Source: a virus. Taken from it: a stretch of DNA of 44,559 nt. The first letter of the stretch is position 1, and each line of letters opens with the position of its first letter. Shown piece after piece: positions 1 through 44,559 of the stretch. Under the pieces are notes generated by a model. The model ran no database searches. It was given only the letters and a program-made list of their open reading frames with translations, and was not told where the DNA came from. Position numbers and translations under genes: made by a program. The DNA lies in IMG/VR virus record IMGVR_UViG_3300033145_000897, positions 1 to 44,559 of that record. One strand, 5' to 3'.

Positions 1-114
1 TCAAAATTCTGCATGGAAAATGTCAAGACGTTCGAGCCGAACAGTGAAAGAGTGTCATGTTACAGTGAAGGCGTAAGAAGTGTGATTTTGGAGATTCGAA
101 GATTGTTGGCGGAC
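1..114. repeat. Terminal direct repeat, left copy
   Basis: Positions 1-114 are identical to 44446-44559. An open reading frame runs without a break across the join from 44356 to 165. This is what a circular contig cut at an arbitrary point looks like. A true short terminal repeat is possible but less likely, because the repeat lies inside a gene. Confidence 0.97.
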
Positions 115-165
115 AAAGGAGAGCCGCGACAAACAAAAGTTATAACAGAAGAAAAGGAGACATAA
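1..165 (+). CDS. Bbp19-like head-region protein (3' part; 5' part at the window end)
   Basis: This is the second part of an 84-residue protein that starts at 44356 and crosses the circle join; the frame at position 1 is open and stops with TAA at 163-165. The whole protein has the pattern VFIKSDAGVNVLQYI followed by YSEGVRSVILEIRRLL, which resembles the small Bbp19-type proteins found between portal and scaffold in BPP-1-like podoviruses. The role of that family is not established; position suggests head assembly. The stop is one base before the scaffold start at 167, and the scaffold ribosome site lies inside this gene's last codons, so the two are probably translationally coupled. Confidence 0.75.
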   Translation, partial: SKFCMENVKTFEPNSERVSCYSEGVRSVILEIRRLLADKGEPRQTKVITEEKET

Positions 166-166
166 A

Positions 167-1120
167 ATGGCAGAAGGAGAAGGAACATCAGCGGCAGGCG
201 GCGGCGAAGCGCAAGCGGCAAGTAGCAGTGAGTCTCAAGCTCAGGCCGCATCTCAAGCCGCGCAGGCAGAGGCCGGTGCCGCAACAATCAATTTTCACGA
301 AGTCATCGGCCAGGATGGTAAGATTTTGGAAGGCTTCAAGGGTTTGTTGCCGGAAGATATTCGCCATGAGCTTACCTTAGATACTTACGGCGATATACCC
401 GAGCTTGTCAAACAACATCTCGGCCTTACCAAGATGACCGGCAAGGACAAAGTGATTATTCCGACCGAGACATCTTCACAGGTAGAGAAAGATGCTTTTC
501 GCAAGGCTTGGGGAGTGCCCCCCACATCGACCGAGTACAAGATGGATGTGCCGGAAGAAACCAAAGAGTATTTCGATGAAACTTTGATGGGGACGGCCCG
601 CGAACTATTCCACGGCATTAGCCTGAATCAAGAACAGGTTGATGCGCTATGGAAGTTTGAGCAGGCGCGCATTGCTCAGGGTGTCAAGGAAATAGAGGAT
701 GCCGAGCAGGCCGAATACGAGGAAGCCGAAAAAATTATCCTTGAAGAATCCGGCGAAGCATTGGAAGACCAAAAACACCTTGCAAACAAGTTGATTGCCG
801 ATGAATGTCCCGATGAAGAAAAACGGGCAAAGTTGGTGGAAGCAGTTAACAATAACAACACTCGGCCTTACATATTCAACTTTTTGGCGGACATTCAACG
901 AAAGTATCGTGAGACTCACGATGGGATACCGGCAGGGGAACAAGATCTGGCAATGACGCCTGGCATGATGGAATCGAAGGCAAAAGAACTCCAGGCGACG
1001 CCGGGCTATATGGATGGTACAATGAAAAATAATAATCCCGAAGGATATAAAAGGTTGACAGACGAGATAACTGGCCTGTTTAATAGGGCCAGTAGAAAGA
1101 ACAGTAAAAACGGAAACTAA
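167..1120 (+). CDS. Capsid scaffold protein
   Basis: 317 residues, start chosen for the GGAG site at 155-158. The first 45 residues are almost only Ala, Gln, Glu, Ser and Gly, as in many scaffold N-termini. The middle has a motif common in phage scaffolds, an acidic linker then FRKAWGVPPTSTEYKMDVP at about residues 112-130. The rest is acidic and helix-rich. It lies directly between the Bbp19-like protein and the major capsid gene, the usual place of a scaffold. It should guide capsid assembly inside the procapsid and leave before DNA packaging. The assignment rests on composition, motif and position. Confidence 0.8.
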   Translation: MAEGEGTSAAGGGEAQAASSSESQAQAASQAAQAEAGAATINFHEVIGQDGKILEGFKGLLPEDIRHELTLDTYGDIPELVKQHLGLTKMTGKDKVIIPTETSSQVEKDAFRKAWGVPPTSTEYKMDVPEETKEYFDETLMGTARELFHGISLNQEQVDALWKFEQARIAQGVKEIEDAEQAEYEEAEKIILEESGEALEDQKHLANKLIADECPDEEKRAKLVEAVNNNNTRPYIFNFLADIQRKYRETHDGIPAGEQDLAMTPGMMESKAKELQATPGYMDGTMKNNNPEGYKRLTDEITGLFNRASRKNSKNGN

Positions 1121-1136
1121 ATAAAAACAGTCGATT

Positions 1137-1231
1137 TTCGAGGTAGCCCATTCTTACGGGTCTCGAATGACGGTGGGAAAGAACACCGCTCAGCAAGCGT
1201 TAAATGCAGGCAAGGTCTCCTTGTTGGAGGC
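1137..1231 (+). ncRNA. Structured leader RNA upstream of the capsid gene
   Basis: The 176-base gap between scaffold and capsid contains three consecutive hairpins. The first pairs TTCGAG (1137-1142) with CTCGAA (1162-1167) and has an inner GCCC/GGGT helix with an 8-base loop. The second pairs CGGTG (1171-1175) with CACCG (1184-1188), again with an 8-base loop. The third pairs GTCTCC (1215-1220) with GGAGGC (1226-1231) through one G-U pair and a 5-base loop. No convincing gene lies here. The T-rich spacer and AAGGAG of the capsid gene follow. It may control stability or translation of the capsid message; it has no terminal U run. Confidence 0.45.
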
Positions 1232-1296
1232 AGCCGAGCCGAATACGTTAGTTTATGTGATTTGGTTTGGTTGTTTTACAATTAAGGAGATTTACG

Positions 1297-2253
1297 ATGC
1301 CAGAATACACAGGAAGTAATCTGAACGGCAAACAATTTGCCTCAACAATTCAGATGCTCTCTCAGCAAAAAGATTCACGTTTTGGCGACAAAGTGAGGAA
1401 CGAATCAGTCAACAATGCCGAGGAAGCGTATTTCAACACCTTTGACGAGATGGACGATCCCACGCAGGATACGGATCGCCACGGTGCAACCCCCTGGGGT
1501 GAGTACGAGGCGAATCGGCGCAAGGCAACTCCCTATAAGTGGGAAAAGGGAACGATGATTGACAAGAAGGACGTTCGCCGAATGACGGTTGACCCACAAA
1601 ATCCGGTTGTGCAGGCACAGTCTATGTCGTTCAGCCGTAAGAAAGACAAAATCATCTATGCGGCCATGCTTGGAACCGCCTACAAAGGCAAGGCAGGCAC
1701 AACGGCAGTTACCTTTGCAGATGAGTCTATCGGTATCAACAGCGATGGAACGGTTTCGACCCTCGGTACGGCGGTCAGCAATAACAACCTTACCGAAGTG
1801 CCGATGATGCTCTCGAAGATGTTGACCATGTTGACCATTTTCAACGAAGCCGATGTTGACCCGTCTATCAGGAAGTATTGGGCCGTGTCGCCTAACGACA
1901 TCAAGCACATGCTCAATCTGACCGAAGTTGCAAGCGCGGATTATCATACGGTGCGGGCACTTCAAATGGGGAAGGTTGAAGAATACATGGGCTTTAACTT
2001 CTTCTGGTGGAACTCCCTCTACACCGATACGGACGATGCCACATGCAACCGTACAGTTGCGTGGGCGCAGGATGGCATGATTCTTGCGAAAATCGGCGAG
2101 TTCAACACTCAGGTCTCGATACTGCCGGAACACAAGTACAGTACCGGCGTATATTCGGAGTTCGACCTCGGCGCGGTTCGCATGGAAGGCGCGAAAGTCC
2201 ATGAGTGCATGAACCTGGTAACGCAGACCTTGACGGCAAGTTCCGCTCGTTAA
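1297..2253 (+). CDS. Major capsid protein
   Basis: 318 residues from the ATG at 1297, which has AAGGAGA at 1284-1290; an upstream in-frame start at 1267 has no ribosome site. The sequence shows the usual N-terminal helix region (FASTIQMLSQQKDSRF), a WGEYEANRRKATPYKWEKG segment near residue 64 and a KIIYAAMLGTAYKG helix near residue 113. This pattern is that of the BPP-1 type capsid family in short-tailed phages, believed to have the HK97 fold. Position after the scaffold agrees. It should form the icosahedral shell. The very strong ribosome site and the structured leader fit a highly expressed gene. Confidence 0.88.
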   Translation: MPEYTGSNLNGKQFASTIQMLSQQKDSRFGDKVRNESVNNAEEAYFNTFDEMDDPTQDTDRHGATPWGEYEANRRKATPYKWEKGTMIDKKDVRRMTVDPQNPVVQAQSMSFSRKKDKIIYAAMLGTAYKGKAGTTAVTFADESIGINSDGTVSTLGTAVSNNNLTEVPMMLSKMLTMLTIFNEADVDPSIRKYWAVSPNDIKHMLNLTEVASADYHTVRALQMGKVEEYMGFNFFWWNSLYTDTDDATCNRTVAWAQDGMILAKIGEFNTQVSILPEHKYSTGVYSEFDLGAVRMEGAKVHECMNLVTQTLTASSAR

Positions 2254-2310
2254 GCCGGAGTCGGTTAGTTATTGAAAAAACAGAAAAACCTTTTTTGAAA
2301 GGAGATTACG

Positions 2311-3135
2311 ATGAATCTTAGTTTAAGAGACGGAATGCCTGTTACCCCGTTAGGCCCGGAAGCCAGTGCAATGGACTTTTCGGGTTCTACGGAACTCGGC
2401 ATATACAGCCTTGAGACAACGCAACGCCACGCTTTCGGCAGGCGAATAATCACCTGGGATGGTCGCGTATTCAAATACGCCAGAGCAACTGCCACGCTGA
2501 ACACGGATTTGCTTGCACAGCAAACCTATATTCAAGATGGTAGTTACGTTACTGTTGCCGCTTCCACTGTCATAGGTGCAACGGAGATTATACTTGATTC
2601 CGGTGCAACCGATGGTATAGCGGTTGGCGGCGTGATAGCTGAGAACGCGCTTGCCGGGGGGTATTTGATTTTGTTCCCCCACAGTGAAAACTCGATGAAT
2701 CGCATGATTGTCGGCAATACCGCAGTAGCGGCGGGTGGCGGCGAAATGACACTCTATCTTGACGCTCCACTCAATATCGCCACCACTGTTGATGTAACTC
2801 ACGGCGAGTGCATGGCAAGTCCGTATGCTTACGTCAAAGCGTCAACTACGGGTGATGTCAACAAGGGATTCCTTGGCTTGCCGATGGCCCCTGCTATTGT
2901 GGATCAATTTTGCTTTCTCCAAACTTGGGGGCCGTGCTGGATTGCTCCGCAAACTGACGTTGGTTCAAGTGCGAGCAATCAGCAGGTAATTGCAAGATAT
3001 GACGGCTCTATCCAGGCGCATGATGACACCGACACCACTTACAGCCAGATGCAGCAACATGTCGGTTTTGTGCTGTCCCACGGTTCCGCGGGCGCACAAG
3101 GCGCACCGTTCATTATGTTGCAAATCAGCATTTAA
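2311..3135 (+). CDS. Capsid-associated structural protein (possible decoration protein)
   Basis: 274 residues with a clear ribosome site (AAAGGAG at 2297-2303). It is rich in Gly, Ala, Thr and Val, predicted mostly beta strand, with no signal peptide or membrane segment. It sits between the capsid gene and an intrinsic terminator, so it shares the abundant capsid message. That arrangement suits a decoration or shell-stabilising protein present in many copies. The C-terminus HVGFVLSHGSAGAQGAPF is reminiscent of structural proteins next to capsid genes in environmental podoviruses. The exact role is inferred from context. Confidence 0.6.
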   Translation: MNLSLRDGMPVTPLGPEASAMDFSGSTELGIYSLETTQRHAFGRRIITWDGRVFKYARATATLNTDLLAQQTYIQDGSYVTVAASTVIGATEIILDSGATDGIAVGGVIAENALAGGYLILFPHSENSMNRMIVGNTAVAAGGGEMTLYLDAPLNIATTVDVTHGECMASPYAYVKASTTGDVNKGFLGLPMAPAIVDQFCFLQTWGPCWIAPQTDVGSSASNQQVIARYDGSIQAHDDTDTTYSQMQQHVGFVLSHGSAGAQGAPFIMLQISI

Positions 3136-3168
3136 GGTCGGGGGGCTTTGCGGCCCCCAACCTTTTTT
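3136..3168 (+). terminator. Intrinsic terminator after the capsid genes
   Basis: GGT-C-GGGGG (3136-3144) pairs with CCCCC-A-ACC (3154-3162) around a short loop and is followed by six T. It would end or attenuate the capsid transcript, leaving tail genes at lower expression. Confidence 0.85.
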
Positions 3169-3193
3169 AGAAAGGAACTTTTTAGAAAGGAAC
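3164..3193 (+). repeat. Tandem duplication of a ribosome-site segment
   Basis: The 15-base unit TTTTTAGAAAGGAAC occurs twice back to back (3164-3178 and 3179-3193). Each copy has an AAAGGA Shine-Dalgarno core; the second serves the small gene at 3198. Confidence 0.85.
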
Positions 3194-3197
3194 GCTG

Positions 3198-3278
3198 ATG
3201 AGTAAAAAAGCGCATCCAAAAGAAAAATATCAAGCCAAAGAAAAGAAAAAAGACAAGAAGGACGAAAAGAAAGAATGA
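3198..3278 (+). CDS. Lysine-rich 26-residue protein
   Basis: A 26-residue frame with AAAGGA at 3187-3191 as ribosome site. It is almost wholly Lys, Glu and Asp (MSKKAHPKEKYQAKEKKKD at the start). Its TGA overlaps the ATG of the next gene (ATGA at 3275-3278), which supports real translation and coupling. Function unknown; highly charged small proteins of phage heads can bind DNA, but nothing shows that here. Confidence 0.6.
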   Translation: MSKKAHPKEKYQAKEKKKDKKDEKKE

Positions 3279-3616
3279 ACTGCGAATTAGTGCCGGAAAA
3301 CGTTAGCGAAACAGATTTGAAAGAAGAAGTAAATCGCAGAACTGCGAAGTGTGGCTATACAACTCGATACGGTGAATGTCCGTATAAAACGAAAATACAG
3401 ACAACCGTACCGTTTGGCGAACAACGATTAAATATATGGCCACGCAATAACGCTGGTGATTTGATTGATGAATCGAATAAGCGTGCAGCCGGAGCGGGAT
3501 ATTGTTCCCGCTCTGGCGAACCGCTTCGAGCTACTAAGATTCAAACGTCCATCCCGTTCGGCAAAGGGAAATTGAATCTCTGGCCGCGTGATGAGAACGA
3601 TAATCTTATTGATTAA
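3275..3616 (+). CDS. Internally duplicated small protein
   Basis: 113 residues built from two related halves of about 45 residues. Half one runs from CGYTTRYGECPYKTKIQTTV to NAGDLID, half two from AGYCSRSGEPLRATKIQTSI to ENDNLID; both contain TKIQT.(V/I)PFG and LN(I/L)WPR. It overlaps the Lys-rich gene by ATGA and precedes the small beta-rich protein at 3629. I recognise no family. The conserved PFG and WPR positions suggest a compact fold used twice in one chain, perhaps binding a symmetric virion partner; that is inference. Confidence 0.75.
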   Translation: MNCELVPENVSETDLKEEVNRRTAKCGYTTRYGECPYKTKIQTTVPFGEQRLNIWPRNNAGDLIDESNKRAAGAGYCSRSGEPLRATKIQTSIPFGKGKLNLWPRDENDNLID

Positions 3617-3628
3617 AGGAGTCGAATT

Positions 3629-4018
3629 ATGGCTATAGTAGCAAACACATATAATATGAAAACAATCCCAACTGCGGGCAAGGACTTTCATCTTTCTCTG
3701 CAATCAGCAGACGTAAGCGGATGCGAAGCAATCTTAGCGGCTGAGTCAGGATTTTCGCATTACATCACGAAACTTGTAATCCGTGCCGATGCCGCGATGG
3801 ATGTATCTATCGGTTCGGGCGGAGATGGTGGAGCGGCGGTTACGACCGTCCATTTCGGCCCGATACCTCTTGATGCGAACACCGGATATTGGAGTTGGAA
3901 GGCGCCGCGAGGAATGGGCATAAAATGCACTGCCGACCTTTCCATTGCGATAGATAGTTCTGCCAGCGGAACAATGTGGATTGAAGCGCACGGCAAAAGC
4001 TGCCAGGACCTATTATAA
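3629..4018 (+). CDS. Small beta-rich virion protein
   Basis: 129 residues, ribosome site AAAGGAG just upstream (3615-3621). Composition and spacing of hydrophobic residues suggest a beta sandwich: KLVIRADAAMDVSIGSG and TVHFGPIPLDANTGYWSWK look like strand-turn-strand units. It lies between head genes and the tail adaptor. Such small sandwich proteins in this position are often head decoration or head-tail interface proteins. Another small protein of similar size and style lies at 5140. No enzyme motif is visible. Confidence 0.6.
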   Translation: MAIVANTYNMKTIPTAGKDFHLSLQSADVSGCEAILAAESGFSHYITKLVIRADAAMDVSIGSGGDGGAAVTTVHFGPIPLDANTGYWSWKAPRGMGIKCTADLSIAIDSSASGTMWIEAHGKSCQDLL

Positions 4019-4037
4019 AGATTAGACGGGGTGCGCT

Positions 4038-4919
4038 ATGAGTCTGACAGAAGCCGAATTAGTCATCGTAAACCAGGCGAACGATAGGGTTGGTATAGGC
4101 CAGATAGTCTTCGCAACACAGACGACACTTGAAGCAACTACAGCTATCCGACATTACGAACAGACCCGCAATTCCCTGCTCGAATCTTATGAGTGGCCGT
4201 TTGCTACCGACAGGGAAGAACTCGGCAAGATAAGTACGATAGTATTAGATGTTGAGCCTGGGCCGGACAATTGGGCTGTCGGGGATACAATCACTGGAAT
4301 ATCATCGGGAACAACCGCCGAAATTCTTACGGTAACTTCTGGGACGGAATATGAGATAATTCATATCTCAGGCGATTTTACAGACGGAGAGACAATCACT
4401 AACGCCACTGTATCTACCGTGACATGGGAAGGTGTCGAAGTAGTATATGGAGGCGATGAAGTAGTTTGGTATGATGATTCAAACGACCAAACTAACTGTG
4501 GTGCGGGTTATCCTGACGTGGATGAAATAACCCCTGATTTTGAATGGACACATCAATACCATCTTCCTAACGACTTCCTTCGCCTGAAAAAGGTTTATGA
4601 AGATGATGGCACGGAACGTCCTGATTGCAGGTGGGAAAGAGAAGGTCAACGAATACTGACTAACTACGACACCTTACATATCAAGTACATCAAGTTGGTT
4701 ACAGACCCCGATGACTTTGACCCGTTATTTACGGAAGTCCTGATCTTAAGAACGGCACTCAAACTCACCCCGCCACTTGCCGGCACGAAAACAAATCCAA
4801 TGAAAGCCGACATCAAAGAAGATTTGAGGGCTGTTACGACACAGGCAAGGCTTGTAGCGGCGCAGGAAACGAACGTATCAGGCCGAGACGATTGGGACTT
4901 AGCAAGATATGGAACTTAA
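4038..4919 (+). CDS. gp11-like tail adaptor (tail tubular protein A) with inserted domain
   Basis: 293 residues. Residues 1-65 (EAELVIVNQANDRVGIGQI, then TRNSLLESYEWPFATDR) and about 170-293 (YHLPNDFLRLKKVYED to the RDDWDLARYGT end) match the helical adaptor of T7 gp11 type that binds under the portal. Between them about 100 residues form an added beta domain with the pattern VGDTITGISSGTTAEIL then GDFTDGETIT. Standard T7-type gp11 is about 200 residues, so the extra length equals the insert. Its end, TVTWEGVEVVYGGDEV, resembles part of the protein at 5528. The insert would project from the adaptor ring. Confidence 0.82.
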   Translation: MSLTEAELVIVNQANDRVGIGQIVFATQTTLEATTAIRHYEQTRNSLLESYEWPFATDREELGKISTIVLDVEPGPDNWAVGDTITGISSGTTAEILTVTSGTEYEIIHISGDFTDGETITNATVSTVTWEGVEVVYGGDEVVWYDDSNDQTNCGAGYPDVDEITPDFEWTHQYHLPNDFLRLKKVYEDDGTERPDCRWEREGQRILTNYDTLHIKYIKLVTDPDDFDPLFTEVLILRTALKLTPPLAGTKTNPMKADIKEDLRAVTTQARLVAAQETNVSGRDDWDLARYGT

Positions 4920-4937
4920 ATACAGGAGAAACATATA

Positions 4938-5123
4938 ATGAGTAAGCCCAAAGCAGTAAAGCCCTCGCCACCGCCGCCACCGGCTGCAATACCAGAAGTT
5001 GCGCCGGAAGCCGAGGACACCGCAATCAAAAGAGCGAGAAGAAGGGGCGGTTTTCGTAAAACGATGTTGACGGGCGCTTTGTCGCCTTCAACCGGCAAGA
5101 AAACGACTTTAGGGCAACTATAA
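4938..5123 (+). CDS. Small proline-rich protein of podovirus tail regions
   Basis: 61 residues with ribosome site AGGAGAA. The N-terminal half is Pro, Ala and Glu rich, the C-terminal half is basic with GFRKTMLTGALSPSTGKKTTLG. Short proteins ending in a (K/R)xTxLTG...GKKTLLG-like tail are frequent between the adaptor and nozzle genes of BPP-1-like phages. Their role is not known to me. It is probably co-expressed with the tail genes. Confidence 0.65.
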   Translation: MSKPKAVKPSPPPPPAAIPEVAPEAEDTAIKRARRRGGFRKTMLTGALSPSTGKKTTLGQL

Positions 5124-5139
5124 AAACAAGGAGATTGAC

Positions 5140-5523
5140 GTGAGTGTAGACTTAAAAGAAAAAGCGGTCGCTTTATTAAGCACAACAACTATATCGTTGG
5201 CTGCCGATGCGGACACGACTTTATACACAGTGCCAGCGGGGAAAAGATGTGTATTGAGCCATGCTGTTTTAGTGGCTGCCGATGATGCAGGAGCTACGAC
5301 AACAATAACAATAGGGCAAAGCGGGGCCACTGCCGACTTTTTGGCGGCGAATACATTGTCGAATTTAGATGCACAGTATGACGCGGTGGTTGTCAGGCCA
5401 ATTCCGAATCTAACGCCGCTAAAGAGCAAATCCTATGCAGCCGCCACCGTGATAAAAGCTACTGTAGCAAGCCAAAGTGGCGCCGCCGCAAATACCCTGT
5501 ACCTGTTCGGATTCCTTTATTAG
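5140..5523 (+). CDS. Small beta-sandwich tail or head protein, GTG start
   Basis: 127 residues. The start is GTG at 5140 with AAGGAG at 5128-5133; there is no nearer ATG with a ribosome site. Thr, Ala and Val rich, with TLYTVPAGKRCVLSHAVLVA and TTITIGQSG, a pattern typical of small jelly-roll proteins of phage virions. It lies between the proline-rich protein and the protein at 5528. A collar, fibre-anchor or decoration role is possible. No catalytic motif is seen. Confidence 0.65.
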   Translation: MSVDLKEKAVALLSTTTISLAADADTTLYTVPAGKRCVLSHAVLVAADDAGATTTITIGQSGATADFLAANTLSNLDAQYDAVVVRPIPNLTPLKSKSYAAATVIKATVASQSGAAANTLYLFGFLY

Positions 5524-5527
5524 CCAA

Positions 5528-6043
5528 ATGGACTATGAAGCTAAATTTACATGGCACTCAGGTTTCAACCTGGTATTTACCGCCTACCAACCATCCGGCG
5601 TGGGGCGGGGAATTCCTGATCAGCCATTGCCTGAAGTTCGTGATGTAGGATATTACAGGGCTACACCCTTAACAGGCTTTGTAGATGGCGATGTAGTTCA
5701 GGTTCACAAACTTGAAACTGTTACATGGGAAGATGCTGTAGTTGTATATCTTGATACCGAAGTACCCGTACTTTGGGAACTCGAAAGAGTCTTTAGTGAT
5801 GAAGATTGGGTGGCGGATTTGGATACTACGGTAAATGATGTGGTAACTTCGAAAAGTGAGCCTGTCGGTTCCGGCGAATTCACTTTTTCAAGTGGCGATC
5901 TTTCGGGCCTTGTCGATGATGTTGAGCAAATAGTAAACGACCAGAACATAGTAACGAATGTCTATGATGAAACGGCACACCCATCGGCGGGTGTGAGTGT
6001 AACATCGACAGGAACTTTGACCCAGGTAAGCGGAGACTGCTAA
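5528..6043 (+). CDS. Putative tail-associated protein
   Basis: 171 residues from the ATG at 5528, which lies 5 bases after the previous stop; a longer in-frame version from 5477 would overlap the upstream gene and is less likely. The N-terminus (YEAKFTWHSGFNLVFTAYQP) looks like one beta domain; the part ETVTWEDAVVVYLDTEV resembles the inserted domain of the adaptor at 4038. The second half is Asp, Val and Ser rich. It is just upstream of the nozzle gene, so it is probably part of the tail. No known enzyme motif. Confidence 0.65.
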   Translation: MDYEAKFTWHSGFNLVFTAYQPSGVGRGIPDQPLPEVRDVGYYRATPLTGFVDGDVVQVHKLETVTWEDAVVVYLDTEVPVLWELERVFSDEDWVADLDTTVNDVVTSKSEPVGSGEFTFSSGDLSGLVDDVEQIVNDQNIVTNVYDETAHPSAGVSVTSTGTLTQVSGDC

Positions 6044-6044
6044 G

Positions 6045-7184
6045 ATGGCGAACATACCACAATTATCTTTCGGCGGCGGCGAACAGACTCCGAAGATGTG
6101 GGCGCGCTCCGATGTGGAAAAACATGGTTCCGGCTGTCGGCAATTACAAAACGCTATCCCTGAAATATACGGCGATGCGGAGCGAAGGCCGGGCACAATA
6201 TATATGGCCGCTTCACACCTTGCCACGGCGACAATTCGGATTGTGCCTTTTATATTTTCGGCTGAGATTGCATACGAAATTGAGTTAGGCAATAAATATG
6301 CACGGTTCTTTTACGGCGGTGCGCTTCTCGATGATGGCGGTGATGTATATATTGAGACACCTTACCTGACTGCACACCTTTTTGAATTAAAGCTATATCA
6401 GGTAGGAGATGTTATCTGGTTTGTTCACCCATCTTATGCTCAAAGAAAGTTATCAAGAACAGGCGTCTATACTTTTGTCCTTGAGGAGATAGATTTTCGC
6501 AAAGGCCCGTTTCTTTTACGGAACGATTTGATTGACCCCGTTAATCCGAGCACTACAACTTTGTCGTCAAATGTTACCGCCGTAGGGGGGAGCGGCATAT
6601 TGGAAGCGTCGGCGGATATATTTCTTCCCGGCCACAAAGGCGCTCTGTTCAAAGTGATTCACGCCAGAGAAACAACGGTGATAGAACAGAATGGAGTAGG
6701 CACTTCCGATCCCATAACCATCATGGGGACGTTTTCTTTCAACACGCATGGTCGCTGGGTGGGTACGATTAAGTTGCAGAGAAACGAAAATGAGGCAGGT
6801 TGGAATGACCACAGAACTTACAAAGCCGATAACGATAGGAATGTCCAACTTTCCGCAACGGAAGAAGCGGAGAATGTTCAATACAGAATAAACATAGCGG
6901 GTTCGGGAAACCCGAAAGCGGACATAATTATAGAGGATATACTAAAAGAGGGTATTGTAAAAGTTGATAGCATTGTAAACGCATACAAGGCGGGGATAAC
7001 AGTATATTCCGAGTTGGAGTCAACCGATGCTACAAAAAGATGGGCCGAAGGAGCGTGGTCTGAATCCAGGGGATACCCGAGCGCAATCACATTCTTAAAC
7101 GAACGATGTATTTACGGCGGAGCATCTATACCATTAGCCGATGAAGAATTTAGTGCAGCGCAATATCCTTCTTTGAGATTATAA
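6045..7184 (+). CDS. gp12-like tail nozzle, N-terminal half (split gene)
   Basis: 379 residues. The start MANIPQLSFGGGEQTPKMWA, the segment CRQLQNAIPEIYGDAERRPG and the KGPFLLRNDL part are typical of the T7 gp12 / BPP-1 nozzle family. The family normally continues after an AITFLNERCIYGGAS-like segment into a WLSKVGDYENF segment. Here that continuation is missing: after GGAS there are about 18 unrelated residues and a TAA stop. The continuation is found in the next gene, behind an unrelated repeat domain. The stop (7182-7184) is one base from the next ATG (7186) and that gene has no clear ribosome site, so its translation probably depends on re-initiation. Confidence 0.85.
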   Translation: MANIPQLSFGGGEQTPKMWARSDVEKHGSGCRQLQNAIPEIYGDAERRPGTIYMAASHLATATIRIVPFIFSAEIAYEIELGNKYARFFYGGALLDDGGDVYIETPYLTAHLFELKLYQVGDVIWFVHPSYAQRKLSRTGVYTFVLEEIDFRKGPFLLRNDLIDPVNPSTTTLSSNVTAVGGSGILEASADIFLPGHKGALFKVIHARETTVIEQNGVGTSDPITIMGTFSFNTHGRWVGTIKLQRNENEAGWNDHRTYKADNDRNVQLSATEEAENVQYRINIAGSGNPKADIIIEDILKEGIVKVDSIVNAYKAGITVYSELESTDATKRWAEGAWSESRGYPSAITFLNERCIYGGASIPLADEEFSAAQYPSLRL

Positions 7185-7185
7185 T

Positions 7186-9732
7186 ATGGCTACTTACAAT
7201 ATATCGACATTAGCACAATTACAGGCGATGGCCTCTCACCTTGCCGATGATTGTGTGTTGTTGAAAAATATAGACGCCAGTACTACGAGACAATGGAATG
7301 CTGTTGCTGGTTACGGCAATATATATTACGGTTTTCGACCTATTGGATTACCAGGCACACCTTTCACCGGCACATTTAACGGTGGCGGTCATACTATAAG
7401 CAATTTATATATTAACCGTACCACAACTTATGGCACTACGCCGAATGGGTATAACGTATGCGGTATGCTTGGCCAGGTAAAAAGAGGCGCCGCTGCCAAT
7501 GGATTTATTAAAGACCTCAATATTCTAAATGCAGACATAACAGGATGGGAAAATGCGAGCATTCTTGCTGGCACAGTAGATGCAGACGCCACTGCAAATC
7601 TTGAAATAAGCAATGTAACAACATCTGGTAGTGTTGTTTTTCAAAGGTCAACCGGCGGTGGCATGGTGGGTTCTTGTGCCAAGGCAACTTTTGATAGTTG
7701 CAGTACGTCTGCATCAGTAACAAAATCAACTACTGACCCTGTTGTGGTTGCTATGACAATAGGCGCTTTTTGCGGGTCATTAGAAGGGGATTTTACGGAT
7801 TGTTCCGCCGCAGGCAAGGTAACCGTAACAATGACTGGCACAGCAAACGACCATTCTATAGGCGGTTTTTGTGGCGTAATTAGTGGCACAACAACAATTC
7901 AAGGTTGTACGGCCACGGGCGATGTAGCAGTAAACATATCTACTACTGGAACTGTTAAAGTTGGGGGATTTTCTGGCAATGTACCAGGTGGTACTGTAAC
8001 CATAACGGAATGTTTTGCGCATGGCGACGTAACATTTGCCGGAACTGGCCCTGCCTATGTAGGTGGTTTTGTCAGTTATTTAACCGAAACGATAACAAAG
8101 TGCGGGTCGGAAGGCGATGTTGAAAATAGCAGTGCCGATGCAACTACAAATTTTTCTGGTGGTTTTGCTGGCTTGTGTCAAACAGGTACTTCAATAGCAA
8201 ATTCTTACGCAAAAGGAAAAGTTTGTGAAGACGGAATAAGTCATGCAAGCGCAAGAATTGGTGGTTTTACCGGTGGACTTGCCAACGGAACAATAGCAAC
8301 CAGTTATTCTTCAGGTGCGGTATATGCTACAGGCGCGCCAACTAACGGTGGCGGATTTGGCGGTGTCGATGATAGTGGGACGTGGACTGATTGTTTTTGG
8401 GATAAGACAACGAGCGGATGGACTACAAGCGCCGGTGGGACAGGAAAAACCACTGCCGAAATGCACTTGGAAGCCACTTTTACTAATTGGGACTTCGATG
8501 ATGTTTGGGATATAGCGACATTTACAAGAGCGCCGGGTTCGGGCGTAACTGTATGGCTAAGCAAAGTAGGTGATTATGAAAATTTCAAAGCGGGCGTCAA
8601 CGATGCAGATTCTTTCTCATTACAGTTGACCACCGCAAATACAATCCTGTGGATGGAGGCGTTTGAGGCAGTAGTTATCGGGACTTCCGGCGATGAGTGG
8701 GTTATGAAGTCAAACAAACTCGATACGCCGCTAACACCGAATAGTTGGGGGGTTAGGCAGCAAACAAATTACGGCAGCAAAAATGTTCAAGCCCTGAAAG
8801 TGAATGAGACCATCCTTTTTATTGATTATGTGGGCCGTAAGTTGAGAGAAATGACGTATAGCTATGCGGACGAAAAATATGTTGCACCCGACTTGACTGC
8901 GCTGGCCGAACATATCACAAAGAGTGGCGTTACAAGCATGGCACACCAGAGAAATCCTTCACCGATGATATGGGCCACACTTATCGATGGTACTTTGATA
9001 GGTATAATATACGACCGTGAACAAGATACTATTGCCTGGGCGACATATCCTGTCGGCGGAACTGATGTCGTAGTGCAGTCTGTATGCGTAACGCCTGGCA
9101 CATCAGAGGATAGGGTTACGATTAGTGTTCGCCGAACAATCAACACCGCTTCGGTAACATACATTGAGGAGCTTGCTTCGCGGACTTTCACAGCGATAGA
9201 AGATTGTTTCTTTGTCGATTCAGGTGTAACAGTTGAAAACTCTCCGGCCTCCGCAACGCTGGCGGGGCTTGACCACCTTATAGGCGAAACTGTCAAGGTA
9301 CTTGGGGACGGAGTTGACTATGAACCTACGGCGGTTGTCAATGCAAGCGGTGAGGTTACAATATCGACAGCAGTAGAAAAGGCACAGGCAGGGCTTGCCT
9401 TTGCTTCGATAATACAGCCGATGCGTATTGTGGTAAACAGTCAAGAGGGTACGTCCCTCGGTAGTATCACACGCATTAACGAAATAGTCGCCCTGTTCTT
9501 GGACACAGGCGCTGCGCAGTACGGCTCAAGTGAAGACGATATGCACGATATAGACTTCACCGATGACCGATGGGTAAACAACAGCGAAATAACGGGATTG
9601 TTTTCCGGCGAAGTTGTTTTGAGTATGCCTGGCGGGTTCAGTTCGCAAAACTCGATAATCATAAAAACCGAAGCGCCGATGCCTTGTACGCTTGCCGCGC
9701 TTGTCGCAAAGTTGGATGTAACCGGGAGGTAG
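7186..9732 (+). CDS. GLUG-repeat domain fused to C-terminal half of gp12-like nozzle
   Basis: 848 residues. Residues 1 to about 440 are a GLUG-repeat domain: an N-terminal cap (YNISTLAQLQAMASHLADDC, then GTFNGGGHTISNLYINR), about nine repeats of GGF.G...(T/I)..C.A.G.V type, and the classic ending FWDKTTSGWTTSAGGTGKTT then TNWDFDDVWDI. Residues from about 455 (VTVWLSKVGDYENFKAGV) onward are the missing half of the nozzle, ending with the SMPGGFSSQNSIIIKTEAP region expected there. GLUG domains occur in bacterial surface and adhesin-like proteins. On a nozzle at the distal tail tip the domain could bind the host surface. No SD core precedes the ATG. Confidence 0.85.
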   Translation: MATYNISTLAQLQAMASHLADDCVLLKNIDASTTRQWNAVAGYGNIYYGFRPIGLPGTPFTGTFNGGGHTISNLYINRTTTYGTTPNGYNVCGMLGQVKRGAAANGFIKDLNILNADITGWENASILAGTVDADATANLEISNVTTSGSVVFQRSTGGGMVGSCAKATFDSCSTSASVTKSTTDPVVVAMTIGAFCGSLEGDFTDCSAAGKVTVTMTGTANDHSIGGFCGVISGTTTIQGCTATGDVAVNISTTGTVKVGGFSGNVPGGTVTITECFAHGDVTFAGTGPAYVGGFVSYLTETITKCGSEGDVENSSADATTNFSGGFAGLCQTGTSIANSYAKGKVCEDGISHASARIGGFTGGLANGTIATSYSSGAVYATGAPTNGGGFGGVDDSGTWTDCFWDKTTSGWTTSAGGTGKTTAEMHLEATFTNWDFDDVWDIATFTRAPGSGVTVWLSKVGDYENFKAGVNDADSFSLQLTTANTILWMEAFEAVVIGTSGDEWVMKSNKLDTPLTPNSWGVRQQTNYGSKNVQALKVNETILFIDYVGRKLREMTYSYADEKYVAPDLTALAEHITKSGVTSMAHQRNPSPMIWATLIDGTLIGIIYDREQDTIAWATYPVGGTDVVVQSVCVTPGTSEDRVTISVRRTINTASVTYIEELASRTFTAIEDCFFVDSGVTVENSPASATLAGLDHLIGETVKVLGDGVDYEPTAVVNASGEVTISTAVEKAQAGLAFASIIQPMRIVVNSQEGTSLGSITRINEIVALFLDTGAAQYGSSEDDMHDIDFTDDRWVNNSEITGLFSGEVVLSMPGGFSSQNSIIIKTEAPMPCTLAALVAKLDVTGR

Positions 9733-9736
9733 ATTT

Positions 9737-10183
9737 ATGGAATCTTGCTCTGAACTAATTGAACTTCGTGATGCGACCGAACAAGATTTGGCGTTTGTTC
9801 GCCTGTACCCCATAAACCCGGAAGTAACGAAAAATTTTGCGGATGTGAAGATTGCCGGATGGGCCAAAACAGGTCTGATAAATAATCAAATCCTGGGTGT
9901 TGGTGGCGTTGCTGTTTTTTGGCCGGGCGTTGGAGAAGGATGGTATGCTCTGAGTGAACATGCCAATACTTACAAAATGGCAGTAGGTTTGTTTTTAGCC
10001 AGATTTATTGACATCGCGGCTGAGGAATTGAAATTGCACCGATTCCAAGCGACGATCAGAACGGACTTTGTGAAGGCTATTAAACTGGTAGAAGTTGCTG
10101 GGCTTAAGAACGAAACACCAAATGCCATGAAGCAATACACCGAAGACAAAAAAGACGCTTATATGTATGCAAAACTCTTTTAG
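9737..10183 (+). CDS. gp13-like protein with GNAT-type fold
   Basis: 148 residues with GGGAGG as ribosome site (9725-9730). It has an N-terminal LIELRDATEQDLAFVR strand-helix, a central WYALSEHANTYKMAVGLFLA and RFQATIRTDFVKAIKLVEVAG, the arrangement of an acetyltransferase-like (GNAT) domain. In podoviruses a GNAT-like protein lies at the T7 gp13 position, just before the ejection proteins, and is needed for virion assembly in T7. Acetyl-CoA-binding residues are not clear, so an enzymatic role is uncertain. Confidence 0.72.
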   Translation: MESCSELIELRDATEQDLAFVRLYPINPEVTKNFADVKIAGWAKTGLINNQILGVGGVAVFWPGVGEGWYALSEHANTYKMAVGLFLARFIDIAAEELKLHRFQATIRTDFVKAIKLVEVAGLKNETPNAMKQYTEDKKDAYMYAKLF

Positions 10184-10194
10184 GACATAAGATC

Positions 10195-10701
10195 ATGGGA
10201 CTTGAAACTCTTGCAATAATGGCGATAGCAGGCAGCCAGATTCAGGCCGGTCGGGAGGCGTCGGCAGAAGGTAAGTCTCGACAGAATATGGCAAATTATA
10301 ACGCACAGATGCAGGAGCGAGAGGCCAAAGCGATTGAGCAGAGAACAGCCGTGGAGCAACGCAGGCAGGCCGAAGCCGCTGCGAGGCAACAGAGTTCCCT
10401 TGAAGCCGGATTAGGCGCCGCCGGGGCCGTAACGACCGCTGGGGCGCCACTCATGCTTCAAGCTAAACAGGCCAGCGAATCCGAACTTGAGAACCTGATG
10501 ATAGGCTATACCGGACGCGAACAGGCAACGGCGGCAAGAACGCAAGCGAAACTCGATAGAATGGGAGGCAAGCTCGCGAGGCAGAGAGGCAAAGCCATAG
10601 CAACAGGTAAATATATAGGCGCAGGAACAACACTGCTTACCGGATTTGCCAAGGGTGGAAACAAAGACTTATCTCTCGCAAAAAAACATGGGATACGATA
10701 A
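10195..10701 (+). CDS. Internal virion (ejection) protein, gp14-like
   Basis: 168 residues. The sequence is Ala, Gln and Glu rich and helical: an N-terminal hydrophobic helix (LETLAIMAIAGSQIQAG), a long coiled-coil-like QEREAKAIEQRTAVEQRRQ region, and a Gly-rich second hydrophobic segment (KYIGAGTTLLTGFAKGG). This is the pattern of gp14-type proteins that form an outer-membrane channel for DNA ejection. It is the first of three adjacent ejection genes and its stop overlaps the next start (10701). Confidence 0.8.
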   Translation: MGLETLAIMAIAGSQIQAGREASAEGKSRQNMANYNAQMQEREAKAIEQRTAVEQRRQAEAAARQQSSLEAGLGAAGAVTTAGAPLMLQAKQASESELENLMIGYTGREQATAARTQAKLDRMGGKLARQRGKAIATGKYIGAGTTLLTGFAKGGNKDLSLAKKHGIR

Positions 10702-12161
10702 TGGCTGAATTTCCTGGAATCCAATATGCTCAAGAGGTGCCTGGCGTAGTCAGACAACCCCGCGCTGCGCTGGACGTATCGACGGGTCAAGAAGAAATTG
10801 CAAGAGGACTAATGCAATTCGGTGGGGCCTTGGCGGGTATTGCAGACACTATTCATCAACAGGAGTCCGCCGCCGAATACTCCGAACTGAAACGACAGGT
10901 TGATGAAAGAGGTTTTGCCGCCTACAACTCGGTAACAGGCGACGAGGAAGCTGATGTAGAACTGTGGGAGAACTTTGAGAAAGACCTCGGAACCTTGCAA
11001 TCGAAAAGGCCGAATGTGCAAGCGGCCCTGCAAGGTCATATCAACGAAGTAATGCCGAACTGGCAGGACAGTTTCAATAAGCACAGTCTCGGCGTGCGGA
11101 AAAGGAACGCCCACGCCAAATTTGAATTAGAAGGCGGGAGTGCGTTAGCAAGCGGAAATCTCACAGAGTACCACCAACAGTTGAACACGCGATTGGCCGT
11201 GAAAGATATAACCCAGGCCGAGTTTGATTTCAAGACGAAGAACGCTGTTCCCGATTCAGTTCTTGAACAGTCCAGGCATCTTGTTGCAAGTGATAACGCT
11301 GAGAGTTTCGTGAAAGCAACTAACATGCTCAATTCCCTTGATGAAAAAACTCTCAACACAGAGCAACTTGAGTACCGAAATAAGTTACTGAGGATGACAG
11401 AGCAAACATCAAAGGCCAAATCCGATAAAGCTCTAACTGATGTAATCATTCAAAAAGAAAACCTCAAAGATGCTACGCCCACAGAGAAAGCCAACGCCAC
11501 AGCCCAAATGAAACAGCAACTTGTTGACGGCGGTGTCAAGGGCGATGCTTTGGAAAAATGGTTTGGCATCTTGGATAAATGGTCTGGAGGCGACAAAGAC
11601 CCAACGGAAGAATACGACCCGCCAAGAGCAGCCGAAATAAGAGAGCGATGTATGTTAGAGCCGGAAGGCATAACAGATTCACAGATTATGTCTCTTGTCG
11701 GACTTGGTAAAGAAGGAGGAATTACGTCCCAACAAGCACAATCGTTTGTTAATTTGAGAAGGGAAAATATCGACCAGCGTCCATCTTTGCAAAAAGAGCT
11801 ACATGGCAGGAAACAGGACATTCTAAAAGGTATGTATAATGCCGAATTATTCGGCAAAGATGAAGAGGCCGCATTGAAATATAATGATATGGCTGATCGC
11901 CTAACCTTATACGCACATATAAATAAAGATTTTACAAAACAGGAAATGGACGAATTCTTTGAACAGCTTACCGCCGAGCATGAAAAGAAATGGTGGCTTG
12001 GTTGGCTTAAATGGATACAGCCTCCGCAGGAGATTTTGGGTCAAACGTTTAGGAGATACCGTCAGCAAAGAAAACTCGAAGGACTTAAGGGGCAAGCCCA
12101 AACACAGACAGTTGAAAACAGAACAGACGAAGAACTCTTGAAAACAATGATGAGCGAGTAA
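10701..12161 (+). CDS. Internal virion (ejection) protein, gp15-like
   Basis: 486 residues, overlapping the previous gene by one base. Almost entirely helical, with a long stretch of charged residues in the first 300 positions (FEKDLGTLQSKRPNVQAALQ, KHSLGVRKRNAHAKFELEGG) and no membrane segment or signal peptide. Position between the gp14-like and giant gp16-like genes and the composition fit the T7 gp15 type, which forms the periplasmic tube of the ejectosome. T7 gp15 is about 750 residues, so this is shorter. The one-base gap to the next gene suggests coupled synthesis. Confidence 0.78.
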   Translation: MAEFPGIQYAQEVPGVVRQPRAALDVSTGQEEIARGLMQFGGALAGIADTIHQQESAAEYSELKRQVDERGFAAYNSVTGDEEADVELWENFEKDLGTLQSKRPNVQAALQGHINEVMPNWQDSFNKHSLGVRKRNAHAKFELEGGSALASGNLTEYHQQLNTRLAVKDITQAEFDFKTKNAVPDSVLEQSRHLVASDNAESFVKATNMLNSLDEKTLNTEQLEYRNKLLRMTEQTSKAKSDKALTDVIIQKENLKDATPTEKANATAQMKQQLVDGGVKGDALEKWFGILDKWSGGDKDPTEEYDPPRAAEIRERCMLEPEGITDSQIMSLVGLGKEGGITSQQAQSFVNLRRENIDQRPSLQKELHGRKQDILKGMYNAELFGKDEEAALKYNDMADRLTLYAHINKDFTKQEMDEFFEQLTAEHEKKWWLGWLKWIQPPQEILGQTFRRYRQQRKLEGLKGQAQTQTVENRTDEELLKTMMSE

Positions 12162-12162
12162 T

Positions 12163-15100
12163 ATGCCCACACTTGTCGAAAAATCAGCCGCCTTAGACGA
12201 ACTCGAGCGCAGGCATGGGGCAAGCCTTGAGTTGGATGAACTGCGAAGAAGATACGCTTTGCCGGAAGATGAGATTGATGGAACGAAGATAAAGGCTGAC
12301 ATCCCCGCTGGCGATAATCTGATTGACAAACAACCGAGCTACAGACGTATCTACGAAGATATTCTATCCGGCAAAGAAGATTGGGATTCATACATACCGG
12401 CAAATAAAAGGACACAGTTGCAGGCCGCGTTCCCTAACAACTATGAAGAAAACAGCAAGCGATTGGTAAACTCGGCTTATTTTGCCGACCAACTTGGAAT
12501 AGATATAGAGTCTGCTTATATAACACACGATCAACTTGCCAATACGCTCTTGAAAGAAAAAACGCCCGGACGTGCTTTCGAGCGCATAAAAAACAGATTC
12601 AACAATGGCCGAGTTCAGGTTCAGGTAATGGACATGGGCTACAATCTTGTGCTTGGCAGAGGCGATGAGGAGGAAACACTCAAGGCAATAGAACGTCTCA
12701 GGGGGCAACTAACGCCGGATGCCAGACAGGATTTACGCAATCTCGGCGAACAAATGATGGGAGCAACCGCCGAGCAACTGCCCTTTATGTGGGAGGCAAT
12801 AAAGGCTTCTCCCTGGGGCGCTGCGTCCGGGGGTTTGATTGGCGCCTTGATGGCAACGGTGGCGGGTCAGGCAGGGCCACAGGTGGCGACACTTGAAGAA
12901 GTAGTTACCGTGCCAGCCGGCACAATGCTCGGCATAAAAGTAGGTGGTGGGCTTGCCGCCGCTAATCGTATTCGACAACTTGAAGCCGGTGGCATGTACC
13001 TCGAACTGCTCGATATGAAAGATGATCTTGGCAGAAAGATAGACCCGCGAATAGCCAAGGTAACTGCTCACGCAGTCGGCGTCATAAACGGAGGAATAGA
13101 ACTTGCTGAATGGGCGATCATCTTATCTACGTTCGGGATAGGAACAAAAGTCTTTGAAAAAGCGGCTTCGAAGGCAACGGCAAAATTATTTGCCAAAGGA
13201 ACCTTGAAGCAAATAGCGGCCAAATACGCCCTAAAGTTCTCGGTAGCTTTATCGGGTGAAGTTCTACAGGAGAATTGGCAGGAATCTAACAATATCGTCT
13301 TTGGCGAACTTGCCAAAGCAATCAACAATGAAACCAAAGGCACGGATATAAAGCATATAACCAAAGAAGAACTACTGAATCGGTATTATCAAATTACCAC
13401 CGAATCCCTAAAAGGCTTTCCTTTGCTTCTGGCGCCCGGGACGATCATCTCTGGAGCAAGAGAGGTCGTAACCAGGCCAAAAGCAGCCAAGAAGGGGGCG
13501 CCAGTGGTCGAAGGGCCTGCTGAAGCACCCATGGCCCCCAAAGCGCCAGAGGCGAAGGTGGAGCCTGTGAGAGCAAAAAAGGTAGATATTACCAAGCCAT
13601 TTGTGAGCGACACAAGCAAAGTGTCCACTAAGGAGGATAAAGCCAAGGCAGAAGAAGAAGAAAAGAAATTTAAGGTAGAGCCAGGCGAGGGCAAATATAA
13701 GGTATATGAAGTGGGCGAAGCGGACACGGAAGCGTTTTGGTGGGAAACTAATAATAAAGAAGCAGCGGACGCTTTTGCCGCCACCTATAGTGAGAGCATG
13801 TTCACTATGGGTACATTCGAGGTTCGTGAGTCTTTGGAAGAAGTAGAATTTACCCCACAGGAGAAAGCCGACCTCGCTCAACTTGAGGCTTTGCCGACAG
13901 AAGAATACAAACCATCAGGCCGCAAGCCCACCAAGGCAGTGAGAGAGTTCCTTACCCCCGGCTCAACAGTTGAGAAGGTTGTTGCTGAGTCCAAAGCGTT
14001 GCAAGCTGCAATGAAAAAGGCCGCTCAAGCTGCACGAAAAGCCTTTGTTGAAGGCAAAAAAACAGGGATCGCCAAAGCTAAACAGCATTACGCAGACTTG
14101 AAAGCGGCTGAAAAAGCCCGCAAGGAATTGAAGTCGCGTATCGGGAAGGCCGTAAAAAGGATAACAAAAAAGCCTTCAAAGACTGTTGGTTTTTTCTACC
14201 GTGAGGCCATCGAGGTTCTTCAGCAAGGGATAGACCCCAAATTCAGAGCTAAAAAGACATTGGCTCAGCGGCAAAAAACAAGGGAATTCCTCGAACGCGC
14301 AACGCCGGAACAACTAAAAGACTTCCCACAAAAACTTGCACGGAAACTTGCTCAGAAAGATTTGGCACAATACACAGTTGAGGAACTTGAGCAGATTGCC
14401 GCCGACATCACAAAACTTGAAAAGATAGGCAGAACAAAGAAGAAGGCCCGGCTTGCTGTTGAAAAAGCTACGAGAGAAAAGAATGTAACGCAATTAACCA
14501 AGAGCGCCGCCAAAGTAGCACCTATTGAACCGGCCCCTAAAGGCATTGATTTTAGCGGAGAAGGAATCCTTGAAGCAATGAAGGCCGGTTATCTGTGGAC
14601 ATTACGAATGCCCCGGATATTTGATTGGCTGGACGGCAAGAAAGGTACATTTGGTGGCTTGTGGCACAGGCTGTTTTATGATCAGGTTAACCAACTAACA
14701 AACGCCGAGCTTACTCAGACAGACTCAAGAACCGAATCCGGTGCATCGAAGATGAAAGAATTAGGTATCACGGTAAACGATTTGACCGAGGTAACAGATT
14801 TTTCAGAATTACAAAACGGCCTTGCCCTGACCACAGAACAACAAATGGGGATATACGCCGGTCTCAAAAACAGGCTATCGACCGATGCTATTGTCAACGG
14901 TAATAAAATAACCCTGAAAGCCGCAAATGCCGTGGTAACTAATCTGGCCCAGAAATACAAAGGCATGGCCGATTTTGTCATTGAAGAATACGGAGAACAT
15001 TACAACAAGCTGAGACAAGCTCACATCGAAGCAACGGACACCGATTTGGGGCAAGAAGATTTTTATACAGCGATGATTCGTCTTGAGAAAAACGACCACG

Positions 15101-16428
15101 CGGTTAATGCGGACATGACAGACCAACTTCTCCAGCGCCACGGATTAAAAAGAGGCTACGCGGCAAAAGGCTTTACTATCGACCGAAAAGTGATTGCGCC
15201 TGAACACCAGAAGCCTATTGATATACGCCTTGTCTCTGTTTGGCAAAGCCAGGTAGCAAAACAGGAACATTACATACACTTTGCCAAGCCGTTACAAAAC
15301 CTTCGCAAGATGCTCAGCGATAAAGAAGTCAAAAAAGCAGTTGAGGAAACATTAGGCAAACAGGGCTGGGGTTTGATTGATAACTATCTCAGTCGTGTAG
15401 CAAATCCATCTCTTTACAACGGATTTGACGGCGGGCTAAGAACAGCCTCACGAACTTTACGAGGCAATGTAGCCACAGCTTATCTTGCCCTCAATCTTAT
15501 GACGTTAGGCAAACAAATACCTTCTTTAATTTTATATGCTAAAGATGCAGGGCCAGCCGCCCTGATGAGTTCTATGACTGATTTCGCACAAAATCCACGG
15601 CAAATGTGGGATATGGTCAGAGAAAAAGACCCACAGGTTAAACACGCCTTCATCGAACGCGAATTAGCCGAACTCAGGCAGGCTACAGCAAGCATAAAAG
15701 ATAAGACTATCTTGGATAAATACATCAAGATTACCGCCCAGGTAGGTGACAAAGGAATGATCGGCATTAAGTTTGTTGATGGCATTGTTCGGACAATAGG
15801 CTGGAATGCGGTTTACCAAAAAGCCAGACAGCAGGGATTAAGTGAAGCCGAATCAATCCGGTTGGCTCAAAATGCAACCCTGAGAACGCAACCAGCCGCC
15901 GCCGCAAAAGATGTTGCTCAGCTTTACGCTACAGACGAAATACTAAACTGGTTTACGATGTTCACTAATCAGTTAAATAATCTCTGGAACATAACCACTT
16001 ATGATACCTTTGCGTATTGGAGCAACAAAAAATACCAAGATGTAGCGATGAGCTTAATGGCTGTTTCTTTGAACGCCCTGGCTATATGGATGCTCGTTAA
16101 TAAAAAGTTGCCTGAAGATGAGGATGATTTGCTCGATGTCGCAACAGATCAGGTATTAAATATGCTACCCCTTGTCGGCGCTGGGGCAATGACAGGCAAA
16201 AGGGGATGGGGGACAGTTACGCCACCGCCGATAGAAGCTGTAATAGCAACAACCGCTATTCTTTCAGCCAAGGACAAAGAAAAGGCCGCTACCGAAGCGT
16301 TGGAGAAGTCTTTGGTTTTGACAGGCGCTCCCGTAGTGGCTATAAAAAGAACAGGGAAGTTCCTTGAAACAGGCAAGGCGATAGAACTTATCGGTGGCAG
16401 AAAGAAAGAGAAAAAAATCAGCTTTTAA
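12163..16428 (+). CDS. Giant internal virion (ejection) protein, gp16-like
   Basis: 1421 residues, the largest gene. Hydrophobic or amphipathic segments lie near residues 215-275 (SGGLIGALMATVAGQAGPQV and after), 300-330 and 1300-1375 (LMAVSLNALAIWMLVN, AVIATTAILSA). The middle (about 440-800) is extremely rich in Lys, Ala and Glu, probably extended helices. T7 gp16 begins with a lytic transglycosylase; I do not see that catalytic pattern here, so cell-wall digestion may be done by another virion part. The likely role is the inner-membrane part of the ejectosome that draws DNA into the cell. Role inferred from size, order and membrane segments. Confidence 0.78.
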   Translation: MPTLVEKSAALDELERRHGASLELDELRRRYALPEDEIDGTKIKADIPAGDNLIDKQPSYRRIYEDILSGKEDWDSYIPANKRTQLQAAFPNNYEENSKRLVNSAYFADQLGIDIESAYITHDQLANTLLKEKTPGRAFERIKNRFNNGRVQVQVMDMGYNLVLGRGDEEETLKAIERLRGQLTPDARQDLRNLGEQMMGATAEQLPFMWEAIKASPWGAASGGLIGALMATVAGQAGPQVATLEEVVTVPAGTMLGIKVGGGLAAANRIRQLEAGGMYLELLDMKDDLGRKIDPRIAKVTAHAVGVINGGIELAEWAIILSTFGIGTKVFEKAASKATAKLFAKGTLKQIAAKYALKFSVALSGEVLQENWQESNNIVFGELAKAINNETKGTDIKHITKEELLNRYYQITTESLKGFPLLLAPGTIISGAREVVTRPKAAKKGAPVVEGPAEAPMAPKAPEAKVEPVRAKKVDITKPFVSDTSKVSTKEDKAKAEEEEKKFKVEPGEGKYKVYEVGEADTEAFWWETNNKEAADAFAATYSESMFTMGTFEVRESLEEVEFTPQEKADLAQLEALPTEEYKPSGRKPTKAVREFLTPGSTVEKVVAESKALQAAMKKAAQAARKAFVEGKKTGIAKAKQHYADLKAAEKARKELKSRIGKAVKRITKKPSKTVGFFYREAIEVLQQGIDPKFRAKKTLAQRQKTREFLERATPEQLKDFPQKLARKLAQKDLAQYTVEELEQIAADITKLEKIGRTKKKARLAVEKATREKNVTQLTKSAAKVAPIEPAPKGIDFSGEGILEAMKAGYLWTLRMPRIFDWLDGKKGTFGGLWHRLFYDQVNQLTNAELTQTDSRTESGASKMKELGITVNDLTEVTDFSELQNGLALTTEQQMGIYAGLKNRLSTDAIVNGNKITLKAANAVVTNLAQKYKGMADFVIEEYGEHYNKLRQAHIEATDTDLGQEDFYTAMIRLEKNDHAVNADMTDQLLQRHGLKRGYAAKGFTIDRKVIAPEHQKPIDIRLVSVWQSQVAKQEHYIHFAKPLQNLRKMLSDKEVKKAVEETLGKQGWGLIDNYLSRVANPSLYNGFDGGLRTASRTLRGNVATAYLALNLMTLGKQIPSLILYAKDAGPAALMSSMTDFAQNPRQMWDMVREKDPQVKHAFIERELAELRQATASIKDKTILDKYIKITAQVGDKGMIGIKFVDGIVRTIGWNAVYQKARQQGLSEAESIRLAQNATLRTQPAAAAKDVAQLYATDEILNWFTMFTNQLNNLWNITTYDTFAYWSNKKYQDVAMSLMAVSLNALAIWMLVNKKLPEDEDDLLDVATDQVLNMLPLVGAGAMTGKRGWGTVTPPPIEAVIATTAILSAKDKEKAATEALEKSLVLTGAPVVAIKRTGKFLETGKAIELIGGRKKEKKISF

Positions 16429-16440
16429 GAGAATCTAATT

Positions 16441-19026
16441 ATGCTAATTGATCCAATATATGACCCGATACCTCCGCTGGAAAACAATAAAATCCTGACC
16501 AACGATGGGAGATTGCTGAAATGGACGGACACGCCTACGCTTGCAGATTTGATTCTTACGGATTGGCAATATGGCTCTCCAACTTATGAGAGCCTTCACG
16601 ACTGGATGAGCATTGCACAATCATCAGGTCTGATTTCGGGCGGAGTAATATCAGACGCTACCGGAGGGAATATAAACGTAGCGGCGGGTTGTGGGATTGC
16701 GAAAACAGCGGACACCGAAATAAGCCCGAACGTCTTTGTTGATTTCGCGGCTCGAAGTGGAATTGCAATAGCTTCCGGCTCAAGGCATACGGTTTATGTA
16801 GATTATGATGCCTCTCCACAAGTTTTGGTTACTACAACGCCCGGCTCTACGATTGACCACACAACCAAGTTCGCTATCGGTTCGGTTTTTTATGACGGTG
16901 CACACATGCACATCTTAAACGAGGCTGGCACAAGAACTTATAACCTCGCCCGACGCGCCCACCACAGGGCAAGGCAATTAAGGGGCTTTGAGCGAGCCTC
17001 TGGTTTGGTTATTACAGACGAAGCGACATTGCATTTTTCGATAAGTAGCGGCGTGATATACGCAGGGCTTAACCAGATAGATATTACAGGCATAGACACT
17101 TCCGACACGGACACTTTTGCTGCTTGGTATTACGATGGTGATTTAGGTGGCGGTGCGGACTGGGTTGAAACTACAGGTAACACCCAACTTGACGCGGTTC
17201 AATACAATGCGGTTGCAACCGGATTAGCAAACTTAACGAGTAAGAGGTACGGTGTCCATTGGATTTTCATGGACGTTGACAGTCATTGTAACGTGCTTTA
17301 TGGGCAGGGAAACTACACTTTAACTCAGGCCCAAAATGCTACACTGCCCGCTTCTTTGCCGCCACTTCTGAGCCAGTTTGCTATTTTGGTGGCAAGGGTC
17401 ATTGTGCAGGAAGGTGAAACCGAGATAATAGAACTCGCCACTGCTTTTGAAACTGTCTTTGCTTTAACCTCACCAACCGACCACGGCGAACTAACGGGCT
17501 TGACCGGACAGGGTGTGGGTGGCGGTGCCGATGACCACGGATTAGGAAGTAACGACTCTCCTATTTTTGACAGCTTGGCTCTTGGTGGAGACCCTTCTAT
17601 AATTTCCTCGGCGAATGAGATAATAATTGCACCTTCTGGTGATGAGGATGATTATTTAGAATTTAGCACTACTGATAATATCCCGATTATAAAAAGAATA
17701 GGTGGGCGGGTACTTTTTCTTGAATCAGACGACCCAGATTTTATAGATTTAGTATTATATAAGGACGGCTCTAATCTTCTCAACCTCACGTGGAGTGCAG
17801 CCGAATCCATCATTGGGTCAACCGCTCCTATTAGCTTACAGAGTAGTAACAACCAGATTGATTATATCCAACTCACCACAGTTGACAATGTTCCAATAAT
17901 AGGCACTGTCGGCGACTGTGATTTGAAAATAACCTCATCGAGTGGCGAGATAGATTTTGATGATGAGAATTTAACGACTACCAGCACTATAACAGCAGAA
18001 CAACTAACATCAACGGACGATATAACAATGCAAGGGCATTTATTAACAATGGGTGATGCAGGTGCTGACACTGACAGTGTCCTTAGTTTCTTGGGCTTGG
18101 CAAATAGTGATAGTATCTCTTATGACCCAGCTCAAGACAGGTTTCTTTTTGGAACTGGAGAGACAGAGATACGTGCTGGGGGAATGCAAATAAAAAACGC
18201 TGGGATCCATATTCCTGGGGACGTTTTCTTTATTGAATGGAGTGCTGGTTCTGACAAAGTGTTATTTACACAAGTAGCGGGGCCAGTAGACACGGTTAGC
18301 CCTGCCCAGGGGGATGTAATAGATGTAGGCTATGACGATGGAAGCACAACCGACTCATTTAGAACCTACTATGCTTCCACCAGTTTTGTAGTCGGCAATA
18401 CTACACTTTCTCAGGGGTTGCTTACAGACACAAGTGGTGTGTTTCAAATAGGTGGAACATTGACTGTTGGTGAAATTAAAACAGGTGTATCCGGTGTAAC
18501 CATAAATAGTGGAGGGGTAGATGGACATATTTACTTTACAACCACAGGGGATGATGGTGATTTACAGTACGATTTCAGCAAAGATAGATTGATTTGGAAC
18601 AACAAGCAGTTTCAAATTTTAGGGGACGGAACTACTGCTCAGTTTATTGCAGGAAATGTCGTAGCCTTTGAGAAACTGGACGCAAACACACATTTTGGTT
18701 TCATGCCTCTCGGTGGACTTGTAGACGGATTTAGGTTTTTTGAGGGCAGTGTAGAAGGAAGAAACAGACCTGTCAGACTTTATGGCTATCCAACAGGGGA
18801 TGCTTTACAATACGGACAACTTCAAATAGTTGCCGGTGCAGGTGCAAATACTAAGTTTCAAATTACCGCACAGAGCGGAGAGATCGACTTCGATAATGAA
18901 AACTTAACGTCCTCTGGTATCATGGATGCCGGAAGTTATAAAGTTGGCGGCGTTGCCGGCATAGATTTTAACGGTGCAGTAACAAATATAACCGTGGTAA
19001 AAGGAATTGTAACAAGTGCAAGTTAA
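16441..19026 (+). CDS. Tail fibre or spike protein
   Basis: 861 residues. The N-terminal 50 residues (PPLENNKILTNDGRLLKW) probably attach to the tail. Then come beta-rich domains, a Gly/Asp-rich hinge near residue 360 (GELTGLTGQGVGGGADDHG), and a long fibrous part with repeated motifs: SGEIDFDDENL and SGEIDFDNENL occur about 320 residues apart, and DNIPII/DNVPII occurs twice. The end GGVAGIDFNGAVTNITVVKG is a typical fibre tip seen in many environmental phages. It should recognise the host surface. No peptidase or lyase motif is visible. Confidence 0.82.
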   Translation: MLIDPIYDPIPPLENNKILTNDGRLLKWTDTPTLADLILTDWQYGSPTYESLHDWMSIAQSSGLISGGVISDATGGNINVAAGCGIAKTADTEISPNVFVDFAARSGIAIASGSRHTVYVDYDASPQVLVTTTPGSTIDHTTKFAIGSVFYDGAHMHILNEAGTRTYNLARRAHHRARQLRGFERASGLVITDEATLHFSISSGVIYAGLNQIDITGIDTSDTDTFAAWYYDGDLGGGADWVETTGNTQLDAVQYNAVATGLANLTSKRYGVHWIFMDVDSHCNVLYGQGNYTLTQAQNATLPASLPPLLSQFAILVARVIVQEGETEIIELATAFETVFALTSPTDHGELTGLTGQGVGGGADDHGLGSNDSPIFDSLALGGDPSIISSANEIIIAPSGDEDDYLEFSTTDNIPIIKRIGGRVLFLESDDPDFIDLVLYKDGSNLLNLTWSAAESIIGSTAPISLQSSNNQIDYIQLTTVDNVPIIGTVGDCDLKITSSSGEIDFDDENLTTTSTITAEQLTSTDDITMQGHLLTMGDAGADTDSVLSFLGLANSDSISYDPAQDRFLFGTGETEIRAGGMQIKNAGIHIPGDVFFIEWSAGSDKVLFTQVAGPVDTVSPAQGDVIDVGYDDGSTTDSFRTYYASTSFVVGNTTLSQGLLTDTSGVFQIGGTLTVGEIKTGVSGVTINSGGVDGHIYFTTTGDDGDLQYDFSKDRLIWNNKQFQILGDGTTAQFIAGNVVAFEKLDANTHFGFMPLGGLVDGFRFFEGSVEGRNRPVRLYGYPTGDALQYGQLQIVAGAGANTKFQITAQSGEIDFDNENLTSSGIMDAGSYKVGGVAGIDFNGAVTNITVVKGIVTSAS

Positions 19027-19038
19027 AGGAAACCGAAT

Positions 19039-19257
19039 ATGGCAAAAAGAAACAACAAGAAGACCACAAAAAAGACTGTAAACATTGCGCCACAACGCAA
19101 AATCGGAGATATGCCGAGCGAAGAACTGGCCCTGCTTCTGGGCGAGCAGTACAAAATGGTAATGCAATCACAGAATAATATTACTGCAATCAACAGCGTT
19201 CTTGAGCAACGGGGAGCGGCATTAGCAAAGAAAGCGACAGAAGATGGAAAACATTGA
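19039..19257 (+). CDS. Small charged protein before the holin candidate
   Basis: 72 residues, ribosome site AAAGGAAA. Lys/Asn/Thr-rich N-terminus followed by a helical region (SEELALLLGEQYKMVMQS). Small proteins of this style, with an ELA..LGEQY core, occur next to lysis genes in many phages. It overlaps the following membrane-protein gene by 14 bases, so they are expressed together. Function unknown. Confidence 0.65.
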   Translation: MAKRNNKKTTKKTVNIAPQRKIGDMPSEELALLLGEQYKMVMQSQNNITAINSVLEQRGAALAKKATEDGKH

Positions 19258-19456
19258 GATTGAAAGACTTGCTGAGCTAATAGCAATAAAAACATCTGAG
19301 AAGTATTTGGAAATAACTAAAGAGTTTACCAGAACTCAGATATATCTTCACTCGGCACAGTGTGAAGCTAAAAAGTTTGGGTCTATCAAAAATCTTGTAT
19401 CGGGTATATTGGGAGGGGTTGTTGTCGGTGTTATAATCTGGCTTATAAGAAATTGA
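19244..19456 (+). CDS. Holin-like single-span membrane protein
   Basis: 70 residues: an amphipathic N-terminal helix (about 1-45) and one C-terminal membrane segment (LVSGILGGVVVGVIIWLI) followed by RN. This matches the architecture of XhlA-like proteins and some holins, with the charged domain outside the membrane. It is the last gene of the virion transcript, after the fibre, where a lysis protein is expected. No peptidoglycan hydrolase is adjacent; the best endolysin candidate is at 33700. The gene overlaps the upstream one. Confidence 0.6.
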   Translation: MENIEIERLAELIAIKTSEKYLEITKEFTRTQIYLHSAQCEAKKFGSIKNLVSGILGGVVVGVIIWLIRN

Positions 19457-19481
19457 TTTTCATCATTTCCTCTTCCGAAAG

Positions 19482-19520
19482 GCTGCGTTGTTGGCATGGG
19501 TCAACTTCGCAGCTTTTTTA
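19482..19520. terminator. Terminator between convergent transcripts
   Basis: GCTGCG (19482-19487) pairs with CGCAGC (19508-19513), with an inner TTG/CAA helix, followed on the plus strand by six T. It ends the rightward late transcript and may also act on the leftward transcript that finishes at 19522, though that side lacks a good U run. Confidence 0.85.
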
Positions 19521-19521
19521 T

Positions 19522-20289
19522 TTATATCTCCTCCCTTACCTGTAACTGCTCGGGGAATTTGTCCGGGTCGTGAGATACCTTGCCCTTGATATTTACCTGT
19601 TTGACATACAGCTTCACGCCCGCTGCCTTGCATTGTTCGGCTAAACTTATCATCCAGTCCCGCTTGCAGGGGCGGCGATTCGGGCCGGACTCACAGCCTA
19701 CTACTACATGGTCAATGCCTTCAAGGTTCAGTTCGCCCAAATCTTCAAGTAACGGCTCGATTGATAACCACCGATGGGCCGCTGGAATTTGCACGAGAAT
19801 ATCTCTTTTAGGCTTTTCGGCTTGGTTACAGATAGTAGTGCCGAGATAGACGTTGGGGAGAGGAAATTCATATAAGCCACTCCACGCCACTTTATGTATA
19901 ACCCTTACGTGCTCAATGTATTCCGCCATTCGCTCAGGTCGTTTGGTTAATACGAGATATTTATGTTGCGTGGCCTTGCATATCATTCTGTTGAACATCT
20001 TATCTACAAACTCAAACGGCACGCTCGGATGAAACAAGTCGCCCATCGATACCGGGAATATCACGCGGGGTTTTTTCCAGTGCAGCGGAATATCAAGGGC
20101 TTTTTCGACAAGAGACACTTCACCCGTCCAGCCGTTCTTATCTACTACGTCCTGGTATTGAGAAATACCCATTCCCTTCAATCGCTTCGCCATACGTTCA
20201 GCATAGCAATTCAAACAACCCGGACTGCATTTAGTACAACCGCATATCGGATTCCAAGTTTCTTCACACCATGCAATTTTCGTGCTCAT
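19522..20289 (-). CDS. Phage Gp37/Gp68 family protein (DUF5131)
   Basis: 255 residues. The N-terminus has ETWNPICGCTKCSPGCLNCY followed by AERMAKR, the hallmark cysteine cluster of the Gp37/Gp68 (DUF5131) family, related to radical-SAM-like iron-sulfur proteins. Further motifs: FPVSMGDLFHPSVPFEFVDK, YLVLTKRPERM, WLSIEPLLEDLG and VVVGCESGPNRRPCKRDW. The family is widespread in phages and mobile elements; its reaction has not been established to my knowledge. It is the last gene of the leftward operon and overlaps the previous gene by ATGA. Possible roles include nucleotide or DNA modification; this is inference. Confidence 0.92.
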   Translation of the reverse strand: MSTKIAWCEETWNPICGCTKCSPGCLNCYAERMAKRLKGMGISQYQDVVDKNGWTGEVSLVEKALDIPLHWKKPRVIFPVSMGDLFHPSVPFEFVDKMFNRMICKATQHKYLVLTKRPERMAEYIEHVRVIHKVAWSGLYEFPLPNVYLGTTICNQAEKPKRDILVQIPAAHRWLSIEPLLEDLGELNLEGIDHVVVGCESGPNRRPCKRDWMISLAEQCKAAGVKLYVKQVNIKGKVSHDPDKFPEQLQVREEI

Positions 20290-20750
20290 TGCTTTCTCAT
20301 CACCAGATCATACAAATCCTGGGGCGAACACTTTTTCCCATCCCACCGCGACAAGCCACCAATCCATCTAAAACCCAATTTTCTCCTGAATGTCTCGGAG
20401 CAATAATCCTTGCGCGGGTCCTGTTTTATAAGGCCGAAGGTAGGCCAGGCAAGCAAACCAGCCCAATCATATTCAATCCGGCCATCATCCAATTCGCATA
20501 ACAGGAACAACCGTTCAACTTGATATGGAGCGAGATTCGATGGTACTATATCCCATTTATCAGGATTGCCGGATATATTTTCAGAGACGAAACCTCTGGC
20601 CGTGGAATGAAAACTCAAAGTTTTGTCAATGTGATACTCCGTAAATCGGCCCGCCACATGACAATAATCACTTTTGGTGAACCAACCAATTAGGTGTGAA
20701 ACAGGGTTCTTTTTGCCTTCGATTTTTCGGAATAACAGTTCAAATTTCAT
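20286..20750 (-). CDS. Putative papain-like (NlpC/P60 or YiiX type) hydrolase
   Basis: 154 residues with ribosome site GGAAAAC. It contains HLIGWFTKSDYCHVAGRF with a candidate catalytic His, then YDWAGLLAW and DYCSETFRRKLGF with a candidate Cys, ending in SPQDLYDLV. This order (His first, Cys later, then the SPxDLY tail) fits the circularly permuted papain-like proteins found in many phages. Substrate unknown; peptidoglycan or an isopeptide/lipid bond is possible. It has no signal peptide. It lies after a structured intergenic segment and is coupled to the downstream Gp37/Gp68 gene. Confidence 0.65.
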   Translation of the reverse strand: MKFELLFRKIEGKKNPVSHLIGWFTKSDYCHVAGRFTEYHIDKTLSFHSTARGFVSENISGNPDKWDIVPSNLAPYQVERLFLLCELDDGRIEYDWAGLLAWPTFGLIKQDPRKDYCSETFRRKLGFRWIGGLSRWDGKKCSPQDLYDLVMRKQ

Positions 20751-20836
20751 GGAGTTTTCCTTTCAATTACAAACCGTCATTATAAAAAGCCAGGCGAAGT
20801 TTAGCAACAACGCCCGACTTTCGGAGGGGAGAAAAA

Positions 20837-20950
20837 TGCCAGCGGGCAGGATTGGCCACCACCCGCTACCTGCTATGGAATGCATTATAAGGTCTCAGTG
20901 TACCCCTTATCGCCTGTTCCACGAGCGTTTCACACACGCCGCCGCTGGCA
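20837..20950 (-). ncRNA. Candidate structured RNA with 9-bp closing stem
   Basis: In the 289-base gap between two minus-strand genes, TGCCAGCGG and CCGCTGGCA (20837-20845 and 20942-20950) are perfect inverted repeats. Inside are two more perfect helices: GCAGG/CCTGC (20846-20850 with 20869-20873, directly stacked on the closing stem) and ATAAGG/CCTTAT (20887-20892 with 20905-20910). On the minus strand the closing stem is followed at once by TTTTTC, resembling an RNA 3' end. A second weak hairpin with T5 follows (about 20794-20816). The strand is inferred from the T run and from the surrounding operon. No gene is seen here. Confidence 0.5.
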
Positions 20951-21039
20951 CTCTAACTATTAACTTGTAAAATAGCCGCCCCCGCCGAATGGAGGATTAC
21001 CACGACGAAGGCGACTCACCCAGAGTAGTAAGGAGGAAG

Positions 21040-21336
21040 TTATGCCGATTCTGCCTTTTCGTCTTTGACCTTGACCAATTCATCGCGCGGCGTAATAGAG
21101 ACCGTTACGCCATTATGCTTGAACTTGATTACGCCACCTTTGAGGGGTTGTAGCTTTGCGGCTTTTACAAGGTCGATAAGCTGCCCTTTCAGTTTGACTT
21201 CCTCAGCCAAAGCCGCTTGACGAGCAGCCGAAGCCTTTTTGTAGCGCCGTGCCAACGCTATAATAGGCTTAGCGTTTTCCGGCGATACATCAATCAAATC
21301 AAGCTGCTTGCCGCTTTCCTTCTTTTTCTTTGCCAT
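21040..21336 (-). CDS. Small conserved phage protein, helical, unknown
   Basis: 98 residues, ribosome site AAGGAGA. Basic N-terminus (MAKKKKES), a long helix with ENAKPIIALARRYKKASAAR and AALAEEVKLKGQLIDLV, then a small beta part (LKGGVIKFKHNGVTVSITPRD). Proteins with this NAKxIxxxARxYKK...LQPLxGGxIxF pattern are frequent beside recombination genes in phages. I know of no assigned activity. It lies just downstream of RusA in the operon, which hints at a role in DNA metabolism. Confidence 0.7.
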   Translation of the reverse strand: MAKKKKESGKQLDLIDVSPENAKPIIALARRYKKASAARQAALAEEVKLKGQLIDLVKAAKLQPLKGGVIKFKHNGVTVSITPRDELVKVKDEKAESA

Positions 21337-21352
21337 TCAAAATCTCCTTTTG

Positions 21353-21823
21353 TTATAAACTTTCTTCGTGTATTAGGGGGTTCACAAGAACCGTAATTAC
21401 AACACCGGGGTCTTTTTCCACATATATCTTAGTAATATCGCCAGATACAATTTGAGAATCATCTTTCCAAAGTATCCCTGTAAGTGCATCCTCGGTTGAC
21501 CGCATAACTTTAGTTCTATCCGGCCTGCCCGTTGGATAAAGTGGGGCCGAGTCTTTTACATGGCCTGCGTTCCGACCTGTCCCGTAATGACTTTTAGGCC
21601 GCAAGAAACGAAATTGAAAATCCACACTAAGCGGGCCTTTCAATACCTCTCCATCGTATTCAGCCCGCACACAACCCGCAACCTCTTGCATCCAAGGCTT
21701 TGTTTTCTTGCTGGCAGGCGCCATCATTACACGCTTCAACTTTGGATTATAAAACCCTGTTTTACTTCCACCGGGCGCCGGGACGCCTGGCACGAAAAAT
21801 TTGAGTGGATTGGCTTCGCTCAT
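21353..21823 (-). CDS. rusA: RusA-type Holliday junction resolvase
   Basis: 156 residues. Shows the RusA family pattern: an N-terminal FFVPGVPAPGGSKTGF strand-turn, then the catalytic region PTGRPDRTKVMRSTEDALTG with ILWKDDSQIV, giving the three acidic positions (PD, EDAL, DDSQ) used for metal-dependent cleavage of four-way junctions. Length is slightly above the E. coli enzyme (120). It lies in the same operon as RecT and the RecE-like nuclease and would resolve junctions made by recombination or before packaging. Confidence 0.92.
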   Translation of the reverse strand: MSEANPLKFFVPGVPAPGGSKTGFYNPKLKRVMMAPASKKTKPWMQEVAGCVRAEYDGEVLKGPLSVDFQFRFLRPKSHYGTGRNAGHVKDSAPLYPTGRPDRTKVMRSTEDALTGILWKDDSQIVSGDITKIYVEKDPGVVITVLVNPLIHEESL

Positions 21824-21826
21824 TCT

Positions 21827-22015
21827 TTAGCCTCCCATTTGCCACTCGCCACAAAAGTCGGTTGGTTCTGCGTCGGGCCATGCAGAACTATAAACTCCTT
21901 CGCGTTCATTGGTAATTATTCTGGGGGCATTTTTATGGCAATCACCATTCGTTGTATTGTTTATGGCCTTTTGCCACTTTTTCCAGAACCTACAATTTCT
22001 GCATGTGCCATTCAT
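21827..22015 (-). CDS. Four-cysteine zinc-binding small protein
   Basis: 62 residues, in the 13-base-spaced operon between RecT and RusA. Cys at CRNCRFW, GDCHKNAP and TDFCGEWQ probably hold one zinc ion. The motif CxxCRF(W/Y)...G.C...P...(W)CG.(W/Y) is frequent in tiny phage proteins; a relative lies on the plus strand at 39296. Function unknown. Confidence 0.72.
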   Translation of the reverse strand: MNGTCRNCRFWKKWQKAINNTTNGDCHKNAPRIITNEREGVYSSAWPDAEPTDFCGEWQMGG

Positions 22016-22027
22016 TCTTTGGCCTCA

Positions 22028-22969
22028 TTACTCTGTTGGCTCTTCTTTACTATGCCTGTCAACAACATCCCAATTCAGACAGTATGGACATTGGAACAAG
22101 CCGCCTTTTTCTTTCGCTTCGGCGAACTCACGGTCGCAATCAGGGCAGATAAAGCGGACTTCCCGTATCTCATCAGCCGGTTTGGCTGGCTCCGGTTCTG
22201 GTTGTGAATCGGGTTTCTTACGGGTTGTCCGCTTTCCTTTCTTTTCCTTTTCCTTTTCCTTCTTTTCGGGTTCCGCTGTTTCCGCTGGCTCCTCAATAAC
22301 CTTTGACTCCACAGGCTTGCTGAGTTTTCCTTCCAGCGGCGAAACAGGTCTTTTTCGCTCAGGCTCACCAATATCCTGCAACTCCTGGACAGTGGGAAAG
22401 CCGAATGTAACTTCCGGGCAATAAGCTCTTGCCAAAAATACCGCCGATCTGTATCGAAACATTTGTGCGGGGAGCGTTTTCCACTTTGAACCTGCTTTTT
22501 TACTCCATCCTTCCGCTTCAACCATTTTCCAGGTAATCGTTGCACTGCAAACATTGCCTGTCACTTTATGGGTGGCGAAGGCGGTGCATTTTTTTGGGTT
22601 TTCTTCGTCGTCAAACTCCCACTCGATAGGGCCGGTAAAGGGGCCACGGGTATTCACCAACGCAATCACCAGCTTGCCTTCCATCCCTGGCCTGCCTCCT
22701 ACGATGTAAGTGTTCTGCATGAGCATCAGTGGTTCCAGGTCCAATCGCATTGCCATCTGGATTGTAAGCATACAGTTTTCCGGCTTATTCTTGTAGTGAA
22801 TCGGAACTAAATCGCTCCGCGAAAACATAGTTGCAACGCGGTGTAAATGATTGAATCGGGAAGTGTCCATGAGTGCGGAAAACGAACTGTCATCAACCGA
22901 AACGAGTTCGTGTTTGCCGGATTCCAAAGCCGTAATTCTTTTTTGAGTTTGAGTTTCTTCTGACATCAT
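22028..22969 (-). CDS. recT: RecT-family single-strand annealing protein with zinc ribbon
   Basis: 313 residues. The core (about 30-200) has MLTIQMAMRLDLEPLMLMQN, TYIVGGRPGMEGKLVIALVN and TITWKMVEAEGWSKK, then PAQMFRYRSAVFLARAYCPE, the recognised RecT/Redbeta-like pattern. Residues 200-265 are a Lys/Glu/Pro linker. The C-terminus adds a zinc ribbon (CPDCDREF and CPYCLNW), which is not part of the standard family and could bind single-stranded DNA or a partner. Two ATGs follow the AAAGGATA site; the second (22966) has better spacing. It should anneal strands exposed by the nuclease at 24307. Confidence 0.9.
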   Translation of the reverse strand: MMSEETQTQKRITALESGKHELVSVDDSSFSALMDTSRFNHLHRVATMFSRSDLVPIHYKNKPENCMLTIQMAMRLDLEPLMLMQNTYIVGGRPGMEGKLVIALVNTRGPFTGPIEWEFDDEENPKKCTAFATHKVTGNVCSATITWKMVEAEGWSKKAGSKWKTLPAQMFRYRSAVFLARAYCPEVTFGFPTVQELQDIGEPERKRPVSPLEGKLSKPVESKVIEEPAETAEPEKKEKEKEKKGKRTTRKKPDSQPEPEPAKPADEIREVRFICPDCDREFAEAKEKGGLFQCPYCLNWDVVDRHSKEEPTE

Positions 22970-23010
22970 TATCCTTTCTTAAAGTTATTATTGCAGGCCG
23001 TGGGTACGGC

Positions 23011-24294
23011 TCATAAAAATATCCCATGTTGGTTTTCAAGCATTGTTACTATTTGGCCGACAAGATAATCTTGGAAGCCTCTTGAGTCGTCCGACTGGTC
23101 AGATTCCAAGTGGGCACACTCCTCGATTATCGTTGTTACTATCCTCTTTTTGCCCATATCAAACAGTTTCGCCGAAAGAAGTATCTTGCCCTTTTTAGCC
23201 ATACCCAAAATCTTTTTGTCATTAAAAATCGCAAGACGGATATCATAAGGAATCGAGAGCTTTACTTCTTCTAAAAAACTCATACATTCTTTGAGAAGAT
23301 AAGCCTGCCTCGCGTCCATTTCTGCTATGCAGTATTGACCATACGAATCCATTTCCTCAGTAGCCACAGTTATTGCATCGCCAAATGTTTCCTTAAGGCA
23401 GCGCATTAGAGTGATATTTACTATTACAGCGTTTGGTTTTTCGGTTATCCTGGGAAACCATCCCGCGAATTGTTGGGGGACTAAGATTTTGTCTTTGAAA
23501 TATTCCAACCAAATATTAGAAAATTCGGCATAGTTCCAGTCGGCGAGATTCTCTATGCAAGCCTCAGTTTCTTTTGGTACCTTATACAGTCTTACAAGCC
23601 TTGTTATCATCTGGTTAGTGGCGTACTTACCCCACAGTTTAGCAATCCCTTCTTTTATCTCCCAAGAATATTTTGCCGTCCGGCTTTCAGAAATGTCTAT
23701 TTTTGAGAAGTCATAATCATACAGCGAATCAAATTTTTCGTCCCAACATCTTATACCCTTACGGTACACATTGACTTTGTCGCCTATAGATTCGTAAATC
23801 TTGCAACAATCCCCCACTATTGGCTTTCTGTTGTGGGCAAAATACTTATCCCAATTATCAATTATATATTGCACGTCTTTGTTTTCGATAGGGATATAAA
23901 AAGACGTTGTGCCTTTTTTGGGTTCAATAGAATTAACTATCTCGTGGCTTGGCTCCGATTCATCCAGTGCGTTGCAGAAGATTTCCCGCACAGCCTGCCA
24001 CGCCTTCCAATCAACGCCCATAGAGGTTGTTAGGCTTGTTTTTTTACCACAGACAGATACTATATTGAATGGTTGCCCTCGAAAGATTTCAGACTCTACA
24101 GTTATAGGAAATTCTTTCTTGCCAGAGTATACTTTCAATCCGACATTGTCTCTTAACAAAACCGCTATGGCATATTTCAAGCCCGAACCGAAATAACCAA
24201 TTTTGGAGTTATCGTCCCGCTTAGTGCAAGCGCCGATTAGCCGAAAAGCGTTTACATCTATTTCTGTATTGTTGCTGATTTTTAGATACTTCAT
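23011..24294 (-). CDS. GHKL-like ATPase with permuted motifs and degenerate zincin-like end
   Basis: 427 residues, ribosome site AAAGGTAAG. Residues 31-50 (KIGYFGSGLKYAIAVLLRDN) look like the ATP-lid/G box of GHKL ATPases (gyrase B, MutL, Hsp90, MORC), and residues 103-112 (REIFCNALDE) look like the N box with its Glu and Asn. In standard members the N box comes first; here the order is reversed, suggesting a circular permutation. Near residues 389-400 TTIIEECAHLESDQSDDS resembles a zincin HExxH site whose first His is Glu, so protease activity is doubtful. It lies between the RecE-like and RecT genes, so a role in DNA recombination or packaging chromatin-like DNA is plausible but unproven. 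Confidence 0.62.
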   Translation of the reverse strand: MKYLKISNNTEIDVNAFRLIGACTKRDDNSKIGYFGSGLKYAIAVLLRDNVGLKVYSGKKEFPITVESEIFRGQPFNIVSVCGKKTSLTTSMGVDWKAWQAVREIFCNALDESEPSHEIVNSIEPKKGTTSFYIPIENKDVQYIIDNWDKYFAHNRKPIVGDCCKIYESIGDKVNVYRKGIRCWDEKFDSLYDYDFSKIDISESRTAKYSWEIKEGIAKLWGKYATNQMITRLVRLYKVPKETEACIENLADWNYAEFSNIWLEYFKDKILVPQQFAGWFPRITEKPNAVIVNITLMRCLKETFGDAITVATEEMDSYGQYCIAEMDARQAYLLKECMSFLEEVKLSIPYDIRLAIFNDKKILGMAKKGKILLSAKLFDMGKKRIVTTIIEECAHLESDQSDDSRGFQDYLVGQIVTMLENQHGIFL

Positions 24295-24306
24295 CTTACC
24301 TTTCCT

Positions 24307-25155
24307 CTAAAGTTCATAAGGGCTCCACCCGGCCTTTTCCAAAGCCGCTAATGGCATTTCCAAAATCTCTATTTGGTCTGAGTGCATAGGCCATCGCCCG
24401 CTCTCGATACATTCTTTGTATATGGTCAACGCTTTTCGGGCCGCTTTCTTGCCGGTTTCAATAGTCTTATCGCCGAGTTCATAAGAGGCATGAACATACG
24501 GCTTTTCTTTTTCGATGGCAAAAATAGCCATATTAGGCTCATCGCCGGTCAATGCTTTGTACCCCATCGCGTAAAAACCAAGCTGCTGATAATACATAAA
24601 CCGATATATCGCCCAACCGAAACCAAACGGGCTGCAATCGGCTGCGCTTTTCAGATCGGTTATCATCGGAATATCCACGTTGAGATAATCCAGCCTCGCC
24701 TTGCATAGTAATCCTGTTATTTTATCTTCCCACACAAGGCAAACCTGAGATTTGCCATCCCGAATCAATCGAATAGCCCTTGATTCGGATACAAACGAGT
24801 ATATTTCTTGTATCTTTTCGTAATCTGTTTCACGGATAATTTCTTGCCCAGGTTTCAGTTTTGCTTCAAATTCAGCCTTGATTGCTTTGCCTTTTTTTGT
24901 TCGTCCATCAGCGTCCGGCATAACCGAATATATTTCAAAGAACCTTAAAGGCTCAAGGATATAGGCATCGACCGCTCTGCCGAATGTAAGAGCCGGCGTT
25001 TCCTTTCTGCCGTGCAGCAAATAATACATGCAGTGCGCCGGGCACTTCGTAGGGTCTGTCAGGATTTTCAAGGCGGAATTATTGATTGCATCCCACTCCA
25101 CATAATCAGAAAAGAGAATGCCTTCGTAGATTCCGGGCTTAATCTGTACTGGCAT
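24307..25155 (-). CDS. RecE-like PD-(D/E)XK exonuclease
   Basis: 282 residues from the ATG at 25155, which has AAGGAAA upstream; a longer frame from 25254 would cover the previous gene and lacks support. Motifs: WDAINNSALKILTDPTKCPA near the start, LTFGRAVDAYILEP with the conserved His position replaced by Asp, CKARLDYLNVDIPMITDLKS with the Asp and Asp..Lys of the nuclease core, and YYQQLGFYAMGYKAL. This is the RecE/exonuclease VIII-like (DUF3799) family. It should degrade one strand of double-stranded DNA ends and feed RecT (22028). It overlaps the preceding gene by 17 bases. Confidence 0.85.
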   Translation of the reverse strand: MPVQIKPGIYEGILFSDYVEWDAINNSALKILTDPTKCPAHCMYYLLHGRKETPALTFGRAVDAYILEPLRFFEIYSVMPDADGRTKKGKAIKAEFEAKLKPGQEIIRETDYEKIQEIYSFVSESRAIRLIRDGKSQVCLVWEDKITGLLCKARLDYLNVDIPMITDLKSAADCSPFGFGWAIYRFMYYQQLGFYAMGYKALTGDEPNMAIFAIEKEKPYVHASYELGDKTIETGKKAARKALTIYKECIESGRWPMHSDQIEILEMPLAALEKAGWSPYEL

Positions 25156-25399
25156 TTTCTGTTTCCTTAAACTTATCAAGCCATTCTTCGACTTTTTCCT
25201 TACTTCCCCAACAATCCGAAGGCAAGTCATGGTAAATATGGCCACAAATTTCAAATAGCCCTATGGCATTATGCCTGTCCGCTCTGCACATAACCTCAAA
25301 CAAATCATTGGTAAGAATAGCGTGTAAAAATCCGCCTGTTTTTATGCCGCTATTTACATATCTATCTAAAGCAGCTTTTATCAATTCTGGTACTGGCAT
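25139..25399 (-). CDS. Small conserved phage protein, unknown
   Basis: 86 residues, ribosome site AAGAGGAAC. The sequence PVPELIKAALDRYVNSGIKT, GGFLHAILTNDLFEVMCRAD and CWGSKEKVEEWLDKF is a pattern repeatedly seen in small phage proteins near replication or recombination genes. No activity is known to me. Its 3' end overlaps the start of the RecE-like gene, and a hairpin with a 14-codon frame precedes it. Confidence 0.75.
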   Translation of the reverse strand: MPVPELIKAALDRYVNSGIKTGGFLHAILTNDLFEVMCRADRHNAIGLFEICGHIYHDLPSDCWGSKEKVEEWLDKFKETENASTD

Positions 25400-25416
25400 A
25401 GTTCCTCTTAATTTAT

Positions 25417-25486
25417 GGCTGGCCTAAGCAAATCAATTCGCTTTTAATAACCATCATTTCCTCGGCTCCGTTCGGTAAGGCCAGCC
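25417..25486 (-). promoter_or_regulatory. Long-range hairpin enclosing a 14-codon leader frame
   Basis: GGCTGGCCT (25417-25425) and AGGCCAGCC (25478-25486) are perfect inverted repeats around a 52-base loop, in the spacer between the tRNA-like gene and the 86-residue gene. On the minus strand the loop holds a Shine-Dalgarno GAGGAA and the frame MMVIKSELICLGQP (25457 down to 25413), whose last codons lie in the closing stem. Ribosomes on this frame would open the stem. A leader-peptide control is possible; it may also be chance. Confidence 0.4.
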
Positions 25487-25505
25487 TGACCTGTTTCATT
25501 TCAAA

Positions 25506-25579
25506 TAGGCGGGGCAGGAATCGAACCTGCGACTTCCGGGCCCGTGCCCGGCGCTCTCCCATTACTGAGCTACCCGCCC
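25506..25579 (-). tRNA. tRNA-like gene with abnormal anticodon arm
   Basis: On the minus strand: acceptor GGGCGGG/CCCGCCT, TA, D arm GCTC...GAGC with the usual A-G-GGGA loop, and a perfect T arm GCAGG-TTCGATT-CCTGC. The 74-base length is normal and CCA is not encoded. The anticodon arm is not normal: CCGGG and CCCGG enclose only six bases, CACGGG, and can pair further (CCGGGC/GCCCGG) leaving ACGG. There is no U33. If read in the usual register the triplet would be CGG (Pro) or ACG (Arg), but neither is supported. It may be a non-decoding tRNA mimic or a decayed tRNA. It lies within the leftward operon, 6 bases after the upstream gene. Confidence 0.8.
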
Positions 25580-25585
25580 TTCTTC

Positions 25586-25837
25586 TCAGTCATAAATAAT
25601 ATCCCCGTACTCGTCTCTGTTGAGTGCGTTGTAAGCGTTAATTAGTCGAGCCTCCTCTTTGTGGCCCATTGCAAGTAAACCGTACCCAAAAGAACCTTTT
25701 CGGACAAAAGTGGTTAGCTTGCAATCAGGGCACGGGGGATTCAGCAAAACAAATTCGCCCCCTGCCGGGTAGCGTACCTTCTCGCCTTGAAATATCTTCC
25801 CGCATTTTAGACAAGTGAATTCCTCCGTCATTTCCAT
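25586..25837 (-). CDS. Zinc-ribbon small protein
   Basis: 83 residues. FTCLKCGKIFQGEKVRYPAG and LNPPCPDCKLTTFV give two CxxC pairs of a zinc ribbon. The C-terminus is helical (KEEARLINAYNALN). It is directly upstream of the tRNA-like gene in the same transcript. Such ribbons often contact nucleic acid or RNA polymerase; no specific function can be given. Confidence 0.72.
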   Translation of the reverse strand: MEMTEEFTCLKCGKIFQGEKVRYPAGGEFVLLNPPCPDCKLTTFVRKGSFGYGLLAMGHKEEARLINAYNALNRDEYGDIIYD

Positions 25838-25895
25838 TTCAAAAGCTGTCCATTAAACTATGTTAGCCCCGACAACGCCTCTTTGCCTACAACTT

Positions 25896-26117
25896 CTATG
25901 TAAGCTGTTTGTGGGTCGGTTTCATAATCATAGCGGACGGGCAAACCGCCAATTCCTTTTCCGCCATAACTGCTTTGTGCTCCGGCAGTGTGCGCAAAAT
26001 AGCAGACACTGTATCGCGGTGCGTTTTGCATTCAGGATGATTCTCAATAAACAGTTGATAAGTCTCAGCGTAAATCCCGTCCAACTTTACTTGCAGATTG
26101 ATATTTTTCGCGTCCAT
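25896..26117 (-). CDS. Small protein, unknown
   Basis: 73 residues from the ATG at 26117, preceded by GGAAAGGAC; an in-frame ATG five codons earlier lies before that ribosome site. Contains GIYAETYQLFIENHPECKTH and ILRTLPEHKAVMAEKEL, a mixed helical sequence without recognised motifs. It lies 21 bases downstream of the Gly-X repeat gene in the leftward operon. The ATG fits the ribosome site and the gene has normal amino-acid composition. Confidence 0.62.
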   Translation of the reverse strand: MDAKNINLQVKLDGIYAETYQLFIENHPECKTHRDTVSAILRTLPEHKAVMAEKELAVCPSAMIMKPTHKQLT

Positions 26118-26137
26118 GTTTGTCCTTTCCAAATGAT

Positions 26138-26416
26138 TTAGCCAGAGCCAGAGCCAGAGCCATAGCCAGAGCCAGAGCCATAGCCAGAGCCATCGCCATA
26201 GCCATCGCCATCGCCATCGCCATCGCCATAGCCATAGCCAGAGCCAGAGCCAGAGCCAGAGCCATAGCCATAGCCAGAGCCAGAGCCATCGCCATAGCCA
26301 TCGCCATCGCCATCGCCATAGCCATAGCCAGAGCCAGAGCCATAGCCAGAGCCAGAGCCATAGCCAGAGCCAGAGCCAGAGCCATAGCCATAGCCATCGT
26401 TACCTATACTTTCCAT
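26138..26416 (-). CDS. Gly-X low-complexity repeat protein (X = Tyr, Ser or Asp)
   Basis: 92 residues from the ATG at 26416, with AGAGG 8 bases upstream; it overlaps the end of the upstream gene by 13 bases. After MESIGN the protein is 43 units of X-Gly, with X only Tyr, Ser or Asp. The units come in ordered blocks, and the block YYDDD(D)YDS occurs twice (units 13-20 and 28-36). Such proteins are seen next to the same neighbour in other phages, as I recall, so it is probably a genuine gene. The composition recalls disordered, phase-separating or silk-like chains. No function known. The other frames of the repeat (Met-Ala-Leu and Ala-Arg-Ile) are shadows. Confidence 0.72.
   Translation of the reverse strand: MESIGNDGYGYGSGSGSGYGSGSGYGSGSGYGYGDGDGDGYGDGSGSGYGYGSGSGSGSGYGYGDGDGDGDGYGDGSGYGSGSGYGSGSGSG
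26142..26397. repeat. Hexanucleotide repeat tract of three variants
   Basis: About 43 tandem copies of GCCAKN-type hexamers: GCCAGA, GCCATA and GCCATC on the plus strand. They differ only at the last two bases, so all three frames stay open on both strands. The order of variants shows a larger duplication of about 14-15 units (roughly 85-90 bases). Replication slippage is the likely source, and copy number may vary between phages. Confidence 0.95.
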
Positions 26417-26730
26417 ATCGGAACCTCTGCTATGCTTTCGATAGCTGTTAGGGTGCAAGGGAGAACTTCTATTGCTTCGGTTAAAAGAACCGATTTAACT
26501 ATACATGGAAATTTGCAATCATCGGGCCGAGCAACCCCTTCCATCGCTAATTGCGACAAGGAGGCGGCGCCAGACCATTTCCAGAGACGCCTTGCGTTTT
26601 TCAGTTCGACCTCTTTGTTTTCGCGCCTGTGAATATACCCTGCGAATACTCCCGCCGAATACGTTCTAACAATTACATAATCACCGAGGACGATAAGAGA
26701 TTTTTGTTCGGTTACTTCTGTTTCACACAT
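26404..26730 (-). CDS. Conserved phage protein (DUF6948-like)
   Basis: 108 residues from the ATG at 26730, eight bases after AAAGGA; another ATG two codons earlier (26736) is closer to the ribosome site. The sequence YVIVRTYSAGVFAGYIHRRE, KNARRLWKWSGAASLSQLAM and VARPDDCKFPC is a strongly conserved pattern in many phages. Function not established. It sits just upstream of the Gly-X repeat gene with overlapping ends, an association I recall from other phages. Confidence 0.8.
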   Translation of the reverse strand: MCETEVTEQKSLIVLGDYVIVRTYSAGVFAGYIHRRENKEVELKNARRLWKWSGAASLSQLAMEGVARPDDCKFPCIVKSVLLTEAIEVLPCTLTAIESIAEVPIWKV

Positions 26731-26776
26731 TGCCATTTTCCTTTCTGTTTGATTTCTCCTGATATTTCAAATAGCA

Positions 26777-26805
26777 CTCTAACAAAATACGCATTGAAAA
26801 AGCAA
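26777..26805 (-). promoter_or_regulatory. Possible promoter, relative of the main leftward promoter
   Basis: On the minus strand TTGCTT (26800-26805), 17 bases, then TTAGAG (26777-26782). The 30-base stretch aligns with the promoter at 29065-29093 (TTGCTA, 17, TATACT), including TTTCA and TGTTA. The -10 is poor, so this may be a weak or decayed copy. AT-rich DNA surrounds it. Confidence 0.35.
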
Positions 26806-26869
26806 GAGAAAAACAATAAATAATAATATATTTTGTGCAAAACCTTGTTTTTAGGGTCTTAAGCTGGCT

Positions 26870-27379
26870 TTATCCCTCATGGATTTCCATGTCTCTTTTA
26901 GGGAATTCGACCAACAAAACCAACCAAGCAATTTCGCTCCATGTTTCCATTTTTATCTTACTCACCATAAATTCCCGCTCTGCTTTAAGAAGCTGAGGCG
27001 CAGTATTTTTGATTTCTTTCCAGAAGTTCTTCTGTTGAGATTTCGAGAGGGTAAGGACACGCTCAGGGATTTCGTGTTTTGCAGTTTTCCGAGTGAGATT
27101 GAACCGCCAACTGTTAGCGATTATGCGCTTCTCAGTTTGTGCCTGGTTAAATGCAAGGTCTAATGCTGCCTGTGGTTTGAATACTGTCAACCATTCGTGG
27201 GATACGGTTAGCCGATGCTTAAAGCCTTCAACGTCCTGCTCTACAACAACATTAGACAAATTACATTGTGCTCTGCGAATAACCTTTACGGGCACAATCG
27301 CATTAGGGTCTCCTGTGTACGAACCATTTTGCAGAACCAAATACAACATTTGTCCGCGTTTGATTTTCTTGTAGTCCAT
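26870..27379 (-). CDS. Hypothetical protein of the leftward operon
   Basis: 169 residues starting at ATG 27379 with a weak AAGAAGAAA site. The N-terminal part (KRGQMLYLVLQNGSYTGDPN, IVPVKVIRRAQCN, HRLTVSHEWLTVF) looks like a small beta barrel; the remainder is helical and basic-acidic mixed (SKSQQKNFWKEIKNTAPQLL). I recognise no family. It lies downstream of the 55-residue gene at 27406 and 130 bases upstream of a possible promoter. Confidence 0.68.
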   Translation of the reverse strand: MDYKKIKRGQMLYLVLQNGSYTGDPNAIVPVKVIRRAQCNLSNVVVEQDVEGFKHRLTVSHEWLTVFKPQAALDLAFNQAQTEKRIIANSWRFNLTRKTAKHEIPERVLTLSKSQQKNFWKEIKNTAPQLLKAEREFMVSKIKMETWSEIAWLVLLVEFPKRDMEIHEG

Positions 27380-27405
27380 AATTTCTTCTTTCTGCCCGTG
27401 GGCGG

Positions 27406-27573
27406 TTAAGCTCGTACTGTTTGCAAGGTCCGAGCCTTAATCCAGCTACTATCGGCGAGTTGTACGTAACTACCACACCAAATTGCCAAATTATAATCAA
27501 AGATATTAACTCTTTTGATTTTTCCATTAGGCAACATTACTTTTTTAGTTCTATCAATCAAAGAAGTTGTCAT
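27406..27573 (-). CDS. 55-residue protein, unknown
   Basis: A frame of 55 codons starting at 27573, two bases after the stop of the upstream gene and with GTGAGG as ribosome site. The protein starts MTTSLIDRTKKVMLPNGKIK and contains LAIWCGSYVQLADSSWIKAR. It has normal composition and tight spacing, so I take it as real. Another overlapping frame (27303-27527) has no ribosome site. Function unknown. Confidence 0.6.
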   Translation of the reverse strand: MTTSLIDRTKKVMLPNGKIKRVNIFDYNLAIWCGSYVQLADSSWIKARTLQTVRA

Positions 27574-27575
27574 TT

Positions 27576-27875
27576 TCAAACCTCACTTTCTGCCGCCTTG
27601 ATTGCGGCTTTGAGGATTTTCTTGAAAGCCTGCCTGTTTTCGTGTTCGGATTGCAAGGTTGCGGGCCGCAAGCAGTCCAAAAACATCAGACCACCCTCAC
27701 ACGCCGCCAACAGGTCAGCATTGACAGGGTTTGTCTTATTACCGCCATTGAGATAGGCCACTCGTTGAGCAGCATCGTCCCGTTTATCCCAATCGCTCTC
27801 AGGCTGAAATTTTCCCTGCGGGTCGTAAAAGCCTACCGTCCAAAGTTTCGGTTCTGTTTTAATATATACATACAT
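27576..27875 (-). CDS. Small conserved phage protein
   Basis: 99 residues from ATG 27875, with GAGG seven bases upstream; a longer frame from 27893 begins before this site. It opens MYVYIKTEPKLWTVGFYDPQ, with AAQRVAYLNGG and a helical end. Proteins beginning with this pattern are common in phage early regions; function not known. The C-terminal half has a Cys-rich loop (AACEGGLMFLDCLRP). Confidence 0.72.
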   Translation of the reverse strand: MYVYIKTEPKLWTVGFYDPQGKFQPESDWDKRDDAAQRVAYLNGGNKTNPVNADLLAACEGGLMFLDCLRPATLQSEHENRQAFKKILKAAIKAAESEV

Positions 27876-27894
27876 CTTCAACCTCGTTTTCATT

Positions 27895-28275
27895 TTACTT
27901 TTTCAGCATTACCCCGGATTCTATCGCCTGGAGCATTGCCCGCATGTTATTTCGATACGTTTGTGCTAAGCGGACATACGCTGTCATCTCCTGCCCGTTA
28001 AGTCCTTCTTTTGTCGCTATTTCCCTGCAACGCTTTGCAAACGGCTTAGCCAAATCACGCCTTGCCAAGTCAATCCTTACGCAGCGTGAAAGCAGCGGCG
28101 CCGTATCTTCACTGCCGTCAAATAGTAGCTCCTGACCTTCGATGGTTGTCGTGAAGATAAAGCAAACATACGAAGGCAAGCGCTCTAACATAACCAACAA
28201 TTGACGGATCGCCCGCTTACTCAGGCCCCACGAGTGTATAACAAGTACAATAACCGCCTCGGACTTCGTAATCAT
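27895..28275 (-). CDS. AAA+ clamp-loader-like protein lacking ATP-binding motifs
   Basis: 126 residues if started at ATG 28275. The sequence VIVLVIHSWGLSKRAIRQLL then LERLPSYVCFIFTTT and APLLSRCVRIDLARRDLAKP, with IATKEGL, aligns in order with the second half of DNA polymerase III tau/gamma or replication-factor-C like AAA+ proteins (Walker B, sensor 1, arginine finger, lid). The Walker A half is absent and the Walker B acidic pair (usually DEC/DEA before H.LSK) is replaced by H-S-W. It overlaps the zinc-binding gene upstream by 59 bases. It may be a remnant or a non-hydrolysing partner of the host clamp loader. Confidence 0.6.
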   Translation of the reverse strand: MITKSEAVIVLVIHSWGLSKRAIRQLLVMLERLPSYVCFIFTTTIEGQELLFDGSEDTAPLLSRCVRIDLARRDLAKPFAKRCREIATKEGLNGQEMTAYVRLAQTYRNNMRAMLQAIESGVMLKK

Positions 28276-28414
28276 TCTCAGCGCGCCTGCGAAGCCACGC
28301 CTCATAAAAACACGAGCACTCAGGGGAGCACGGCAAGTTCCTGAGAGGACAAAGTTTTGAAAGAGAATCGTTGTTCGTTTCCGCTCTCTTTACTTCAGCT
28401 TCTTTCTTATTCAT
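28217..28414 (-). CDS. Cysteine-rich zinc-binding small protein
   Basis: 65 residues from ATG 28414, which follows AAGGGGAGATT. Contains CPLRNLPCSPECSCFYEAWL and a later GGYCTCYTL: six Cys likely to bind zinc. The family of CP.....C...CA.W / C..Y small phage proteins is common and unassigned. It shares the GAAGGGGA leader with the tiny membrane-protein genes upstream. Confidence 0.7.
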   Translation of the reverse strand: MNKKEAEVKRAETNNDSLSKLCPLRNLPCSPECSCFYEAWLRRRAENDYEVRGGYCTCYTLVGPE

Positions 28415-28434
28415 AATCTCCCCTTCAATTAAGT

Positions 28435-28503
28435 TTAACACAACGCCAAAAAGAAACCAACAATCGACCAAAACCATTCTTTACCCGTCAAGTTCTTAAA
28501 CAT
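28435..28503 (-). CDS. 22-residue membrane peptide
   Basis: Starts at 28503 after GAAGGGGATTGAA. MFKNLTGKEWFWSIVGFFLA is a short charged head followed by one hydrophobic helix. One of three similar tiny genes in a row, each with the same ribosome leader. Function unknown; phage micro-membrane proteins may alter host membrane proteins. Confidence 0.55.
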   Translation of the reverse strand: MFKNLTGKEWFWSIVGFFLALC

Positions 28504-28543
28504 TTCAATCCCCTTCAATTAAAACCCTTAGCATAATAGTAAT

Positions 28544-28633
28544 TCACCTTTGGCTCTGATTGTATAGTGTTGTGTAATAAGCCACCATACCAAAGAAAGC
28601 CACACCACCAAAAAAGATTAGCCAGTCATTCAT
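28544..28633 (-). CDS. 29-residue membrane peptide
   Basis: Starts at 28633 after AAAGGGGATTGGATT. MNDWLIFFGGVAFFGMVAYY is one membrane helix from residue 3 to about 21, then TTLYNQSQR. Second member of the micro-membrane gene run; too short for ordinary gene callers. Confidence 0.6.
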   Translation of the reverse strand: MNDWLIFFGGVAFFGMVAYYTTLYNQSQR

Positions 28634-28654
28634 AATCCAATCCCCTTTCGATAG

Positions 28655-28768
28655 TTAAGGTATTAGCGTAACGCTGTTTGATACGCCGCCAAACCAAAGA
28701 GTCAGCGTAACTAAAATCGTCAGCCACGTAATGTAATACCAATCATTCTTTTCTGTTTGCTTACTCAT
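28655..28768 (-). CDS. 37-residue membrane peptide
   Basis: Starts at 28768 after GAAGGGGATCGAAA. MSKQTEKNDWYYITWLTILV leads into TLTLWFGGVSNSVTLIP: a charged start and one membrane helix. First in order of the micro-membrane run on the leftward transcript. The strong ribosome leader argues for translation. Confidence 0.62.
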   Translation of the reverse strand: MSKQTEKNDWYYITWLTILVTLTLWFGGVSNSVTLIP

Positions 28769-28832
28769 TTTCGATCCCCTTCATAAAACCACTTAACCGA
28801 GCGCCGAATTAACGGCGCAAGGTTGAATAGTT

Positions 28833-29015
28833 TTAGTTTTCATGTACTTTTGTAACTAATGTCCGATTAAGCACATTAGCAAACTTCTCAAGTTCTTCGA
28901 GCACGTAATCATCTTCAACCGTACTCCCTCGGTCGGCTAAATCTATGCTACATTGCAAGGACTTCAATAACCCTTTTAATGTGCCGACGTTATTTCTTAC
29001 TTTGCTGTGATACAT
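28833..29015 (-). CDS. First small gene of the leftward operon
   Basis: 60 residues from ATG 29015, preceded by AGGGGATTGATT. The protein (YHSKVRNNVGTLKGLLKSLQ, then LADRGSTVEDDYVLEELEKF) is helical and acidic-basic mixed, without known motifs. It is the first gene after the main promoter at 29065-29093, so it is probably made very early and in quantity. Function unknown; early operon leaders often counter host functions, but nothing proves it here. Confidence 0.65.
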   Translation of the reverse strand: MYHSKVRNNVGTLKGLLKSLQCSIDLADRGSTVEDDYVLEELEKFANVLNRTLVTKVHEN

Positions 29016-29064
29016 AATCAATCCCCTCTATTAAGTTTCAAAATAACATTCAAATCACAAACAA

Positions 29065-29093
29065 AGTATAACATAATTGCAATGAAATAGCAA
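29065..29093 (-). promoter_or_regulatory. Main leftward promoter
   Basis: On the minus strand TTGCTA (29088-29093), exactly 17 bases, TATACT (29065-29070), with TATGT before the -10. It is a near-consensus sigma-70 type promoter and drives the whole leftward operon from the gene at 29015 on. Confidence 0.8.
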
Positions 29094-29154
29094 GTGAATA
29101 ATAATATAATCACAATACATATCTATTATAATAGGACATCAAAAGCCCAACGCA

Positions 29155-29304
29155 CCAAGTGTCCGATAATACCCTCAGTCCAACATTCAGAGAAGCTGTC
29201 AATGAGAAACCATATAAAAATAAAATAAAAATAAATTCCCAAGCACCATAATACAAAGAGACTTACAGCAATAGTCAAGATTATCGGACTTGACTGACAC
29301 TTGG
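29155..29304. repeat. Inverted repeat flanking an AT-rich segment (possible origin or packaging site)
   Basis: The 16 bases CCAAGTGTCCGATAAT (29155-29170) are the reverse complement of ATTATCGGAC (29280-29289) plus ACTTGG (29299-29304), the right arm being interrupted by nine bases. Between them lies AT-rich DNA with runs such as ATAAAAATAAAATAAAAATA (29213-29232). The arrangement resembles an origin or terminase site; which one cannot be decided from sequence. Confidence 0.6.
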
Positions 29305-30032
29305 TTTTTACGTATAGCTAAAGACATTATGGGACGTGGTAGCCAACACAGGAAACTAACGCCAAAAGAAACACTCGCAATAGACTTCTATGCCAATCCA
29401 AAGAGCCCTTCATTCGGTAATAAAACAAAATCATACATTGCGGCTGGTTATAGTAATACAGCCTCAGTTATGCAATCTGCGTGCCGAATGTTCAATAAGG
29501 ATAAGATAAAACACGCCATTGAACTGTATACCCCTCGCACACTCGCTAAAAGGGCTGAAATAAACAGAGAATATGCGTTTAATAAGTGGCAGGAGTTATA
29601 TGATGTGTGTGAACAGAATGGAGACCGAACTAACTGCGTTGCACTAATGCGAATGGTTTGGCAACAACAGGGATTACTCGATAACAAACTCGTTATCAAC
29701 CTCGAAGACTCACGTCAATTAGAGGAAGGGCACAGAGACGCAGCCAGGCGTATAGGAGCGCATCTATTAGAGGTAGGTATCTTAGATGCTAAGTTTGAGC
29801 CAATCACTAATAAGGATGAGGATGATCAGTCCGATAACAGTAGCTCCGATAATATCATCGACTCAACTGAATAAACACACATCGAATGTAACATAATAAT
29901 TACTATCGGACGATCCGATAACATCACCACTCATGCGATCATCAAGCGGGTTATTATCAGACCACACGCACTTACTATTCAATAGCTGTTCGCACTCTGT
30001 TACATCACCACGTCGGGTGAGAATATCGGACT
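29161..30032. repeat. Cluster of GTCCGATAA sites around the small-terminase gene
   Basis: Sites of TCCGATA or its complement lie at 29161-29170, 29280-29289, 29829-29837, 29845-29853, 29904-29911, 29914-29922 and 30024-30032, with a one-mismatch copy at 29953-29962. Two of them form the palindrome TATCGGA-CGA-TCCGATA (29904-29920). I did not see this cluster elsewhere. They are probably binding sites for one protein, perhaps the small terminase or a replication initiator. Confidence 0.75.
29329..29874 (+). CDS. Terminase small subunit
   Basis: 181 residues from ATG 29329; a longer frame would need a TTG at 29290 inside the inverted repeat. The N-terminal part, KLTPKETLAIDFYANPKS then KTKSYIAAGYSNTASVMQSA and KDKIKHAIELYT, is the helix-turn-helix DNA-recognition region of Terminase_2-like small subunits. 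A middle helical part (EYAFNKWQELYDVCEQNG) probably forms the ring. The acidic tail (DEDDQSDNSSSDNI) is partly encoded by two of the TCCGATA repeats. It would recognise the phage DNA and load the large terminase (40237), which is unusually far away, about 10 kb downstream. Confidence 0.78.
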   Translation: MGRGSQHRKLTPKETLAIDFYANPKSPSFGNKTKSYIAAGYSNTASVMQSACRMFNKDKIKHAIELYTPRTLAKRAEINREYAFNKWQELYDVCEQNGDRTNCVALMRMVWQQQGLLDNKLVINLEDSRQLEEGHRDAARRIGAHLLEVGILDAKFEPITNKDEDDQSDNSSSDNIIDSTE

Positions 30033-30176
30033 AAATAATATTATATGCGCGACCCCATGACCCCCATTTGATTGAGGCTTGATATATATATACCCCCACA
30101 TCCTAACTTTCCTTGGTTTGTAAATTGCCGACCTCTTTTATCTTGAACCGCCATTTTATTTTTTCTCAGATTTGTA
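29875..30176. other. Intergenic region between small terminase and the accessory genes
   Basis: About 300 bases without a gene. It holds four of the TCCGATA sites, including the palindrome at 29904-29920, then two C-rich runs (GACCCCATGACCCCC at 30051-30065 and TACCCCCACATCC near 30091-30103) around a TATATATATA stretch. The promoter at 30177 follows. I see no convincing RNA or short gene in it. Confidence 0.6.
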
Positions 30177-30205
30177 TTGACAAATACATCGCAATATGTT
30201 ATATA
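30177..30205 (+). promoter_or_regulatory. Rightward promoter
   Basis: TTGACA (30177-30182), 17 bases, TATATA (30200-30205), preceded by TATGT. Transcription should begin about 30212, just before the gene at 30237. Confidence 0.8.
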
Positions 30206-30236
30206 GGAATTTTATATTATTGATGAGGGTGTTTTG

Positions 30237-30605
30237 ATGAAGCGACAAGCAGAAATTGAAAAGAGGCTACAAGCACAGGCCACCACGTATGGTGTTATAG
30301 GTTCGGGCGAAGATGGTTTTGCGATAAGCATAAACATATCTGCCATTGAATGTTTTGAAATTGTAGCGAGTTGGGGTAGAGGATGGGACCACGTTAGCGT
30401 CAAGATAGGTTTGCCGGACGATAACACTCGTATCCCGACATGGGAAGAAATGTGTAGCGTCAAGGAGTTGTTTTGGAGGCCGTCTGAGTGGGTGGTTCAA
30501 TATCATCCTGGTATTGAGGAATACAAAAATTGCCATCCGCACGTTCTTCATTTGTGGAAACCACGGCATGGCGAGATTAAACGTCCGCCGCTCTCTATGG
30601 TTTAG
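30237..30605 (+). CDS. Conserved phage protein (DUF7694-like)
   Basis: 122 residues, start ATG 30237 after GAGGG. The core GRGWDHVSVKIG, TRIPTWEEMCSVKELFWRPS, VVQYHPGIEEYKNCHPHVLH and LWKPRHG is a pattern conserved in many phages, with aromatic and His residues regularly placed. No activity is known. It is a single-gene unit between two strong promoters, which suggests a separately controlled product. Confidence 0.8.
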   Translation: MKRQAEIEKRLQAQATTYGVIGSGEDGFAISINISAIECFEIVASWGRGWDHVSVKIGLPDDNTRIPTWEEMCSVKELFWRPSEWVVQYHPGIEEYKNCHPHVLHLWKPRHGEIKRPPLSMV

Positions 30606-30612
30606 AATTGTA

Positions 30613-30641
30613 TTGACAAACTGTGTTACATATGTTATAGT
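30613..30641 (+). promoter_or_regulatory. Rightward promoter
   Basis: TTGACA (30613-30618), 17 bases, TATAGT (30636-30641), with ATATGT before the -10, very similar to the promoter at 30177. It should drive the gene at 30685. Confidence 0.8.
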
Positions 30642-30684
30642 AGTGAAATTGTTGTTATTTACGAAGATTGATAGGAGGTACTGA

Positions 30685-31212
30685 ATGGCGAGAACATCTC
30701 ACATAGACATCGGCAGGGAGATAGTTAATAGTGAATGGGGCCGAGAGGAAAAATCAGCCAAAGAAGTGATTCCGAAAATTGGCGATGATCGCCTACGTTT
30801 GGGCCTTCAGGCATATACGGCTTATCTCTTGAAAGATATATTACAGGAGATGAGACTTCTCACGGAACCCGCCAAAGAGAAAAAGCGTAAAGAGGAAAGC
30901 GAAAGAGTGGAAGGGCGAATAGCCCGAATAGCCAGAGCCAACGCAATTCATGAACAATTAAGAAAAAAGTTCAAAGGTGATATTGGTCCCATGTCGGCTC
31001 GGATAATCGAGGAAATAAAACCCCTTTATTTTCTGTATGGTTCGGACAAAAGATGGGAGAACGGGGTAAGGCGGGCGGACTACTTCCTTAAACACCCCGC
31101 CGAAAAATGGGGGGATAAGGAACTCTTGCAGATTCGCAAAGTAGGCAAAGTAATGCTTCGGAAATTCAGAGAGGAAATAAAACGGGATTGCACAAAACCC
31201 ACTCAAAAATAG
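30685..31212 (+). CDS. Basic helical protein with alpha-CTD-like end
   Basis: 175 residues, AGGAGG ribosome site. The first 110 residues are helical and strongly charged (AKEKKRKEESERVEGRIARI). The last 55 (RRADYFLKHPAEKWGDKELL then QIRKVGKVMLRKFREEI) resemble the helix-hairpin-helix of the bacterial RNA polymerase alpha C-terminal domain (LL.IR..G...L..I). It may bind DNA or compete with alpha on host promoters; that is inference from a short similarity. A TTG-started small frame overlaps its end. Confidence 0.65.
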   Translation: MARTSHIDIGREIVNSEWGREEKSAKEVIPKIGDDRLRLGLQAYTAYLLKDILQEMRLLTEPAKEKKRKEESERVEGRIARIARANAIHEQLRKKFKGDIGPMSARIIEEIKPLYFLYGSDKRWENGVRRADYFLKHPAEKWGDKELLQIRKVGKVMLRKFREEIKRDCTKPTQK

Positions 31213-31337
31213 ACATCGCTGAAATCCAAAGGCAATATGATAAGCATATGGAGAAGGCCAAGCGGGATGGTACTGGCAAGATGCTTGTGTGGGCTGTGCG
31301 TTTTATGCGGAAACACATAAAAGACTTCCCTTTTTGA
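31188..31337 (+). CDS. 49-residue basic protein with TTG start
   Basis: The frame from TTG 31188 to TGA 31337 overlaps the end of the gene at 30685 and fills the following gap. Residues such as DIAEIQRQYDKHMEKAKRD and GKMLVWAVRFMRKHIKDF look like a real helical protein. The start is uncertain (a shorter form from ATG 31248 is possible). Its stop lies inside the next promoter's -35. Function unknown. Confidence 0.45.
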   Translation: MHKTHSKIDIAEIQRQYDKHMEKAKRDGTGKMLVWAVRFMRKHIKDFPF

Positions 31338-31362
31338 CAAATCATTTTCTATTTGTTATGGT
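31334..31362 (+). promoter_or_regulatory. Rightward promoter next to a start codon
   Basis: TTGACA (31334-31339), 17 bases, TATGGT (31357-31362), preceded by TTTGT. The predicted start of transcription is about 31369, one base before ATG 31370, so the message could be leaderless. Confidence 0.7.
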
Positions 31363-31369
31363 ACTTTTT

Positions 31370-31690
31370 ATGGAGAACAGGAATAATGAAGACGGCGATA
31401 AATGGCAAGATATGTATCGCGTACAAAGAGCAAAGACTAACAACAAAGTATGCTCAATCGGGTTCAAGCCGCGTGAACAGAAATGGTACGGTTGGAGCCA
31501 CAGAGCAACGTATGGCTTTGGTATTGGCGATATTGTTAGTGAGGGCGATTGCTGTGCATCGAGCGGCTGGACAGAAGAATATCTGGAAAAACATCCAGAA
31601 GAAAGATTGTATTTAGATGTCGGGTTTGAAGCGAAAACTTTAGATGATGCTAAGAAAATGGCGATTGCTTTTGCGGAGTCGGTATCTTAG
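31370..31690 (+). CDS. Conserved phage protein of unknown function
   Basis: 106 residues if started at ATG 31370. The sequence SIGFKPREQKWYGWSHRATY, FGIGDIVSEGDCCASSGWTE and VGFEAKTLDDAKKMAIAFAE is a pattern seen in several phages. The frame could extend to 31289 but the promoter overlaps that part. A different frame starting 31386 has a better ribosome site (ACAGGAATAATG) but its protein is not natural in composition. The start therefore remains uncertain. Function unknown. Confidence 0.68.
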   Translation: MENRNNEDGDKWQDMYRVQRAKTNNKVCSIGFKPREQKWYGWSHRATYGFGIGDIVSEGDCCASSGWTEEYLEKHPEERLYLDVGFEAKTLDDAKKMAIAFAESVS

Positions 31691-31713
31691 TTTTTTTACG
31701 AGGAGCAGGAATA

Positions 31714-31914
31714 ATGGCTTATAGAAATTTAACGCCAGAACAATTTGGTGCTGTAAAGGACGCAGCAGCAAAAATATGCAAGGCCAAGGGGTTGACCACC
31801 ATAGGCGACTTTAAGCGTATCGGAAACCAAATTATAGATAGATTAGAAAGCAAAGCGTTGACTTTCGCTGATTTACTAATGGCAGAAATCCCGTTCGAGG
31901 AGCAAAAGCAATGA
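31714..31914 (+). CDS. Small helical protein
   Basis: 66 residues with AGGAGCAGGAATA before the ATG. LTPEQFGAVKDAAAKICKAK then LTTIGDFKRIGNQIIDRLES suggests four short helices. Its end overlaps the next start (ATGA), beginning a chain of four overlapping small genes up to 32669. Function unknown. Confidence 0.65.
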   Translation: MAYRNLTPEQFGAVKDAAAKICKAKGLTTIGDFKRIGNQIIDRLESKALTFADLLMAEIPFEEQKQ

Positions 31915-32198
31915 GTGATTTAATCCACATATCGAAAGAGCATTATCAGGATATCTACAATGCTTTGACTTGGATGATAACGGCCTTGGATTACTCAAAG
32001 AAAAACACGGGCTTAAACACCGAGGATTCGCCGGAAATGCAAAAAGTAAAGCAGGTACGGGATAAAGTAAGATCAGGCTACAAGCATGATATGTTCTGTA
32101 CGGCCCCAGCCGGCGGTCCCTGCACCTGTGGCCAAGATCATAAACTTATTACAAAACCTTTGAAGACGGAAGATACGCCGTTGAGGAAGATACAATGA
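31911..32198 (+). CDS. Small protein with Cys-Gly loop
   Basis: 95 residues overlapping both neighbours by four bases. N-terminal helices (KEHYQDIYNALTWMITALDY) and a C-terminal loop HDMFCTAPAGGPCTCGQDHK with three Cys and two His that could bind a metal. No family recognised. Confidence 0.66.
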   Translation: MSDLIHISKEHYQDIYNALTWMITALDYSKKNTGLNTEDSPEMQKVKQVRDKVRSGYKHDMFCTAPAGGPCTCGQDHKLITKPLKTEDTPLRKIQ

Positions 32199-32401
32199 CT
32201 ATGCCCATTGACATAAAACACATCTTAGCCCTGTCCGCGGATGAGTGTAATGGTATAGAATTTGAAAAGGCTATGTTTCAGGTCTGGACTTCGTATGGTT
32301 ATAGTTTGGAATCTTCTAATATTGCAGGTTGGCTTTTGAGTGTTGCCCAACCCATCCACTACATCATCGCCGCAATAGCAGCAGGGGAATCTGATGGCTA
32401 A
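32195..32401 (+). CDS. Small protein, unknown
   Basis: 68 residues (start MTMPIDIKHILALSADECNG), overlapping its neighbours. Contains a moderately hydrophobic end (IAGWLLSVAQPIHYIIAAIA) that might touch the membrane but is not a clear span. Function unknown. Confidence 0.6.
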   Translation: MTMPIDIKHILALSADECNGIEFEKAMFQVWTSYGYSLESSNIAGWLLSVAQPIHYIIAAIAAGESDG

Positions 32402-32669
32402 GGAAAAGTGGAAACCCCGCCCTATCACTGCCGCGCGCACGAGGAGGTTTCAAGCGTGGCGTGATAAATATCGCAAGAAGCAGGCGGAGGCCATGGAAAA
32501 AGCTGAGGCGTTAGTAAAAGCGGGGGGCCTTCTTACTGAGAAGCAGTTTGGTTTTCTTAGCGTGGTTTTTAAGAACAGGCGTGGCCCGCGTCAAGATCAG
32601 ATAGACGGAATTAACAGGATATGGAATAAGCTAAAGGATAGATGTGTGCTATCCACGAAAGGAGATTGA
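32394..32669 (+). CDS. Small basic protein
   Basis: 91 residues, overlapping the previous gene by 8 bases. Strongly basic first half (KEKWKPRPITAARTRRFQAW, then RKKQAEAMEKAEALVKAG), and a second half with LLTEKQFGFLSVVFKNRRGP and a Trp. The part LTEKQ..FL..V....... resembles short regions found next to zinc-ribbon proteins in other phages. Likely nucleic-acid binding by charge; not proven. Confidence 0.66.
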   Translation: MAKEKWKPRPITAARTRRFQAWRDKYRKKQAEAMEKAEALVKAGGLLTEKQFGFLSVVFKNRRGPRQDQIDGINRIWNKLKDRCVLSTKGD

Positions 32670-32673
32670 AGGA

Positions 32674-32745
32674 ATGGGAAAATGTGGTGGAATAGATAAC
32701 GACAAACTCAATGCGGTAATGGAAGCCTTTTCGGTTTCGGTGTAA
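32674..32745 (+). CDS. 23-codon frame before the structured RNA
   Basis: ATG 32674 with AAGGA directly upstream, frame of 23 residues (MGKCGGIDNDKLNAVMEAFS at the start), ending inside the first stem of the RNA at 32739. It may be a leader peptide or a chance frame. Confidence 0.3.
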   Translation: MGKCGGIDNDKLNAVMEAFSVSV

Positions 32746-32978
32746 CGAGAGCCGATGTTACACCATACTGCTGAGCTTGGAAATAGACGACCTGCCCGAC
32801 TCTATAAAGAGATAAGAAAAGCGAAAGAGGGCGATGAACACGATAAACATATATGAGCTTTTCATCACCCTCCTCCGAAAGGGCTCGGCTGCGGGAAACC
32901 GTGGTCGGGCCTGTAAATAAAAGCCTCACGTTGGGGCTTTAATCTCGGCGGTGTGTTAGCTGATTTCATGCCGCCGAG
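32739..32978 (+). ncRNA. Highly structured intergenic RNA, at least five hairpins
   Basis: The 340-base gap 32670-33009 has five consecutive helices: GGTGTAAC/GTTACACC (32739-32764, 8 bp, 10-base loop); GAGGGCGATGAA/TTCATCACCCTC (32827-32872, 12 bp with one mismatch); GGCTCGGC-TG-CGG with CCG-TG-GTCGGGCC closed by a GAAA tetraloop (32882-32911, two wobble pairs); AAAGCC/GGCTTT (32920-32940); CTCGGCGG/CCGCCGAG (32944-32978, 8 bp). The wobble pairs in the third favour the plus strand. A 28-codon frame (32834-32920) lies inside. T6 comes 12 bases after the last stem. Type unknown. Confidence 0.65.
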
Positions 32979-33009
32979 TATTCATTAACTTTTTTAAAAG
33001 GAGTTTGAA

Positions 33010-33276
33010 ATGGACACAGGAGCAGTAACACAAGAGAGCGCTATGCAGAACGGAGTATCACTTGTGGCGAACAACCTTGAGGTTATCGACCAGAGGTTAA
33101 GTAGCTTGTTTAACCGACTCGAATCAGTTTGTTTGCCAAGCAAAGAAACCGCATCACCAATCAATGATGTAAAGCCTGTCGAGTCGCCCCTACTTAATCA
33201 ATTGACGGGTATGAAAGCTCGGTCTGACAGAATTATCTTGTCGATGGATGAATTGTTGCAGCGTCTCCAGTGCTAA
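33010..33276 (+). CDS. Small helical protein after the structured RNA
   Basis: 88 residues with AAAAGGAG upstream. Acidic-neutral, helical, with two similar heptad-rich parts (LEVIDQRLSSLFNRLESVCL and MKARSDRIILSMDELLQRLQ), perhaps a coiled coil. No family recognised. Short proteins of this style occur in phage accessory regions. Confidence 0.65.
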   Translation: MDTGAVTQESAMQNGVSLVANNLEVIDQRLSSLFNRLESVCLPSKETASPINDVKPVESPLLNQLTGMKARSDRIILSMDELLQRLQC

Positions 33277-33283
33277 CGGTTTC

Positions 33284-33302
33284 GCCCGCACCGTAAGCGG
33301 GC
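33284..33302 (+). terminator. Strong hairpin after the 33010 gene
   Basis: GCCCGC (33284-33289) pairs with GCGGGC (33297-33302) with a 7-base loop. There is no U run, so it may protect the message 3' end or stall transcription rather than end it. Confidence 0.35.
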
Positions 33303-33323
33303 AGCAATTATAAAGGATAAGAT

Positions 33324-33518
33324 ATGAAACGGTGGTTAAGAGACTTTCTGCATAGGTATTATGCGAACAGATATAGCAAACAATGCAGAAATTGCAAATG
33401 GGGCATAATATTATCCGACAAGATACACTGTGTGGTTAAGCGTTTTCTTTATGATTTTTATAGTCTTGGGACTTGCAAATTTTATATCCGCAAATGGTGG
33501 AAATTCGGGAGGCCATAA
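33324..33518 (+). CDS. Basic cysteine-containing small protein
   Basis: 64 residues, ribosome site AAAGGATAAG. Contains RYSKQCRNCKWGI then KIHCVV and LGTCKFYIRKWW: four Cys that may bind zinc, very basic and aromatic. Its stop overlaps the next start (TAATG). Function unknown. Confidence 0.65.
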   Translation: MKRWLRDFLHRYYANRYSKQCRNCKWGIILSDKIHCVVKRFLYDFYSLGTCKFYIRKWWKFGRP

Positions 33519-33700
33519 TGAAGAAGGTAGTATGCAAAAAAGCAAAGACTTTGCAGGACTGCAAGGTATTATTCAAAGATGGACAACCTTGCAAGCACAA
33601 CGGTTGTCTTAGTCACCTGAGCCATCCCTGCGAAGGGTGTGGTAGAATAGCTGGGCGTGGCGACGTAACAGAAAATCCTTTTGAGAAAATGAAGCCATAA
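33518..33700 (+). CDS. Cysteine-rich small protein
   Basis: 60 residues from ATG 33518 after GGGAGG; six Cys and three His (CKHNGCLSHLSHPCEGCGR) likely bind one or two zinc ions. It overlaps both neighbours by one base. Function unknown. Confidence 0.65.
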   Translation: MKKVVCKKAKTLQDCKVLFKDGQPCKHNGCLSHLSHPCEGCGRIAGRGDVTENPFEKMKP

Positions 33701-34107
33701 TGAAAACAACACTCTGGATTATATTCGCATTTCTCTGCCCTACCTGTTCAGCCGTGCAGGAGGTCTGTGCTTCTGAATTGGATGTTATTGTTACGGCTGC
33801 TATTCGGAATAAGTGTACGGGCAAGGAGAACTTTAGAATACTCCTGGCGATAAGGCTACATGAGAACGGGCGCCCGGGGTTGGAGTTCGGCGTGATGCAC
33901 CCGGACGCTAACGACTTATCTTCACAAGCTGGATGGGCGGCGGCAACGATAGTTAAAACACGACAGCGATGGCTCAGGGCGGGGCGCCCTTGCGACTTCA
34001 TTACTTTTTTGGGTTTGAGATATTGCCCGCCGAAAGCCGCCCCCACGGGATTTGAGAATTGGGTGAGGAACGTAAAGCTATTTACAAAAGTGGAAGGCGG
34101 TGAATGA
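33700..34107 (+). CDS. Exported lysozyme-like protein (candidate endolysin)
   Basis: 135 residues. A hydrophobic N-terminus (TTLWIIFAFLCPTCS) looks like a signal peptide or signal anchor. The rest, ILLAIRLHENGRPGLEFGVM and FITFLGLRYCPPKAAP with NWVRNVKLF, follows a pattern of phage lysozyme-like domains (AIRxxENGxxGxEFG...RYxP...NV), with Glu of HENG as candidate catalytic residue. A secreted endolysin using the host export system would not need a large holin hole. The holin-like gene lies far away at 19244. The assignment is moderate. Confidence 0.6.
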   Translation: MKTTLWIIFAFLCPTCSAVQEVCASELDVIVTAAIRNKCTGKENFRILLAIRLHENGRPGLEFGVMHPDANDLSSQAGWAAATIVKTRQRWLRAGRPCDFITFLGLRYCPPKAAPTGFENWVRNVKLFTKVEGGE

Positions 34108-34265
34108 TGGGGCTTAGATTCCTGAAAAAGCAGTTGGCACCGGATGATATTCGAAAACGCACTATCGGCGAATGGTACGATAAGATTTTCGGCTTTGGCG
34201 GGATGGTCCACAGATGGCGGTATTATCGAATCGAAACGGTTGTGACAAAAAAGAAGAGGCGATAA
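34107..34265 (+). CDS. Small basic protein after the lysozyme-like gene
   Basis: 52 residues (53 if started at the adjacent ATG 34104), overlapping the lysozyme-like stop, ribosome site AAGGCGG. Sequence includes KQLAPDDIRKRTIGEWYDKI and HRWRYYRIETVV; very basic. Below usual gene-calling length but tightly packed. Function unknown. Confidence 0.58.
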   Translation: MGLRFLKKQLAPDDIRKRTIGEWYDKIFGFGGMVHRWRYYRIETVVTKKKRR

Positions 34266-34268
34266 TCA

Positions 34269-34361
34269 ATGTTCTGGACAGGCTTCATAATCGGTTTATT
34301 TTCAGCGGCGCCGATAATCATTTTGGCCCTGGCTATATGTAAAGCAGCGAAAGGAAAATAA
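34269..34361 (+). CDS. 30-residue membrane peptide
   Basis: ATG 34269 follows AGAGG; MFWTGFIIGLFSAAPIIILA is one membrane span with a basic tail (CKAAKGK). It shares one base with the next start. Following the lysozyme-like gene, it could be a small holin or pinholin, but size alone does not show that. Confidence 0.55.
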   Translation: MFWTGFIIGLFSAAPIIILALAICKAAKGK

Positions 34362-34600
34362 TGAGCAACCTTGATATACCATACGCCAAAAAAATTACCA
34401 CGATATATAATAATGAGTTTTGGTCTCAATGGTGTTGTGATTGTGGATTGAGACATTTGTATCATTTTAAGATTATTCGTGGCAAAACACCGGCGGACGA
34501 TAAGGTGGAATTTATTATCGAACGCGATGATTGGGCCACCATTGCCGCAAAGACGATAGCTAAACTCAAGAAACAAATTAAGCGCCTGAAAGGAAAATAA
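34361..34600 (+). CDS. Small conserved protein with Cys-rich WCCDCGLRH motif
   Basis: 79 residues, AAAGGAAA ribosome site. Contains WCCDCGLRHLYHFKIIRG, a short Cys/His motif common in tiny phage proteins (C.C.L.H), and a basic coiled-coil tail (IAAKTIAKLKKQIKRLKGK). Unknown function; possibly zinc binding. Confidence 0.65.
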   Translation: MSNLDIPYAKKITTIYNNEFWSQWCCDCGLRHLYHFKIIRGKTPADDKVEFIIERDDWATIAAKTIAKLKKQIKRLKGK

Positions 34601-34601
34601 T

Positions 34602-34787
34602 ATGAACATGGAAGAAAAGCGCAAGCTGTTATCAAAAATCCGAGAGCCGAAGCCGGGCAAACGCGACAAATTTATCATGTTGCGCGTGAGCGGGAAACAG
34701 AAGGCCGAAATACAAGAAACAGCGAAAAGACTAAGATGTAATGTGAGCCGGTATTTGTTGGGGCTGCATGGGGTTTTCGATGGGTAA
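34602..34787 (+). CDS. Ribbon-helix-helix-like DNA-binding protein
   Basis: 61 residues, ribosome site AAGGAAA. The part FIMLRVSGKQKAEIQETAKR then LRCNVSRYLLGL has the strand-helix-helix spacing of ribbon-helix-helix proteins, including the (V)SxYLxxL second helix seen in MobC/NikA-like and repressor proteins. It may regulate nearby promoters. It overlaps the following methyltransferase-like gene. Confidence 0.6.
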   Translation: MNMEEKRKLLSKIREPKPGKRDKFIMLRVSGKQKAEIQETAKRLRCNVSRYLLGLHGVFDG

Positions 34788-35355
34788 TGAAGATAAAATA
34801 ATTCTTGATTTATACGGTGGTACGGGGGCTTGGAGTAAGCCCTACGCGGACGCAGGTTATGATGTGCGGGTGATTACGTTGCCAGAATTGGACATACGGG
34901 ACGATACAATATTGGCTCTTTGTTTATCATTACGGCCTCATGGGATTTTGGCGGCATGTGATTGCTCAAAATTGTCGAACGCAGGAAGGTGTCGAGATAA
35001 GGGCCGTACTTTCAGGGACGCCATAGACGCGGTAGAGCTGGTAACAAAAGCATTGTATATAATCGCAATGTCAAATCCGAAATGGTGGGCCATAGAGAAC
35101 CCTATTGGCTTAATGAAGCAACTGTTGGGCAAGCCACAATACAGCTTTCAACCTTGCGAATTTGGCCACAACTATACAAAGCAAACTTACCTTTGGGGCA
35201 ACTTTACACCGATGTTCATTACTAAAAATGTTACGCCCCTTCCCACAAGTGAAAACCCAATTATGAAGCTCGGCGGTAAAAGTGAAAAGACAAAAAGACT
35301 TCGCAGCATAACCCCCTCCGGTTTTGCAAAAGCATTTTTTAAGGCCAATCAATAA
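34780..35355 (+). CDS. C5-cytosine methyltransferase-like protein with altered PPC motif
   Basis: 191 residues from ATG 34780 (GGGG six bases upstream; an earlier ATG at 34768 is possible). ILDLYGGTGAWSKPYADAGY is motif I (AdoMet binding), AIENPIGL is motif VI (ENV-like). Where motif IV normally reads PPC, this protein has GILAACDCSKLS, so the two Pro are Cys-Asp while a Cys remains in the catalytic position. KQTYLWGNF fits the family's later part. The size matches the short phage members without a target-recognition domain. Activity is uncertain; it may act on phage DNA against restriction. Confidence 0.75.
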   Translation: MGNEDKIILDLYGGTGAWSKPYADAGYDVRVITLPELDIRDDTILALCLSLRPHGILAACDCSKLSNAGRCRDKGRTFRDAIDAVELVTKALYIIAMSNPKWWAIENPIGLMKQLLGKPQYSFQPCEFGHNYTKQTYLWGNFTPMFITKNVTPLPTSENPIMKLGGKSEKTKRLRSITPSGFAKAFFKANQ

Positions 35356-35375
35356 AACGAGCATGGGAGATAAAG

Positions 35376-37163
35376 ATGAAAAAGTTAACGACAAAACTAA
35401 TTGTGGCCGTTGTGATTATTATGGCGGTAGGGGGTTGTCCTGGTGGCGGCTCGTCGGTCGTAAGATTTGTTCACGGGATGGACATTGTATTATATAACAC
35501 TGGCGGCGAAGGGGATGAGGGCCTGGACGTATGGTACACGGATGGAGATGATGGGGTTTACGGAGCGGGGTTTGGCTATGTATGTCGTATAGAAAACGAG
35601 GGCATTCCTTTGGCTGGTATTCGGGTGGAGTGCCAAATCGTTTCTCATCACGACCCGCTGGATATTGGGGAGGATATATGGGACGAATACACCCCGAACG
35701 GAGAGAGGTATGGATATGTGCATTCTGTCCCGGAGGGCAGTTGGGATCGCAACGATGGAGTGGCAATAACTTATACAAACGCCGTGGGTGAGTGTGTGTT
35801 CCTGATAGGCTTAGGTGATCCTGATGTAGGCTTTGGAGGGCAAGACGTTGGTTACTCGTGGCCGGATGGCTCTGATGGCGTGTCATCGCTTGTTCAGGTG
35901 AGATTTAGAATTATGAAAGCATCGGGCGATATCGTGTCTGATTGTTATATGGTCTTTTTCAGGTCGCAGTATCAGGACTTCTGGGAGCCTTACGGGGGGA
36001 TTTATGGGGCTTCTTTTTCTTCTTTGAATCCGTGGGATGGTTGGGCTAAAAGTTCAGACAAAAGTGGCGGTGGCGGCGAACCCAACCTGGGGCCGGTGGG
36101 AGAATTTGATTTGCCCGAAGTGGAGTTGATGGAAAAATGCCCGTATCCCGGACGACTGTTTGATAAAAGCGGCGCGCCTTCGCCGGATTGGATTGTGGTT
36201 TATGACTCGAATTGTGTTTTTATCCCCGGCCCTCTCGTTATCGACCCGAATTGCCCGTGGATTGTTGACCCGAATTGTATCTGGCCCGATGTTGTTAATC
36301 CGATTTTTGACCCGAATTGCCCCGGCTATATAATAGACCCCGATTGCCCTGACTACCCCGACCCGAACTGTCCGTGGATCCCAGATTATGATTGTTGGGT
36401 TACAGAGCCGAATTGCTATATCCTTGACCCTGACTGGCCGTGGATCGCAGGGCCGATGATTCCCGACCCGAATTGTTATACATACTACGACCCGAATGCC
36501 ATCATACCAATAATATCAGAATATCCAACATCGGGAGAGGGCTGGGAATATAACTCTGGCGTTTGGCGAAAGTGGTATCCTTCCGCTGGCTGGTGGTATG
36601 TGAATGGTGTGGTGGCCACATGGATTTCAGATATTGACAATCCAGACGATGTTATACTGGCAATGGATTTGGCCCAGCCTTATGTGTCCTTGTTAATGTT
36701 TGAAGTGGATGAAATAGATGACGTGCGAACATTCCGGCATACCGGCATGGTAATAGCCAGGGACAGCTTGGGGCGGAAAGTATCCGAGCTACCTGTAGAA
36801 TTGTATGTTTGGGGCATTTCGGGGAATCAAGTTTATTTGGCTACGAACTTTATTTTGCCGATGGAGTTTCCTGAGCAGCAAGGTGTGTATTTTGATAGCT
36901 GGGGAAGTTCTTATGCCGCTATTTATGTCCCTGAAGGCGGGCATTTGGAAGTTGTTAAAGATAGTTTCTTTGGCGACTTCAATTATGATGGCTATGTGGA
37001 CAATGCCGATTTTGGTGCGTTTGCCGTCCGATGGAATGATGATGTGTTTGGTTTGTATGACCCTAATTTTGCGTACGATTTATTGTACGATGCGGACTAT
37101 GACGGACAGACGGACATATCGGATTTAATGTACCTTTCAGATAATTGGTTGGAGATAAGATGA
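35376..37163 (+). CDS. Secreted lipoprotein with Asp-Pro-Asn-Cys repeats and dockerin-like end
   Basis: 595 residues. KKLTTKLIVAVVIIMAVGGC is a lipoprotein signal with cleavage before Cys (lipobox VGGC). Residues about 40-230 are a Gly/Asp-rich domain. Residues about 285-375 hold about nine DPN(C) repeats (DPNCPWIVDPNCIWPDV, DPNCPGYIIDPDCP and so on). The last 65 residues have two calcium-loop units, GDFNYDGYVDNADFGAFAVR and DADYDGQTDISDLMYLSDNW, the dockerin type I pattern frequent in Planctomycetota. The gene has no virion motif and looks host-derived. A role in surface modification, superinfection exclusion or host attachment is possible but unproven. Confidence 0.8.
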   Translation: MKKLTTKLIVAVVIIMAVGGCPGGGSSVVRFVHGMDIVLYNTGGEGDEGLDVWYTDGDDGVYGAGFGYVCRIENEGIPLAGIRVECQIVSHHDPLDIGEDIWDEYTPNGERYGYVHSVPEGSWDRNDGVAITYTNAVGECVFLIGLGDPDVGFGGQDVGYSWPDGSDGVSSLVQVRFRIMKASGDIVSDCYMVFFRSQYQDFWEPYGGIYGASFSSLNPWDGWAKSSDKSGGGGEPNLGPVGEFDLPEVELMEKCPYPGRLFDKSGAPSPDWIVVYDSNCVFIPGPLVIDPNCPWIVDPNCIWPDVVNPIFDPNCPGYIIDPDCPDYPDPNCPWIPDYDCWVTEPNCYILDPDWPWIAGPMIPDPNCYTYYDPNAIIPIISEYPTSGEGWEYNSGVWRKWYPSAGWWYVNGVVATWISDIDNPDDVILAMDLAQPYVSLLMFEVDEIDDVRTFRHTGMVIARDSLGRKVSELPVELYVWGISGNQVYLATNFILPMEFPEQQGVYFDSWGSSYAAIYVPEGGHLEVVKDSFFGDFNYDGYVDNADFGAFAVRWNDDVFGLYDPNFAYDLLYDADYDGQTDISDLMYLSDNWLEIR

Positions 37164-37342
37164 GTAAAGTAATAAAAAAAGCAGACAGTTATAATGTGCT
37201 TTGCGAAGCAATGAAGAATTATCTACAAGGTATGGGATGGGAACTTGTTGTTGTTGGAAGTCCACAAATCCAGAAATCGCCTCGTAGTCTAAAATATAAT
37301 TACGAATTCGTTGTAAAAATCACCGCAATAGACAGGAGATAA
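37160..37342 (+). CDS. Small protein, unknown
   Basis: 60 residues from ATG 37160, which overlaps the lipoprotein stop (ATGA) and follows GGAG. KKADSYNVLCEAMKNYLQGM and NYEFVVKITAIDRR suggest a helix-strand fold. No family known. Confidence 0.65.
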   Translation: MSKVIKKADSYNVLCEAMKNYLQGMGWELVVVGSPQIQKSPRSLKYNYEFVVKITAIDRR

Positions 37343-37343
37343 G

Positions 37344-37634
37344 ATGATGGGCTTGAAGAACAAAACATTTCATTGGAAAGAGGTTGTCATGGAAGATGGC
37401 TTAGTGCTGCTTAAGTGTTTTCATACACAGCAGAATGATGTGGGTATGAGACGGAAAGTTATGTGTGGGCGTTTTGCTTTGCCGGAAGAGGTGGCCGCGT
37501 GCAAGGCCTCTTTTGAGGAAGCCCGCAAGTGCGTTGTAGAGGGTGGGGCGTGGGAACCAAAAGAGAACGCCATGTGGTCTTTTATGGATGGCGAGTGGTT
37601 CATGTCCGAATCACAAATAAAGGCAATAGTATAA
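37344..37634 (+). CDS. Small protein, unknown
   Basis: 96 residues (start MMGLKNKTFHWKEVVMEDGL), ribosome site AGGAGATAAG. Contains VLLKCFHTQQNDVGMRRKVM, a helical KASFEEARKCVVE and an aromatic end (WSFMDGEWFMSE). No recognised motif. Confidence 0.65.
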   Translation: MMGLKNKTFHWKEVVMEDGLVLLKCFHTQQNDVGMRRKVMCGRFALPEEVAACKASFEEARKCVVEGGAWEPKENAMWSFMDGEWFMSESQIKAIV

Positions 37635-37644
37635 AGGAGACAAG

Positions 37645-38010
37645 ATGATGAAGGATAGAATAGACAAGCTAATAGATTATGTGGTGAGCCTTTTGCTTGG
37701 CGTTACAATCGGCGTGGTGATTATGGGATTTTGGGTATGCCCGACAGACAATCCTTCTGTTGATTATTATGCCACGTTTGAAAACGGCGACACAGTAAAG
37801 GTGGACAGCATAACCGCAGTGCCAATTTTGTCTGTGGAGCAGATAGGCAGAATGTGGCCGGAGTATTATGCCGAAACAACGGTTAATTTTGAAGGCAAAG
37901 AAATAACCTTGCGGTCAAAACCGTTCCTGTTTTGTGATAATCCCGAACTCGAAGGCAGCTATGCGGGCCGGAATGTTTATTGGTTGAAAGGGGGAAGAAA
38001 GAAAAAATAA
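37645..38010 (+). CDS. Membrane-anchored small protein
   Basis: 121 residues, ribosome site AAAGGAG. One membrane segment at residues 10-30 (DYVVSLLLGVTIGVVIMGFW), then a hydrophilic domain that would face the periplasm or the cytoplasm, with NPELEGSYAGRNVYW near the end. It closes the accessory operon before the structured RNA at 38047. Role unknown; spanin-like and immunity-type roles cannot be separated. Confidence 0.65.
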   Translation: MMKDRIDKLIDYVVSLLLGVTIGVVIMGFWVCPTDNPSVDYYATFENGDTVKVDSITAVPILSVEQIGRMWPEYYAETTVNFEGKEITLRSKPFLFCDNPELEGSYAGRNVYWLKGGRKKK

Positions 38011-38022
38011 ATAATTTTGTGC

Positions 38023-38050
38023 TTGACATTTAAGTGTAAAGTGATAGGTT
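38023..38050 (+). promoter_or_regulatory. Rightward promoter candidate at the structured RNA
   Basis: TTGACA (38023-38028), 16 bases, TAGGTT (38045-38050). The -10 overlaps the first stem of the RNA; a start at about 38056 would leave that stem out of a transcript from this promoter, so the RNA may instead be read from an upstream start. Confidence 0.5.
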
Positions 38051-38168
38051 ACGGACGTGCATTCGCTAAAACCAAACAATTTGTTGAAAAAAAACGGCCT
38101 TGAGACCTACATAGCGGGTGCACACTCAAGGTTGTTTTTTTTGGTTCAGTGGGGTGGCGTCCGTAACC
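38047..38168 (+). ncRNA. Pseudoknotted structured RNA
   Basis: GGTTACGGACG (38047-38057) pairs with CGTCCGTAACC (38158-38168), 11 bp. Inside, AAAAAAAACGGCCTTGAG (38087-38104) pairs with CTCAAGGTTGTTTTTTTT (38125-38142), 18 bp including two G-U pairs, with a 20-base apical loop. That loop's GCGGGTGCAC (38114-38123) is complementary to GTGCATTCGC (38057-38066), ten positions including two U-G pairs, which gives a pseudoknot. AACC/GGTT (38070-38073 with 38143-38146) adds another helix. The wobble pairs work only if the plus strand is the RNA. No plausible gene covers this part. Confidence 0.75.
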
Positions 38169-38172
38169 AAAA

Positions 38173-38381
38173 GCTGCCAAGGTCATTCCGGCCTGAAGTG
38201 TCGTACCATCCACTCGATAAGGGCTCGCAGCCTTTCCCTGCCTGCAAAAGGGCATTATTTGCGCCGTTTTTGGCTTTTTGCGTTTAGTGCCTTTTTGCTC
38301 GTAGGGATAGTGTGGATTGAAGGTAGCCCACGGAAATTGTGCATTACTAATGCAGGGAAGCGGTGAATAGAAAGGGAAAGA
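38173..38381 (+). other. Rest of the structured intergenic region
   Basis: After the pseudoknotted RNA, GCTGC/GCAGC (38173-38177 with 38227-38231) encloses AGGTC/GGCCT (38180-38194, one wobble) and AGTG/CACT (38197-38214), a possible three-way junction. GCATT/AATGC (38341-38353) is a small hairpin. T-rich runs near 38266-38295 could end transcription. Two open frames here (38118-38366 plus and 38049-38420 minus) look random. It may belong to the same RNA. Confidence 0.45.
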
Positions 38382-38591
38382 GTGGAAACAATCAACGAAT
38401 ATCAAGCAAGAAAGCGACAAGAGATAGAGAAAGTAGCACAGAGGCGCACAGGGACGGGGATAGCTTGCCCCAATTGCAGTCCGTCTGTTGAAATGTTCAA
38501 CCCTACACCCCGTATAATTCTAACCTCTTATCCACCCCAAATATGGGCGAAGTGTCCTCAGTGCCAGCATCTTACCACTGTATTGGCCTAA
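38382..38591 (+). CDS. Zinc-ribbon small protein, GTG start
   Basis: 69 residues from GTG 38382, preceded by AAAGGGAAAGA. INEYQARKRQEIEKVAQRRT is a helix, then GTGIACPNC and WAKCPQCQHLTTV form a zinc ribbon. The middle LTSYPPQI is typical of a common small phage protein of this type. Unknown function. Confidence 0.72.
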   Translation: METINEYQARKRQEIEKVAQRRTGTGIACPNCSPSVEMFNPTPRIILTSYPPQIWAKCPQCQHLTTVLA

Positions 38592-38593
38592 AA

Positions 38594-39079
38594 ATGAAAG
38601 AACAACAGATATTTGACCTCTGGAATAGCTTCAAGGGCCACAAGAACCCCCTGGGAAAGCCTCGCAAGAGCTGGTGGTTCTGTGATTGCATGGACGCAGA
38701 CATGAAAAAGACCATACGCGGGGCGTGTAGGGACTTTGGTGGGCAAGAGAGAGTGCTACAGGCGATTGTAAACTTTCACCTGATCTGGTATGATAAGGCG
38801 TATGTATGGAGCAGGACATGGCCGTTGGAGACTTTCTTAACGATATCGAAGCCGTACAACCGGAAAGTGCGCCAGATACGCCGGTTCTTGCCAGGCAATT
38901 TTATAGCAGAGGATTATCTAACGAACGCCGAGAAGACGCGCAGAGCAAACAAGGAGAAGGTTCAGGCCGCAACCGTCGTAGAACAGCGGAATATAAAAAT
39001 GATGAAGGAAGTGCCGGAGGCGCCTAAGCACGATTGGCGCAAAATGAGAGACGATATAGCAAAAATAAGGGATAATTAA
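38594..39079 (+). CDS. Putative replication-initiation-like protein
   Basis: 161 residues from ATG 38594, two bases after the previous stop. KEQQIFDLWNSFKGHKNPLG at the start and the pattern VLQAIVNFHLIWYDKAYVWS RTW..FL (residues about 60-85) resemble parts of phage replisome organisers of the O/DnaD-like group, where an N(Y)A..Y....W.L..FL motif is usual. The C-terminus is basic and helical (EKTRRANKEKVQAATVVEQR). As no other replication protein is present, this is the best candidate to recruit host replication, but the similarity is short. Confidence 0.5.
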   Translation: MKEQQIFDLWNSFKGHKNPLGKPRKSWWFCDCMDADMKKTIRGACRDFGGQERVLQAIVNFHLIWYDKAYVWSRTWPLETFLTISKPYNRKVRQIRRFLPGNFIAEDYLTNAEKTRRANKEKVQAATVVEQRNIKMMKEVPEAPKHDWRKMRDDIAKIRDN

Positions 39080-39092
39080 GGAGCTAAAGACA

Positions 39093-39296
39093 ATGCCGTG
39101 CCATAATTGCGATTGGAGTATGGAGCCTCATCACGATTCGAATAATTTTGTTTGCATGTGCAACGAGCTTTTTGAAGGTGCGCCGAATGAACATTATTTA
39201 CATGTTCTTCACGGCGACCACAGTTGTATACAAGACAGCGGGAGAGCTATGGAGAGGTCGGCGGTAGAAGAAATTTGTGAAAGGGAGCAAACGTAA
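39093..39296 (+). CDS. Cysteine/histidine-rich small protein
   Basis: 67 residues, ribosome site AAGGAG. Contains CHNCDWSMEPHHD and VCMCNELF, with several further His: likely metal binding. It overlaps the next gene by one base. Unknown. Confidence 0.62.
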   Translation: MPCHNCDWSMEPHHDSNNFVCMCNELFEGAPNEHYLHVLHGDHSCIQDSGRAMERSAVEEICEREQT

Positions 39297-39550
39297 TGGA
39301 AACATGCGAAAGTTGTAGATTTTATTTTCCTGTGGACAAAAGCGGAAATCAAGGTGAGTGTCGATTTGAACCGCCGAAAGTCTTTGTTTTGCCGAAAGCC
39401 TCGTCTTTTGCCGGTGTGCCACCCGAGATTATATTGCAATCTCTTTTCCCTCCGGTTAAATCGGGTGCGTGGTGTGGGCGATACGAGAAAACCGATGAAG
39501 CACACGAGAACGCAAAGAAATTTGGCCCACCCAATGCCTCGCAACATTAA
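39296..39550 (+). CDS. Four-cysteine zinc-binding small protein
   Basis: 84 residues, ribosome site AAAGGGAG. ETCESCRFYFPVDKSGNQGE then CRFEPP and GAWCGRYE carry the CxxCRF(Y)...G.CR..PP...WCG.(Y) motif, the same as in the minus-strand protein at 21827 but with a longer loop. The two are probably members of one family. Function unknown. Confidence 0.72.
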   Translation: METCESCRFYFPVDKSGNQGECRFEPPKVFVLPKASSFAGVPPEIILQSLFPPVKSGAWCGRYEKTDEAHENAKKFGPPNASQH

Positions 39551-39572
39551 AACTTGCAGAAGGAAAATGAAC

Positions 39573-39782
39573 ATGGAAAAGAAGGACGCGCCCACCCTGA
39601 CTTTTGAGCAGATTAAAGAGATAGCAATAAAACTAATTCAGGAAACACTATGCTTGCGGCAATATCGTTCGCCAGACTATTGCAAGGGGGTGCGTGAGTT
39701 ATACCACCGCTGCGAAGAAGCCCTAAATGAAGAAAAAAAAACATTGTCCGATTCTCCTATAACCATGTTAAACTGTGATTAA
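39573..39782 (+). CDS. Small protein, unknown
   Basis: 69 residues from ATG 39573 (AGAAGGA eight bases upstream; ATG 39567 is also possible). LTFEQIKEIAIKLIQETLCL and YCKGVRELYHRCEEALNEEK are helical. The long frame beginning at 39354 would overlap the upstream gene and is not used. Unknown function. Confidence 0.62.
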   Translation: MEKKDAPTLTFEQIKEIAIKLIQETLCLRQYRSPDYCKGVRELYHRCEEALNEEKKTLSDSPITMLNCD

Positions 39783-39811
39783 ACCTAAAAACAGAAAGGA
39801 GCACAGTAATT

Positions 39812-39988
39812 ATGGCAAAGACGAAATTCAAACGCAGGCGAATAGCAGAAGTTTTTCTCGGTGGCAGGTTGTATAAAAAAAGAAAAGGGTTAAGGACTGC
39901 TCGTACAAAACAAATAGAGGACAGACTAAGGGCGGCTGGATTGACTGAGGATGAAATCAAAAAGTTGCGAGGCAAAAAGAAAAAATGA
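39812..39988 (+). CDS. 58-residue highly basic protein
   Basis: ATG 39812 with AAAGGAG upstream. KTKFKRRRIAEVFLGGRLYK, then RTARTKQIEDRLRAAGLTED and a Lys tail. The helix-rich basic sequence suggests binding to nucleic acid. It is shorter than usual gene-calling limits. It begins the unit leading into the terminase. Confidence 0.6.
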   Translation: MAKTKFKRRRIAEVFLGGRLYKKRKGLRTARTKQIEDRLRAAGLTEDEIKKLRGKKKK

Positions 39989-40003
39989 ATGAAGGGAAAT
40001 GAT

Positions 40004-40240
40004 ATGGAAATGCTCTATAATCAAGCCCACACACAGACAGACATATATTGTTACGAAATAAATAGTGGCGGGGAGCTCTTTGTGTATGAATCAGGAAAAG
40101 TGGTGATTGTATTTGAAAACAAGAAATTTGTGTCGGCATCTTATCCGATGAGTGGGACTTACACCCGAAATGGTTGGCGAATTTTGGTGGCGATAAACGA
40201 GAAAATCGAAATAATTGAGCAAGCACTGAAAGACAAATGA
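40004..40240 (+). CDS. Small beta-rich protein before the terminase
   Basis: 78 residues from ATG 40004, seven bases after AAGGG. The chain CYEINSGGELFVYESGKVVI, VSASYPMSGTYTRNGWRILV suggests a small beta sheet. Its stop overlaps the terminase start (ATGA at 40237-40240), so synthesis is coupled. Unknown function. Confidence 0.64.
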   Translation: MEMLYNQAHTQTDIYCYEINSGGELFVYESGKVVIVFENKKFVSASYPMSGTYTRNGWRILVAINEKIEIIEQALKDK

Positions 40241-41982
40241 TGCCAACAGCCGAAAAAATTCTAATAACATCTGAAGAAGCGGAATACTTCAAGTCCAAAA
40301 CATCGGACGAACAAGCCAAATTGTTAGCGGAAGGCAACGCTTGCTTTTGGGCTGCGTATCACAAACTAAAACTTCAATCCGGCCCCTTTTCGCTTAAAGG
40401 CCGCGAGTATCTTGCGGAGTGGATTCACGGGCCTGCCGACAAAAAAAGGAGAGCAAGAAAACGGTGTGCAATGAAAGCGCCGCAGGATGGGTTTAGTATC
40501 GGTGAAGCTATTGATAACCTTCATGGGATGATAACGGGCAGGTATCCTCAAGGCGTCCTTCATCTTTTGCCTACGAAGGCCACGGTGGAAGAATTCGGCA
40601 AGTCTAAGTACGGCCCGCTGATTCTTAAAAACAAAGCGGCTATCGGCAGATATATTAAAACTGGCACGAAGGGTTCCGACTCTGCCTCGCTTAAACAAAT
40701 CGGCGATTCTTTTCTGTACCTGAGAAGTGCAACGCTGAGCGCAGACGCGGCAGGCGATGGAAAGACATCTGCCCCGTTATCATCTATTTCCGTGGACAAA
40801 GTTGATTTTGATGAAATAGAATTGATGGCCGCAGAGGCAATCGCTCTGGCAATAGGGCGCATGGGGGCTTCGGAAGTTCACGAAGAAGTTTATATTGCAA
40901 ACCCGTTAGGTGAAGATTCAGGAATCGACTTGATATGGAAACAATCCGACATGCGGCATTGGCACAGAAAATGTTCGTGTGTCGGCGGGGACCTAAGCGC
41001 GTGGACGTGCGCAGAGTTGGAGTTCCCTGAGTGTGTTCGGGAGTACTCCGATGCAGACGAGCGCGAACGTGAAGGAAAACACAGGGGATATATCGCATGT
41101 AAAAAATGCGGCAAACCAGTTCCGATATGGGCCGGGCCAGGGACGGGCATGTGGATACCGGACAAACCATCTATCATAGATTTTGAAGGATACCAAAAAG
41201 GACATCTAACCAGCATTTTCCACGATCCTGTTACAATCCTTAAAGAGTTTGAGGATCCGCCTTATGGTAACTTGGGCGGTGTGTATCGTATGCGGCTCGG
41301 CATGCCTTTTTCTTCCGCAGAGGATAAACTTCGTGAGAATGTTGTTTTGGCGAATTGCGGAAATCATATCATGCCTACCAAGCACACCGGCCCGTGTGCG
41401 ATGGGAATGGACGTGGGGCTTGTTAAGCATATCATCATCGGCACGAGGCTTGACAAAGAGCGATACGATATAGTTCGAGTGGCGCAAATAAAATCGTTCG
41501 AAGATGCTTACGATATGTGTTTGAAATATGGAGTTAGATTCGGAGTGGTTGATATACGACCCTATGAGGATTCGGCAAGAGCGTTTCAAAAGAAGTGCAT
41601 GAAAAAAGGCATCACAATCTTTTTGTGCCAGTACAACGATAGCCCCGTGCAAGAGCAGGATTTCAATGACAACACTGGCGTTGTAAAAACTTATCGAACC
41701 GGAATCTTCGACCGTTCCCACAGAGTATTATCGAACGGCTGGATTATCCTTCCAAGGCAGAGTTCGGCTGTAAAAGAATTTGCTCAACAGTGTTGCAACT
41801 GCGAAAAATATCCTACGCAGGACAGGGCCGGAACTACCGTGATGCGATACAGGGTTTGTGGAAATATCAGGCAGGGAGACCACTATCGCAACACATTGCA
41901 CTACTTTTTGCTCGCGGCGGGCAGAACTCCGACAGTAAAGAAAAAAGGATTTACGAGACAAACAGTTTGTATAAATGAATGA
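40237..41982 (+). CDS. terL: Terminase large subunit, GpA-like
   Basis: 581 residues. N-terminal ATPase part: RARKRCAMKAPQDGFSIGEA corresponds to the adenine/Walker A region, though without the usual GK(S/T); ISVDKVDFDEIELM is the Walker B region. A zinc-knuckle-like insert has KCSCVGGDLSAW and ACKKCGKPV. The C-terminal nuclease part begins AMGMDVGLVKHIIIG with its first acidic residue and has FGVVDIRPYEDSARAF and GDHYRNTLHYFLLA. Order and spacing fit the GpA-like (lambda-type) large terminases of BPP-1-like phages. It pumps DNA into the procapsid and cuts it. It starts coupled to the upstream small gene. Confidence 0.88.
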   Translation: MMPTAEKILITSEEAEYFKSKTSDEQAKLLAEGNACFWAAYHKLKLQSGPFSLKGREYLAEWIHGPADKKRRARKRCAMKAPQDGFSIGEAIDNLHGMITGRYPQGVLHLLPTKATVEEFGKSKYGPLILKNKAAIGRYIKTGTKGSDSASLKQIGDSFLYLRSATLSADAAGDGKTSAPLSSISVDKVDFDEIELMAAEAIALAIGRMGASEVHEEVYIANPLGEDSGIDLIWKQSDMRHWHRKCSCVGGDLSAWTCAELEFPECVREYSDADEREREGKHRGYIACKKCGKPVPIWAGPGTGMWIPDKPSIIDFEGYQKGHLTSIFHDPVTILKEFEDPPYGNLGGVYRMRLGMPFSSAEDKLRENVVLANCGNHIMPTKHTGPCAMGMDVGLVKHIIIGTRLDKERYDIVRVAQIKSFEDAYDMCLKYGVRFGVVDIRPYEDSARAFQKKCMKKGITIFLCQYNDSPVQEQDFNDNTGVVKTYRTGIFDRSHRVLSNGWIILPRQSSAVKEFAQQCCNCEKYPTQDRAGTTVMRYRVCGNIRQGDHYRNTLHYFLLAAGRTPTVKKKGFTRQTVCINE

Positions 41983-41994
41983 GAGGTGAATAAC

Positions 41995-42336
41995 ATGAAA
42001 GACAAAGTGGCAGTTAGAATCGAATGTTGTGATGGCGGAGAAAAACATGCGGCAGAGATAGAATATGAGGAGGAGGGGGATTATGATAGAAGGGATTGTT
42101 TGGCAATGGCAATTTATGAAGCCATAGATAGTTGCTTTCGTTATCATAGCGACCAACTTGATATTATTATAAAAACAATAGACTGTTTTGCGCAATGGAC
42201 AACATCAGATGTTACGCACAATAAAATATTAGACGAAGCAATCGACTTTTTACATAAAGCGGCTATTAAAATAGAAAATGCCCCGAAAGAATCCGTTGCA
42301 GAAATAGCCAAGCAAACCCTGAAAGACAAACAGTAA
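41995..42336 (+). CDS. Acidic small protein between terminase and portal
   Basis: 113 residues from ATG 41995 (GAGGTG eight bases upstream; a GTG at 41986 would overlap that site). Acidic and helical: HAAEIEYEEEGDYDRRDCLA, FLHKAAIKIENAPKESVAEI. It overlaps the next gene by one base. No family recognised. Confidence 0.64.
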   Translation: MKDKVAVRIECCDGGEKHAAEIEYEEEGDYDRRDCLAMAIYEAIDSCFRYHSDQLDIIIKTIDCFAQWTTSDVTHNKILDEAIDFLHKAAIKIENAPKESVAEIAKQTLKDKQ

Positions 42337-42542
42337 TGGCTTCCGAAAAAAAACAAATGCGAAAAAACGAAGAAAAAATCAAACAAGCGATTGTCTCCGG
42401 CCATCAGTGCGGGATATGCGATAGTAGCGGTAATTCTGTATTAAACGAGCACGGACAGCCTGTTGCGAAGCGGAAACCACGCTCATCGGCATCAAAAACG
42501 TATGTCCTTGATAAAATAACAGGGGAATTGGTGGAAAAATAG
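42336..42542 (+). CDS. Small basic protein before the portal
   Basis: 68 residues; basic helical start (SEKKQMRKNEEKIKQAIVSG), then HQCGICDSSGNSVL and HGQPVAKRKPRSSASKTYVL. The Cys pair might bind metal. It ends just before the portal promoter. Unknown function. Confidence 0.6.
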   Translation: MASEKKQMRKNEEKIKQAIVSGHQCGICDSSGNSVLNEHGQPVAKRKPRSSASKTYVLDKITGELVEK

Positions 42543-42544
42543 TC

Positions 42545-42574
42545 TTGACAAACCAAATAATACCTGCATAGGAT
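42545..42574 (+). promoter_or_regulatory. Promoter of the portal and late genes
   Basis: TTGACA (42545-42550), 18 bases, TAGGAT (42569-42574). The AGGA of the -10 region is also the portal's ribosome site (8 bases before ATG 42582), so transcription from here would start nearly at the ATG. It may serve an upstream-started message for the ribosome site or be a true promoter. Confidence 0.55.
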
Positions 42575-42581
42575 ATAAACC

Positions 42582-44228
42582 ATGCCTGACGCAAAAGCAA
42601 AAGAGTATATCGCCGAATACGGGAGACTGAAAGGACTGCAATCAAATTCCCGTGATTTATGGCAGCGCACAGGCGACAAGATGTGGCCTTATGTTCAGAT
42701 AGACAGCGAATACACAATCGGCACTGACAGGACAACAGAAATTCAGGACACTACGCCGATGCTCGATATGCTCGATATGGTATCAGGTTTCCTACAAGTT
42801 CTCATTCCTTCCGGCCAAACATTCTTTGAAATTAAAGTTTCACAGAGTGATTCACAAAACGACATAGTTCAGCGATACTTATCTTACCTGACCGAAGCCT
42901 CGCATGTGAGTATTTTTGAATCCAATTTTATGATAAAGATGGCCAAGGTATTGATTTCGATGATAACCTTTGGCCCCGGTTGTATCTTCACGGAATGGAA
43001 AAAAAAGAAAGGTGGGCTGAACTACAAAGTTTCAAACATCGGCTCCTATGTAATTATCGAGGACGATTCGGAAAATGTTATCGGTTCAATCCACAAATTC
43101 AAACTGACCGCTGCACAGGCTTACGACTTGTATGGTGAAGATGCAGGGCCGAAAGTTGTCAAGGCGGCATCAGAACCTAAAACGGCGCAGGATGAATTTC
43201 AGTTCCTGTACCGCGTGATGCCCCGCGATAGTATCAATTCACGTCTGTCCCGGCAGTATAATCAGAACATGAAATATGCCGCCTGCATTATACAAATCAA
43301 AGATGAACACACGGTTGAAGAAGGTGGGTTCCCCGAAAATCCCTATGCCATCGGTCGATGGATGAGGCCGGAATACGAAAAGGACGGTCGCGGTATCGGA
43401 ACTGAAATGTTGCCGCAAATCAATGTCCTGTTCGAGATGACAAAGAATTTTAAGGAGTGTGGAAACAAGCACACAAATCCTCCGCGACAAGCTCTAATTG
43501 AAGGAGTTGAAGGGAAAGTCAGGACGGCGGCAGGCGCATTGAATTGGGTTGCTGCGATGGACAATATAAAGGAGATGTCTTCTGGAATGAACGGCAACTT
43601 CCCGATAAGCGAGGCGTCGCTTGACCGTCAAACGGCCATTATTGACAGGGCCTTTTTCAAACAGGCATTCGACCCGCTTGCCGATTTGAAAGGCGATAGG
43701 CGAACAACGCTTGAGATACAGGAGCGTATTCGCGGTACCTTAAAAAAATTAGGCCCGCCTGTCGGCAGAATATGGCTCGAATTGCTGACAAAGACGCTTA
43801 AAAAGTCTGTGTTGGAATTGATTCGCAATCGTGCTGTAGAGTCGCCGCCGCCTGAACTTTCAGGGGTCGGGTTCGGTATGGAATATGTCGGGCCTCTGGC
43901 TCTTGCCCTGAAAAGCGAACAGGCCAGAGGATTTCAGGAATGGATTAACTTTGTTGGTACAGCCAATGTCGCATTTCCTGAACAGAATGTCGCCGACAAT
44001 ATCGACTTCGATGATGCTATCCCGCGTATGGGCCGAACCTTTGGCGTTCATATCGAGGATATGGCGTCCGATGAAGAAAGAACTGCGAAACGCGAGAAAA
44101 GGGCGCAAGATTTGCAGAAACAAGAAGCGATGATGGCGGCGCAAGTTGCATCGAAAGCATACAAAGATGCTTCCGGCAAAGCTGAGGAAGGTAGCCCGGC
44201 GGAGGCGGTAATGGCGGAGGTAGGATAA
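42582..44228 (+). CDS. Portal (head-tail connector) protein
   Basis: 548 residues. YGRLKGLQSNSRDLWQRTGD at the start, QDTTPMLDMLDMVSGFLQVL, FNVE-like VLISMITFGPGCIFTEWKKK, then NPYAIGRWMRPEYEKDGRGI, and the C-terminal LGPPVGRIWLELLTKTL all match the podovirus head-tail connector family (T7 gp8 / BPP-1 type). It should form the twelve-subunit ring at the packaging vertex. The last 70 residues are Ala/Glu/Lys rich. It has its own promoter candidate and its stop overlaps the next start (TAATG). Confidence 0.9.
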   Translation: MPDAKAKEYIAEYGRLKGLQSNSRDLWQRTGDKMWPYVQIDSEYTIGTDRTTEIQDTTPMLDMLDMVSGFLQVLIPSGQTFFEIKVSQSDSQNDIVQRYLSYLTEASHVSIFESNFMIKMAKVLISMITFGPGCIFTEWKKKKGGLNYKVSNIGSYVIIEDDSENVIGSIHKFKLTAAQAYDLYGEDAGPKVVKAASEPKTAQDEFQFLYRVMPRDSINSRLSRQYNQNMKYAACIIQIKDEHTVEEGGFPENPYAIGRWMRPEYEKDGRGIGTEMLPQINVLFEMTKNFKECGNKHTNPPRQALIEGVEGKVRTAAGALNWVAAMDNIKEMSSGMNGNFPISEASLDRQTAIIDRAFFKQAFDPLADLKGDRRTTLEIQERIRGTLKKLGPPVGRIWLELLTKTLKKSVLELIRNRAVESPPPELSGVGFGMEYVGPLALALKSEQARGFQEWINFVGTANVAFPEQNVADNIDFDDAIPRMGRTFGVHIEDMASDEERTAKREKRAQDLQKQEAMMAAQVASKAYKDASGKAEEGSPAEAVMAEVG

Positions 44229-44344
44229 TGACTAAAATGAAATTCAAGTGGCGATTTCCGAATTATTGTTCTAAAAGCGGTAGGAAGTTGTTATTTTTTT
44301 CTGTCGTACTTGTAGGAAAGGGCATTTCCCATATAAGATTTTAG
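44228..44344 (+). CDS. 38-residue basic membrane-like peptide
   Basis: Starts at 44228, overlapping the portal stop. MTKMKFKWRFPNYCSKSGRK is very basic, followed by a hydrophobic LLFFSVVLVG. It lies between portal and the Bbp19-like gene. Unknown; may be a chance frame, but coupling favours translation. Confidence 0.45.
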   Translation: MTKMKFKWRFPNYCSKSGRKLLFFSVVLVGKGISHIRF

Positions 44345-44355
44345 GTGTCGATTAA

Positions 44356-44559
44356 ATGACCGAAGATGAAAGACAAGAACTGATTTCCGATTGCAAAACG
44401 GTATTCATAAAATCCGATGCGGGCGTGAATGTTTTGCAATACATATCAAAATTCTGCATGGAAAATGTCAAGACGTTCGAGCCGAACAGTGAAAGAGTGT
44501 CATGTTACAGTGAAGGCGTAAGAAGTGTGATTTTGGAGATTCGAAGATTGTTGGCGGAC
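44356..44559 (+). CDS. Bbp19-like head-region protein (5' part; continues at position 1)
   Basis: Begins at ATG 44356 and is open to the window end; the same reading frame continues at position 115 through 165 once the terminal repeat is joined. The total protein is 84 residues starting MTEDERQELISDCKTVFIKS. See the entry at 1-165 for role and reasons. Confidence 0.75.
   Translation, partial: MTEDERQELISDCKTVFIKSDAGVNVLQYISKFCMENVKTFEPNSERVSCYSEGVRSVILEIRRLLAD
44446..44559. repeat. Terminal direct repeat, right copy
   Basis: Identical to positions 1-114; see the left copy. It shows that the assembly closes on itself. Confidence 0.97.

What the first reader, a model, noticed from the sequence alone, without database searches (positions are those of the whole stretch)
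38047..38168. New pseudoknotted noncoding RNA candidate
An 11-bp perfect closing stem, an 18-bp hairpin and a complementary match of ten positions between the hairpin loop and the 5' segment (38057-38066 with 38114-38123) coexist in 122 bases. Four G-U pairs occur in two separate helices and would be lost on the other strand, so the plus strand is the RNA. Chance is a poor explanation for three nested long matches. Known phage RNAs such as packaging RNA, riboregulators and xrRNA-like pseudoknots have this level of order, but I recognise none of them.
Basis: seen in the sequence. Interest (0 to 1): 0.88.

Follow-up and report, generated by a model that had tools for sequence, protein, structure and literature searches.

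The report
Pseudoknotted terminator-like phage RNA
A planctomycete-type phage carries, in a swappable cargo spot, a short RNA element with a likely own promoter whose first 12 bases can pair with the loop of a terminator hairpin, which looks like a built-in transcription switch but has no known relatives to confirm it.

Summary
38047-57/38158-68 is a perfect 11-bp stem. 38087-104/38125-142 is an 18-bp hairpin with two G-U pairs. The loop-to-5' match is 12 bp with two G-U pairs (38057-68 with 38112-123). Chance does not explain the three together (0 of 200 simulated windows). The four wobbles and the fold z-scores (-7.0 against -4.4) point to the plus strand.

The reading needs changing. The hairpin is A8-CGGCCTTGAG...CTCAAGGTTG-T8, the form of an intrinsic terminator; the only covariance-model hit in 397 Phycisphaerae genomes was an ordinary A8/T8 terminator behind a ferredoxin-like gene. 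A promoter-like site (TTGACA-16-TAGGTT, extended -10) predicts +1 at 38057, the first pseudoknot base. For an RNA starting there, the 5'-end/loop helix outcompetes the terminator stem by about 4 kcal/mol until the U-tract is out.

I favour a short transcription unit or attenuator, with the 11-bp stem forming only in RNAs that begin upstream and read through. The element lies in variable cargo: two syntenic relatives have other sequence there. No homolog turned up in Rfam, phages, plasmids, viral contigs or planctomycete genome samples. Covariation, the decisive test, could not be done.

The parts
38003..38593 (.). Variable cargo segment holding the element; replaced by unrelated sequence in both relatives
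   Evidence: L009: homology stops at window 38002 and resumes at 38597; L003: unrelated genes after the 121-aa gene
38023..38050 (+). Promoter-like site: TTGACA (38023-38028), 16-nt spacer, TG-A-TAGGTT extended -10 (38045-38050); predicted +1 at 38057
   Evidence: resembles other extended -10 sites of this phage and its relatives (TTGACA-17-TGtTATrgT); consensus match only, the -10 is 3 of 6
38047..38057 (+). 5' arm of the 11-bp closing stem; overlaps the -10 and ends at the predicted +1
38057..38068 (+). 5' strand of the 12-bp pseudoknot helix (GUGCAUUCGCUA)
38087..38104 (+). 5' arm of the terminator-like hairpin (A8 CGGCCTTGAG)
38112..38123 (+). Hairpin-loop strand of the pseudoknot (UAGCGGGUGCAC)
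38125..38142 (+). 3' arm of the hairpin (CTCAAGGTTG) running into the T8 tract 38135-38142; predicted transcript end
   Evidence: same A8/T8 layout as a host-class terminator
38143..38157 (+). GGUUCAGUGGGGUGG: alternative partner of the 5' segment in read-through RNA
   Evidence: weak duplex, -7.7 kcal/mol; part of the nested MFE structure
38158..38168 (+). 3' arm of the 11-bp closing stem, 15 bases past the T8 tract
38173..38329 (+). Second, weaker structured stretch (z -2.4 for 38169-38380); may instead hold a tiny ORF; not claimed as part of the RNA
38382..38591 (+). 69-aa zinc-ribbon-like ORF (GTG start), next gene downstream; possible regulated gene

Best explanation
It is a short, promoter-proximal transcription unit carried as phage cargo. 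Transcription starts at about 38057 and mostly ends in the T8 tract at 38135-38142, giving an RNA of about 86 nt, with some read-through towards the zinc-ribbon gene at 38382. The first 12 bases of the RNA pair with the loop of its own terminator. This helix can form before the terminator stem is complete, so it hinders or delays termination (an attenuator) and, in the finished RNA, ties the 5' end into a pseudoknot. In RNAs that begin further upstream and read through, the 11-bp stem can close and the 5' segment can take a nested alternative fold instead. Shown: base-pairing potential, strand bias, non-randomness, cargo location and computed energies. Inferred: promoter, start, end, pseudoknot formation and the regulatory effect.
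For: Pairing and strand bias. Not chance. The hairpin has bidirectional A8/T8 terminator form; a similar AAAAAAAACGGC...GCCGTTTTTTTT hairpin follows a ferredoxin-like gene in a Phycisphaerae genome, and one further such hairpin was found in 30 genomes of one order. Promoter-like site with +1 exactly at the first pseudoknot base. With a start at 38057 and RNA exposed to 38134, the 5'-end/loop helix is at -19.7 against -15.7 kcal/mol for the terminator stem; with starts at 38011 or 38047 the two are about equal. Located in a segment that relatives replace with other sequence.
Against: No expression data. The -10 matches only 3 of 6 consensus bases, and sites of similar score occur inside genes. 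A 20-base terminator loop is large, although ACCU/GGGU can pair inside it. The perfect 11-bp outer stem (9 in 6000 by chance) is not needed by this model except in read-through RNA. No homologs, hence no covariation.
Confidence: 0.45

Rival explanations
1. A self-contained pseudoknotted noncoding RNA of about 122 nt (38047-38168), possibly part of a longer one to about 38330, made from an upstream promoter or by processing, with the 11-bp stem closing it.
For: Three mutually compatible helices including the closing stem; z -7.0 for the 122-mer and -4.95 for 38047-38380.
Against: The T8 tract after the hairpin would end most transcripts before the 3' arm; the promoter-like site places the start 10 nt inside the stem; for the full 122-mer the nested fold (-53.1) is, by a rough hand estimate, at least as good as closing stem plus pseudoknot; the second domain alone is only z -2.4; no relatives.
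Confidence: 0.27
2. An ordinary terminator of the upstream operon (121-aa gene ending at 38010); the loop match and outer stem are incidental and no separate RNA function exists.
For: A8/T8 hairpin about 85 bases after the stop codon of 37645-38010; such terminators exist in Phycisphaerae.
Against: Given the hairpin, the loop match and outer stem each occur in about 1 to 1.5 of 1000 shuffles, so both together are unlikely even after looking at many terminators; L009 and L003 do not carry this hairpin after the same gene.
Confidence: 0.18
3. A DNA-level element: the 11-bp inverted repeats flank an invertible or protein-bound segment, and the wobbles are decay of DNA repeats.
For: Perfect inverted repeats 100 bp apart, the left one overlapping the -10, and a terminator that reads in both directions.
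Against: No recombinase was found among the proteins scanned, though not every ORF was scanned; all four imperfect pairs are G-U in the plus-strand sense; no target-site duplication is visible in the flanks; no alternative orientation is on hand.
Confidence: 0.06

Closest known systems
Intrinsic (Rho-independent) terminators and transcription attenuators
   Same: GC-containing stem followed at once by eight T, with a competing RNA helix that can form before the terminator is complete
   Different: The competitor pairs with the terminator loop rather than with a stem arm and is the very 5' end of the predicted RNA; the loop is 20 bases
Phage small RNAs with their own promoter and terminator, and 'moron' cargo units (general knowledge)
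   Same: Promoter-like site, short noncoding stretch and terminator as a unit in a variable cargo position
   Different: No sequence or Rfam match; expression unproven
phi29 packaging RNA (pRNA)
   Same: Phage-encoded RNA of about 120 nt with a long closing helix (recalled, not tested); lies in the genome part that also holds terminase
   Different: No Rfam match, about 2 kb from the terminase gene, and absent at this place in closely related phages with the same terminase
Large ornate phage-associated RNAs GOLLD and ROOL (PMC12286853; motif survey PMC2864571)
   Same: Structured noncoding RNA found in phage or metagenome DNA
   Different: Far smaller here; no match to any Rfam model; single known occurrence
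Retron msr-msd RNA
   Same: Inverted repeats of about 11 bp closing an RNA that has an internal long hairpin
   Different: No reverse transcriptase found in the window or in the two relatives

Membership tests
Any Rfam 15 family | Score above the family's gathering threshold | tested here: not met
   no family at the gathering cut-off over 38047-38168; only two chance matches up to E 10, both outside it
Intrinsic terminator | GC-containing stem followed directly by a T-tract | tested here: met
   CGGCCTTGAG/CTCAAGGTTG followed by T8, preceded by A8
Intrinsic terminator | Short loop (3-8 bases) | tested here: not met
   20-base loop; not listed by the standard scan; an inner 4-bp ACCU/GGGU pairing would leave a 7-base loop. 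Typical rather than strictly required
Intrinsic terminator | Transcripts end in the T-tract | not testable with these tools
   needs 3'-end mapping
Conserved structured RNA family | Homologs with compensatory base changes | tested here: inconclusive
   no homolog found in phages, plasmids, viral contigs, or Phycisphaerae and Planctomycetota genome samples
Retron | Adjacent reverse transcriptase | tested here: not met
   no RVT_1 match in G000, G001 or G002
phi29 pRNA | Covariance-model match | tested here: not met
   Rfam scan
phi29 pRNA | Binding to connector/ATPase and a packaging role | not testable with these tools
   experiment needed; absence from the syntenic place in close relatives that share the terminase argues against it

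The most novel reading that the evidence does not exclude
A new class of self-attenuating phage RNA: the 5' end of the transcript doubles as an antiterminator by docking into the loop of its own terminator, so the switch works only for RNAs that start at the local promoter, while RNAs entering from upstream fold the segment into a closed nested domain and terminate or behave differently.
Probability: 0.15. Interest if true: 0.62.

Novelty: new variant of a known kind. Interest (0 to 1): 0.4.

Why it matters
Noncoding RNA cargo of phages is poorly catalogued because family-based searches miss single-copy elements. If the model holds, it adds a simple attenuation design (5' end paired with the terminator loop) that depends on where transcription starts, and it gives a compact test case for co-transcriptional pseudoknot folding in a phage lineage of Planctomycetota.

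Tried and rejected
Homolog hunts that found nothing: blastn against phages and plasmids; a 17-base exact pattern (two unrelated hits); both pseudoknot strands with free wobble positions and a variable gap (0); outer arms with a variable gap (0); relatives through terminase, connector, both flanking genes and the zinc-ribbon ORF and terminase in GTDB genome contigs (none); covariance model R1, built from this one sequence, in 38 + 397 + 392 genomes, overlapping samples, whose only hit was a plain terminator; blastn of the cargo segment in 397 genomes (one 37-base hit near a gene start, judged chance).

Retron rejected for lack of a reverse transcriptase. Coding explanation for 38049-38420 on the minus strand rejected: no family match and an unconvincing translation. 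Antisense targets within the genome: nothing that stands out from other long matches. A search for the same three-helix layout in relatives and prophage contigs found no equivalent.

Full report
WHAT IS THERE. The sequence features are as described. Outer stem: 38047-38057/38158-38168, 11 perfect pairs. There are no mismatches, and all wobbles fit the plus strand. The 122-mer folds at -53.1 kcal/mol, z -7.0; the minus strand reaches z -4.4. In 200 simulated windows nothing comparable arose. With the hairpin taken as given, the loop match and the outer stem still have shuffle frequencies of about 0.001 and 0.0015.

CONTEXT. The window is a virus record with a 114-base terminal direct repeat, so probably a complete genome. 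It encodes a terminase large subunit, a head-tail connector, a major head protein and tail tubular-type proteins, the layout of a podovirus. Terminase relatives at 44-46% identity occur in genomes of the class of a Phycisphaerae MAG, and a 595-aa secreted-looking protein has planctomycete-style dockerin-like repeats (judged by eye), so a Planctomycetota host is likely. Two relatives, L009 (connector 89% identical) and L003 (terminase 90%), share the gene order, but the segment 38003-38593 is replaced by other sequence in both. The element is therefore optional cargo. The GC content of the segment (0.457) equals that of the phage, so composition does not mark it as foreign.

TERMINATOR CHARACTER. 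The hairpin has A8 before and T8 after a 10-bp GC-containing stem and reads as a terminator on both strands. A covariance model of the 122-mer, searched in 397 Phycisphaerae genomes, hit only an A8-CGGC...GCCG-T8 hairpin behind a ferredoxin-like gene. At E 0.004 per genome that is no homolog, but it shows what such a hairpin ordinarily is. A stricter pattern found one more in 30 genomes of one order, so the exact form is not common.

PROMOTER AND START. TTGACA at 38023 with an extended -10 (TG-A-TAGGTT) 16 bases on predicts +1 at 38057. Other intergenic sites of this phage and its relatives share the TTGACA...TGtTATrgT layout. This one is weaker, and such scores also occur inside genes. The predicted +1 coincides with the first base of the 12-bp helix.

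ENERGETICS. Constrained folding of growing transcripts: from 38057, the 5'-end/loop helix is at -19.7 kcal/mol while the 10-bp terminator stem is at -15.7 when RNA to 38134 is out; the terminator wins only once the U-tract pairs with A8. From 38047 or 38011 the two are about equal at that point. The calculation covers nested states only; the joint pseudoknot is not scored by these tools. By hand, a one-base connector (38124) between the 12-bp helix and the 3' hairpin arm rules out the classical coaxial H-type layout, but a layout in which the seven-base 5' part of the loop spans the 12-bp helix appears possible. In the 122-mer the 5' segment can pair instead with 38143-38157, and the nested fold is the MFE.

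INTERPRETATION. The simplest account that uses the most features is a short transcription unit whose 5' end pairs with its own terminator loop, acting as an attenuator in front of the zinc-ribbon gene at 38382 or as a small RNA. No homolog was found anywhere searched, so selection on the pairs cannot be shown, and the covariance model rested on one sequence, which limits its reach.

BEYOND THE COORDINATES. 38173-38329 also folds, but only at z -2.4 by itself, and a 35-codon TTG-start frame at 38262 with an SD-like AAAAGGG could encode a small membrane protein, so it is not claimed as part of the RNA.

Noticed in passing
window 25506-25579 (-): tRNA gene (Rfam 55 bits) with an odd anticodon loop: ARAGORN could name no amino acid and read a two-base anticodon.
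   Followed up: no
window 1-114 and 44446-44559: Identical 114-base direct repeat at the two ends of the record; suggests a complete, circularly permuted or terminally repeated genome.
   Followed up: partly
L009 4716-5404: The same cargo site in the relative holds a 143-aa ORF, an AT-rich cluster of TTAAGAT-like repeats and a perfect TTGACA-16-TATAAT promoter on the minus strand at about 5228.
   Followed up: partly
window 32870 (+), L022 9697 (+), L020 6845 (-): CCTCCTCCG followed by a GC-rich terminator-like hairpin in noncoding gaps at different places of three related phages; on the opposite strand it reads as a strong Shine-Dalgarno before an ATG.
   Followed up: partly
window 38262-38366 (+): Possible 35-aa membrane peptide MRRFWLFAFSAFLLVGIVWIEGSPRKLCITNAGKR with TTG start and an AAAAGGG upstream, inside the second folded stretch.
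   Followed up: no
window 19480-19520 (+), L020 6802 (-), L023 17212 (+): Strong, similar terminator hairpin in all three phages (GCTGCG/GCCGTG stem, T6); in the window it follows the tail gene block.
   Followed up: no
window 35376-37163 (+): 595-aa lipoprotein-like ORF with many DPNC repeats and planctomycete-style dockerin-like repeats; no Pfam or PHROG match.
   Followed up: no
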